Shown in pieces: positions 1 to 33,748 of a stretch of DNA of 33,748 nucleotides. The notes under the pieces are model-generated. The model had not been told where the DNA came from, ran no database searches, and was given only the letters and a program-made list of their open reading frames with translations. The position numbers were made by a program, and so were the translations under genes. Every line of letters starts with the position of its first letter. Within the stretch, counting starts at the first letter, position 1. This DNA comes from a virus: IMG/VR virus record IMGVR_UViG_3300027749_000313, positions 1 to 33,748 of that record. The stretch is one strand, 5' to 3'.

Positions 1-277
1 CCACTTCGTCCGGCGTCATTCCAGGGATGCGAAGGTCGGCCGCTGCGGCCACCCGATGTTGGCTGGTGTCTTTCGATCCAACCGCATCATTTACGGCTTT
101 GCTGCGAAATGCAGAATTGACCATCACCGGTTTGCCGCCCAATGTTTTTTTGACCGTTTCCAGGAAGTCAGCCAGGCGAACCAGGTTGGCCATTTCCGCG
201 TCGTTGGGCGTGTTGTCCAATTCGCGGTGGTCGGTGTGCGTCAATTCTTCCAGGGTGAAATGCTCTGACAAATTCAT
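1..277 (-). CDS. M15-family peptidoglycan peptidase (endolysin), N-terminal part; continues at right edge
   Basis: Likely cleaves peptide bonds of peptidoglycan to lyse the host at the end of infection. The frame starts at 277 (ATG preceded by AAAGG) and runs off the left edge after 92 codons. Visible family features are a GGKPVMVNSAFRS stretch (the usual SGYRS region), then SQH with His74 and AAD with Asp81, which match two zinc ligands of the M15 'SxHxxGxAxD' motif; the motif Gly is Ala77 here. The third ligand lies in the piece at 33600-33748. Its start overlaps the stop of the holin-like gene (ATGA), as expected for a lysis cassette. M15 identity is inferred from motif reading, not from a search. 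Confidence 0.88.
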   Translation of the reverse strand, partial: MNLSEHFTLEELTHTDHRELDNTPNDAEMANLVRLADFLETVKKTLGGKPVMVNSAFRSKAVNDAVGSKDTSQHRVAAAADLRIPGMTPDEV

Positions 278-684
278 TTTCTGCCTTTCATGTCGGCCAG
301 TTTTTCAACGGTTCGGCCGCCAAAGTAAGCCAGGAAAATGATTTGGCCCCATTGGCCCAACAACTGCACGTAGGATTCTTGCGCGTTGTAGCCGAATGCA
401 CTCATCATGGTGAACAAAAAGAACGCCACAAAAATGGCAATCAGCGCCAGCGGCCGAATGTTTTTTGACAACCAGGAATCGGAACCCATGTCGGCTTTCC
501 AACGATCCGACACGTTGTTCATTTCCACTTCAAACAATTTGGTTTCGTTGGCCATCTTGGCCAGTTCCCCGCTTTGCGCCAATGCGGCCAAGTCCAATTG
601 CGCTTTGGCTTTGGCTTCGGGATCGGGAATCAATTTGTCGATCAACTTCCCGCCGACGTTCAACAATGCGTCAAGTCCAAACAT
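274..684 (-). CDS. Holin-like membrane protein (GTA_holin_3TM-type)
   Basis: A 136-aa protein that probably permeabilises the inner membrane so the endolysin can act. The N-terminal half is amphipathic, with the LIDKLIPDPEAKAKA stretch typical of the 3TM gene-transfer-agent-release holin family. A SWLSKNIRPL motif leads into a strong hydrophobic segment (ALIAIFVAFFLFTMMSAF), followed by a second hydrophobic stretch (IIFLAYFGG) and a basic tail. AAAGGA precedes the ATG. It lies directly upstream of, and overlaps, the endolysin start. The family call comes from remembered motif style. If it is wrong, it is still clearly a small membrane protein of the lysis region. Confidence 0.8.
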   Translation of the reverse strand: MFGLDALLNVGGKLIDKLIPDPEAKAKAQLDLAALAQSGELAKMANETKLFEVEMNNVSDRWKADMGSDSWLSKNIRPLALIAIFVAFFLFTMMSAFGYNAQESYVQLLGQWGQIIFLAYFGGRTVEKLADMKGRK

Positions 685-685
685 A

Positions 686-1039
686 TCAGTCCTTTCCGGT
701 CAGGGTTTTGATTTTGCCGTTGACCGGCACTTTTTCTTCCAGGATGGCAATGTGCATCCGGTTTTCCGCGATTTGGTCACGGTTGCGTTGGATTTCCTTT
801 TCCAAATCCTGGCGCAATTTTTCGCGGGCCAGTTCGGCGCCGGTGTTGCTTGCTTGTTTATTGTCGCTGGTCACCACCAGGCTAATTTTGCTGTTCAGGA
901 TGGTGACTTCATGCGCCAAGTTTGACAGCGCCGACATAAGGTAAACCACGCACGAAAACAACAATGGCAGCAAAGCAAACGTGATTTTTTCAATCAATTG
1001 TCCTTTGGCTTCCATGTTTTGAATTTTCTCCTCACTCAT
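686..1039 (-). CDS. Lysis-region membrane protein with coiled coil
   Basis: A 117-aa protein with one hydrophobic segment near residues 19-36 (ITFALLPLLFSCVVYLMSAL) followed by a long charged, heptad-like region (about residues 60-105) predicted to form a coiled coil. One N-terminal membrane anchor plus a coiled coil resembles inner-membrane spanin subunits or the uncharacterised DUF7201-type phage proteins. No partner outer-membrane lipoprotein lies beside it, so I do not call it a spanin. The ATG is preceded by AAGGGGC, and its upstream neighbour's TGA lies 1 base before it. Membrane topology is visible; the function is inferred from its place in the lysis cassette. Confidence 0.7.
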   Translation of the reverse strand: MSEEKIQNMEAKGQLIEKITFALLPLLFSCVVYLMSALSNLAHEVTILNSKISLVVTSDNKQASNTGAELAREKLRQDLEKEIQRNRDQIAENRMHIAILEEKVPVNGKIKTLTGKD

Positions 1040-1040
1040 T

Positions 1041-1286
1041 TCAATGCCCCTTCATCCAACTGATTGCAAAACCTACGGTACTTGAAATGAACGACACAAA
1101 CGCCATGCCAGCCCAAAAGCCACCACGGCCCTGGTTGGCCAGGGCGACCAGGTGTTCAAGTTGATTTTCCATTTTGTCCATCTTGGTTTCCATTTGGTCA
1201 AACCGGCGTTCATAGTCCTGAACCTTTTGCCAAAGGACACCGTATTTGACCGGATCAATTTCTGCCTGTGCCATGTCGTCGTTCAC
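1041..1286 (-). CDS. Small coiled-coil/TM protein of the lysis cassette
   Basis: An 81-aa protein. Residues 13-50 form a charged heptad-rich region (DYERRFDQMETKMDKMENQL), followed by one C-terminal hydrophobic segment (FWAGMAFVSFISSTVGFAI) and a short basic tail. A coiled coil followed by a tail anchor is the layout of XhlA-like lysis accessory proteins, so a holin partner or antiholin role is plausible but unproven. The start is a GTG that overlaps the previous stop (GTGA). No good ribosome site is visible, so translation is probably coupled to the large upstream gene. An ATG four codons later (1274) is the alternative start. Confidence 0.65.
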   Translation of the reverse strand: MNDDMAQAEIDPVKYGVLWQKVQDYERRFDQMETKMDKMENQLEHLVALANQGRGGFWAGMAFVSFISSTVGFAISWMKGH

Positions 1287-4003
1287 TTTTTAACCAAATC
1301 TTGAATGGGGACAAAACGCGATTGCGTGTTTTCAAATGCTTTTTGTTCGGCTTTGGATTCCGCTGCGGCGCGTTTCCTGGCTGCGCGTTGGCCTAATAAT
1401 TCGTTTGTTGCCAATGCGGCTGCACCGCCAGCGGTTCCGGCAGTAACGCCACCCGTGGCCATTTCAGTAATTCCACCGGCGGTTAAAGCGGCGCCCTTTG
1501 AAACCAAATGTTCGGCAATTTTGGAACCTAACTTTTGTTCCACGTTGATTTTTTGAACCGCTGCGCCTTTGTAACCGGTATCGGTGGCCAGGATGTGAAC
1601 GGCGTTGTGGTAATCGCGTAGGTTGCCCATTTCTTCAGGCGTAAACAAACGATTCATTACCTCACGATTTGCGTTCATGTAGTCCGTAACTTGTTTAGGC
1701 GTTGTTTTACTCGCCAATTGGTTACCAAACTGCGCTTTAATTTCTGACAATGCTTTTGTGGCGGCTGGTTGCAATTCAGGTGGGACGCCTTTTAACGTAT
1801 CAATTACATGGGTAAATTGATTCACCGGCATATCCGCAATATTTTGAGCAACTTTTTCAATTTGCACTTTTCGATTGATGCCCTTTGGCCCTTCGGCATC
1901 CAAAATACTGGCAATTCCGTTTGGATTGTCCAAAGTATTTTTGCGAAGTTCATGCAACGCCCGCGCATCTTTGTAAAGCGGCGTGTTTGTGTCCAGGTTG
2001 GCCAATACGTCGTTGTCCACCGCTTCTTTTAACTGGCGGTGAAGGTTGGCATTTTTACGATCCCAATTTTCGTTAAGGAATTGACGGAAGTTTTCGGCAG
2101 TTTTGGCATCTGTCGGCAATAGGTTGCCATCTTTGTCAATCATGCCCAATTGTTTCATGCGGGCTTTGGCAATGTTGGTCAAACCAATGGTTTCGGTGTT
2201 GGCCAGCGTCAACGATTCGTCGCCCAAAACCTTCATAATGTTTTGCGCTTCGACCGGAATATCTTTGGCAATTGCGTCGCGTTCCGCATAAATTTTGCGG
2301 GTTGCTTCGTCAAAATGTGTTTCCAAATCTTGCAACGGCTTCAAAATGGTGTTGCCGCGCTTGTAAACGGTGCTTTCGTCCAAGCCAACCGTGCCGCCGG
2401 TATTTTTAACCTGGCGTTCAATAAAATCAGCCAGGCGTTTTTTTTCTTCGGCAAAACGTTCTTTGAGAAAATTTCCAATAGATGTGTCCGTATTTGATGC
2501 GGCATAATTTGTGGCGCGTTCTTTGCCTTTGCCTTCAATGGCCGCCAGGTCGGCAGAATGATCGGCGCCCAAAACGCGGTTCAACGTTTGGGCGCGGGCA
2601 TATTGTTCGTCCAACGGCAAACCGTTTTCAGCATATTTAACTTCGGTCAATGGCGTTTCGGGTGCGGTTGGCTTGCTTGTTCCAAGCGGCGACGCGGCGG
2701 GTTGTGCTGGCGCGGGCTGGCCTGGCGCGGCGGGTTGTGCTGGCGCGGGCTGGCCTGGCGCGGCTGGCTGCGTCGCTGCCTGTCGTTCTTCTTGATAACG
2801 CTGATCTAATTCGTCCACATTGCGCTTTAATTCCAAACCAGGCACTTCAGTACCAGGAACGGCTGCTGGCGCTGCTTTTGGTTTCATGTTGGTAGTACCA
2901 GGCGCAATAGCCTCGACAACTGTTCCAACGGCCCGCTGGACGGGTTCAGGCGTCATTGTTTTGACCGCTTGCCCAACGTATCCGGCTTCGCGGCCAACGG
3001 CGCCGGTTACCGCTTTGATGGCCTTAGTTCCGGCCACGGCTTTGACGCCACCAGGAACCAAAAACGTGGCCTGGTTGACCAGGTTTTCCACATCGGTTTT
3101 GGGAACGTTAATTCCTTGGCTTTGCAAACCTTGATAAATTGCGTCAACGCCTTTGCCAATGTTGGCGCCAATGTAATCCATAATTTGGCGGCTGGCTTCG
3201 CCTTTGTATTCGGGCGTTTCAGTCACGCCAAACAATTTACCAACGACATTTTTGTCGCTGCTGCTTTCGGCTGTTGCTGCTTTTGCGGCGGCTTCGGGCG
3301 ACATTTGTGTGCCGTAATAAGCCCGCGCCAACGGATAAGCCAAAACGTCCAACGTTCCGGTAATTGCATTGATACCAGTATCGGCCAGGCTGGCGGCTGC
3401 GCGACCTTGGCCACGCAAAAATTGGCCAACCTTTCCGGCAACGCCTTTTGGCTTTTGCTCTCCTGGTGCGCCTGGCGTCCCTGGCGTTTCCGTAAATGCT
3501 TGTTGAACCGCATTGTTGATGTTTTCAGGCTTTACGTCGGTAAATCCTTGGGGCATTTCCGTGCCGGTCACTTGGCCAGGCATTAACACCGCGTGAACGG
3601 GGTCTTGTTTTCCAAGCGGGCGGTGAATGCCAAAACGGTTCAAAAAGGCTTCGGGAACCTTGGTTGAAATGTCCACCGCTTCGGTGTGAAAAGTTGGCTG
3701 GCCTGGTGTACCGGTTGGATTGACAGGGGTAAACACGCCTGGCGTTCCGGTTTTACTTTGGTCAAACAATTTTTGTTGTTCAGCGCGGGTGCGAACGCCG
3801 CTGGTGATTGGCATATCTGTGCCAAATTCTTGTTTATATGCTGCCTGGGCTTTTTGCAAATTTGTAAGCAAAGCCGGATTCAGCCCTTCCAAATTGACTT
3901 GGCTGGATTGATTTTGCTGTCCGGCTGGCTGCGGTTTTGGTTGGCGACCAAACGCTTGCCCCACCGCATTGTCAATGTCGGCAAGGTTTAACGGTTCCAT
4001 CAT
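1283..4003 (-). CDS. Large internal virion/ejection protein with M15-like peptidase domain
   Basis: A 906-aa protein, probably packaged in the virion and ejected with DNA, with a local peptidoglycan-cutting activity. Residues about 45-142 resemble an M15/VanY-type peptidase: ITSGVRTRAEQQ at 66-77, FHTEAVDIS at 105-113 (His106, Asp111) and DPVHAVL at 134-140 (His137). The His-to-Asp spacing is two residues shorter than usual, so activity is uncertain. Residues about 165-380 are Ala/Gly-rich with hydrophobic stretches. Residues about 400-450 form a Pro/Ala/Gln linker with a perfect 11-aa repeat. The remainder is long, charged and helical. Its place after two other injection-type genes and before lysis genes supports the role. 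No lytic transglycosylase motif is seen. Confidence 0.72.
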   Translation of the reverse strand: MMEPLNLADIDNAVGQAFGRQPKPQPAGQQNQSSQVNLEGLNPALLTNLQKAQAAYKQEFGTDMPITSGVRTRAEQQKLFDQSKTGTPGVFTPVNPTGTPGQPTFHTEAVDISTKVPEAFLNRFGIHRPLGKQDPVHAVLMPGQVTGTEMPQGFTDVKPENINNAVQQAFTETPGTPGAPGEQKPKGVAGKVGQFLRGQGRAAASLADTGINAITGTLDVLAYPLARAYYGTQMSPEAAAKAATAESSSDKNVVGKLFGVTETPEYKGEASRQIMDYIGANIGKGVDAIYQGLQSQGINVPKTDVENLVNQATFLVPGGVKAVAGTKAIKAVTGAVGREAGYVGQAVKTMTPEPVQRAVGTVVEAIAPGTTNMKPKAAPAAVPGTEVPGLELKRNVDELDQRYQEERQAATQPAAPGQPAPAQPAAPGQPAPAQPAASPLGTSKPTAPETPLTEVKYAENGLPLDEQYARAQTLNRVLGADHSADLAAIEGKGKERATNYAASNTDTSIGNFLKERFAEEKKRLADFIERQVKNTGGTVGLDESTVYKRGNTILKPLQDLETHFDEATRKIYAERDAIAKDIPVEAQNIMKVLGDESLTLANTETIGLTNIAKARMKQLGMIDKDGNLLPTDAKTAENFRQFLNENWDRKNANLHRQLKEAVDNDVLANLDTNTPLYKDARALHELRKNTLDNPNGIASILDAEGPKGINRKVQIEKVAQNIADMPVNQFTHVIDTLKGVPPELQPAATKALSEIKAQFGNQLASKTTPKQVTDYMNANREVMNRLFTPEEMGNLRDYHNAVHILATDTGYKGAAVQKINVEQKLGSKIAEHLVSKGAALTAGGITEMATGGVTAGTAGGAAALATNELLGQRAARKRAAAESKAEQKAFENTQSRFVPIQDLVKK
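2696..2761 (-). repeat. Tandem 33-bp repeat, two perfect copies
   Basis: Copies at 2696-2728 and 2729-2761 are identical. They encode an 11-residue Pro/Ala/Gln unit in the disordered linker of the large internal virion protein. The period is a multiple of three, so copy-number change would lengthen or shorten the linker without breaking the frame. Confidence 0.9.
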
Positions 4004-5637
4004 TGGCCCCCGATCAATTTTTGCATTTGTGAAATTTTGCTAACTAGGCTTTGATAACCAGGGGAATTGGCGCCACCGGCTTGGGTAACTACATCCTTGA
4101 TGGCTTCATTGTCTTTGCTTCGAATAGCATCATACAAACGAATTGCGTTTATGCCATCATTGCCAAGGGTTTGCGACCAACGTTGTTGAAATTCCGCCGC
4201 TGCAAATGGATTTTTTGTACGGTTAAATGCGTTTTCAACGCCTTGGGAAAACAATTCCGTTCCGGTCGATAACGCACGGTTAACGCGGGCGGTTTGCTTG
4301 ATGGCGGTAGGCGTCCATTCCGTTGTTCCGGCCATTTGTCCAGCAATTGCACGGCCAGCGTCAGTACCGGCCAGGCCAGTACCGGCCGATAAGGCTTGCG
4401 TTTGCAGCGCCATGTAATGGCCCAATTGCTGAAGGTTGGTTGCGTTGTCGCCACCAATGCCCAAACCGTTCAGGCCAGCATAACCGCCGGTAAGGTTTGC
4501 AAGTGTTCCGGAACCTTTACCGGAAATTACTTCGTCGGCCAACTTAATAATTTGATTGCTGTTGAATTGCTGAATTGGCACTTGTTGCGCCAGGGCGCGG
4601 GTGTTCAAGCGCAAATTGGTTGCTGCTTCCATGGTTGCCGCGTTTTCACCGGCTGGCATACGAACCGGCGCATTACTTGTCACGGGCGGTGGATTTCCAA
4701 CAACTGCGGGCGCAACCATTGTTGTGGCGGGGGCTGGCGCTGCGGCGGCTGGCAATGGTTGCATTGTTCCAGGACGCACATTTGCTGCGCCTGGTAATTG
4801 TGCTGGATTTGCGCCAGCCGGAATTGTGACTTCACCCAACAATTCGCCGTTTACGCCATAAGCCAAAGCGGTTGGATTATTGTTCATGTCCACGCGGTTG
4901 GTCGGAACATAGCGCGTTCCTGGGCTTAATTGCGCTTGCGCTAAAGGCCGTTGAGTGTTGATGGTCAACTGTTGCGGCAAACCGCCTGGCTGTGCCTTTT
5001 GGTTGTATTGCACAATGTCCGTGCCAAGGTTCACCGTTCCGGTTTTTGGCCCAAATGTGGATTCTTGTTCGGCTGGTGTCAACAATGATTGGGCGCCACG
5101 AACCAGCATTTGAGAAACGTGCGGCCCTGGCTGCGTCATTTTGAACGGAACCATTGCCGAATCAATGTATCGTTGAACGTCGGGCTGATCTTTGTACTGA
5201 TCTTTTAATTGATCGGCCAAAGCAAATACGGCTTTGGGGTCTTCAACGCCAGCGTCGCCCAAAATTCGAAAATGGCTTCCAATGTTCGATTTAATGTTTT
5301 GACCAAATCCGCGTTTGGCTTCCAATGCCGTTGTTTGGGCATTGTGCAAAGTGCTGTATTCCTGAAGGTATTTTGCGCCGGTGCGGGGCGCCAATTGCGG
5401 AATAATCTTGTTTACTTTGTCCATGTCCAACCGGTTGTCGGTCATAAACAAATTGGGGTCTTGCTTTACGGCGTCAGCAATTTTGCGTTGTTCCTCATTG
5501 CCAACGGTTTGTTGTTCCAAAGAAATTTCGCCACTTTTAAGCGCCTGGGCGCCACGGGCCATGTTGACCATATCCGACAAATTTGTCGTTTGTGGCTTAA
5601 TGTCCGTGCTTGGGAACGATGTGAAAAAATCAGCCAT
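4000..5637 (-). CDS. Putative internal virion/injection protein (545 aa)
   Basis: Not recognised by a specific motif. The N-terminal 150 residues are charged and helical. The middle (about 240-330) is Pro/Ala-rich low complexity, and the C-terminal third is helical and Ala/Gln/Asn-rich. There is no signal peptide or membrane segment. It lies between a P22-gp7-style Ala/Gly-rich protein and the M15-containing 906-aa protein, the position where podophages keep their ejection proteins (gp7/gp20/gp16 of P22 as the analogy). The ATG has AAGGGGA upstream, and the stop overlaps the next start. A role in DNA ejection is inferred from position and composition only. Confidence 0.65.
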   Translation of the reverse strand: MADFFTSFPSTDIKPQTTNLSDMVNMARGAQALKSGEISLEQQTVGNEEQRKIADAVKQDPNLFMTDNRLDMDKVNKIIPQLAPRTGAKYLQEYSTLHNAQTTALEAKRGFGQNIKSNIGSHFRILGDAGVEDPKAVFALADQLKDQYKDQPDVQRYIDSAMVPFKMTQPGPHVSQMLVRGAQSLLTPAEQESTFGPKTGTVNLGTDIVQYNQKAQPGGLPQQLTINTQRPLAQAQLSPGTRYVPTNRVDMNNNPTALAYGVNGELLGEVTIPAGANPAQLPGAANVRPGTMQPLPAAAAPAPATTMVAPAVVGNPPPVTSNAPVRMPAGENAATMEAATNLRLNTRALAQQVPIQQFNSNQIIKLADEVISGKGSGTLANLTGGYAGLNGLGIGGDNATNLQQLGHYMALQTQALSAGTGLAGTDAGRAIAGQMAGTTEWTPTAIKQTARVNRALSTGTELFSQGVENAFNRTKNPFAAAEFQQRWSQTLGNDGINAIRLYDAIRSKDNEAIKDVVTQAGGANSPGYQSLVSKISQMQKLIGGQ

Positions 5638-5646
5638 TTGATCCCC

Positions 5647-6408
5647 TTACGCTAAGTATTTGGCCAGCATTGCGGCTTGCATAAAATTGTTGCCAAGTCC
5701 AGCCATTGCATTTGCTGAACCCACTTGGCCAGCCCCGTAAGCAGTTGCTGAACCTACACCCAATTGACCAGCCGCGTTTGCAAAGTTTGTTCCGGCTGTG
5801 TTGGTTGCCGATTGACCAGACTGGCCAATACCAGCCACGCCCGCCAAACGGTTGTAAATGTTGGTTTGTTGGTTTTGGAAATTGGTAAACGCGTTTTGGT
5901 ATGCGTTTCCCGCATAGTCTTCCGCAAATTTGGTCGAAGCCATGTTGGCGTTTGAACCGCCACCACCAACGTTAACGTTTTGCCGTGTTGCGCCCACACC
6001 TTCATCTAGCATAAATTTGTAATTTGGCGCCAGGTTTGATTTTAAATCTGCGGCTGTAAATTCACGGGTTAAGTTTCCGTTACCCGTGGCCATTGTGGTT
6101 GGATTTCCGCTGGCATCATATTGTTGATATTGGCCAGGCAGCATGGATTGAAGGGTGTTTAACGCCCCATACCCCGCTGATCTATACGGCGTTTGCTGCG
6201 TGTTAATCGTGTTGAAAATATCGCGCTGAAGGCCGGTGGCGTTGGCTGCTGCGGATTGCTGTGCGGATGCTGCATCGCGGGCCGCGTTGGCCTGGTTCAT
6301 TGAACCGCCAATTGAACCCCCGACAGCGGCGCCAATACCAGCGCCAAGTAAAGTGCCGCCGATACCGTAACCAGCCGCTGCGCCGATTGCTGCTGCAACA
6401 AAAGTCAT
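5647..6408 (-). CDS. DNA transfer/injection protein, Gly/Ala-rich
   Basis: A 253-aa protein beginning with a strongly hydrophobic Gly/Ala segment (residues 3-36, GAAAGYGIGG-type glycine zipper), then a helical Ala/Gln region and a Gly/Asn/Ala-rich C-terminus ending in helical AMAGLGNNFMQAAMLAKYLA. This layout is common among podophage 'DNA transfer' proteins that are packaged in the head and assemble a channel across the host envelope. GGAAGGAA precedes the ATG. Its neighbours are the cupin-like tail gene upstream and the 545-aa internal protein downstream. The assignment rests on composition and gene order. Confidence 0.68.
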   Translation of the reverse strand: MTFVAAAIGAAAGYGIGGTLLGAGIGAAVGGSIGGSMNQANAARDAASAQQSAAANATGLQRDIFNTINTQQTPYRSAGYGALNTLQSMLPGQYQQYDASGNPTTMATGNGNLTREFTAADLKSNLAPNYKFMLDEGVGATRQNVNVGGGGSNANMASTKFAEDYAGNAYQNAFTNFQNQQTNIYNRLAGVAGIGQSGQSATNTAGTNFANAAGQLGVGSATAYGAGQVGSANAMAGLGNNFMQAAMLAKYLA

Positions 6409-6409
6409 A

Positions 6410-6871
6410 TTATGTTCCTTCCAATTTCTTCAAATCCGCAATGATTTGTTTCAATTTATTCCCCGAATCAAACAATGCGGTATTGTCCGGCTCGACCAAT
6501 TCTGCTTCGATTTCGTCCAGGTCGGTTTTATCAGTTTTGTGGATCGTCACCCCAATGGAATCTTGGGTGGCCAATGTCACCCGCTTGGTTCCTGGTTGGC
6601 ATTCCACAACGTCACCAGCCTGAAGTTTTTTCATTCCTTTTTCCGTCCAAGCAATTATCTCGCCTTTGGCGCATAAAAAAAAGTGCGGTTGCTTGTGAAC
6701 CTTGCCAACAATCAGCGTTCCAGCCGGACGAAATACGCGGCGGCAATACATTCCAGGCACAAAATAATGTTCTGTTTGCAATTCAACCTGGGGCATTTTG
6801 ACCATTTCGGCTTGCAGCCGGTCAATTTGATCCTTGGTCGGAACGTCAGCAATTACGTCAATGTCGTTCAA
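6410..6871 (-). CDS. Cupin-fold-like tail-region protein
   Basis: A 153-aa protein. The core HYFVPGMYCRRVFRPAGTL..GKVHK..HFFLCAKGEI..W.....KKLQAGDVVECQPGTKRV reads as a cupin-like beta barrel. Related small proteins commonly sit beside gp10-like and injection genes in podophages; their function is unknown. The start is an unusual TTG at 6871 that overlaps the previous TGA (TTGA) and has GGGGGAAC upstream. The first internal ATG, at residue 23, would remove the N-terminal helix, so I prefer TTG. A metal-binding role for the two His in the core is possible but not shown. Confidence 0.75.
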   Translation of the reverse strand: MNDIDVIADVPTKDQIDRLQAEMVKMPQVELQTEHYFVPGMYCRRVFRPAGTLIVGKVHKQPHFFLCAKGEIIAWTEKGMKKLQAGDVVECQPGTKRVTLATQDSIGVTIHKTDKTDLDEIEAELVEPDNTALFDSGNKLKQIIADLKKLEGT

Positions 6872-7116
6872 AATGTTCCCCCGCCAATCCCAACCAAGGC
6901 CGTTAACAATGTAAAAGTTCCCGCCGCTGGCGTCACGTTACCAATTATGGTGTCGTTGATTTGGCCGCCATCAATCACAATGTATTTCACCGTTTGCGTA
7001 ACCACCGACGGGTTTTGCAGCCATTGAATCCATTCACGCGCTGGCCCTTGACTTACCGAATCAAGAAACCTAGATTGCGGAAACGGAATGTTAGAAATTG
7101 ACGGGGTGGCTGGCAT
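6868..7116 (-). CDS. Small tail-associated protein with fibre-like C-terminus
   Basis: An 82-aa protein. The N-terminal half (FLDSVSQGPAREWIQWLQNP) is helical. The C-terminal half contains NDTIIGNVTPAAGTFTLLTA, nearly the same motif as STIDSSVIGGTVPAAGYFTS in the 713-aa tail fibre, and it ends in GIGGGTF, similar to GTGGGNF at the end of that fibre. The ATG forms TAATG with the stop of the gp10-like gene, and its own stop overlaps the TTG of the cupin-like gene. It is probably a virion component. It could be an adaptor carrying the fibre-base motif, or a remnant of a fibre gene. Confidence 0.7.
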   Translation of the reverse strand: MPATPSISNIPFPQSRFLDSVSQGPAREWIQWLQNPSVVTQTVKYIVIDGGQINDTIIGNVTPAAGTFTLLTALVGIGGGTF

Positions 7117-8585
7117 TAGTTATCCCCCGCCGATGCTTTTAGATTTGCGGAAATAATCACGGCTTTGACGGGATCGGTCACCACCACTTCAAAAATGCGG
7201 TCACGCGACCAACCCAAACGGCGCCACATTGCGCGGTTTTGATATTGGCCCATCTTGCCGATGGTCACCCAATGTTCATTCGACCAGGTAGAACCGCCAT
7301 CATTTGACCAGCGCAACATAACCTGGGGGTCTTTGCCCTGGCCATTGTTCAATCCAACACCTGGTTGAAATTGAATTTGCAATTCTTCAAAAAATTGGCG
7401 TTGCAAATCGGTTGTCAAATGCGGGGCGCGACGCAACCGGCGAATAGTGTTGCCGTTGTCCGTGTAAATGTCATTGTTTAGGCTGTAAATTTTTCCGTTT
7501 TCAAAGTCGCCAACGTAATATTTATTGTTGAACCAGCAACCACAATTTGATCGGTGGCGATAGTATTCGGCAGCGCCTTCGTCCCACGATAGCCATTTAT
7601 GCCAAACTTGAGTGGTCTTGTCGTACACCCAGGTTAAATCAGCGTTTGGAATGGTCAGCACATAAAATTCGTGGCCTTCCAATTTGTAAGAATATGCCAA
7701 GGCGTCCGACACATCAACGCCCAACAATGTTTGTTCAACAGCGTGAGTTGAAAGTCGCACAAATGTGTAGCCCTCAATTGATCCAATCACGTTTTGGCCA
7801 AGGGTGTTGCGGCTCAAAAACATAAAGTTTTCACCAAATCGAACCACCGAATATTTGGCAGCGCATCCGTATTGCACCGAAGTTCCCGCAATGCGCTGAA
7901 ACGGAAATGTTGTAAAACCTTGAATTTGGGAACCAACGTCCACCCAAACTTCCGAAGTTACTTCACCCAACAAAAATACCTGACGACGATCAACAATCAA
8001 AGACACCAGGTTGTCAGGGGCGCCGTCTTTTGAACCGTAATAGGCCGATGTACTAAACACCGAATCCAAGTCCGTAGCGGCCCAATTTTGGGTTCCTGGC
8101 TGGTTGTAAATGATGTAATTGTCCACCGTGTCCACCGAATCAGCGCCAACCCAAGGGCCGTCGGTGATTGGCAATTTTTTGAACACATTGGTGGTGGCGT
8201 ACCAATAATAACGATTTGCGCCGTCAACAATGTACGCCGCCAGCCCTTCGGTTGTAATTTGGTTGTCAGTAATGTCAACCTGGCCGGTTGATGTGTCCAA
8301 CGTTCCAACTTGAACGGCGCCGCCATCAACGGTGATTTGATACACCGTGCTGCCGACAACGACCATCATGTATTTATTGCCTGACAAAGCCCGCATTCCG
8401 CGAACCTCGGCAACGTTCAATTGATACTCTTGAACCAGGCCAGGCGTGGGGTACAACGCCACCACGCCGCGGCTGCCCTGGGGCTTCATTGGGTCGATTT
8501 CAGGAAAGTAATTGATACATTCCTGGTCGTCTTGGTAAATGGATGGCGCGACGTATGACGGGCCAATAAAGCCAAAGTCGGGCAT
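7116..8585 (-). CDS. P22 gp10-like packaged-DNA stabilisation/tail hub protein
   Basis: A 489-aa protein matching the style and length of P22 gp10, the tail hub that plugs the portal channel after packaging. The N-terminus (DFGFIGPSYVAPSIYQDDQECINYFPEI) and repeated beta-propeller-like strands (VVDRRQVFLLG, YKLEGHEFYVLTIPNADLTW) are typical. The frame is open upstream to 8612, but I start at the ATG at 8585: it carries GGAGGA at a good distance, forms TAATG with the gp4-like stop, and begins exactly where family homology usually begins. It should dock on the gp4-like adaptor encoded immediately upstream. Confidence 0.88.
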   Translation of the reverse strand: MPDFGFIGPSYVAPSIYQDDQECINYFPEIDPMKPQGSRGVVALYPTPGLVQEYQLNVAEVRGMRALSGNKYMMVVVGSTVYQITVDGGAVQVGTLDTSTGQVDITDNQITTEGLAAYIVDGANRYYWYATTNVFKKLPITDGPWVGADSVDTVDNYIIYNQPGTQNWAATDLDSVFSTSAYYGSKDGAPDNLVSLIVDRRQVFLLGEVTSEVWVDVGSQIQGFTTFPFQRIAGTSVQYGCAAKYSVVRFGENFMFLSRNTLGQNVIGSIEGYTFVRLSTHAVEQTLLGVDVSDALAYSYKLEGHEFYVLTIPNADLTWVYDKTTQVWHKWLSWDEGAAEYYRHRSNCGCWFNNKYYVGDFENGKIYSLNNDIYTDNGNTIRRLRRAPHLTTDLQRQFFEELQIQFQPGVGLNNGQGKDPQVMLRWSNDGGSTWSNEHWVTIGKMGQYQNRAMWRRLGWSRDRIFEVVVTDPVKAVIISANLKASAGDN

Positions 8586-9559
8586 TACGCAAATCCTCCG
8601 TCCATGATCCAACCGGCATCTTTCGATTTGCCCATCAACAATTGGTCAGGATAACGCGCCACTTGCGGCGGCCGCATATTGGTGCGTTTCACCGTGGCTT
8701 TTGCCTGGGCTGCGAACGCTTCAATTTTGGCCATCAACAATTGATTTGTTTTGCCATACATTGGCATCAAACGTTCAGCCAAACACCAGCGAAGCGCGTT
8801 CACATAACCAGGCGGCAATTCAATGCTGTCTGTTTGTGCGGTAAACGTGCGAAATTGTGTATAAGCAAAAATGTGCATTTCGCCTTGGGCTGGATTTGGC
8901 CAAAGGAAAATGGTTCCCAAGTTTTCGGAAGGCTGGTAATAAAGTCCTTTTGGCCAAGGGCCGTTAAGGCTTTTCAAACCAATCATTTCATAGGTTTCCA
9001 AAGCAAAAATGGTCACCGGATAATCCAAGCCACCGCCGTAAATTGGAACGCCGTTGCTGGTCGTTGTAACGCGAACAAACGCGCTTTCAATTGTCAGCGG
9101 TCGTTCGTAATAGCCGGAAATGGTCGTGCTGGACACCGTTTGCGATTTGCTGACCTGATACGTCCCGCTTGCATTTATGTTGCCGCCAGCGCCCGTTCCA
9201 AAGCCCACGATCGTAGTTCCGGCTGCGACGCCAGTTCCCGACAATGTTTGGCCCATTGTGATGGCGCCTTTGGTTATTGAATTGGCCGTCACGGTCAAGG
9301 TTGTGCCGCTGATCGAACCGATAAACGACGAACCAACCTGGCCATTTGGGCCAATGGTGTACTGGATTTGGTTTTGAACGCAAGGAAAAATGATTTCGGT
9401 TTTATAGAACGTCATCATGTTTTCGTTCGACCATTGGGCGCACATATCGTTCAGCATATCGTAGCCGTCTTGGGCTTCGTCAGCGGTCGGCGCTTCACCA
9501 GCCGCCAACGCGCCAATGTCCTTCATGGCCCTGGTAACTATATCAAGCGGCGTTGTCAT
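8585..9559 (-). CDS. P22 gp4-like tail adaptor with inserted beta domain
   Basis: A 324-aa protein. Residues 1-72 (LDIVTRAMKDIGALAAGEAPTADE...WSNENMMTFY) and 152-324 (RPLTIESAFVRV...LPPGYVNALRWCLAERL) match the head-completion adaptor that joins portal to tail (P22 gp4 type). Between them, residues about 76-150 form a Gly/Thr/Ser-rich module with SGTTLTVT, GQTLSGTGVAAGTTI and SGTYQVSKSQTVSSTTI, a beta module more usual in fibre or decoration proteins. AAGGGGA precedes the ATG. The adaptor call is firm; the inserted domain's role, perhaps surface binding near the neck, is inference. Confidence 0.85.
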   Translation of the reverse strand: MTTPLDIVTRAMKDIGALAAGEAPTADEAQDGYDMLNDMCAQWSNENMMTFYKTEIIFPCVQNQIQYTIGPNGQVGSSFIGSISGTTLTVTANSITKGAITMGQTLSGTGVAAGTTIVGFGTGAGGNINASGTYQVSKSQTVSSTTISGYYERPLTIESAFVRVTTTSNGVPIYGGGLDYPVTIFALETYEMIGLKSLNGPWPKGLYYQPSENLGTIFLWPNPAQGEMHIFAYTQFRTFTAQTDSIELPPGYVNALRWCLAERLMPMYGKTNQLLMAKIEAFAAQAKATVKRTNMRPPQVARYPDQLLMGKSKDAGWIMDGGFA

Positions 9560-9571
9560 GGTGTCCCCTTA

Positions 9572-9829
9572 TTAGCAATCAATTGCTTCGGCAAATTCAG
9601 GTAATGTTTTTACATATTCGTATGCTTGAACATAGGGATTGGCGCCGTCAAGGTCGTATTCAAACCCCATTGATTGGATGGCAAATTCCACTTTTGCGTC
9701 TTTGTTTTTGTAACTGACCAGGCTGAATTTCAATCCGGTTTTGTTTTGGAAACCAACGTGCTGGACGCGGTGATACGCGCCGTTAGCCTGGAATCCGTGC
9801 GGGGTGGTGACTGTTTTTTCAAGTGCCAT
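9572..9829 (-). CDS. Small conserved-type phage protein near tailspike
   Basis: An 85-aa protein starting MALEKTVTTPHGFQANGAYHRV, with alternating beta-strand-like segments and a helical end. Similar short proteins beginning MALEKTV often sit among tail genes of environmental phages, but I know no function for them. There is no membrane segment or signal peptide. AAAAGGA lies just before the ATG. It sits between the tailspike and gp4-like genes, so a virion or fibre-assembly role is plausible. Confidence 0.72.
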   Translation of the reverse strand: MALEKTVTTPHGFQANGAYHRVQHVGFQNKTGLKFSLVSYKNKDAKVEFAIQSMGFEYDLDGANPYVQAYEYVKTLPEFAEAIDC

Positions 9830-9841
9830 GATTTTTTCCTT

Positions 9842-12004
9842 TTAAACTTCTGCGATTTGCGACAAATAATTGACCGTCATATCAATTGTTGCCGTCCAGT
9901 TTGCGTTACTGGTTGAAACCAGGGCGGGCCTAAAAGTTGCCGAATCAATTTGATAAATTGCTGGCCCAACATTTTCGCCCGCGCTATTTGTAAATCCAGC
10001 CGTAATGCTGCCAACGGAAACAACAACTTGCGGCGGCCTTGGATAAGCATACCTATAAGTCGTGCCAGCATTAATGGTTGTTTTGGTTCCCGATGTGGCT
10101 GTCATAACCACGCTTCCGGTTTGACGCATCATGCGTTGCGGTTTATTCGTATATGCGCCGCCTTGGGGAACGTGCAAATAAGTGCCAGCGGGGAAATTGC
10201 TGATGTTGTCAACCACAATGGCTTGCGAATAAGCGGTTCCTGAATCAAGGCGCGTTCTAAGAATTGCGCTCATTAAATTTACATTGCCAACAAGTCCGTC
10301 AATGTAAATGTTTGTGTACGCACTTGAACCAGCGCTTGCAAACTTCATAAACTCTGTTCCTGACGATGCGGCATTGGCATAAACATAATTGTTTGAAACA
10401 ATCAGGCTTAATGTTGCATCGGTTGACGAAGTAATTGCGCTACTGTTTCCCCCACAATCAACAATTCCACGGCCGATTGTTGACGGATCGCCGCCGGTAT
10501 AAAGTTTGCAATTACGGATAAACAATTCACCGCCTTTTACTTCGCTTGCATAAACACACCATCCACCATAAGCGGCATAAATAATGCAATTATCGTAACC
10601 CGTGTCCATGCCACCCCATCCACCGCCCTGGTAAATGGTGCATCCTTGATAAACCAGGTCTTGAACATTGCCGTGCATATCAGCAGAATACACACCAGAA
10701 TTTACGTCATTACTAATTGTCAAGTTTGAAATTCTTATATCTCTATTTGGAACCGCGCAAGTTCCGCTACCACCACCAATTGTAATTCCGTGGCGTCTTG
10801 AATAATAATCCCCGCCAGTAACCCGCACTTTTTGACTGTTACTAATAATCAACCCGTAATCATCGCTTGATGTGCCTTTGTTATACATAACGCAATTTGT
10901 AATCATTGGGCGATAACAACGATCAATTTCAACACCCTGGTAATTTGCGTTATAAACAATCACGTTTTCTAAAATTGGTTTGTCGCAAAATGTAATTTTC
11001 AGCAAACCAAACATATTGGCGCCACCGTTTAATTTTAAATTTCTAAATGAAACTTTTGGCTTGCTTGCCAATTTGTATGCGTTAACCGTTGCAGAATAGG
11101 ACGAATACAACGGGTTGGTTGTGTACGCCGTAGTTCCACTTACGCTTCGACATTCCAACCATTCGCCGGTGTAGTAATAAGCGCGAATGCTGTTCCACAA
11201 AACAGCGTCATCAAACAAAATAAACACATCGCCCGTGACAAGTGTTGGCGCCGTTGCAAAAACAACCGATAAGTTGCCAGCGCTGGCCGACGAAACCACT
11301 TCAATTTCGGTTGCCGTGCCGGTCACCGTAATGCCCGACGAACCTGAAGTAACGCCGCTAAAATCTAGCACCGATTTTTCGCCATCGCCAAACATATTCA
11401 AATGGCCGGTGGTAGACAAAACGCCGTTAATTACATAGGTTCCGGCGGGTACATAAATGGCCTGGCCGGTTGTGGCCACCGCTGTAAAGGCTGCTGAAAA
11501 CGCGCTGGCGTCATCATCCGATCCGTTACCTTTGGCGCCAAAGTCTTTGACGTTAATGTAATCTTGGAATTTTGCATTGACTGTTTTGCCAACGGCGCCG
11601 GTCAAAAACCCGCTGCTGTTGGATTGTTTAAAACCAATCAGCGCGTCGCCTTTGGCATTGTCGGTTGTGCTGGCCAGGGCAGCGTAAACTTCAGCCGAAC
11701 CACCGGTGAAATCATTGATACCGGAAATGTCATCGTAAGTGCCGATCAAATTTCCGGATGAATCTTTCAACACAAATTTGTAAGTCGAACCCGCGGTCAG
11801 CCAAATTTCGTTTGCGGTGCGGCCATAGGCATCCAGGACGATTGGATTGGCGTTTGCAATTGAACCGGCTGCGGTGGTGTAGGTTGCGGCCGGTGTTGAT
11901 GTTCCGGCGGCATACGAATAAATCAAACCACCAGCCAGCGGGACGCCATTGTTGCTGAATAATTGCCAGCCCGCGCCAGCAAATGATGAAAGATTGACAG
12001 CCAT
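9842..12004 (-). CDS. Tailspike with right-handed beta-helix (putative depolymerase)
   Basis: A 720-aa receptor-binding protein, probably trimeric, that binds and may cleave a host surface polysaccharide. Residues 1-100 form a virion-binding head (WQLFSNNGVPLAGGLIYSYA, NPIVLDAYGR, EIWLT), a module widely used on podophage spikes. At 150-170 comes the pectate-lyase-superfamily signature YINVKDFGAKGNGSDDDASA, followed by beta-helix rungs (FRNLKLNGGANMF, ITNCVMYN, YQGCTIYQGGGW). The last 100 residues are a beta-rich cap. The substrate and catalytic residues cannot be read from sequence. AAAAAGGAA precedes the ATG. Confidence 0.87.
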   Translation of the reverse strand: MAVNLSSFAGAGWQLFSNNGVPLAGGLIYSYAAGTSTPAATYTTAAGSIANANPIVLDAYGRTANEIWLTAGSTYKFVLKDSSGNLIGTYDDISGINDFTGGSAEVYAALASTTDNAKGDALIGFKQSNSSGFLTGAVGKTVNAKFQDYINVKDFGAKGNGSDDDASAFSAAFTAVATTGQAIYVPAGTYVINGVLSTTGHLNMFGDGEKSVLDFSGVTSGSSGITVTGTATEIEVVSSASAGNLSVVFATAPTLVTGDVFILFDDAVLWNSIRAYYYTGEWLECRSVSGTTAYTTNPLYSSYSATVNAYKLASKPKVSFRNLKLNGGANMFGLLKITFCDKPILENVIVYNANYQGVEIDRCYRPMITNCVMYNKGTSSDDYGLIISNSQKVRVTGGDYYSRRHGITIGGGSGTCAVPNRDIRISNLTISNDVNSGVYSADMHGNVQDLVYQGCTIYQGGGWGGMDTGYDNCIIYAAYGGWCVYASEVKGGELFIRNCKLYTGGDPSTIGRGIVDCGGNSSAITSSTDATLSLIVSNNYVYANAASSGTEFMKFASAGSSAYTNIYIDGLVGNVNLMSAILRTRLDSGTAYSQAIVVDNISNFPAGTYLHVPQGGAYTNKPQRMMRQTGSVVMTATSGTKTTINAGTTYRYAYPRPPQVVVSVGSITAGFTNSAGENVGPAIYQIDSATFRPALVSTSNANWTATIDMTVNYLSQIAEV

Positions 12005-12017
12005 TTTCTATTCCTTT

Positions 12018-13355
12018 TTATGGATGCGCGATTTTGTACGCGTTAAATTCAGCCCGCAAATCTTTGATGGCAGCCACCAAAACGGGAATCACATAATCGT
12101 ATTCGATGCCCATATACAAACGATCACCGCTTCGTGTGTCAAATTCCATTGGCGGCACATTTACCGCTTCAGGCAGCACGGGCAACAAATCCTGGGCAAT
12201 CAATGACACGCGACGTTTTTTGTTGGTGTCAGATTTCCAGGTGTGATACACGGCGCGGAATTGGTCAACCATGTCCAGGGCGCCGGTGATTTCGCCTTGA
12301 ATGTCTTTCAACCGTTCATCGGACGAATTTGTCCAACTTGTACCGCCTGGCGCAACATAAGGGCCAGCGGTAAATGAAATTGCATTGCCGCCAGTTCCTG
12401 AAGCGGCGGTGAATGTTTCAATTTGCCCACCAGCGCGACCAAATTGGATTGCGGCCGCTGTATCGCCGCTAAAATAATTGATGGTCGAAGTGGCTGTAAA
12501 AGCCAAGTTGTAACCAACATAAGGATACGAACCACCGCTGCTTGAACCGCCAATTGCCGTTAAACCCAATCGCGCCGCATTACCGGTATTTGCGCTATTG
12601 CCTACCGCCAAACTAGAATTTGCACTTGAAGCGTTGCCAATATTAAAAATTCCGGCGCTTGGTGTCCAAGTTAGTTTTGTGCTGGAAACCTTTTGCGGCA
12701 AATTTCCGCTGGTTGATGTAACCCAGGTAGGATACATCGTTGCCGCCGTCGTGGTGTCGTCGGTAATGCCGATGTTTGTTGCGTTTGTCACCGCGGTCGA
12801 TCCAATGGCCGACACAATTTGCGCGGCGGTTGCTGCGGTAAATGCTGACGTTCCGTTGCCATAAGCCACACCCGTCAATGTACCAACGCCAATGCCGCCA
12901 CGGCTCACACTTAGGGTTCCCGTCCATCCCAAAGTCAACGAAGCGGCGTTCAACAACGCCGTAGTAGCGCTGCCGCCCAAGGTCAACGTCACGTTGGTAT
13001 CGTTTGTTTTGGTAAGGGCTGCTGGCGCCGACCATTGCGGGGCTGTGCCGCTACTGGACAAATACCGACCGGACGCGCCAATTGCCAATTTAGACAAAAC
13101 CGTTCCGCTGGCATAAAACAACATATCGCCCGCGGTGTACGAAGTCAGGCCCGTGCCGCCCGCGCTGGTTGGCGTCACCTTCCAGGCAATAACCTGGATG
13201 GCGTTGGCGTTATCTTTGTAAAACAATTTGCCATCGGTGATGTTGATCGCCAATTCCGATCCCAACGTGCTGTTGGTCAAATCTCCAACAGCGGGCGCGT
13301 TTGTAGTCGTGCTGCTGCTGTAAATTAGGATTGGGGTATAGCCGGTTTGCGCCAT
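12018..13355 (-). CDS. Tail fibre with C-terminal S74 intramolecular chaperone
   Basis: A 445-aa fibre. Residues about 1-330 are Ser/Thr/Gly-rich beta repeats (including ITDDTTT...VSSTKLTW, shared with the next fibre). The C-terminal 100 residues are a peptidase-S74 chaperone: SSDERLK places the catalytic Ser345-Lys350 pair, followed by the long helical DMVDQFRAVYHTWK and VLVAAIKDLRAEF segments. By family knowledge, the chaperone drives trimer folding and then cuts itself off before Ser345, leaving a mature fibre of about 344 residues. GGAGA precedes the ATG. Confidence 0.88.
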   Translation of the reverse strand: MAQTGYTPILIYSSSTTTNAPAVGDLTNSTLGSELAINITDGKLFYKDNANAIQVIAWKVTPTSAGGTGLTSYTAGDMLFYASGTVLSKLAIGASGRYLSSSGTAPQWSAPAALTKTNDTNVTLTLGGSATTALLNAASLTLGWTGTLSVSRGGIGVGTLTGVAYGNGTSAFTAATAAQIVSAIGSTAVTNATNIGITDDTTTAATMYPTWVTSTSGNLPQKVSSTKLTWTPSAGIFNIGNASSANSSLAVGNSANTGNAARLGLTAIGGSSSGGSYPYVGYNLAFTATSTINYFSGDTAAAIQFGRAGGQIETFTAASGTGGNAISFTAGPYVAPGGTSWTNSSDERLKDIQGEITGALDMVDQFRAVYHTWKSDTNKKRRVSLIAQDLLPVLPEAVNVPPMEFDTRSGDRLYMGIEYDYVIPVLVAAIKDLRAEFNAYKIAHP

Positions 13356-13358
13356 TTT

Positions 13359-13652
13359 TTAAATCTCCGGTGTGAACGTTTGGGGCAACCAGGGCAGCAC
13401 GGTCACTTTTTGTTTTTGCAATTCAGCCAATTGTTCAGCCAAACGCGCTTCAATGCCCGCTTTATTGATCCAAGACACAATCATGTCTTCAGTCACTTCG
13501 GCAAATGGAACCGTCAGTTTTGGTTCAGGAATGAACCAATTGCCTTCGGTTTCCACGGTGAAGTCGCCGTCGGTGGCGGCTGCAAAATAACGCGCTTGGG
13601 TAATCAATTCGCCGTCGGCTTCAATCCCCAAAATTTTCCATTGTGTGTTCAT
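13359..13652 (-). CDS. Putative tail-fibre assembly/accessory protein
   Basis: A 97-aa protein starting MNTQWKILGIEADGELITQARY, with a beta-rich N-terminal half, a VTEDMIVSWI helix and a helical charged C-terminus. Its form resembles the uncharacterised DUF7936-type proteins found next to phage fibre genes. It sits between two fibre genes with TAATG at its start and GGGGG as ribosome site, so a fibre chaperone or adaptor role is likely but not shown. Confidence 0.72.
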   Translation of the reverse strand: MNTQWKILGIEADGELITQARYFAAATDGDFTVETEGNWFIPEPKLTVPFAEVTEDMIVSWINKAGIEARLAEQLAELQKQKVTVLPWLPQTFTPEI

Positions 13653-15793
13653 TAGAAGTTGCCCCCGCCGGTTCCACCGGTTGCGGTGAAAACACCGGTT
13701 GATGGATTGAATTTCAGTTTAGTTGAAGACACGTAAGCGGGCAAGTTTCCGGTCGTGTTTTTCACCCAAACCAGGTATTCGTCGGCCGCCGTTGAAGTGT
13801 CGTCGGTGATTGCAATGTTCGTTGCATTTGTTGCGGTTGTTGCGGTTGTTGCGCTTCCGGCGCTGCCATCAATAGAAACGCCGGTCAACGATTGGGCGCT
13901 GCTGGAACGGTTCAACGCAATTGAAGTCGTGCCAATGTAAAAACTGGAATTGCCCAGGACGGTCGAAGGAATTGTGCCGGTCAGTTGTCCCGCGGGAAGG
14001 CTGGTTAGGTTTGCACCCGAACCGCTGAACCCCGTGGCCGTCAAAAGGCCCGTGAAAGGGTTAAATTGATACTTGGTGCTGCTGACGTATTCGGTCGTCA
14101 AATTGCCCGTCGTAACGCTTGCAAACAGCGGATAACGCACCGCGTTTGTGGTCGTGTCATCGGTCACCGACGCATAAGCCACCGGCGTCACCCAGGATGG
14201 CGCCGAAGTACCATTAGATTGCAGTACCTTGTTTGCGTCACCGGCTGCCGACGCCAGGAACGCTGTTGTTCCGGCTGCCGATTGGTAAGGAATGCTGGCC
14301 GCCGCGCCACCAGCCAGGTTTGTGGCCGTGCCGGTGATGTTGATTGCAGCCGTTCCGGTCAGGTTTGTAACTGTGCCGCTTGATGGCGTACCCAAAGCCC
14401 CACCATTGACCACAAAAGCGCCCGCGCTGCCCGTATTCACGCCCAGGGCTGTAACCACCCCTGTTCCGGTTGTAATCGTGCTAGGCGCCACGCCAGCCCC
14501 GCCGCCAATCATTAAAGCATTGGCAGCCAAAACTGCGGAAGTCGCCCAAGTCGTGGCGCTTGAAAAATATGGAATGCCGCCGCTAGTTCCCGCGACCGTC
14601 AGCGCCAGCGTTCCCGATCCGGTAATTGGCGAACCGCCAACCGAAATGATGCCGCCGGTGAAAGTTTGGGACACCGATGTGACGGTTCCCGTCGTGGGCG
14701 TCGCCCAGGAAGGAACACCCGCGGCCAAAGTAAGAACCTGGCCATTTGATCCAGCCGCCAAAAATGCGGTTGTGTTGGCTGCGCTTTGGTAAGGAACCGA
14801 ACCCGTCGCACCGTTCGCCAGGTTGGTGGCCTTTGTGGCCGTGCCAGCGTTGCCGGACACCGAACCGGTGATGGTGTTTGTCACCGTCAAGTCGGTCAAG
14901 GTTCCAATGGCCGTAATGCCGGTGTAAGAACCGGACAACCTGGCGGTGTCAAATGTGCCGCTGGTAACCTGGCTGGCTGCAATTGCAATGCTGGTGCTGG
15001 CTGCCAAAGTCAATTGGCCCTGGGCGTTCACGGTAAATGTTGCCACCTGGGAAGCCGAACCATAAGCGGCAGCCGTCACCGTGGTGTTGGTGATGCTAAA
15101 TGTGTTGCCGGTAAGGGTTAACCCTGTTCCAGCCAAATATGATCCGGCGCCTGAAAACTGCGACCAGGTGATGGCGGTAACACCAATTGTGCCGCCTTTG
15201 TTTGATGTGCAAACCCAACCAGTATCACTTAGGGTTGTCCCTGATTCCACAAACGTGAACGCGCCAGGCACTTCGTCCCAAGTGTTCATGTCAACGCTTC
15301 GTGTCCATCCGCTGGCGCTGGCCACATAAATGCCATTGTCTGCTTGGGCGGTTTGGTTTTTAACCAGGATGCGGTCGGCCGCTGTCAGGCTGGATGCCCA
15401 ATCGCCGCCAGCCTGAACGGCCAGGCCGGACAACGTAATGTTGCCGGTGGTTGCGTAAACGCACGACGCCTTAACGTCCAAACCCTGGGCAACGGAATCG
15501 ACATAAGCCTTATTGGCAATGTCCAAGTCGGCCGAAGGGCTGGTGGTTACCTGGCCGGTGGTCGCGTAAATGCTGGTGAAATAACCGGCTGCGGGTACTG
15601 TGCCACCGATTACGCTGCTGTCGATTGTGCTGCCGGTGATTGTCAACCCTGATTGAACGGGGTTAAAAGGGGCATAAAAAGGCGTTCCGGCGGGGCCAAT
15701 CAATGAAATCAGGGCAAACGTCGGTTCAGGCTGAAAAATGCCTTGAACGGGGACGATGTTGGTTGTCTGCGTAACAGGAACGTTGTTCCCCAT
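13652..15793 (-). CDS. Modular tail fibre protein (713 aa)
   Basis: The N-terminal 110 residues probably attach to the virion and include STIDSSVIGGTVPAAGYFTS and the ADLDIANKAYVDSVAQGLDVK fibre motif. Residues about 110-230 form a domain common to phage fibres (AADRILVKNQTAQADNGIYV, W...MNTWDEVPGAF). The rest is long Thr/Gly/Ala beta repeats, including two copies of the ITDDT...STK(L/Y).FNP..G unit. It ends abruptly at TATGGTGGGNF with no receptor-binding tip or chaperone, unlike the downstream S74 fibre. AAAAGGGG precedes the ATG. Confidence 0.85.
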   Translation of the reverse strand: MGNNVPVTQTTNIVPVQGIFQPEPTFALISLIGPAGTPFYAPFNPVQSGLTITGSTIDSSVIGGTVPAAGYFTSIYATTGQVTTSPSADLDIANKAYVDSVAQGLDVKASCVYATTGNITLSGLAVQAGGDWASSLTAADRILVKNQTAQADNGIYVASASGWTRSVDMNTWDEVPGAFTFVESGTTLSDTGWVCTSNKGGTIGVTAITWSQFSGAGSYLAGTGLTLTGNTFSITNTTVTAAAYGSASQVATFTVNAQGQLTLAASTSIAIAASQVTSGTFDTARLSGSYTGITAIGTLTDLTVTNTITGSVSGNAGTATKATNLANGATGSVPYQSAANTTAFLAAGSNGQVLTLAAGVPSWATPTTGTVTSVSQTFTGGIISVGGSPITGSGTLALTVAGTSGGIPYFSSATTWATSAVLAANALMIGGGAGVAPSTITTGTGVVTALGVNTGSAGAFVVNGGALGTPSSGTVTNLTGTAAINITGTATNLAGGAAASIPYQSAAGTTAFLASAAGDANKVLQSNGTSAPSWVTPVAYASVTDDTTTNAVRYPLFASVTTGNLTTEYVSSTKYQFNPFTGLLTATGFSGSGANLTSLPAGQLTGTIPSTVLGNSSFYIGTTSIALNRSSSAQSLTGVSIDGSAGSATTATTATNATNIAITDDTSTAADEYLVWVKNTTGNLPAYVSSTKLKFNPSTGVFTATGGTGGGNF

Positions 15794-15804
15794 AACGGCC
15801 CCTT

Positions 15805-16146
15805 TTAATCTGCTTGGACAGGGGTTACATAAAGTGTATTCGTGCTGCTGCTAATCGCCTGGATGTAAAACGGGCCTTTTGGAACCGCAATAATCAAGGG
15901 AAAATTCATGCCGCCAGGCAATACAAAAGAACCGCTGTTGCCGGTCGTGGCAATAGTCGGGGTCACCAGGTTGGCCGATGCGGGCGCAAATTCGACGCCA
16001 GCCAGGCCGGAACCAGTATTCAACAGCGAAACATAATTTACGTTATCGTTAGTAATAGGGGTAACCAGTAATGCGGTGCTTGCACTTGTTGTTAAATCAA
16101 GGGTATAAGTTTTTCCCGCATTTCTCTGCATTGGGGTATTTATCAT
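15805..16146 (-). CDS. 113-aa beta-rich structural candidate, paralogue A
   Basis: A 113-aa protein with GKTYTLDLTTSASTALLV at its N-terminus, a central YVSLLNTGSGLAGVEF and a C-terminal PFYIQAISSSTNTLYVTPVQ. It aligns end to end without visible gaps with the gene just upstream (16147-16488). The repeated beta-strand pattern suggests a small sandwich fold, as in decoration or fibre-base proteins. GGAGG precedes the ATG, with the neighbour's stop 1 base away. Function unknown; placement between capsid and fibre genes suggests a virion protein. Confidence 0.8.
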   Translation of the reverse strand: MINTPMQRNAGKTYTLDLTTSASTALLVTPITNDNVNYVSLLNTGSGLAGVEFAPASANLVTPTIATTGNSGSFVLPGGMNFPLIIAVPKGPFYIQAISSSTNTLYVTPVQAD

Positions 16147-16488
16147 TTAACCAACCTCCACGGGTGTGATGAACAAAGAATTCGTGCCGCTGCTGATTCC
16201 TTTAATGTAAAAGGGCGCGGGTGGGGCGGCAATTAGAATTGGCCCTTGCATTGCAGCCGGTAAAACATACGAACCAGCATTTCCGGTTGATGCAATGGTA
16301 GGCGTCAAAACCGATGCGCTGGCGTTGGCAATTTCAACCGATGCGACACCAGTTCCGGTATTTAACAGGCTGACCAGGTTGGATTGATCGTTTGTTGTGT
16401 CTTCAATCAAAAGGGTCGTGCTGGCCGATGTGGTCAAGTCCAACCGATACGTTTTGCCCGATAGGCGCATTACCGATGTGTTAAGCAT
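16147..16488 (-). CDS. 113-aa beta-rich structural candidate, paralogue B
   Basis: The same length and architecture as its downstream neighbour: GKTYRLDLTTSASTTLLI, LVSLLNTGTGVASVEI and PFYIKGISSGTNSLFITPVE occupy equivalent positions. Tandem gene duplication followed by divergence is the simplest explanation. It is the first gene after the terminator at 16534-16563, with a GAGGG ribosome site. Function unknown; a homo- or hetero-oligomeric virion component is plausible. Confidence 0.8.
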   Translation of the reverse strand: MLNTSVMRLSGKTYRLDLTTSASTTLLIEDTTNDQSNLVSLLNTGTGVASVEIANASASVLTPTIASTGNAGSYVLPAAMQGPILIAAPPAPFYIKGISSGTNSLFITPVEVG

Positions 16489-16533
16489 TTTCGGCCCTCA
16501 TAAATGTTTTTCAAATTATAGACCTGACAATGC

Positions 16534-16563
16534 AAAAAAAGCCACCCCTTTTGAGGGCGGCTT
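16534..16563 (-). terminator. Rho-independent terminator after capsid block
   Basis: On the minus strand AAGCCGCCC, a 7-base loop and GGGTGGCTT form a 9-bp stem with one G-U pair, followed by a run of T. It lies after the coat-adjacent 140-aa gene and before the 113-aa paralogues, so it should separate high-level capsid expression from the fibre genes, or be read through partially. Confidence 0.85.
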
Positions 16564-16584
16564 CTTTGCTTTCCTAATCCAATA

Positions 16585-17007
16585 TTAAGATTGGAAAGTC
16601 AGGTCGTAACCGTAAATGAACACATCGGCGGTGGCCGCTGCGCCTTGGACGGTAGTGTTGCGGATATACAAGGGTGTGCCTGTAATCGAATTAGTCGAAG
16701 TGGCGGCAGTTACCACAACCTTGGTTGTGCTGTCATTACCACTCAAAGCATAAGTCGATTTTACCGTTGTGCCTGTTGCGCCTGGGCCTGTATAAACGGC
16801 CAAATAGGCGCTTGTCAGGCTGGTCGATGCGTTTGCAACGATGATACTTTGAACGCTTACATTACCGGCCACCAGGATGGGGGCAACGGTATCTGCAACT
16901 AGGTTCAAATTGACACCCTGGGCCGATGCAATAAGGCGCAAAGCCTGGTTCGTTGCAAGGTTTGAAGGGTGAATGGATTGTGTTGATGCTGGCCCTGGAT
17001 TGCTCAT
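16585..17007 (-). CDS. Putative capsid decoration/head-associated protein
   Basis: A 140-aa Ser/Thr/Ala/Val-rich beta protein with no charged helices (AILVAGNVSVQSIIVANA-type strands, TPLYIRNTTVQGAAATADVF). It is the first gene after the coat gene, has AAGGA before its ATG and ends just before an intrinsic terminator. That position and composition suit a head decoration protein. I do not recognise a specific family. Confidence 0.72.
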   Translation of the reverse strand: MSNPGPASTQSIHPSNLATNQALRLIASAQGVNLNLVADTVAPILVAGNVSVQSIIVANASTSLTSAYLAVYTGPGATGTTVKSTYALSGNDSTTKVVVTAATSTNSITGTPLYIRNTTVQGAAATADVFIYGYDLTFQS

Positions 17008-17036
17008 GATGATTTTCCTTAAATGTGTTTAATGAA

Positions 17037-17064
17037 GGGTGGCCGAAGCCACCCCGCTTTTTTT
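17037..17064. terminator. Perfect hairpin after coat gene; T-run on the antisense side
   Basis: GGGTGGC, loop CGAA and GCCACCC pair perfectly. Read on the plus strand the hairpin is followed by CGC and seven T, a textbook terminator facing the late transcription direction. Read on the minus strand it is a very stable stem closed by a UUCG tetraloop just after the coat stop codon (the T-run overlaps that stop). It could block antisense transcripts, stabilise the coat mRNA 3' end, or give partial termination. Confidence 0.65.
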
Positions 17065-18304
17065 AGGCTGCAACGCGGCAAGCCAGTTCAGGATACAAGG
17101 GCGCCCAACCATACAACACGTCAAGGCGCGTAGGGATTGAATCGTTGTTAATTGTATACTGGCGTACTACACGGATGGACAATCCTAGGTCTTTATCACT
17201 AGCACGTCCAGCAAAGTGAACCCCGTCAGGCAATTCCAAATCAGCGGTTGCCACGGTCGCAAAATTTTTGTGGAAAATTAAGTTCTGTGGGCTGACAACG
17301 CCGGTGTTGTTGAATGGTGTAACAACAGCGGTGGCGCTGGTGGAAGTCACAACAACGTTTTGGAATTGGCCACCGGTAATGACAGCGGGGCTGACAATCA
17401 CGGAAGTGGTTCCCGAAGTAGCAACAGTCACATCGGCAGTCACGACAAAATTACGCACTTTGCCGTAGTTTTGACGGTTTTGTGGGTTAACGCCATAAAT
17501 GCCAGCGATTTGAATCACATCGCCTTGTTTCAAACCAGCGGTTGCGGTCGTTGCAGTCAATGCAATGGTGGACGTTGAAGCCCAACCGGTTGACAAAAAG
17601 CCGGTTCCGGTGGTTGTCGCGCAAGCCAATGTAGCGGTTGCGTAAGAACCAAAAGTTTGGGACACAACGTTTTGATCCATGTACCAGTTTGCACCAGCGG
17701 AATCGCGGCCCATCATGCCTTTGGTGTATTGTTTGCCAACCACATCGGAAGGAACAAACAAACCTTTTAGGCTGTCAACAATGGTTGCGGAAGTGAACGG
17801 TTCGATCACGATAGAACGGCGACCGTCACGGGGCGCACCTTCGCTGTCCAGGTAAGCCTGGCCGGTCAGGTAAGTAATCAAGCCGGTGGGCGGTGTGCCA
17901 GCCGTGCCGACAATGTTGGCCACGTTGTTTTTGGCCATAGTCAAGCCGTCATAATCCATCTTATTCGCAATGGCCGCAATCGCGGGTTTGAGAATTCGAT
18001 CTGAAAATGCGTCCAGGCTCAAAGCCAAATCTTGGCTAGTAAATTGGGTGTCAACGTGAAATTGCGTGGACAAAGTAACAGGCACAGATGTTTCGTTGAA
18101 GTCTTCAACGTTCAGCGCGGGGCCAGTTGTACCGATGAAACGACCAGGACGACGAACGTTCAAAGTGTTACCGATTTTGGCGCCGGTGACAGCAAATTGA
18201 TCGTCGTATTCGCGGGTGACGTTGTTTGTGAACGTAAGTTCGTTTTCCAAGACCATCAACGCTTCGTTGGTGATCTTGCTGATGGTAAGCAAATTATTAG
18301 CCAT
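17063..18304 (-). CDS. Major capsid protein, P22 coat-type
   Basis: A 413-aa shell protein of the HK97-fold P22 coat family (P22's own is 430 aa). The N-terminus LLTISKITNEALMVLENELTF, then VTREYDDQF and RRPGRFIGT, are typical of this family's N-arm and E-loop region. Residues about 225-345 are Thr/Val-rich and probably form the telokin-like insertion domain. The end LDVLYGWAPLYPELACRV is also family-like. AGGA precedes the ATG. It follows scaffold, as in P22. The phage-encoded GroES at 24199-24462 may assist its folding, because P22-type coats are known GroEL/ES clients. Confidence 0.9.
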   Translation of the reverse strand: MANNLLTISKITNEALMVLENELTFTNNVTREYDDQFAVTGAKIGNTLNVRRPGRFIGTTGPALNVEDFNETSVPVTLSTQFHVDTQFTSQDLALSLDAFSDRILKPAIAAIANKMDYDGLTMAKNNVANIVGTAGTPPTGLITYLTGQAYLDSEGAPRDGRRSIVIEPFTSATIVDSLKGLFVPSDVVGKQYTKGMMGRDSAGANWYMDQNVVSQTFGSYATATLACATTTGTGFLSTGWASTSTIALTATTATAGLKQGDVIQIAGIYGVNPQNRQNYGKVRNFVVTADVTVATSGTTSVIVSPAVITGGQFQNVVVTSTSATAVVTPFNNTGVVSPQNLIFHKNFATVATADLELPDGVHFAGRASDKDLGLSIRVVRQYTINNDSIPTRLDVLYGWAPLYPELACRVAA

Positions 18305-18334
18305 TTTTAAGTCCTATTGAAAAGGGTTTCGTTG

Positions 18335-19297
18335 TCAGCGGATACGCTTTTGTTGTCGGGCTGCTTTCCATTGTTGAAAAGTTCCGTGGAAATTGCCGTC
18401 GGCATCCACGTTGTTTTCAGTCTTGGAAATCGCCCCACGAATTGGCGAAATCGGCGCTGGCGCTCTTGATTTCACGGTGGCGGTTCGCACTTCCGGTTCG
18501 TCTTCCGTTTTGGTTGGTGCTTTTTCGAAGCGGGCTTCCAACTTCCCAATTTCACGAAGGGCTGAAATAACGGTTTTTTTGCCAAGTTCATCGGCAAATT
18601 CGGGGTTTTCGGCCAAGTAATACAGGATTTGTGGCCCCGTGTCACTCTCCATGATCGCATCGCGCACCGGATCGGAAACCGACACGTTGCTTGATTGAAC
18701 CATTTCGTCGAAATCCGGCAATTGACTTTTCGCTGCATTCACGCGGTCGGCCCAACCCTTTTCGAATTGAACCCGTTGTTCCGCGGCCTGGCGTTCGGCC
18801 ACTTGCTTATCCCGTTCCATCAATTTCTTATCAGCGGTAAATTCAGCCAACGCTTTCGCGTATTCGAACATATCGTTGAATTCTTCAGGCTTGGGTTCCG
18901 GCCCCAGGTCATCCGCGGCTTGCGCCTTTTGTGGGTTGACCTTGGCTTCCAGTTCCTTAAACCTGGTTTCCAAAGATTCCCTTGCTTCACGTTCGCGTTG
19001 CGCTTCTTTACGCGCTTCCTCACGCTGCTTGGTTATCTCCGAAAAACGCCTTTCGATCTTCGGGTTCGGTTTACGATCCTTCTGATCTTCCTCTACCGTC
19101 GCCTCATTCCCTTCCCCGTCGTGTCCACTCTGATTGCTTTCGGCGTCCGGCTCGACTGCCTGGTCTTTCGACTTTGGCGTCGCCGCGGATTCCGCTGGCA
19201 CATCAACTAAACCTAACTTACGGGCGGTGAATTCCGCTAAATTGTCACTTGTCACCAAGTTACCGGCAACTCGTTCCACTACTTCATTGTCTGACAT
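18335..19297 (-). CDS. Scaffolding protein
   Basis: A 320-aa acidic, highly helical protein between portal and coat, the standard scaffold position. Residues 35-85 are charged and disordered, 80-125 form a long coiled coil (SEITKQREEARKEAQRERE), and the C-terminus ends in a basic amphipathic helix (FQQWKAARQQKRIR) like the coat-binding end of the P22 scaffold. It directs procapsid assembly and leaves before or during packaging. No protease motif is seen. Confidence 0.83.
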   Translation of the reverse strand: MSDNEVVERVAGNLVTSDNLAEFTARKLGLVDVPAESAATPKSKDQAVEPDAESNQSGHDGEGNEATVEEDQKDRKPNPKIERRFSEITKQREEARKEAQREREARESLETRFKELEAKVNPQKAQAADDLGPEPKPEEFNDMFEYAKALAEFTADKKLMERDKQVAERQAAEQRVQFEKGWADRVNAAKSQLPDFDEMVQSSNVSVSDPVRDAIMESDTGPQILYYLAENPEFADELGKKTVISALREIGKLEARFEKAPTKTEDEPEVRTATVKSRAPAPISPIRGAISKTENNVDADGNFHGTFQQWKAARQQKRIR

Positions 19298-19349
19298 AGG
19301 GTAACCCTAAGAATAAACCCGATGAAAACCCATCGGTAGGCTTGGTCGA

Positions 19350-19378
19350 TTGTTAACCGAAATCATTTACATTGTCAA
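19350..19378 (-). promoter_or_regulatory. Candidate sigma70-like promoter upstream of scaffold-coat
   Basis: In the 83-bp gap between portal and scaffold, the minus strand carries a perfect -35 TTGACA, a 17-bp spacer and a weaker TAACAA (-10 matches three of six positions). The predicted transcript would begin about 45 bases before the scaffold ATG and include a small hairpin (CCGATG...CATCGG, 19319-19336). It would boost scaffold and coat relative to portal. Confidence 0.4.
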
Positions 19379-19380
19379 CC

Positions 19381-21603
19381 CTATTGTGCCATTTGTGGTT
19401 GGCCCATACCTGGTTGGCCACCTTGGGGCATTTGCTGCGGGGCTTGCATTGGCATTTGCGGCGCCTGGTTTAATCCTGACGCCTGTTCCATTCCGGTCAA
19501 AAACATTGGGGCGCCGGTGTTTACGTCTTGGGCAGCCGCTTGGGCAAATGCGTATTGTTCGGCGTTCATGCGATCAATCATTCGCTTTAATTCCAACGGA
19601 TTGATGTTGGCCAGCACCAATTTAACAATGGCGTCAATTTCAGTTTTGTTTTGGCTGGTGACTGCGCGGGTGTTTTGGTCGTTGGCCTTAACTTCGGCCA
19701 TCGTTTCGGTGTCGTGCGCCTTGGCGTAACCTTTGATAAGTTCGCGGCGGGTTTCACCTTCCTGGCGCACACCTTCCTTGGTAATGCCGTATTTAATGTC
19801 CATCCCCATCGCTTGCATTTGCTGCTGTTGATCCTGAACGGTTTTCTGCAATTGCATAATCATCATTTGGATTTGCGGTGGAATCGGCGACTTGTCATCA
19901 ATCTTGGCCAACGGGTTCATTGCAGCCAGGCGGTCTGCAATTGTGTCGGCGCCAGGGAAGTCCATGTTGCGGAACAAAAGGTCACCCGCGGCTTGGAAAA
20001 TTTCATTTTGCGCCATCAAAGGCATCATGGCTTCAACCGCTTCCTGGCGCTTGCTGTTGTAACCTGGGCCGGTATCCATCACCACATCGTATTCGCCCAC
20101 GGTGACGTTGTTTAGCACTTCGCCGGTGGCTTGCAAGTCATTCAGGGTGGTCATGTCGGGCTTGCCGTCCACGCCAATGATTCTCATCACCCTTTGGGTG
20201 TCGTAAATCTTGGGAATCAAATCCAAGATAATTTTGCCCGTTTGCTTGATCGAACGCGTCATGTTGTCGTAAAAATGGAAATTCGACAAATCGACTTGCT
20301 GCTGCTGGCCCATCAAGGCTTTGCCGGACATATTGCCAGGCATTTGTTGCGACGGGTCAAAAATTCCCAGGACGGTTTGAAGATCGTTAGAAATTTCCGT
20401 GGCTGCCGACATAATGCCGACCGGTGGCGGTTCGGGCTGCAAACGGGTTGGTGCTGGCGCGGGCTGGCCATCAATGTCACGTTGTTTGTAACGCAAGACA
20501 GGCGACGATTTGATGTTGGCCAATGCCCATTCGTTTTCGTGGCCTTCGTCCTGGCCTTCAGCCATCAACCATTTGGCCTTGGGCGCCAGGGCAATGGATT
20601 CGGTGGTGGCGGTGCGCCAAAAGTTAAACATTCGCTGCGGGTCTTTGGCAAATCGAACCAGGCCGTACTTTTTACGTTTGCCTTCGATCACCACCTGGGC
20701 GCCGTAGCATGGCACGACGGGAATATATTTGCCCGCCCATTCCTTTTCCTCCAGGATTTCCATTGCGGTCATCTTGCACCACTTTACCTTTTTGCGAAAT
20801 GATGGGCGGCGGTCAACTTCAATAATGCCCGCTTCGTCCAACGTTTCTTTGGGCGGCAGTTTGTCGGCCCATTCTTTGGTTCCATCGGACAGCATCACTA
20901 GGTCGTGCTTTTCGCGCACCATATAGAAATATTCGGCAATCCTAATGTCTTCCTTGGTCACCCATTCCGCTGTTGAATCACCCGTTGCGCGGGGCAAAAA
21001 GCCCACGCCATCATCGGCGTCAGGGTACATTTCGCGGAAAACGTGTTTGGCCACCACGCTGGTAATCAAACATTTTTCAGCGTCGGAACCATCGGGCGCC
21101 ACGCTGTTGGGATCAAAATACACGGAAAACGGATCGTCGATCGCTTCAATGTAAATGTCCTGGTCGAACGAATTTTCTGCCGTGTAATTGGTTACCACGC
21201 GCCAGTAACCCCAACCCATTCGCACGGCGTAATCAAACGCGGTGTCATAAGCGGTGTCGGCGTTGCTGTTGACTTCAATGTGGCGGGTGATGCCCTCGAT
21301 CACCTGGGCCACCTTCAAATCGCCTTCGTTGTTGACGGGGTGAACCTTGATCCTGGGGCGCTGCTGGCGCTGCTGATTGCACACCTGGCGCACATAGGCG
21401 TCAATCTTATTGATCGTTAGGCACGGGCGGGCTTCAATGTTGCGGCTGTTCTGAATCTCCACCGGCCATTGATCGCCAGCGGCAAATTTCAGGTCTTGCA
21501 ATGCTTCCTGGCGGTTGTTTGAATCGGCTTCACCAACCAGGCGCAAAAACTTAATGGCGTCCTGGATGCGTGGGTCTTCCGATTGGTCTTGGTAATCTGA
21601 CAT
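19381..21603 (-). CDS. Portal protein, P22 gp1-type
   Basis: A 740-aa protein forming the dodecameric DNA channel at one capsid vertex. Its length is close to P22 gp1 (725 aa). Family features are EALQDLKFAAGDQWP and ARPCLTINKIDAYVRQV near the N-terminus, VRMGWGYWRVV and DPFSVYFDPN in the wing, and MSGKALMGQQQQVDLSNF in the clip/stem region. The last 40 residues are Gln/Met/Pro-rich, and the preceding 100 are helical, as in the P22 barrel. AAGGGGC precedes the ATG. Gene order terminase-portal-scaffold-coat is as in P22. Confidence 0.92.
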   Translation of the reverse strand: MSDYQDQSEDPRIQDAIKFLRLVGEADSNNRQEALQDLKFAAGDQWPVEIQNSRNIEARPCLTINKIDAYVRQVCNQQRQQRPRIKVHPVNNEGDLKVAQVIEGITRHIEVNSNADTAYDTAFDYAVRMGWGYWRVVTNYTAENSFDQDIYIEAIDDPFSVYFDPNSVAPDGSDAEKCLITSVVAKHVFREMYPDADDGVGFLPRATGDSTAEWVTKEDIRIAEYFYMVREKHDLVMLSDGTKEWADKLPPKETLDEAGIIEVDRRPSFRKKVKWCKMTAMEILEEKEWAGKYIPVVPCYGAQVVIEGKRKKYGLVRFAKDPQRMFNFWRTATTESIALAPKAKWLMAEGQDEGHENEWALANIKSSPVLRYKQRDIDGQPAPAPTRLQPEPPPVGIMSAATEISNDLQTVLGIFDPSQQMPGNMSGKALMGQQQQVDLSNFHFYDNMTRSIKQTGKIILDLIPKIYDTQRVMRIIGVDGKPDMTTLNDLQATGEVLNNVTVGEYDVVMDTGPGYNSKRQEAVEAMMPLMAQNEIFQAAGDLLFRNMDFPGADTIADRLAAMNPLAKIDDKSPIPPQIQMMIMQLQKTVQDQQQQMQAMGMDIKYGITKEGVRQEGETRRELIKGYAKAHDTETMAEVKANDQNTRAVTSQNKTEIDAIVKLVLANINPLELKRMIDRMNAEQYAFAQAAAQDVNTGAPMFLTGMEQASGLNQAPQMPMQAPQQMPQGGQPGMGQPQMAQ

Positions 21604-21625
21604 ATTCGCCCCTTATTTCCTGAAA

Positions 21626-22909
21626 TTATCCCATCCAACCGGTGGTTTCGGCAACCATCCGCGCTTTTTTGCGGGTGGCTGGTTCTTTAATCATCAATGC
21701 AATATAACGAAATGCGTCGGCGCCGTGGGAATATTGGTCGTGCAATGGTGACTTGCTGAATTGGCCCGTTTCGGGATCAACCTCATAACGGTAATGGCGA
21801 AGGCAATTCAAGCCATCGGCGCAATTCTCGCGGTCAAACCAAAGATTTGGGAATATGGTTCGGGCCGCGTTGATCGAATCGACCACCGGAACCCGTGGCA
21901 TTACGCTGGTTTTGAATCCGGCGCTTCGCACAATTTCTTCAATGGTGCGACCGGCTGCTGCCAGGGTTTTGTTTTCGGCATCATGCGGCAGCCAAATTGT
22001 GTCGTACACATAACCAAAGGTTTGCAACTGCGCCAGGTAACTGGTCATGGTGCGCTGGCTGCCTTCAAAGTAACGAATCAACCTGGTTTCCATCCCAATG
22101 AATTGGACAAACCACCAGGCCGTAGCGTCCGACCAGCCCAGGTCGCAAACTGCATGAACCGGTTTGGTTGGATCGTAAGGAACCTTTGTCAGCCGATTGT
22201 CGTTTTCGGCTTGCTGCATTTCGTTGCCAAAAATAGCGCCGTCAACCGATTTGCGGCACATTCCTTCCCAAACCTGGTTGTAGGCGCTTGGGTCGCGGTC
22301 TTTTAATGCGTCTTTTTCCAGGCGCAAGGTTTCGGGAAACCAGGGGTTATCCGACCAGTTAATCCGCATCATGATGCAGTCCCGCGGGGGCTTGGCGACA
22401 AACCGCTGATAAGTTTCGTCGGTTTCCAGGTCAGGGTTGAACGAAACCCATATTTCGCTATTCTGTTTTCGAATGGTCGGAATCAGGATGTTCCAAGACA
22501 ACCGGCTGACCGTTTGGGCTTCCTCCACCCAACAAATATCCACGCCTTCGAATGACTTGATGTTGGTCGGGTTGTTCTTCAGGCCGATGAAGGCGAATTC
22601 CGTACCGTTGAAGCCACGGATCGACGTTTGCGTAATCTCGTAAAAGGGCAGCAATCCCAGGGCTTCGATTTGGTCGCATAGCAGTTTGTGGACGGAATCC
22701 TTAATGCTGGCCTGGAATTCCCGCGCACACAATATGCGAAGCGGGCTTTTGGCGCCCAAGATTAAAAGGGCGCGTGATATTCCCCAGGATTTTGCACCGC
22801 CGCGGCCACCCAGGCAAACTTTATAACGGGCCTTTTTGAACAATCCTTGCAACTTAACCGGAAATTCGGCTTTTGCAATGGCGTTTTCAATTGTCGGGGT
22901 TGTATCCAT
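21626..22909 (-). CDS. terL: Terminase large subunit
   Basis: A 427-aa packaging motor and headful or end-cutting nuclease. ATPase: Walker A GGRGGAKS (34-41), Walker B VDICWVEEA (123-131), coupling motif SFNP (156-159). The RNase-H-type nuclease acids are visible as Asp256 (CDLGWSD), Asp310 (PHDAENKT) and Asp398 (SHGADAFRY). The pattern is that of the Terminase_3 (PBSX-like) family. The ATG at 22909 lies inside the end of the small subunit gene (23-bp overlap), which fits translational coupling. All key residues are present, so it should be active. Confidence 0.94.
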   Translation of the reverse strand: MDTTPTIENAIAKAEFPVKLQGLFKKARYKVCLGGRGGAKSWGISRALLILGAKSPLRILCAREFQASIKDSVHKLLCDQIEALGLLPFYEITQTSIRGFNGTEFAFIGLKNNPTNIKSFEGVDICWVEEAQTVSRLSWNILIPTIRKQNSEIWVSFNPDLETDETYQRFVAKPPRDCIMMRINWSDNPWFPETLRLEKDALKDRDPSAYNQVWEGMCRKSVDGAIFGNEMQQAENDNRLTKVPYDPTKPVHAVCDLGWSDATAWWFVQFIGMETRLIRYFEGSQRTMTSYLAQLQTFGYVYDTIWLPHDAENKTLAAAGRTIEEIVRSAGFKTSVMPRVPVVDSINAARTIFPNLWFDRENCADGLNCLRHYRYEVDPETGQFSKSPLHDQYSHGADAFRYIALMIKEPATRKKARMVAETTGWMG

Positions 22910-23426
22910 CGGGCGTCACAAAGGTTACCTGGATGCCAGCAAAGGCGGCGCCATCCTTGCCGGTGATTTCCTGTTCAATCTTGTCGCGCCAGCCCAGGAC
23001 ATTCTTGGCCGTAAATATCGCAAACGTGCTGTTATAGGCGTTTCCGATGGTTCCTTCGATCAAGTTGGCTTCCTGTAAATCCTTGGCCTTTTTGTAGGCG
23101 TCGGAAAATTCAGGGTGGGTTAACTCGCCGGTTTCAATATTCTTTGCGGTCGCCCAATCGTGAAGGGTGTGTTTTGTCACCCCAATGTTTGTGGCAAACC
23201 GCGCTAACGTAGGGAAAACCCCAGGTAGGGTTTGAGTGTGTTCATTGCCCTTGGCGTCGCGGTTGACCACTTCCCTGGTGGGCGGCTGGCTAAAAAACTC
23301 AATCATCATGTCGGGGAATGTGTCCTGGTACACCGTGGGGCGACCAACTGGACGTTTGACGGGCGCGGCAACACCCTTGGCGGCTGCCTTAGGCTTTCGT
23401 TTCTTGGGTGCTGTTGCGACGGTCAT
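22887..23426 (-). CDS. terS: Terminase small subunit
   Basis: A 179-aa DNA-recognition subunit. It has a Lys/Ala-rich N-terminus (1-25), then RPVGRPTVY, a phrase common in gp3-like small terminases, then a helix-turn-helix-like stretch (LARFATNIGVTKHTLHDWA), an oligomerisation-type helical region (SDAYKKAKDLQEANLIEG) and NVLGWRDK near the end. Its ATG overlaps the preceding TGA (ATGA) and it immediately precedes terL. It should select the pac or cos site; that site cannot be identified here. Confidence 0.88.
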   Translation of the reverse strand: MTVATAPKKRKPKAAAKGVAAPVKRPVGRPTVYQDTFPDMMIEFFSQPPTREVVNRDAKGNEHTQTLPGVFPTLARFATNIGVTKHTLHDWATAKNIETGELTHPEFSDAYKKAKDLQEANLIEGTIGNAYNSTFAIFTAKNVLGWRDKIEQEITGKDGAAFAGIQVTFVTPDGYNPDN

Positions 23427-23569
23427 TTTTTCTTTGCTGGCTTTTTTGCCGCTTCCCGCTTTTCGGAATAAGCAATGGCCACCGCCTGTTTGACGGGCTT
23501 ACCGGCCTTTACTTCGGTTTTGACGTTTTGCTTAAACGCCTTCTGCGCCATTGACCTGATTAGCGGCAT
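23423..23569 (-). CDS. 48-aa basic phage protein (DUF6496-like)
   Basis: A very basic short protein (PLIRSMAQKAFKQNVKTEV, GKPVKQAVAIAYSEKREAAK, poly-Lys end). The pattern 'AGKPxKQAVAIAYS' recurs in many environmental phages and resembles DUF6496; function unknown, possibly nucleic-acid binding. I start at the ATG at 23569, which has AGGGGAAG upstream, rather than the longer open frame to 23686, whose extra part shadows the neighbour. It overlaps the next upstream gene by 38 bases. Confidence 0.78.
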   Translation of the reverse strand: MPLIRSMAQKAFKQNVKTEVKAGKPVKQAVAIAYSEKREAAKKPAKKK

Positions 23570-23717
23570 CGTCTTCCCCTTTTTCAACGCTGGCCTGGGC
23601 CAATACGTTTTGGTATTCTTGGATCGCGCCGCTGATTTGCAAAAGGATGGCTTCGTGCTGCTTGGCCAATCCTTGCAATTCGGCAATGCGGGCGGTAATT
23701 TTCTCTACTGTCAGCAT
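23532..23717 (-). CDS. 61-aa coiled-coil protein
   Basis: A small protein, LTVEKITARIAELQGLAKQH then EAILLQISGAIQEYQNVLAQ, one long amphipathic helix with an acidic tail. Phage proteins of this shape are common and uncharacterised. The ATG at 23717 has AAGGAAAC at good spacing, so I prefer it to the open frame reaching 23762. It sits between a structural candidate and the packaging genes. Confidence 0.72.
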   Translation of the reverse strand: MLTVEKITARIAELQGLAKQHEAILLQISGAIQEYQNVLAQASVEKGEDDAANQVNGAEGV

Positions 23718-23727
23718 TGCGGTTTCC

Positions 23728-24141
23728 TTATTGGCCGTGAAGGAGGGCAAAATTGATGACAACGGCTTCTGAATATGAAGTAGAAGCGGTCAAGTTACGC
23801 AACGTAATCAAGGCAGAACCAGCGGCAAGGTAAGAAACATAAGTGGTGTAAGCACCAAGAGCGCTACCAGTAGTATTGCTTCCAATATTCACAATCATTG
23901 TGTCATTCGCTGAAATTAGGCTGTTAGTCAAGATAAATGAAACAGCGGTGGCGCCAGCCAAAGCAGCGTTGTTCATTGTGATGCGACCAGCCGATTTGTT
24001 TAAAGTCACGCCCGTTGATTTGTCGGTGGCCTGGGTGACTGTACCTTGGGCGGCTGTTGAATAGCCAATCTCTGCGGTTGCGTAAACAGTTGAGAATTCG
24101 GGGTCGTTATATGCGACGCCGACTGCGATTGAATTTGACAT
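23728..24141 (-). CDS. Beta-rich structural candidate (137 aa)
   Basis: A 137-aa protein with ITMNNAALAGATAVSFILTN, then STKxxVTLNKSAGR-like and ITLRNLTASTSYSEAVVINF strands, which reads as a small beta-sandwich. This pattern is frequent in environmental phages and is usually placed with virion proteins, but I know no demonstrated role. AAAGGA precedes the ATG. It lies upstream of packaging genes and just after groES. Confidence 0.75.
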   Translation of the reverse strand: MSNSIAVGVAYNDPEFSTVYATAEIGYSTAAQGTVTQATDKSTGVTLNKSAGRITMNNAALAGATAVSFILTNSLISANDTMIVNIGSNTTGSALGAYTTYVSYLAAGSALITLRNLTASTSYSEAVVINFALLHGQ

Positions 24142-24198
24142 TTGATTTTCCTTTGTATGTTAAAAGGGCGGGCAAAATTGCCTAGTGCGTAGTATCTC

Positions 24199-24462
24199 TT
24201 AATCCATCTCGACAACGCAAGCCACGTCGCCTTCCTGGATCAACTGGTGATCTTCCCCGTCGATTTTGTGAACCGGCCAATCCAAATACGTGCCATTGCC
24301 GTATTTGATGCGTTCTCCAACTTTCACGTCGTTCACCTTGGGGCCAATGGCCACAATTGTGCCTTCGTTAAATTTTTCCTTGTTTTCCACAATCAAAACC
24401 TCCGACAATTTGCGGACGATGGGTTTGACCAGGACGCGATCATGCAACGGCGTGATTACCAT
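24199..24462 (-). CDS. Phage-encoded GroES-like co-chaperonin
   Basis: An 87-aa Cpn10-fold protein. It opens with ITPLHDRVLVKP, the universal GroES start. The mobile loop region contains SEVLIVENK, whose hydrophobic triplet should dock on host GroEL. GTIVAIGPKVNDVKVGERIKY gives the barrel core, and GDVACVVE closes the fold. Slightly shorter than the usual ~97 aa. By analogy with T4 gp31 and with P22 coat's GroEL/ES dependence, it probably helps fold the coat protein. GGAAGG precedes the ATG. It overlaps the upstream zinc-finger-like gene by 23 bases. Confidence 0.9.
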   Translation of the reverse strand: MVITPLHDRVLVKPIVRKLSEVLIVENKEKFNEGTIVAIGPKVNDVKVGERIKYGNGTYLDWPVHKIDGEDHQLIQEGDVACVVEMD

Positions 24463-24676
24463 TTTTTGGCTTCCTTCCAGGCTTTTTACGTTCGGGGGTT
24501 GTAATGGTGTCCGTCATAATGTCGTAAACCGGCAAGGCGGCAATCATGATTCCACCTTGATGTTCACCGCACCAATCGGAATGATGTTTGTTCACGGGAT
24601 TCGGATTGCGTCGGCAAGTTCCCAATACCTGGGCATTCAAAAAATAAACGCAATTTTTGCAAGTCGGTTTATCCAT
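24440..24676 (-). CDS. Small Cys-rich (zinc-binding-like) protein
   Basis: A 78-aa protein with CKNCVYF, GTCRRNP and DWCGEHQ, giving four Cys plus nearby His in a spacing that suggests one zinc site; the C-terminus is basic (ERKKPGRKPKNGNH), consistent with nucleic-acid binding. I use the ATG at 24676, which has GGGG 9 bases upstream; an in-frame GTG at 24691 would add five residues. Small proteins with the same CxxC...WCGEH pattern are common in phages; function unknown. Confidence 0.75.
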   Translation of the reverse strand: MDKPTCKNCVYFLNAQVLGTCRRNPNPVNKHHSDWCGEHQGGIMIAALPVYDIMTDTITTPERKKPGRKPKNGNHAVA

Positions 24677-24851
24677 TAGGGATTTCCCCACTCAAAACGC
24701 CTTTATTTAAGGCATTGGCAAAATCCGCGCCCAAAGTCTTACCTTCGGCTTCGTGCATTCTATTTTCCCGATGCTGCGCTGGCGTAATCAGCGGTTCCAC
24801 GGTAGATGGCGTCACTAATGGCGCCTGATTTTTTGGCTCGTTCAAGGGCAT
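24669..24851 (-). CDS. 60-aa small protein overlapping the P-loop gene
   Basis: A 60-aa acidic/Pro-rich protein (NQAPLVTPSTVEPLITPAQH; GADFANALNKGVLSGEIPNG). The ATG at 24851 has AGGAAAGGA seven bases upstream, a strong site, although it lies 92 bases inside the end of the P-loop gene in another frame. A second ATG at 24758, just after that gene's stop, would give 29 residues. I cannot tell which is used. The downstream part is the only coding option between its neighbours. Confidence 0.58.
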   Translation of the reverse strand: MPLNEPKNQAPLVTPSTVEPLITPAQHRENRMHEAEGKTLGADFANALNKGVLSGEIPNG

Positions 24852-25668
24852 CTTGTAATCCTTTCCTCACTTCATTTTCATTCAGTTTAGGCAACTTGTC
24901 AAGGCTGCTTAACTGCGCTTTACCGGCGCCGCGACTGTTGTCGATTACCTGAATCTGCACTTTGCCGTTGTTTCGGTATTTGGCTGCCAATTGTTCAATT
25001 GCCTGGCGGGCGCCTAAATGGGTTTTTGCGTGTTCGGAAAGCGGGACGGTGCGGCCAGTTCCCATTTGTGATTCCATGCGTGACGCCCGTTTCAATGCGC
25101 CATTTTCCAAGGCTTCCACGGGGTCGCGGTAGGTGTAAATAATGTGAACCTTGCGGCCAGCATCTAAGGCTTGGGCGACCTTTTTATCTGCCGTTTCAAA
25201 CTTGTTCATGTTTGTGTCGTAAGTCATTTCAGCCCGACCGGCTGCTGAATTGACCTTTTTCACAATGTCCATACCGGTGGTTTTGCCCGCGCCTGTGCCG
25301 CCAGCCGTAAAAATTACGGTTGCGTCGCGGCCTTCAGGCGTTCTTTGCGCCAACTTGTCAGCGTATAAACGCTTGACAAAGGCGCTGGATGGTTCGTGTA
25401 CGTCAGCGGATTTGGTGCGGTCAGCGCGGTAATGCGGTGACAGTTCGCGGGCCACATCGGTGTTTAATGTGCGCCCTTCGTCTGATTCAGCCAGGCGTTG
25501 ATATTCCGCAACCAGGCCAGGATAGTCCGTTTGCAAGCGATCGGCATATTCCGACGTAATCGGATTTACCGGTTCCTCTTGCGGCTGCGGTGCAAGCGCG
25601 GAAAGCCGGTTTCCGACCGGCGGCTGGCCTGGCTGCACCGCCGCCATTGCTGACAGCGGGGTGGCCAT
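24760..25668 (-). CDS. Zeta-toxin-like P-loop kinase domain protein
   Basis: A 302-aa protein. Residues 115-131 read DATVIFTAGGTGAGKTT, a strong Walker A preceded by a beta strand. The segment before it (VARELSPHYRADRTKSADVH) and after it (KVHIIYTYRDPVEALENGAL, RTVPLSEHAKTHLGARQAI, KVQIQVIDNSRG) match the layout of zeta-toxin/UDP-sugar-kinase-like folds, including those in phage polyvalent proteins. The first 60 residues are Pro/Gln-rich. No epsilon-type antitoxin is adjacent. The substrate is unknown. TAATG overlaps the upstream stop. It is in the late region, so it may act late in infection or be packaged. Confidence 0.8.
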   Translation of the reverse strand: MATPLSAMAAVQPGQPPVGNRLSALAPQPQEEPVNPITSEYADRLQTDYPGLVAEYQRLAESDEGRTLNTDVARELSPHYRADRTKSADVHEPSSAFVKRLYADKLAQRTPEGRDATVIFTAGGTGAGKTTGMDIVKKVNSAAGRAEMTYDTNMNKFETADKKVAQALDAGRKVHIIYTYRDPVEALENGALKRASRMESQMGTGRTVPLSEHAKTHLGARQAIEQLAAKYRNNGKVQIQVIDNSRGAGKAQLSSLDKLPKLNENEVRKGLQDALERAKKSGAISDAIYRGTADYASAASGK

Positions 25669-25877
25669 TACTTAGCGCGGGTGTGCGTGTAGCAAACGCC
25701 GCTGCTGCGGCCGCCGTTGAATTGTTTGTCAGGGCTGATATTGTCAGCCTTGCCCATTGCAATTCCGTTTTTAATCATTCCGCTGCGTTCGCCGCTGGCG
25801 TCGCTGGCTTTTACGCCGGAAGGTTCTTTGGCGCTGCTGCCTTGGCCGTAGCCCTTGGGTTGTTGCATTGCTGACAT
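25668..25877 (-). CDS. Small Gly/Ser-rich phage protein (69 aa)
   Basis: A 69-aa protein, low complexity at first (QQPKGYGQGSSAKEPSGVKA), ending with FNGGRSSGVCYTHTRAK. I take the ATG at 25877 (AAAGG upstream) rather than the ATG at 25892, which has no ribosome site. The stop forms TAATG with the P-loop gene. Short proteins ending in a Gly-rich 'GVCYTH'-like segment appear in environmental phages; function unknown. Confidence 0.65.
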   Translation of the reverse strand: MSAMQQPKGYGQGSSAKEPSGVKASDASGERSGMIKNGIAMGKADNISPDKQFNGGRSSGVCYTHTRAK

Positions 25878-25888
25878 GGTTTTGCCTT

Positions 25889-26248
25889 TCATTTGAGGAA
25901 TCGAAGTTTATACAACGTGGAATTTATCAGGTCGGCGATTTCGTCAACCAGGTTTTGCAATTCCGTATCTTGCGGAAGTTCCTTGCGGGCGTCTTCCACA
26001 AAATCTTTTAAACTGGTGAAATATTCCACGGGGTTTTTGGCATTGTGGAATTCTTGCGGCCAGGATTTCAACTGTTCATAACGGCCCATAAAACATTCAG
26101 CGTAACTATCAACCAAATCAATTATGTCGTTGTAATAGTGCCGAAGGGCTTTGTGTTGTGCATAGGAATTCGTTGACAGATGCATGAAGTGTGCAACTGT
26201 TCCTGAATGCAGCAATGCTGCAACAAATTCTGCTGATTCGTTTTCCAT
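25889..26248 (-). CDS. DUF5856-family, Dps/ferritin-like helical protein
   Basis: A 119-aa all-helical protein. The run AHFMHLSTNSYAQHKALRHY, then IIDLVDSYAECFMGRY, is characteristic of DUF5856 proteins known from T4-like and other phages, whose pattern (His in helix 1, H-K-A-L, D-L-V-D-S, E) resembles the Dps/ferritin-like bundle. DNA protection or iron binding is possible but not demonstrated for the family as far as I know. It is the first gene after the terminator at 26265-26291. Confidence 0.8.
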   Translation of the reverse strand: MENESAEFVAALLHSGTVAHFMHLSTNSYAQHKALRHYYNDIIDLVDSYAECFMGRYEQLKSWPQEFHNAKNPVEYFTSLKDFVEDARKELPQDTELQNLVDEIADLINSTLYKLRFLK

Positions 26249-26264
26249 ATTTGCCCATGATAAT

Positions 26265-26291
26265 GGAAAAAAGCGGGGGGCGAAACCCCCG
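26265..26291 (-). terminator. Rho-independent terminator between early-left and late genes
   Basis: On the minus strand CGGGGG, a short TTTCG-type loop and CCCCCG pair, followed immediately by CTTTTTT. It starts at the end of the HNH gene and precedes the late block. Late genes beyond it would need their own promoter or antitermination; no antiterminator protein is recognised. Confidence 0.87.
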
Positions 26292-26292
26292 T

Positions 26293-26673
26293 TTAAGTCA
26301 ACTGCTCAAAAAACCGTTCCCATTCTGCCTCATTGGGGATTGGGACGTCAACTGGCCATTTGCCCCCATCAACCAGGCAATCAACCGTTTTTTTGTGCGC
26401 TGCCCACCAGGCTTGTTGCCGTTCGCGTTTTGTCCATTGGGCGCCTTGGTCAATGTCGTGGTGGCAATTCATGCAAAGCGCGGCCACCAGGTTGTCGTCG
26501 GCCTTGATGCCGCGGCCCTTGCCGCCGCCCCAATTAGTGTGTGCTGCCTGGACAAAATGACCGCTGCCGCACAATTGGCAATCCAGGCTGGCCACCAGGC
26601 GCAACAACTTTTTTGATCGAACGTAGGGGTGTTTTTGCATTTCCATAATTTGCCTTTTGCGCCAGCCGGTCAC
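26293..26673 (-). CDS. HNH-type nuclease (DUF1364/YbcO-like)
   Basis: A 126-aa protein. Cys32-x2-Cys35, then QAAHTNW (His45), GIKADDNLVAALCMNCHHDID (Cys67, Cys70, His71/His72) form a zinc-bound HNH-like site, as in the YbcO/DUF1364 nucleases that neighbour ninB in lambdoid phages. A DNA recombination or repair nuclease is the likely role. The GTG start at 26673 overlaps the ninB stop (GTGA) and has AAGGGGA seven bases upstream, so I keep it over the ATG at codon 10. Confidence 0.82.
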   Translation of the reverse strand: MTGWRKRQIMEMQKHPYVRSKKLLRLVASLDCQLCGSGHFVQAAHTNWGGGKGRGIKADDNLVAALCMNCHHDIDQGAQWTKRERQQAWWAAHKKTVDCLVDGGKWPVDVPIPNEAEWERFFEQLT

Positions 26674-27035
26674 GCTTCAATCCCCTTTTCAGCACACCAG
26701 GCCAGCAACCATTCAATAAATTCGGTGGCGTCGGGAATGGTGAATTTGTGCGTTTGCCAACCCAACTGGACGACGCGCTGGCCATCCAGGCTTGGCGACA
26801 CCTTGCCAATCTTGCGGTCGGTTTCGTGCGCCCATTGGTCAATCAACAGGCGCTTCCAATCGTCGGCCGTCCAGGTTGAACCGGCCACGCGCATGGCCAA
26901 ATAAATTTGGTAAATGATGGCGTGAAACATATCGTTTTGATCCGACGACCTTGTGGATCGCTTCACTTCCAAGCGCATTTTGTGGCCAGCCATCAAATTT
27001 TTGGCTTGCTGCGCGTTGTGTAGTTCGTAAATCAT
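26670..27035 (-). CDS. ninB: NinB-like recombination protein
   Basis: A 121-aa protein with RSSDQNDMFHAIIYQIYLAM, then TADDWKRLLIDQW and GQRVVQLGWQTHKFTIPDAT, the pattern of lambda NinB (Orf), which helps load recombinases on ssDNA. The start at 27035 has GGGGG upstream and overlaps the VRR-NUC stop (ATGA). The longer open frame to 27116 is a shadow of that gene. It sits between two nucleases in a recombination module. Confidence 0.88.
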   Translation of the reverse strand: MIYELHNAQQAKNLMAGHKMRLEVKRSTRSSDQNDMFHAIIYQIYLAMRVAGSTWTADDWKRLLIDQWAHETDRKIGKVSPSLDGQRVVQLGWQTHKFTIPDATEFIEWLLAWCAEKGIEA

Positions 27036-27319
27036 TTCAACACCCCCAACATTCGCAATGCCGCGTCCACGCCGTCCACAACGGCCAGGGGGCCGCCACG
27101 CCAGGCGCCGTGCCACTTCAATTGGTCTTCAGTCAAACGCCGATCCGAAGGCGTTTTGCTGCCATCTTTAATTTCCATAAGCAACGTCTTGCCTTGAAAT
27201 CCCACCAACAAATCAGGTACACCTTTGCCAGTAGCCGCCAAAGACTGAACCGTAGCGCCAGCCGTGCGTAATGCCAATACAACTTGTTCATGATTTGCGT
27301 CAATCCTTGCGGCTCTCAT
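27032..27319 (-). CDS. VRR-NUC nuclease (putative junction resolvase)
   Basis: A 95-aa protein of the PD-(D/E)XK superfamily: HEQVVLALRTAGATV, GVPDLLVGFQGKTLLMEIKDG (the D...E-x-K catalytic core) and LTEDQLKWHGAWRGGPLAVV are all in family order. It is single-domain, as in phage VRR-NUC proteins proposed to resolve branched DNA. The ATG at 27319 overlaps the stop of a 36-codon gene (ATGA); a TTG six codons upstream is less likely. Confidence 0.9.
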   Translation of the reverse strand: MRAARIDANHEQVVLALRTAGATVQSLAATGKGVPDLLVGFQGKTLLMEIKDGSKTPSDRRLTEDQLKWHGAWRGGPLAVVDGVDAALRMLGVLK

Positions 27320-27426
27320 TTTTTGATTCCAAACCAACGTCTTCCAATTTGAATGCCAATGCCATATCTTGAAAAAAACAAAATTCCAAAACCAACGCTG
27401 TGCATTTTTTGAACATCAATTTTCAT
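27316..27426 (-). CDS. 36-aa hydrophobic/basic small protein
   Basis: A gene too short for most callers, filling the only gap between its neighbours. The ATG at 27426 has AAGGA eight bases upstream and overlaps the previous stop (ATGA); its own TGA overlaps the VRR-NUC ATG (ATGA). The product contains SVGFGILFFSRYGIGIQIGR and ends RRWFGIKK, amphipathic and cationic. Double coupling plus a good ribosome site argue for real translation. Function unknown. Confidence 0.7.
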   Translation of the reverse strand: MKIDVQKMHSVGFGILFFSRYGIGIQIGRRWFGIKK

Positions 27427-27683
27427 TTTGTTTTTTCCTTATTCATATCTTGCCGCAATGTATGCGCTGCACCAGGGCCGCGGATTTTCTCGATTTTCGC
27501 TATCGTGTCCATCCACCACCCGTTCGCAAACCTGGTTCCCCTCTCGCGCTGGTGCAATTTCCACCGGCGCAACCAATCCCTGGCTTCGCATTCCCGCCGC
27601 CAGGCTTCCGACCAGGTGGGTTTCTCGCCATCCGGCAAGGTCGCCGGTTGCAATAAGGGCTGCGGTGATTTGGTCGAAGTCAA
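27423..27683 (-). CDS. Small phage protein with WR-x-ECEAR motif, TTG start
   Basis: An 86-aa protein. PTWSEAWRRECEARDWLRR, then DTIAKIEKIRGPGAAHTLRQ, follows a pattern I associate with DUF7696-like phage proteins ('WRxECEAR...RG..AA..L'); function unknown. The only sensible start is a TTG at 27683 with GAGGGG seven bases upstream; the first internal ATG (residue 58 or so) lies after the conserved part. It overlaps almost completely with another plausible frame (27439-27738). Confidence 0.65.
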   Translation of the reverse strand: MTSTKSPQPLLQPATLPDGEKPTWSEAWRRECEARDWLRRWKLHQRERGTRFANGWWMDTIAKIEKIRGPGAAHTLRQDMNKEKTK

Positions 27684-27738
27684 AAGTTTGCCCCTCTTGA
27701 ATTTTGTTTAACAAAAAATGGCCTTCATTGCGTGTCAT
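27439..27738 (-). CDS. Overlapping small protein (99 aa) in a second frame
   Basis: A 99-aa frame beginning at ATG 27738, 14 bases inside the end of the upstream gene. The N-terminus (HFLLNKIQEGQTFDFDQITA, ALIATGDL) looks like known phage small proteins, and the first 18 codons are not covered by any other frame. The rest (WRETHLVGSLAAGMRSQGL, PWCSAYIAARYE) overlaps the 86-aa gene. Upstream GGAAAAAA is a weak ribosome site. Both frames may be real, or the N-terminal part may be real and the end fortuitous. Confidence 0.5.
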   Translation of the reverse strand: MTRNEGHFLLNKIQEGQTFDFDQITAALIATGDLAGWRETHLVGSLAAGMRSQGLVAPVEIAPAREGNQVCERVVDGHDSENRENPRPWCSAYIAARYE

Positions 27739-27955
27739 TTTTTTCCATTTCGGCTTTTAATTTTGGGTAATGTTGGCCAACGGAAATCAATGTAGATATT
27801 GCGGTTTTTTCATTAAAACCATATTTCAAATGCTGTTTTAGGTTTAAATGCGCCGAAGCCAACAAACCATAAATTTCGTTGCATTCACGCTGTTTGGCTG
27901 AAATTTGACTTTTTAAAATTTCAATTTCTAATTTGGAATTTTGATCTGTTGTCAT
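27725..27955 (-). CDS. 76-aa coiled-coil protein
   Basis: A 76-aa protein, LEIEILKSQISAKQRECNEI followed by further helical heptads and KLKAEMEKNDTQ; one predicted coiled coil. Coding AT content is higher than in its neighbours. The ATG overlaps the P-like gene's stop (ATGA) with AGGA upstream. Unknown function; probably early. Confidence 0.68.
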   Translation of the reverse strand: MTTDQNSKLEIEILKSQISAKQRECNEIYGLLASAHLNLKQHLKYGFNEKTAISTLISVGQHYPKLKAEMEKNDTQ

Positions 27956-28341
27956 TTAGGCATCCTCAAATGTTGAGTCATTTCGCGTAATTTGGCCAAC
28001 GCTTCCACCTTTGCTTTTTCGGTGGCAATTCGTTCGTGCAATGTCGGCTGCCTGGTTATCAGCGTTTCAGGTTTGTCAGGAATGCGCGGGCCATCGATCA
28101 ACAATTTTTTGAATGCCAGGGCTGACGGTGGCCGGTCGGGGTTCATGTGCTGCAACGCGTAATCCATCTTTGGCCGGTAGGTCAGGCCGCGGCCGCATTC
28201 GTCAATCCACACTTGGCGAATCAGGTTGGGGTCAACGTCGCGCCAATGGTTGGCAAACGTGGCGCCATAAATCGCGTTCATTTTGCTGAACACGTAATCA
28301 AAGCCGCTTTCGGCATCACAAAAGTCGTTTGCGTTCCACAT
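27952..28341 (-). CDS. Replication-associated protein (lambda P-like position)
   Basis: A 129-aa protein: FSKMNAIYGATFANHWRDVD, then WIDECGRGLTYRPKMDYAL and PDRPPSALAFKKLLI. This pattern recalls the C-terminal domain of phage P-type replication proteins that recruit the host helicase, and it follows a DUF1376 initiation-type gene just as P follows O. GGAGGTG precedes the ATG, which lies 26 bases inside the upstream gene. No Walker motif, so it is not a DnaC-type ATPase. The P-like role is tentative. Confidence 0.62.
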   Translation of the reverse strand: MWNANDFCDAESGFDYVFSKMNAIYGATFANHWRDVDPNLIRQVWIDECGRGLTYRPKMDYALQHMNPDRPPSALAFKKLLIDGPRIPDKPETLITRQPTLHERIATEKAKVEALAKLREMTQHLRMPK

Positions 28342-29080
28342 CGGACACCTCCACGGTTTGCTCAGGTTTTGCCCAAAACGGGGCTGGTACTGGTTTTGGT
28401 GTTGCCAGGCCGCGGGTAAGGGCTGCCATTTGCGCCAAACGGGCCTCTGACGCTGTTTTCTTGGCTGCCTGTTGCCGACGTACCCAATTGCGCCAGGTGG
28501 CCGTCCAATCGGTTTTTACGCCCTTTTGGCCAGGCTGCGCGATCCAGTAGTCGCGGAACCCCTCAAACGTTTCCCGCGGATCAAGTTCAGGCCGGTGTTG
28601 GTGACAAAAAGAAACCCATTCATCCGACAGCGGAAAGTCAGGGGCCAGGCGCGTCCCGCGCTGGCTCTCTCTCTTTGGTTTTATGGTTAATGGTTTGTGG
28701 TTAGTGGTTAGTTGCACATCCGTTGAACACTCGTTCAACACCTGTTCAACACCTGTTGCGCTGTTGTGCTTCCGACGTTCAGCGGATGCCCGACCGGCGT
28801 TGGATTTTTTCTCCAGGAATGTTCGGTACTCTGCGATTTCCTGGTCGCATCGTGTGTGATGCCATCCGTTTTCAGCCAGCCAAAAAAACGATTCCAACAG
28901 CAATTCCGTTTCTTCAACGGTCGCGCCAATTTGGAAAGCCAGGATTTTGGTGTCAGGCTTCAGGGGTTTTTCGGTGTCGTAGTACATCCACAACAACCGC
29001 AAATAGGCCATTGCTTGGCCGTCGGTCAACCTGGCGGTGGCTTTTATAAAGTCACCAATGTGATGCTGGTAATAGTGCAT
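28316..29080 (-). CDS. DUF1376/YdaU-like replication initiation protein
   Basis: A 254-aa protein. The N-terminal 85 residues (MHYYQHHIGDFIKATARLTD, AYLRLLWMYYDTEKPL, FFWLAENGWHHTRCDQEI) form the DUF1376 winged-helix-like domain found in phage replication initiators. A basic/disordered linker (residues 90-155) follows, then FPLSDEWVSFCHQHRPEL and DYWIAQPG...DWTATWRNWVRRQ, the C-terminal domain common to these proteins. The ATG at 29080 (GAGGG upstream) is better than a GTG seven codons earlier. It probably opens the origin and loads the replisome. Confidence 0.82.
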   Translation of the reverse strand: MHYYQHHIGDFIKATARLTDGQAMAYLRLLWMYYDTEKPLKPDTKILAFQIGATVEETELLLESFFWLAENGWHHTRCDQEIAEYRTFLEKKSNAGRASAERRKHNSATGVEQVLNECSTDVQLTTNHKPLTIKPKRESQRGTRLAPDFPLSDEWVSFCHQHRPELDPRETFEGFRDYWIAQPGQKGVKTDWTATWRNWVRRQQAAKKTASEARLAQMAALTRGLATPKPVPAPFWAKPEQTVEVSDVERKRLL

Positions 29081-29182
29081 TTTTCCCTCACTCTGTCCCA
29101 CATAAAAAAGAAATCACGGCGGCGGGTGGGCTCGCTTTTCGGGTGGCTCATGACTTCCACCCTAGCCGGATTCCAACAAATT

Positions 29183-29341
29183 CTAGCCCTTAAACCATTT
29201 CGGACGCAACGCTTTCAACTGCCAAACCCGTGCCGACGGAACATCGCTTCCCCATTGGCTAACGGCCGCCCTGGTGATTCCCAACAGTTCGGCCAAAGCC
29301 TTGGCCGATCCAGCCAGTTTGATTGCTTTTTCTTTATCCAT
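29183..29341 (-). CDS. Cro-like helix-turn-helix repressor (52 aa)
   Basis: Too short for the usual cut-off. The product reads IKLAGSAKALAELLGITRAA then VSQWGSDVPSARVWQLKALR: helix, turn, helix with Q-W at the start of the recognition region, very like P22 Cro ('AVAKALGISDAAVSQWK'). It is transcribed leftward from a promoter whose predicted start coincides with its ATG. The adjacent TTAAG-N4-CTTAA sites are its likely operators. No CI-type partner was found. Confidence 0.85.
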   Translation of the reverse strand: MDKEKAIKLAGSAKALAELLGITRAAVSQWGSDVPSARVWQLKALRPKWFKG

Positions 29342-29347
29342 CTTTCC

Positions 29348-29376
29348 ATGTTAAGCGGCCTTGCAAATCTTGTCAA
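29348..29376 (-). promoter_or_regulatory. Leftward sigma70-like promoter for cro-like/replication operon
   Basis: Minus strand TTGACA, 17-bp spacer, TAACAT. The -10 ends seven bases before the first base of the Cro-like gene's ATG (29341), so the mRNA should start at or next to that ATG, giving a leaderless or nearly leaderless transcript. Operator A overlaps the -10 and spacer, which predicts autorepression. Confidence 0.78.
29351..29364. promoter_or_regulatory. Operator A, TTAAG-N4-CTTGC
   Basis: Copy of the inverted repeat TTAAG-N4-CTTAA with two mismatches in the right arm. It covers the -10/spacer of the leftward promoter and is ten bases from the Cro-like ATG. Confidence 0.6.
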
Positions 29377-29397
29377 GAGTGGCAATACCTGACAAAG

Positions 29398-29411
29398 TTA
29401 AGGGGGCTTTA
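29398..29411. promoter_or_regulatory. Operator B, TTAAG-N4-CTTTA
   Basis: Copy of the inverted repeat with one mismatch, midway between the two divergent promoters (47 bp from A, 36 bp from C, start to start). Confidence 0.62.
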
Positions 29412-29421
29412 CAAATAGTGT

Positions 29422-29450
29422 TTGACAATGTTGTTAAGCGGGCTTAATAT
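29422..29450 (+). promoter_or_regulatory. Rightward sigma70-like promoter 1
   Basis: TTGACA, exactly 17 bp, TAATAT: near-consensus. The predicted start is the A at 29457, first base of ATGCCCTAAC. It drives the LPD29 gene and the early-right operon. Operator C lies across the spacer and -10. Confidence 0.9.
29434..29447. promoter_or_regulatory. Operator C, TTAAG-N4-CTTAA (perfect)
   Basis: A perfect TTAAGC-GG-GCTTAA inverted repeat placed between -35 and -10 of rightward promoter 1. Binding here would directly block RNA polymerase. Confidence 0.72.
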
Positions 29451-29456
29451 TCACCT

Positions 29457-29502
29457 ATGCCCTAACAAATTGCACGGGGTCTTTTAAAAGGAAATCAAAA
29501 TG
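29457..29502 (+). repeat. Leader repeat copy 1 (ATGCCCTAAC ... GGGTCTTTTAAAAGG)
   Basis: The 5' leader of the LPD29 gene. It shares ATGCCCTAAC, GGGTCTTTTAAAA, GGAAAT and AAAATG with the leader at 30355-30391; copy 1 has an extra nine or so bases in the middle. It includes a TTTTAAAA palindrome next to the AAAGGA ribosome site. Confidence 0.82.
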
Positions 29503-30048
29503 TCAAATCGTAAATACCTCTCATGCGCCGAAACCGCAAAACTCATTCGCGCTGCTCTCAAAGAATCTTTTCCTGGCGTAAAGTTTGCCGTCCGTTCTAG
29601 CGTTTATTCCGGCGGCGCCAGCATCAATATTCGTTACGAAAACGGCCCAACTTACAACCAGGTCAAAGCGGTGGCCGGTATGTTTGAAGGTTCTTATTTC
29701 GACGGAATGACCGATTACAAAGGCAGCAATTACGGCGCCTTGGATGGCCAGGAAGTTCGGTTCGGTGCTGACTTTGTTTTTGTCAATCGCAAATTTACAA
29801 AAGCATTTTTGGAAGGCGCAGTCGAAGCGGCTTGCAAATACTACGGTTACGCAATGCCTGTCATTACCGACGGTTACGACAGCGCCTACATTGCCGACCG
29901 GTTGGATTACGAAGCAAATCGCTGCATCATGGCCAAGGTTGAGGAAATCAGCCTTTGCGATACAAAGGAAAGCGCCACCCTGGCCCGTGTCGGGTTCTTG
30001 GGTGACGACGGTTACGGTTGGAATGCTGTTGGCCGCAAGGCCGCATAA
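29500..30048 (+). CDS. Stand-alone LPD29-domain protein
   Basis: A 182-aa protein. AETAKLIRAALKESFPGVKF, then AVRSSVYSGGASINIRYENG, and FDGMTDYKG...GADFVFVNRKF match the LPD29 domain, originally noticed inside large polyvalent proteins carried by phages and conjugative elements; activity unknown, with host takeover or defence evasion suggested for the class. It is the first gene of the early-right operon, under a near-consensus promoter and operator C, so it is probably made at once after infection. AAAAGGA precedes the ATG. Confidence 0.83.
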   Translation: MSNRKYLSCAETAKLIRAALKESFPGVKFAVRSSVYSGGASINIRYENGPTYNQVKAVAGMFEGSYFDGMTDYKGSNYGALDGQEVRFGADFVFVNRKFTKAFLEGAVEAACKYYGYAMPVITDGYDSAYIADRLDYEANRCIMAKVEEISLCDTKESATLARVGFLGDDGYGWNAVGRKAA

Positions 30049-30058
30049 AGGGGACGCC

Positions 30059-30157
30059 ATGAACCGCGAACCAACCGATTGGGAAGTTTTGGGGATGGCG
30101 CTGGTGGCAGCACCGGCCATCTATGTTTTGATTTGGCTTGCAATGGCCATCTTTTAA
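30059..30157 (+). CDS. 32-aa single-pass membrane peptide
   Basis: A short gene with AAGGGGA just before the ATG. It encodes NREPTDWEVL followed by one hydrophobic helix (ALVAAPAIYVLIWLAMAIF) reaching the C-terminus, so it should be a tail-anchored inner-membrane peptide. It lies between two well-placed early genes. Function unknown; membrane or superinfection effects are possible. Confidence 0.62.
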   Translation: MNREPTDWEVLGMALVAAPAIYVLIWLAMAIF

Positions 30158-30167
30158 GGGGAACGAA

Positions 30168-30335
30168 ATGACAATCCGAATCACCAGGGTACATCGCGGG
30201 GGCCGCGTGTTCTACGCCGCCACCGTCAGCGGCGTTTACCTGGAACGCGCCAGCCTGGCCGAATTGCGTGAAGCAATTGCAGTTCGTGAAAGATTTGCAA
30301 AAATATTTGCTGATCCTATTGACACCGCAAGTTAA
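30168..30335 (+). CDS. 55-aa basic early protein
   Basis: A 55-aa protein, TIRITRVHRGGRVFYAATVS then a helix (ASLAELREAIAVRERFAKIF). A beta-beta-alpha layout of this size could bind nucleic acid, but I recognise no family. The ATG at 30168 has AAGGGGA upstream; the open frame extends ten codons further up without a ribosome site. Rightward promoter 2 begins inside its 3' end. Confidence 0.68.
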   Translation: MTIRITRVHRGGRVFYAATVSGVYLERASLAELREAIAVRERFAKIFADPIDTAS

Positions 30336-30348
30336 GTTGGCTTAAAAT
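30319..30348 (+). promoter_or_regulatory. Rightward sigma70-like promoter 2
   Basis: TTGACA, 18 bp, TAAAAT, overlapping the end of the 55-aa gene. The predicted start at 30355 is again the A of ATGCCCTAAC. Operator D sits in the spacer and -10, just as operator C does in promoter 1. Confidence 0.78.
30332..30345. promoter_or_regulatory. Operator D, TTAAG-N4-CTTAA (perfect arms)
   Basis: The same inverted repeat with both five-base arms intact, 0.9 kb from the other three, in the spacer/-10 of rightward promoter 2. Its matching position argues for a shared regulator. Confidence 0.7.
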
Positions 30349-30354
30349 CACATC

Positions 30355-30391
30355 ATGCCCTAACGGGTCTTTTAAAAAGGAAATTAAAATG
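30355..30391 (+). repeat. Leader repeat copy 2
   Basis: Shares ATGCCCTAAC, GGGTCTTTTAAAA, GGAAAT and AAAATG with copy 1 at 29457-29502. Together with promoter and operator, about 70-80 bp are duplicated as a cassette. Confidence 0.82.
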
Positions 30392-30679
30392 TTAAATGTA
30401 GGCAAATACAACATTCGCGTAGTTCAAACCGGCGAAAAATACGGCCGGAATGACTGCCTGACAAACGACCAAGCGCCAATGGTCGAATTCTACGATTCAC
30501 GCTACAACCAATCTGATTGGATGGGCCGTGGTCAATTTGTGTCTCGTTACTACGTTGACACCATTATGGATGGCACATATCCCAACGGCCTTTCGCTTGA
30601 TGGCGGCATTCCTGAATGGACAGTCAGCGCCGACGAAATGAATCAGGTTCAACAATTTTTGTCAGGGGTTGCAGCATGA
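30389..30679 (+). CDS. 96-aa early protein of unknown function
   Basis: A 96-aa protein: VGKYNIRVVQTGEKYGRNDC, PMVEFYDSRYNQSDWMGRGQ, YYVDTIMDG and SLDGGIPEWTVSADEM. Proteins beginning this way occur in environmental phages without known function. It looks globular and soluble, with no membrane segment. It has its own promoter (2), operator D and an AAAGGA ribosome site, so it is probably strongly and early expressed. Confidence 0.78.
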   Translation: MLNVGKYNIRVVQTGEKYGRNDCLTNDQAPMVEFYDSRYNQSDWMGRGQFVSRYYVDTIMDGTYPNGLSLDGGIPEWTVSADEMNQVQQFLSGVAA

Positions 30680-30885
30680 ACGCCGTCACCATCACCAACC
30701 CCAACCAAATCGCAACGTTTGTGAATGCGGAATATGGCATTGCTTCCCTGGTAACCCAGGTCAAAAAAGGTTATGCCGTCACGTTGTTGGACACCGATGC
30801 CGAAATGGTTGTGGCCACCCGCATTTATCCCGTGGCCATGTTTGCCCAGGCCATCAACTACGCCAAAGAAATTGCAAATGTCTAA
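30676..30885 (+). CDS. 69-aa early protein
   Basis: A 69-aa protein, NAVTITNPNQIATFVNAEYG then SLVTQVKKGYAVTLLDTDAE and MFAQAINYAKEIANV; mixed alpha/beta with no recognised family. The ATG at 30676 overlaps the preceding TGA (ATGA) and has AGGGG upstream; the open frame starting at 30616 is a shadow. Confidence 0.72.
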   Translation: MNAVTITNPNQIATFVNAEYGIASLVTQVKKGYAVTLLDTDAEMVVATRIYPVAMFAQAINYAKEIANV

Positions 30886-30988
30886 CTGGCCTTTCCCGCC
30901 GCCAGGGGGGCCAATCCCCTGGACGCGTAAGCAAGAACGCGATTACCAAAATCAAAAGCGGAATAACTTGCCGCCCGCACCATTCTGA
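30878..30988 (+). CDS. 36-aa Pro/Gln-rich small protein
   Basis: A 36-aa protein, SNWPFPPPGGPIPWTRKQER then DYQNQKRNNLPPAPF. Its ATG overlaps the stop of the preceding gene (an 8-base overlap). Very similar Pro/Trp-rich small proteins appear in other phages; function unknown. The ribosome site is weak, so translation is probably coupled. Confidence 0.58.
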   Translation: MSNWPFPPPGGPIPWTRKQERDYQNQKRNNLPPAPF

Positions 30989-30999
30989 AAGTAACTGCT

Positions 31000-31329
31000 A
31001 TGAAAAAACCTATTCGCATCGATGTTGATGGCCCTTATTACCCAAAACCAACGCGCTACCAACGCGCCTGGAATTGGTTGGTTTTGTTGGCCCTGGTGAT
31101 TGTTGTTGGCGCCTGGTTGACCGGTTGCGCCAATACATCGACCACCAGCGGAAAACAAGATTTGGTGTTGGATAAAGAAATCCAACCCATGTCGCGGAAC
31201 GAAGTCGTGTCGGCCATTGGCGATTGCCAGGCCAACAACCTTCGCGCCGTGTTGATGTACGGAAAACGCAAGGTCAGCGGATACACCGCCGACGTTGTGA
31301 TTGACGTTACTTGCGCCCCGAAATGGTAA
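31000..31329 (+). CDS. Putative phage lipoprotein/membrane protein
   Basis: A 109-aa protein. Residues 1-25 are basic and polar, residues 26-41 form a hydrophobic helix (WLVLLALVIVVGAWL), and LTGC at 40-43 reads as a lipobox with Cys43, giving a 67-residue periplasmic part with two further Cys (DCQ, VTCA). The n-region is long for a classical signal, so it could instead be an uncleaved anchor. Phage lipoproteins made early often block superinfection; that role is inference. It sits immediately before the recombination genes. Weak ribosome site. Confidence 0.7.
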   Translation: MKKPIRIDVDGPYYPKPTRYQRAWNWLVLLALVIVVGAWLTGCANTSTTSGKQDLVLDKEIQPMSRNEVVSAIGDCQANNLRAVLMYGKRKVSGYTADVVIDVTCAPKW

Positions 31330-31340
31330 AGGAAAAAATC

Positions 31341-31949
31341 ATGGAACAACTTAACAACTTCAGCAAAATTGCCAGCGCCTTGGTCAAAGCACAAAAAGCA
31401 TTTGGCCCCGCTTTGAAATCATCCAGCAACCCGCACTTCCGTTCCAAGTATGCCGACTTGTCGGCTTGCGTGGAAGCGGTCGTGGATTCGTTAAACGACA
31501 ACGGCATTGCCTTGACGCAACAAGTCCACGAATGCGAAACCGGCGTGATTGTCGAAACCGTGTTCATTCACGAATCCGGCCAGGTCATGTCGTGCGGTCG
31601 GCTGCACGTTCCGGCCACCAAACAAGATGCCCAGGGTTACGGCAGCGCATTGACGTATGCCCGCCGATATAGCCTTATGGCAGCCTGTGGCATTGCACCG
31701 GAAGATGACGACGGCAACGCGGCCAGCAAACGCCCAACAGCGCCAGCAATCCCAACGCCCGACATTACCGACCACTTAGCAGCAATCCAGGCCAGCGCCA
31801 ACAGCGACGAATTGGCCAAAGTGTTCAAGGAAGCATTTGATGGTTGTCAAGGAAACCAGGCATTGCAAGCCAAAGTGATGGCAGCCAAAAAAGAACGCGT
31901 GGCCCGTGCCAAAAAAGATTTATCAACCAAAGGAAATGAAAATGTCTGA
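31341..31949 (+). CDS. erf: ERF-family single-strand annealing protein
   Basis: A 202-aa protein. NNFSKIASALVKAQKAFGPA, HFRSKYADLSACVEAVVDSL, then GYGSALTYARRYSLMAACGI and APEDDDGN are hallmark ERF blocks (P22 Erf family). It anneals complementary ssDNA and can circularise or recombine phage genomes. The last 70 residues are a linker plus helical tail. The ATG at 31341 has AAAGGA upstream. It pairs with the exonuclease that starts within its last codons. Confidence 0.92.
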   Translation: MEQLNNFSKIASALVKAQKAFGPALKSSSNPHFRSKYADLSACVEAVVDSLNDNGIALTQQVHECETGVIVETVFIHESGQVMSCGRLHVPATKQDAQGYGSALTYARRYSLMAACGIAPEDDDGNAASKRPTAPAIPTPDITDHLAAIQASANSDELAKVFKEAFDGCQGNQALQAKVMAAKKERVARAKKDLSTKGNENV

Positions 31950-32568
31950 CGAAATCGAACAACGCACCGACGAATGGTTTGCCGCCCGCCTGGGCAAAGT
32001 CACCGCGTCCAAAGTGGCCGACGTGATGGCCCGCACAAAGTCGGGTTATAGCGCCAGCCGCGAAAACTACATGGCCCAACTGGTGGTCGAACAAATCACC
32101 GGCACACGCCAGGAATCGTTCACCAATAGCGCCATGCAATGGGGAACCGACCAGGAACCCTTTGCCCGCGGGGCGTATGAAGCCGCCACCGGCAACATGG
32201 TTGAGGAAGTGGGCTTTGTCAACCACCCGACCATTGCGATGGCTGGCGCGTCACCCGACGGCCTGTTGGGTGACGACGGATGCGTGGAAATCAAATGCCC
32301 CAACACGGCCACGATGATTGAAACGCTGCTGACCGGCGCCATCCCGCAAAAGTATTTCGCTCAAATGCAATTTCAAATGGTTTGTGCTGGCCGCGCCTGG
32401 TGCGATTACGTTGTATTTGATCCACGGATGCCAGCCAAAGCGCAACTGTTCATTAAGCGCGTACCGCGTGACGAAGTTTTCGTGGCCGACATGGAAGCGG
32501 AAATAATCAAGTTCCTGGCTGAAACCGCGGTCAAGGTCGATCAACTTAAAAAAATAATTGGGGAATAA
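31942..32568 (+). CDS. YqaJ/lambda-type 5'-3' exonuclease
   Basis: A 208-aa protein. EWFAARLGKVTASKVADVMA, then MQWGTDQEPFARGAYE and GASPDGLLGDDGCVEIKCP give the PD-(D/E)XK site (Asp106, Glu116, Lys118). It resects dsDNA ends to expose ssDNA for the ERF protein. The ATG at 31942 has AAAGGA upstream and overlaps erf by eight bases, which suggests coupled, stoichiometric production. All catalytic residues are present. Confidence 0.93.
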   Translation: MSDEIEQRTDEWFAARLGKVTASKVADVMARTKSGYSASRENYMAQLVVEQITGTRQESFTNSAMQWGTDQEPFARGAYEAATGNMVEEVGFVNHPTIAMAGASPDGLLGDDGCVEIKCPNTATMIETLLTGAIPQKYFAQMQFQMVCAGRAWCDYVVFDPRMPAKAQLFIKRVPRDEVFVADMEAEIIKFLAETAVKVDQLKKIIGE

Positions 32569-32571
32569 ATC

Positions 32572-32853
32572 ATGGCAAAACTTATCAACGAAATCACCGT
32601 AATCACCGGCACGTACAACAACGCCCAGGGCCAACAAAAGAACCGTTACCAGCGGATCGGTTCGATTATCGACACCAAGAACGGGCCAATGCTCAAAATC
32701 GACGTGATCCCGCTGAAGGAAGGCGGTTGGGACGGTTGGGCATACATCAACGAACCACGCGAACGCGACGACCAGCCGCAAGGCCAACAACAGCGACGCG
32801 CACCCCAAAGCAGCGGGTTCGACGACATGAACGACGATTTGCCAAACTTCTAA
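32572..32853 (+). CDS. Small ssDNA-binding-like protein with acidic tail
   Basis: A 93-aa protein. EITVITGTYNNAQGQQKNRY, QRIGSIIDTKNGPMLKIDVI and GGWDGWAYINEP form a beta-rich core with aromatic and basic residues, followed by a Gln/Arg/Asp-rich linker and the tail GFDDMNDDLPNF. The tail resembles the acidic C-terminal tip of bacterial SSB (DDDIPF), which recruits repair proteins. It directly follows ERF and exonuclease genes. The SSB-like role is inferred from tail and context; the core is shorter than a full OB-fold SSB. Confidence 0.7.
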   Translation: MAKLINEITVITGTYNNAQGQQKNRYQRIGSIIDTKNGPMLKIDVIPLKEGGWDGWAYINEPRERDDQPQGQQQRRAPQSSGFDDMNDDLPNF

Positions 32854-32863
32854 GGGGCTGGCC

Positions 32864-33376
32864 ATGCAATTGGATTTTTTTGGCGACGAAGGCGATTACC
32901 TGGCGCAACTGAAAACCAACTGGCGGGCCACCATCGAAGGCGACGGGGGCCATTGCCCCTGTTGCGGGAAATGGGGCAAGGTAAGCCCCCAGGGCATGAA
33001 CGAAACACGCGCCCTGGCCCTTCTGTGGCTTTCCCGCGCCCCTTCCGATGTGGATGGTTGGGTCGATGTTCCAAAGATTGGCCCGCGCTGGCTGTTGCGT
33101 GGCAAAACGCATACAACGTTGCAGCATTGGGGGTTTGTTGAACCAGGCGTAAACGATGACGAAACAAAAAAAGCGGGTGGCGCCTGGCGCGTTACGCCAA
33201 AGGGCTTGCACTTTATTTGCGGAACGATTACTGTTCCACGTAAGGCTTACATTTATAAAAATGTCGTTGAAGGCTGGTCGGATGAATGCGTTTCGTTCAG
33301 GGAATGCTTTGGCCGTCATTTTGACTATGCCGAAGTGATGGCCGACAACTTCAACCTGAATGCGATCAAATTATGA
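32864..33376 (+). CDS. Zinc-ribbon-like early protein (170 aa)
   Basis: A 170-aa protein. Residues about 28-37 contain GHCPCCGKWGK, a CxxC knuckle. ETRALALLWLSRAPSDVDGW and GKTHTTLQHWGFVEP...WRVTPKGLHFI look like a winged-helix-type fold. Proteins of this layout are frequent in environmental phages; function unknown, with DNA binding plausible. AAGGGGC precedes the ATG. It is followed by an overlapping small Cys-rich gene. Confidence 0.75.
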   Translation: MQLDFFGDEGDYLAQLKTNWRATIEGDGGHCPCCGKWGKVSPQGMNETRALALLWLSRAPSDVDGWVDVPKIGPRWLLRGKTHTTLQHWGFVEPGVNDDETKKAGGAWRVTPKGLHFICGTITVPRKAYIYKNVVEGWSDECVSFRECFGRHFDYAEVMADNFNLNAIKL

Positions 33377-33603
33377 ATTGCTGCGAAAATTCTTGCCAGG
33401 ATACCCCAGGATGCCCCGTTCATCAAACGGTATGGGTTTGTCCGTTCTGCTATGTAAAAGGCTGCCAGGCGCCCGATTCTTGCCGTTCCTTGGCCATCCG
33501 AAACCATACCCTGGACGAAGTGGCCAACGAATTTGAAAAAATGCGGGCATTTGGCGACACCGCTTCGTCATTTGCGGTGTTTGTCAGGAACATGAAAAGT
33601 TAA
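33373..33603 (+). CDS. Cys-rich small protein at the convergent end
   Basis: A 76-aa protein with seven Cys in the first 37 residues (NCCENSC, GCPVH, WVCPFCYVKGC, SCRS), followed by a helical domain (TLDEVANEFEKMRAFGDTAS, SFAVFVRNMKS). The second half resembles small phage proteins of unknown role; the first may bind zinc. The ATG overlaps the preceding TGA (ATGA). Its stop overlaps the stop of the endolysin on the other strand. Confidence 0.75.
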   Translation: MNCCENSCQDTPGCPVHQTVWVCPFCYVKGCQAPDSCRSLAIRNHTLDEVANEFEKMRAFGDTASSFAVFVRNMKS

Positions 33604-33748
33604 GCAAACGGGCGCGTTCCGGCCTTGTCAATAATCAGGGCTTGGCGTCGGGGTTTGTCTCCGTCTTTGTTTGGAATGCTTACGTGCGTCCAGCGGTCAA
33701 ATTCGCGGATTACTTGGTCGTACCCAATGCCCGACGCAATGATGGCCC
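33600..33748 (-). CDS. M15-family endolysin, C-terminal part (continues from left edge)
   Basis: The frame enters at the right edge and stops at 33600. It reads AIIASGIGYDQVIREFDRWT then HVSIPNKDGD and RRQALIIDKAGTRPFA; YDQVIxEFxxWTHVS is the usual C-terminal block of phage M15 endolysins, and His114 (joined numbering) is the third zinc ligand. Joining base 1 to base 33748 restores one 426-base frame (277 + 149) with no gap, so this is the second half of the gene at 1-277. Confidence 0.88.
   Translation of the reverse strand, partial: AIIASGIGYDQVIREFDRWTHVSIPNKDGDKPRRQALIIDKAGTRPFA

What the first reader, a model, noticed from the sequence alone, without database searches (positions are those of the whole stretch)
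29348..30348. Four-copy TTAAG-N4-CTTAA operator network with a tiny Cro-like protein
The inverted repeat occurs at 29351, 29398, 29434 and 30332. Three copies overlap the spacer or -10 of separate promoters (one left, two right); one lies between. The 52-aa Cro-like gene is next to the cluster. One small repressor may coordinate both operons and a distant internal promoter.
Basis: partly seen in the sequence, partly recalled or inferred. Interest (0 to 1): 0.8.

Follow-up and report, generated by a model that had tools for sequence, protein, structure and literature searches.

The report
Cro-only switch in freshwater phages
A family of uncultivated freshwater viruses of bacteria appears to time its early genes with one tiny repressor protein (Cro) that acts at a set of matching DNA sites, although the partner repressor that Cro normally opposes, and the genes for dormancy, were not found in any of the genomes examined.

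Summary
The site cluster is real, though "four copies" is loose: two are exact TTAAG-N4-CTTAA, one has 1 mismatch and one has 2. A matrix built from relatives ranks them 1st, 2nd, 3rd and 5th in the whole window. All 81 distinct cro-upstream regions found carry at least one site and 79 carry two or three; 70 have the first site exactly 12 nt from the cro start. P22 OL/OR carry the same motif, and the 52-aa protein belongs to the P22 Cro family (Pfam; best structural match 1rzs). Outer operator bases shift with one recognition-helix residue (A or Q). The window is a near-whole, circularly permuted P22-like podophage genome. In 25 near-complete relatives no integrase, resolvase or S24 repressor was found. 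Best reading: a CI-less, Cro-only early-gene shut-off circuit with one site at each of three promoters plus an auxiliary site. Beyond the finding: (i) a fifth site, conserved in 21/21 genomes, hidden in a Zeta_toxin-like gene over the -35 of a predicted intragenic promoter; (ii) rightward promoters are copies of a promoter-operator-leader cassette with a covarying 5' hairpin, in some genomes accompanying inserted genes. Binding, transcription and lifestyle are untested. New variant of a known kind.

The parts
29183..29341 (-). cro: 52-aa P22-type Cro (proposed sole early repressor); predicted leaderless mRNA
   Evidence: PF14549 P22_Cro E=1.1e-12; PHROG 409; AF2 model pLDDT 88.7, best PDB match 1rzs P22 Cro TM 0.79, rmsd 1.0; ATG begins 7 nt past the -10
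29350..29365 (.). O1 (GTTAAGCGGCCTTGCA), overlaps spacer/-10 of the leftward promoter
   Evidence: 2 mismatches; first site exactly 12 nt from the cro start in 70 of 81 distinct upstream regions; matrix rank 5
29397..29412 (.). O2 (GTTAAGGGGGCTTTAC), auxiliary site between the divergent promoters; overlaps the pL -35 in the Q-type clade
   Evidence: 1 mismatch; matrix rank 3; conserved
29433..29448 (.). O3 (GTTAAGCGGGCTTAAT), in spacer/-10 of pL1
   Evidence: exact; matrix rank 1; conserved
30331..30346 (.). O4 (GTTAAGTTGGCTTAAA), in spacer/-10 of internal promoter pL2
   Evidence: exact; matrix rank 2; present at internal promoters of relatives
24898..24913 (.). O5: intragenic operator-like site (minus strand GTTAAGCAGCCTTGAC) overlapping a TTGACA -35
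   Evidence: matrix rank 4; AAG-N4-CTTGACA invariant in 21/21 genomes; Leu256 CTT 21/21, Asp257 GAC 21/21, Ser254 AGY 21/21; among the top matrix hits in each of 21 genomes
24885..24900 (.). O5b: weaker overlapping second site (GACAAGTTGCCTAAAC on the minus strand)
   Evidence: matrix rank 6; recurs beside O5 in several relatives
24874..24902 (-). predicted intragenic promoter pInt (TTGACA-17-GAAAAT)
   Evidence: in all 21 genomes the second hexamer is xAxAxT
24669..24851 (-). 60-aa ORF overlapping the zeta-like gene out of frame, preceded by GGAAAGGA; first gene after pInt
   Evidence: same start position and related sequence in all 21 genomes
24760..25668 (-). Zeta_toxin-like P-loop protein (302 aa) that contains O5 and pInt
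   Evidence: PF06414 E=1e-12
29348..29376 (-). leftward promoter pR (TTGACA/TAACAT) for cro and the replication/nin genes
29422..29450 (+). rightward promoter pL1 (TTGACA/TAATAT)
30319..30348 (+). internal rightward promoter pL2 (TTGACA/TAAAAT)
29459..29480 (+). 5'-leader hairpin of pL1 (GCCC...GGGGU) before UCUUUU and the ribosome site
   Evidence: 44 distinct leaders: 96.2% of cells paired; third pair C-G in 34, G-C in 9, broken in 1
30357..30368 (+). 5'-leader hairpin of pL2 (GCCC-UAAC-GGGU)
   Evidence: same leader family
29500..30048 (+). LPD29-domain protein, first gene of the rightward operon
   Evidence: PF18847 E=4e-23
28316..29101 (-). DUF1376 / primosomal replication protein downstream of cro

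Best explanation
This is the early control region of a P22-like podophage family without a detectable CI-type repressor. The 52-aa P22-type Cro is made early from the leftward promoter (predicted leaderless). Its dimer binds TTAAG-N4-CTTAA-like operators: O1 over its own promoter, O3 over pL1 and O4 over pL2, with O2 as an auxiliary site. As Cro accumulates it damps cro itself, the replication/nin operon and the recombination/early operon together. The circuit is thus a one-way early-gene shut-off timer, not a lysis-lysogeny switch. The same sites probably extend to an intragenic promoter before an overlapping small gene, groES and the packaging genes. Shown here: sites, conservation, protein family and fold, no detected CI/integrase. 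Inferred: binding, repression, timing and a strictly lytic lifestyle.
For: Matrix ranks and shuffle controls. 81 of 81 distinct upstream regions have at least one site and 79 have 2-3, against 83 of 4050 random segments of the same loci with two or more. Position fixed at 12 nt from the cro start in 70/81. P22 OL and OR each hold an exact copy. P22_Cro family and fold. Outer half-site base: G in 28/42 for Q-type helices against 18/169 for A-type; on the LPD29 tree the residue changes 9 times and the base broadly follows. No PF00589, PF00717 or PF00239 match in 25 records; HTH_3 matches are Cro apart from one weak sub-threshold hit in a 640-aa frame of G021. G002, with 123-base end overlap, runs across the window's ends with a 3-base gap, and 8 of 21 assembled records have such 123-127-base overlaps. 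Only one distant LPD29 hit, next to an unrelated primase-helicase gene, in 84,980 bacterial and archaeal species genomes. Lambda Cro partially represses pL and pR and is needed for efficient lytic growth (PMC2327240).
Against: No binding, transcription or plaque data. Promoters are consensus matches only. cro and its intergenic region are adjacent and can move together, so their covariation is partly linkage; A-type O1 sites also often carry G in the right half, and some Q-type genomes keep T. Q-type sites are not simple GTAAG palindromes. The operator centre is G+C-rich, which lowers affinity for P22 c2 (PMC3711457). A repressor of an unrecognised family, or a host factor using the same sites, is not excluded.
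Confidence: 0.8

Rival explanations
1. Ordinary temperate-phage immunity region in which the true repressor (CI/C2) lies elsewhere or is unrecognised, and the TTAAG sites are primarily its operators, with Cro secondary.
For: In temperate relatives the same motif sits between an S24 repressor and a P22-type Cro: Xanthomonas phage PBR31 39913 and L046.
Against: No integrase, resolvase or S24 protein in 25 records, eight of those assembled being circular by end overlap. Only 158 bp separate cro and LPD29 in the window; inserted genes seen there in relatives are rightward early genes. No prophage of the lineage found in genome contigs.
Confidence: 0.08
2. The sites are bound by a host regulator, or are promoter-linked AT-rich palindromes with no phage regulator.
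For: Three of four sites overlap -10 regions, where TTAA is common.
Against: O2 is outside a -10; O5 is intragenic with synonymous constraint; same motif as P22 operators; outer bases shift with the Cro helix residue.
Confidence: 0.06
3. The 52-aa protein is mainly a YdaS-type toxin or antitoxin rather than an early repressor.
For: PF15943 YdaS_toxin also matches, E=5e-9.
Against: P22_Cro scores better (E=1.1e-12); the gene lies at the cro position with a conserved operator array; no partner gene recognised.
Confidence: 0.03
4. Cro at O5 (centre about -38.5 of pInt) activates rather than represses, making Cro an early-to-late switch.
For: O5 invariant core in 21/21 genomes upstream of groES/packaging genes.
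Against: The site overlaps the -35, which usually means repression; in the Q clade the same CTTGACA geometry occurs at pL.
Confidence: 0.1

Closest known systems
Salmonella phage P22 immC (Cro, C2, OL1-3, OR1-3)
   Same: Cro family and fold; TTAAG-N4-CTTAA operators at divergent early promoters; replication and nin genes downstream of cro, recombination genes on the other arm.
   Different: No c2 or c1 gene and no integrase found; 158-bp intergenic region with three sites; additional operators at an internal promoter and inside a coding sequence.
Virulent Streptococcus thermophilus phages with a cro-like gene but no integrase (PMC5338259)
   Same: Cro-like regulator retained in lytic phages.
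   Different: Different phylum of hosts and phage type; the passage read describes no operator network.
Xanthomonas phage PBR31 (MT119766)
   Same: 49% identical portal protein; P22-type Cro; exact TTAAGTGAGCTTAA next to the repressor start.
   Different: Temperate gene set: S24 c repressor, integrase, excisionase.
Caudoviricetes sp. MW202520 (Manatee Spring)
   Same: 67% identical portal; P22-type Cro; TTAAG-like sites flank the divergent promoters; no annotated integrase.
   Different: More divergent Cro; sites 7/8 only.
N15 Cro / phiKO2 and PY54 Cro
   Same: Similar all-helical fold (6on0, 2hin).
   Different: Temperate telomere phages with a prophage repressor.

Membership tests
P22-type Cro protein (PF14549) | Profile match above gathering score | tested here: met
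   48 bits against cut-off 30.2
P22-type Cro protein (PF14549) | All-helical P22/N15 Cro fold | tested here: met
   1rzs TM 0.79, rmsd 1.0; Foldseek probability 1.00, though E-value 9e-3 because the protein is tiny
P22-type Cro protein (PF14549) | Specific binding to operators at divergent early promoters | not testable with these tools
   sites present and conserved; binding not measured
P22-like operator | TTAAG-N4-CTTAA core at early promoters | tested here: met
   two exact, two degenerate sites; same motif in P22 OL/OR
Lambdoid immunity region (CI/Cro bistable switch) | CI/C2-type repressor gene between the divergent early promoters | tested here: not met
   158-bp intergenic region; no S24 match in 25 records
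Temperate phage | Integrase or recombinase | tested here: not met
   PF00589 and PF00239: 0 of 25; records may be incomplete, but several are circular
YdaS toxin family | PF15943 match and toxicity | tested here: inconclusive
   PF15943 matches less well than P22_Cro; toxicity not testable

The most novel reading that the evidence does not exclude
With CI absent, Cro has become the phage's general clock. Its regulon spans every early promoter plus a hidden intragenic promoter that heads an overlapping gene, groES and the packaging genes. The regulon grows by copy-and-paste: a ready-made promoter-operator-hairpin-leader cassette accompanies genes newly inserted into the early operon.
Probability: 0.35. 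Interest if true: 0.7.

Novelty: new variant of a known kind. Interest (0 to 1): 0.5.

Why it matters
In lambda-like phages it is hard to separate what Cro does against CI from what it does to early genes. Here is a widespread natural lineage that keeps Cro and its operators under clear selection although no CI was found. That argues that damping early transcription is a sufficient reason to keep Cro, and it can be tested directly with one 52-aa protein and short DNA fragments. The intragenic O5/pInt element and the mobile promoter-operator-leader cassette are further concrete, testable predictions.

Tried and rejected
Leaderless dipeptide minigene at pL (ATG-CCC-stop at +1): rejected, the stop is not conserved (variants ATGCCGGAAACGG, ATGCCGCAGCAAGCGG, ATGCCCCAGC), whereas the hairpin is. 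Rfam: no match in the window. The genome-contig hit in Paraburkholderia elongata lies next to a primase-helicase gene and has no operator array, so it is not this lineage. Rhodoferax phage P26218 shares the P22-like head but its early region has a DNA polymerase and no comparable array. Raw motif counts at <=1 mismatch were not used as evidence because controls give similar numbers. Simple 'A = TTAAG, Q = GTAAG' was too strong and was reduced to a shift in base frequency. A literature search for CI-less Cro in virulent phages with strict terms found nothing; S. aureus phage SA97 was read but lacks both cI and cro. An interleaved inverted repeat (GCCNN-7-NNGGC) around the operator occurs in 17 of 106 distinct cassettes but not in the window's own sites, so it was left out of the mechanism.

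Full report
Observation. The window is itself a whole virus record (33,748 b). Exact TTAAG-N4-CTTAA occurs twice, at 29434 and 30332, against 0.01 expected. With one mismatch 29398 joins, and also 24899; 29351 needs two mismatches. So the coordinates are right and 'four copies' is right only for a degenerate motif.

More than chance. Counting degenerate matches is weak evidence, since reversed-pattern controls give up to 4 per genome. I therefore used relatives. Scans with Cro and with the first rightward gene gave 127 loci from IMG/VR. In 81 distinct cro-upstream regions, 55 have three sites scoring at least 7/8 within 127 nt, 24 have two and 2 have one; of 4050 random segments of the same loci 3719 have none (some of the rest overlap the true region). 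The first site is exactly 12 nt from the cro start in 70 of 81. A matrix trained on A-type relatives without the window's kin ranks the four sites 1, 2, 3 and 5 in the window; shuffles reach the second-weakest score 0.005 times on average.

The protein. The 52-aa product matches PF14549 P22_Cro at E=1.1e-12 and YdaS_toxin less well. A model from 30 orthologues has pLDDT 88.7 and its best PDB match is P22 Cro 1rzs (TM 0.79, rmsd 1.0), then N15 Cro. P22's own annotated OL and OR regions each contain an exact copy of the motif. The residue at A25, which I align with P22 c2 Val33 (from memory of the P22 literature), is A or Q in most relatives. On the LPD29 tree it changes 9 times and the outer half-site base shifts with it: G 28/42 for Q, 18/169 for A. 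This is supportive, not proof, because cro and its intergenic region are linked. Hall, Lefevre and Cordes 2005, cited in PMC4997575, described such helix/half-site correlations for Cro proteins.

Genome context and lifestyle. Leftward from cro run a DUF1376/primosomal protein, NinB, an HNH nuclease, a Zeta_toxin-like protein, GroES, terminase, P22-like portal and coat; rightward run LPD29, ERF and a YqaJ exonuclease. This is a lambda/P22-like early layout with nothing but 158 bp between cro and the rightward gene. Relative G002, with a 123-base end overlap, crosses the window's ends with a 3-base gap, and 8 of 21 assembled records have 123-127-base overlaps; the window is therefore a nearly complete, circularly permuted genome. 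In 25 records there is no tyrosine integrase, resolvase or S24 repressor, and the HTH_3 hits are Cro apart from one weak sub-threshold hit in a 640-aa frame of G021. In 84,980 bacterial and archaeal species genomes only one distant, unrelated LPD29 hit was found. The temperate relative PBR31 (portal 49%) has an S24 repressor, a P22-type Cro, an integrase and the same operator core. The simplest reading is a lineage without CI, probably lytic; whether CI was lost or never present is open.

Mechanism. Shown: sites, conserved geometry, protein family. Inferred: Cro made from a leaderless mRNA (its ATG starts 7 nt past the -10; the spacing is kept in most relatives) binds O1, O3 and O4 and so damps its own operon, pL1 and pL2 together. 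Lambda Cro does this partially at pL and pR and is needed for efficient lytic growth (PMC2327240). O2 is auxiliary here; in the Q clade the corresponding site overlaps the pL -35.

A fifth site. Matrix rank 4 (24898) lies inside the Zeta_toxin-like gene. In all 21 genomes the sequence AAG-N4-CTTGACA is invariant. The Leu codon is CTT in 21/21, the only zero-entropy six-fold column of 33; the Asp is GAC in 21/21 and the Ser AGY in 21/21. It overlaps the -35 of a predicted intragenic promoter, followed by a ribosome site and an out-of-frame 60-aa ORF present at the same place in all 21 genomes, then groES and the packaging genes. The -35 explains CTTGACA but not the upstream AAG. I take it as a likely fifth member of the regulon; the sign of regulation is unknown.

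Cassettes. pL1 and pL2 share not only the operator but a leader: a hairpin two bases from the predicted start, UCUUUU, ribosome site. Over 44 distinct leaders 96.2% of cells pair and the third pair is C-G in 34 and G-C in 9. In several relatives (L119, L118, L127, L056) an extra rightward gene is inserted with its own copy of the cassette. Internal cassettes of some relatives also carry a second, interleaved inverted repeat (17 of 106).

Known versus new. Cro, its operators and Cro-like genes in virulent phages are known (PMC5338259). What is different is a conserved, apparently Cro-only regulon of at least five sites, one hidden in a coding sequence, in a large uncultivated freshwater family. 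I call it a new variant of a known kind.

Noticed in passing
window 24669-24913 (minus strand): Operator-like site, TTGACA/GAAAAT promoter, ribosome site and an out-of-frame 60-aa ORF nested in the 3' part of a Zeta_toxin-like gene; conserved in all 21 genomes examined, with synonymous-site constraint.
   Followed up: yes
window 29457-29486 and 30355-30375: Short 5'-leader hairpin (GCC[C/G]...[G/C]GGU) plus UCUUUU before the ribosome site, with compensatory changes in 9 of 44 distinct leaders; no Rfam match. Could be an mRNA stabiliser or a weak attenuator.
   Followed up: partly
L119, L118, L127, L056 upstream of the LPD29 gene: Extra early genes inserted between pL1 and LPD29, followed by a further copy of the promoter-operator-leader cassette, suggesting cassette duplication with gene gain.
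   Followed up: partly
L152, L161, L163, L166 internal cassettes: A second inverted repeat (GCCNN-7 nt-NNGGC) interleaved with the operator, its arms changing together (CGGGC, TGGGC, CTGGC, TTGGC); possibly a terminator for the upstream gene.
   Followed up: partly
window 29341-29353: The cro start codon lies 7 nt past the -10, predicting a leaderless mRNA; the spacing is kept in most relatives.
   Followed up: partly
L042, L043, L044: Cro variants with recognition helices TRFAIYLWK or TRPAIYQWK and ATAAG-N4-CTTAT operators, a possible third specificity class.
   Followed up: no
window 24199-24462 (minus strand): Phage-encoded GroES-like co-chaperonin (PF00166) just upstream of the packaging genes.
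   Followed up: no

Follow-up and report, generated by a model that had tools for sequence, protein, structure and literature searches.

A very short covarying RNA hairpin in the predicted 5′ leader of early genes from uncultivated phages

Comparing a duplicated phage leader with its counterparts in related uncultivated phages, we find that pairing is kept by covariation while the letters differ, and the element is therefore best described as a very short RNA hairpin; the conserved unit, as judged from these alignments, is base pairing, neither a string nor a Met-Pro-stop frame. With moderate confidence, and largely by analogy, we favor the interpretation that the hairpin forms part of a compact structured 5′ leader similar to those of T7 gene 10 and ompA, which would shield the 5′ end of the message and present an open, U-rich ribosome-binding site. 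The window referred to throughout is the whole stretch analyzed, the 33,748 nt of IMG/VR virus record IMGVR_UViG_3300027749_000313, with the leader region at 29,457–30,391 (Table 1).

The duplication itself, which the preliminary description had pointed out, is plain. The string ATGCCCTAAC occurs exactly at 29457–29466 and 30355–30364 on the plus strand and nowhere else in the record without a mismatch, and downstream of the copies come the GGGTCTTTTAAAA(A)GGAAAT block and then the start codons, 29500 for the first and 30389 for the second. The duplication extends beyond the leader into the promoter spacer (direct repeats D3 and D4), and the spacers of both copies share the palindrome TTAAG-N4-CTTAA. 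In both copies the A of ATG lies 6 nt downstream of a sigma-70-like −10 box. The two window hairpins are weak (−4.8 and −4.9 kcal/mol) and, taken singly, fold no better than dinucleotide shuffles (z of +0.29 and −0.87), so that the case for structure rests on comparison. A search of 29300–30500 against Rfam with E up to 10 left the leaders unmatched, with two chance-level matches outside them, and a known Rfam RNA was rejected in the absence of any match above the gathering score at the leaders. Likewise, blastn of 29000–31000 against named phages gave no matches, the LPD29 protein encoded behind the first copy found two distant phages by tblastn, and the best terminase relatives are uncultured spring-water phages.

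Table 1. Positions of the leader copies, promoters, operator-like sites and neighboring genes in the window
Feature	Position	Strand	Details
P22_Cro-like HTH gene	29183..29341	-	52 aa (PF14549, E 1.1e-12); predicted leaderless; ATG 6 nt after −10 box
Leftward promoter of Cro-like gene	29348..29376	-	TTGACA 29376-29371, TAACAT 29353-29348; operator-like TTAAGCGGCCTT at 29351
Promoter 1	29422..29450	+	TTGACA 29422-29427, 17-nt spacer, TAATAT 29445-29450; same geometry in relatives
Operator-like palindrome, promoter 1	29434..29447		TTAAG-CGGG-CTTAA, in spacer/−10
Leader copy 1	29457..29480	+	Predicted +1 A; hairpin G(CCC)U/G(GGG)U, 29459-29463 with 29476-29480, 12-nt loop
U-rich tail and Shine-Dalgarno, copy 1	29480..29492	+	UCUUUUAAAAGGA
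ORF, first gene behind leader	29500..30048	+	182 aa; LPD29 domain (Pfam PF18847, E 4.1e-23)
Promoter 2	30319..30348	+	TTGACA 30319-30324, 18-nt spacer, TAAAAT 30343-30348
Operator-like palindrome, promoter 2	30332..30345		TTAAG-TTGG-CTTAA
Leader copy 2	30355..30368	+	AU-GCCC-UAAC-GGGU tetraloop hairpin, 30357-30360 with 30365-30368
U-rich tail and Shine-Dalgarno, copy 2	30368..30381	+	UCUUUUAAAAAGGA
ORF, second gene behind a leader	30389..30679	+	96 aa; no Pfam/PHROG match

The element recurs among relatives beyond what chance would give. Pattern scans of IMG/VR, which fix parts of the motif in advance, found ATGCCCTAAC with the block in 29 contigs, the block with a start codon in 74 contigs, where it precedes several different genes, and a more relaxed pattern, ATGCC-gap-GGTCTTTTAA-gap-AGGAA, in 90 stretches. 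Orthologs provide a test unselected for the element: among the LPD29 gene starts of relatives found by protein similarity (80 loci, 79 used, L084 being left out because its contig begins within the gene), 76 of 79 carry a CC-loop-GG, a UCU-like tail (in the form CC..GG[TA][CT]T) and a ribosome-binding site. Only 12 of these 79 starts have the exact ATGCCCTAAC, by which the string was rejected as the conserved unit, and 64 have an AUG before the CC; the three that lack the element (L117, L148 and L149) use different starts. The earlier expectation that related phages conserve the leader thus holds for the arrangement of hairpin, tail and Shine-Dalgarno site and fails for the exact string. In 26 records chosen for carrying it, the element occupies one to four places each, and many of the leaders counted here are related, so that the counts are not independent events. 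A scan of genome contigs returned three matches, with neither a paired CC arm nor a promoter, which we take as chance.

The hairpin is also closely coupled to the translation start. An SD-like site follows UCUU within 0–7 nt in 224 of 263 overlapping pattern matches; by eye, the other 39 are mostly AGAAAG with a start codon, and the rest look like chance. The distance from the tail to the SD is 2–7 nt in nearly all leaders. The 78 UCUU-SD sites without CC/GG arms show no stem enrichment directly before UCUU (14 at register 0; 2–17 at other shifts), which counts against the mechanism favored here. Two further arrangements were seen along the way. In L202 (MW202674), structural-region genes at 18116 and 18581 stand behind GC-rich hairpins followed by UCUUUAAA-SD, with the stems a few nucleotides from UCUUUAAA-SD and not touching it. 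In the window, a UGGC/GCCA hairpin at 30134–30168 (plus strand), with UCUUUUAAGGGG directly after it, lies upstream of the ORF at 30168; this hairpin overlaps the end of the preceding small ORF and recurs in about a dozen relatives, possibly as a consequence of the coding sequence.

The pairing was assessed at the third position of the stem, where the search fixed only ATGCC and GGTCTTTTAA and left free the bases immediately following ATGCC and immediately preceding GGTCTT. This third pair forms in 65 of 67 distinct leaders, as C-G in 46, G-C in 11, G-U in 4, U-A in 3 and A-U in 1; the two exceptions are C/C and C/A, and L050 and L065 are among the few leaders that break the pair. The CCC/GGG of the window is accordingly replaced in relatives by CCG/CGG, CCU/AGG or CCA/UGG. 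Such double changes are seen at pair 3 only, the CC/GG pairs being fixed by the search, and stem pairs 4–6 show no covariation above shuffles. In an anchored count, 73 of 75 distinct promoter-registered cores pair; 5000 shuffles gave 50.3 on average and 61 at most. A MAFFT alignment built without structure gave 97.4% paired cells versus 91.8% in shuffled and 21.9–73.4% in slid alignments, with 11 cells changed on both sides and a covariation score reached by none of 500 shuffles; this alignment misplaces the 5′ end of the tetraloop leaders, which fall out of its pair counts as gaps and are included in the anchored count. The same covariation leads us to reject a DNA operator in the transcribed part.

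Several of the stems, among them CCUUC/GAAGG, CCAAC/GUUGG, CCUC/GAGG and CCGCAA/UUGCGG, fold alone with −6.8 to −9.4 kcal/mol. Across 75 isolated leaders the C4-G pair has a median probability of 0.99 and exceeds 0.5 in 68; with 30 nt of coding sequence appended, 17 of the 75, window copy 1 included, stop favoring the hairpin. The short loops include UAAC, UGAC, UCAC and UUAC (UNAC) as well as GAAA, GCAA and GUAA (GNRA), and both GNRA loops and UMAC loops, which have a GNRA-like fold, are known stable motifs (PMC12550061). Loops measure between 3 and about 14 nt and share no fold, and since longer loops are equally common, the loop is not the signal.

The position of the hairpin relative to the promoter is similarly constrained. 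In a promoter-register count of 185 distinct leaders from related uncultivated phages (six more were dropped), in which an ATG and a fitting −10 were preferred among possible CC arms, a −10-like hexamer ends 5–7 nt before the triplet preceding the CC in 154. This triplet is AUG in 145, AAU in 4, ACG in 3, AUU in 1 and AAG in 1, and its first base is A in all 154. When at least five of the six −10 positions must match, 90 of 169 distinct upstream stretches have the hexamer at a gap of 6 nt, and the remaining gaps between 0 and 24 nt together give 16 matches (gap 5 in 1, gap 7 in 5, gaps 18–22 in 10). Among 141 cases, the predicted +1 A follows a C in 128 and a T in 13. This fixed −10 register supports the A of ATG as the predicted +1, the very start that had been proposed for both window copies, and the hairpin usually begins at nucleotide 3–4 of the predicted message. 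Copies of the form AACGCCC stand at a greater distance downstream from their −10, away from the predicted 5′ end. In L033 and L056, one leader copy sits immediately behind a terminator-like GGGGG/CCCCC hairpin and T run with no obvious promoter, and its gene may for that reason need read-through.

The AUG itself fares differently from the start site. Of 68 distinct AUG cores, 41 have a stop as their third codon and 27 a sense codon; 26 of 147 AUG frames contain no stop before the main start, and the AUG is missing in 9 of the 154 promoter-registered leaders. With codon 3 often sense and some frames lacking a stop, the Met-Pro-stop mini-frame, singled out in the preliminary description, is not the conserved unit, and we rejected a conserved mini-gene of this kind. 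An AUG at +1 nonetheless seems much commoner than the hairpin alone would need.

Opposite the first leader copy lies the Cro-like gene, for which a −10-like hexamer 5–7 nt before the ATG was found by eye in 85 of 85 distinct upstream regions, the window included. Its message is predicted to be leaderless with ATG at +1, and thus to resemble that of lambda cI, given as naturally leaderless in PMC4965119. Operator-like TTAAG-N4-CTT sites occur at 29351, 29398 and 29434, between the divergent genes, and at 30332 in promoter 2, and AAG-N4-CTT is present in 111 of 154 rightward promoters of relatives versus about 1.3% of random 28-nt windows. AAG-N4-CTT is also the form of the P22 operator, so that the region shares with P22-type immunity regions a P22_Cro-family protein, divergent promoters and the operator form; this likeness concerns the promoters, not the leader itself. 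The layout of the four operator-like sites likewise resembles immunity regions of the P22/lambda type. Taken with the divergent promoters, the Cro-family gene and the operator-like sites argue for an immunity-like region in the window, one with repressible promoters; the leader, we infer, belongs to the repressible early transcripts.

We posit the following mechanism. The RNA would start at the A and enter, 2–3 nt later, a hairpin of 3–6 bp whose sequence is free as long as it pairs, with the UCUUU tract directly behind its 3′ arm, then the Shine-Dalgarno site, and the start codon some 20–25 nt from the stem; for these features the comparison shows the start geometry, the pairing (by covariation) and the coupling to the Shine-Dalgarno site. 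The hairpin would cap the 5′ end, so that the pyrophosphohydrolase/RNase E route would find hardly any single-stranded foothold, and the remainder of the leader would be covered by a ribosome bound at the neighboring site. With the 5′ bases trapped in a local hairpin, the ribosome-binding site would stay open, and ribosomal protein S1 may use the UCUUU. As each window copy travels with an operator-bearing promoter, the early genes would receive strong, stable and repressible expression from the leader and promoter cassette. The mRNA stabilization, the S1 role and the expression level are what we infer from this layout; mRNA stability and ribosome capture, both suggested at the outset, stay the best functional guesses.

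This reading has precedents. The T7 gene 10 leader places a hairpin near the 5′ end, an A/U-rich stretch and then the Shine-Dalgarno site, and the phage leader has the same order; it differs in its stem of 3–6 bp, which begins at nucleotide 3–4 and runs directly into a fixed UCUU, and we claim no sequence similarity. In the ompA and papA leaders, 5′-terminal pairing hinders 5′-end-dependent decay; these are host leaders with larger structures, in contrast to the smaller phage leader, which shares the 5′-terminal pairing and may stabilize its message likewise. The T7 gene 10 leader is an expression enhancer also in a betaproteobacterium, its stem-loop raising reporter synthesis 1.5- to 3-fold in Cupriavidus necator (PMC6146998), and 5′-terminal stem-loops are listed as stabilizing in the decay literature, according to titles cited in PMC3997798. 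For the phage leader, the covariation and the fixed −10 gap together place a stem-loop within a few nucleotides of the mRNA 5′ end, itself predicted. Against capping of the 5′ end stand the weak stems, the 17 of 75 leaders that lose the hairpin once coding sequence is added, and the copies away from the predicted 5′ end (AACGCCC; L033 and L056), which a pure capping role does not explain.

The main rival is an antitermination signal read by host factors, which we regard as unlikely: the hairpin would be boxB-like and the UCUUU a boxA-like NusB/S10 site, in the order of the rrn leaders, allowing the polymerase to pass early-operon terminators. The sequence GGUCUUUAA is one base off GCUCUUUAA, which we take to be the boxA core; the UCUUU(U)AA of the leaders resembles this core, but the GG of the would-be boxA sits in the stem, paired in the hairpin. 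A terminator-like hairpin does precede one leader copy in L033 and L056. In rrn leaders boxB-boxA is a hairpin beside boxA (PMC6614801), and phage boxB RNAs are known to carry UMAC loops, among them the CUAACC loop of phage 21 (PMC12550061), the loop of window copy 2 being UAAC. The phage element thus resembles rrn boxB-boxA and lambda-type nut sites in having a hairpin, with some GNRA-like loops, beside a UCUUU-like linear element. It differs from them in that its position, far from being independent of the translation start, is locked to the Shine-Dalgarno site and start codon, a tie for which antitermination has no use, and in that its loops are not uniform in length or fold. No N-like antiterminator gene was recognized among ten early proteins scanned, such small proteins being easily missed.

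Also unlikely in our estimation is that the 5′-terminal AUG is the functional core, binding 70S ribosomes at +1 as a leaderless start and handing them over to the nearby Shine-Dalgarno site, with Met-Pro-stop ending the visit. An AUG at the predicted 5′ end with an SD-led gene downstream is what 145 of the 154 registered leaders have, and the divergent repressor gene is itself predicted leaderless. The layout is known from E. coli 5′-uAUG leaders (Beck et al. 2016; PMC4965119): on leadered mRNAs these AUGs bind 70S, and some are needed by the downstream gene, for example ptrB with its 26-nt leader. Unlike in those leaders, a covarying hairpin comes after the phage AUG, often together with a stop at codon 3, and 70S binding is hypothetical here. 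The leaders beginning with AAU, ACG, AUU or AAG, the sense third codons and the frames without a stop all speak against this possibility, and A+1 and G+3 are explicable by start-site choice and a G-U closing pair. An extension that we hold to be very unlikely makes the same AUG a 70S landing site in a two-mode start switch, in which a leaderless repressor message would face early messages of the 5′ AUG-hairpin-SD type and the host's balance of free 70S and 30S ribosomes would bias repressor versus early synthesis.

A protein-bound translational operator, with a phage RNA-binding protein recognizing hairpin and UCUUU and controlling the carrier genes, would suit an element found before a small set of early genes (the one to four places per record noted above), but free exchange of stem and loop sequences is incompatible with sequence-specific binding and no candidate protein was identified, making this quite improbable. 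Least credible of all is a cassette of promoter and operator that was duplicated recently and whose transcribed part is kept only through overlap with promoter or operator, a reading that the covariation has already refuted for the most part: operator-like palindromes are common to the promoters and the duplicated block includes the promoter, but neither DNA binding nor recent copying explains the compensatory changes, variable loop lengths and promoterless copies.

The structured 5′ leader that we favor is a 5′ stem-loop leader in an unusual, minimal and covarying form. The initial impression that no element like it had been described needs narrowing, as 5′-terminal stem-loops and 5′-terminal AUGs are each known; for the combination and the motif, neither Rfam nor a literal-string and keyword search of the open-access literature turned up a description. 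Uncultivated phages place this minimal covarying leader, of about 35–45 nt, ahead of different early genes. If stabilization and site presentation are true, it would rank with the smallest expression-enhancing leaders in nature and could be used directly as a part in bacteria related to the hosts. With a predicted leaderless repressor on the opposite side, ribosome-state control of a phage switch becomes testable, and the fixed link between the element and +1 would make transcription starts predictable in genomes beyond culture.
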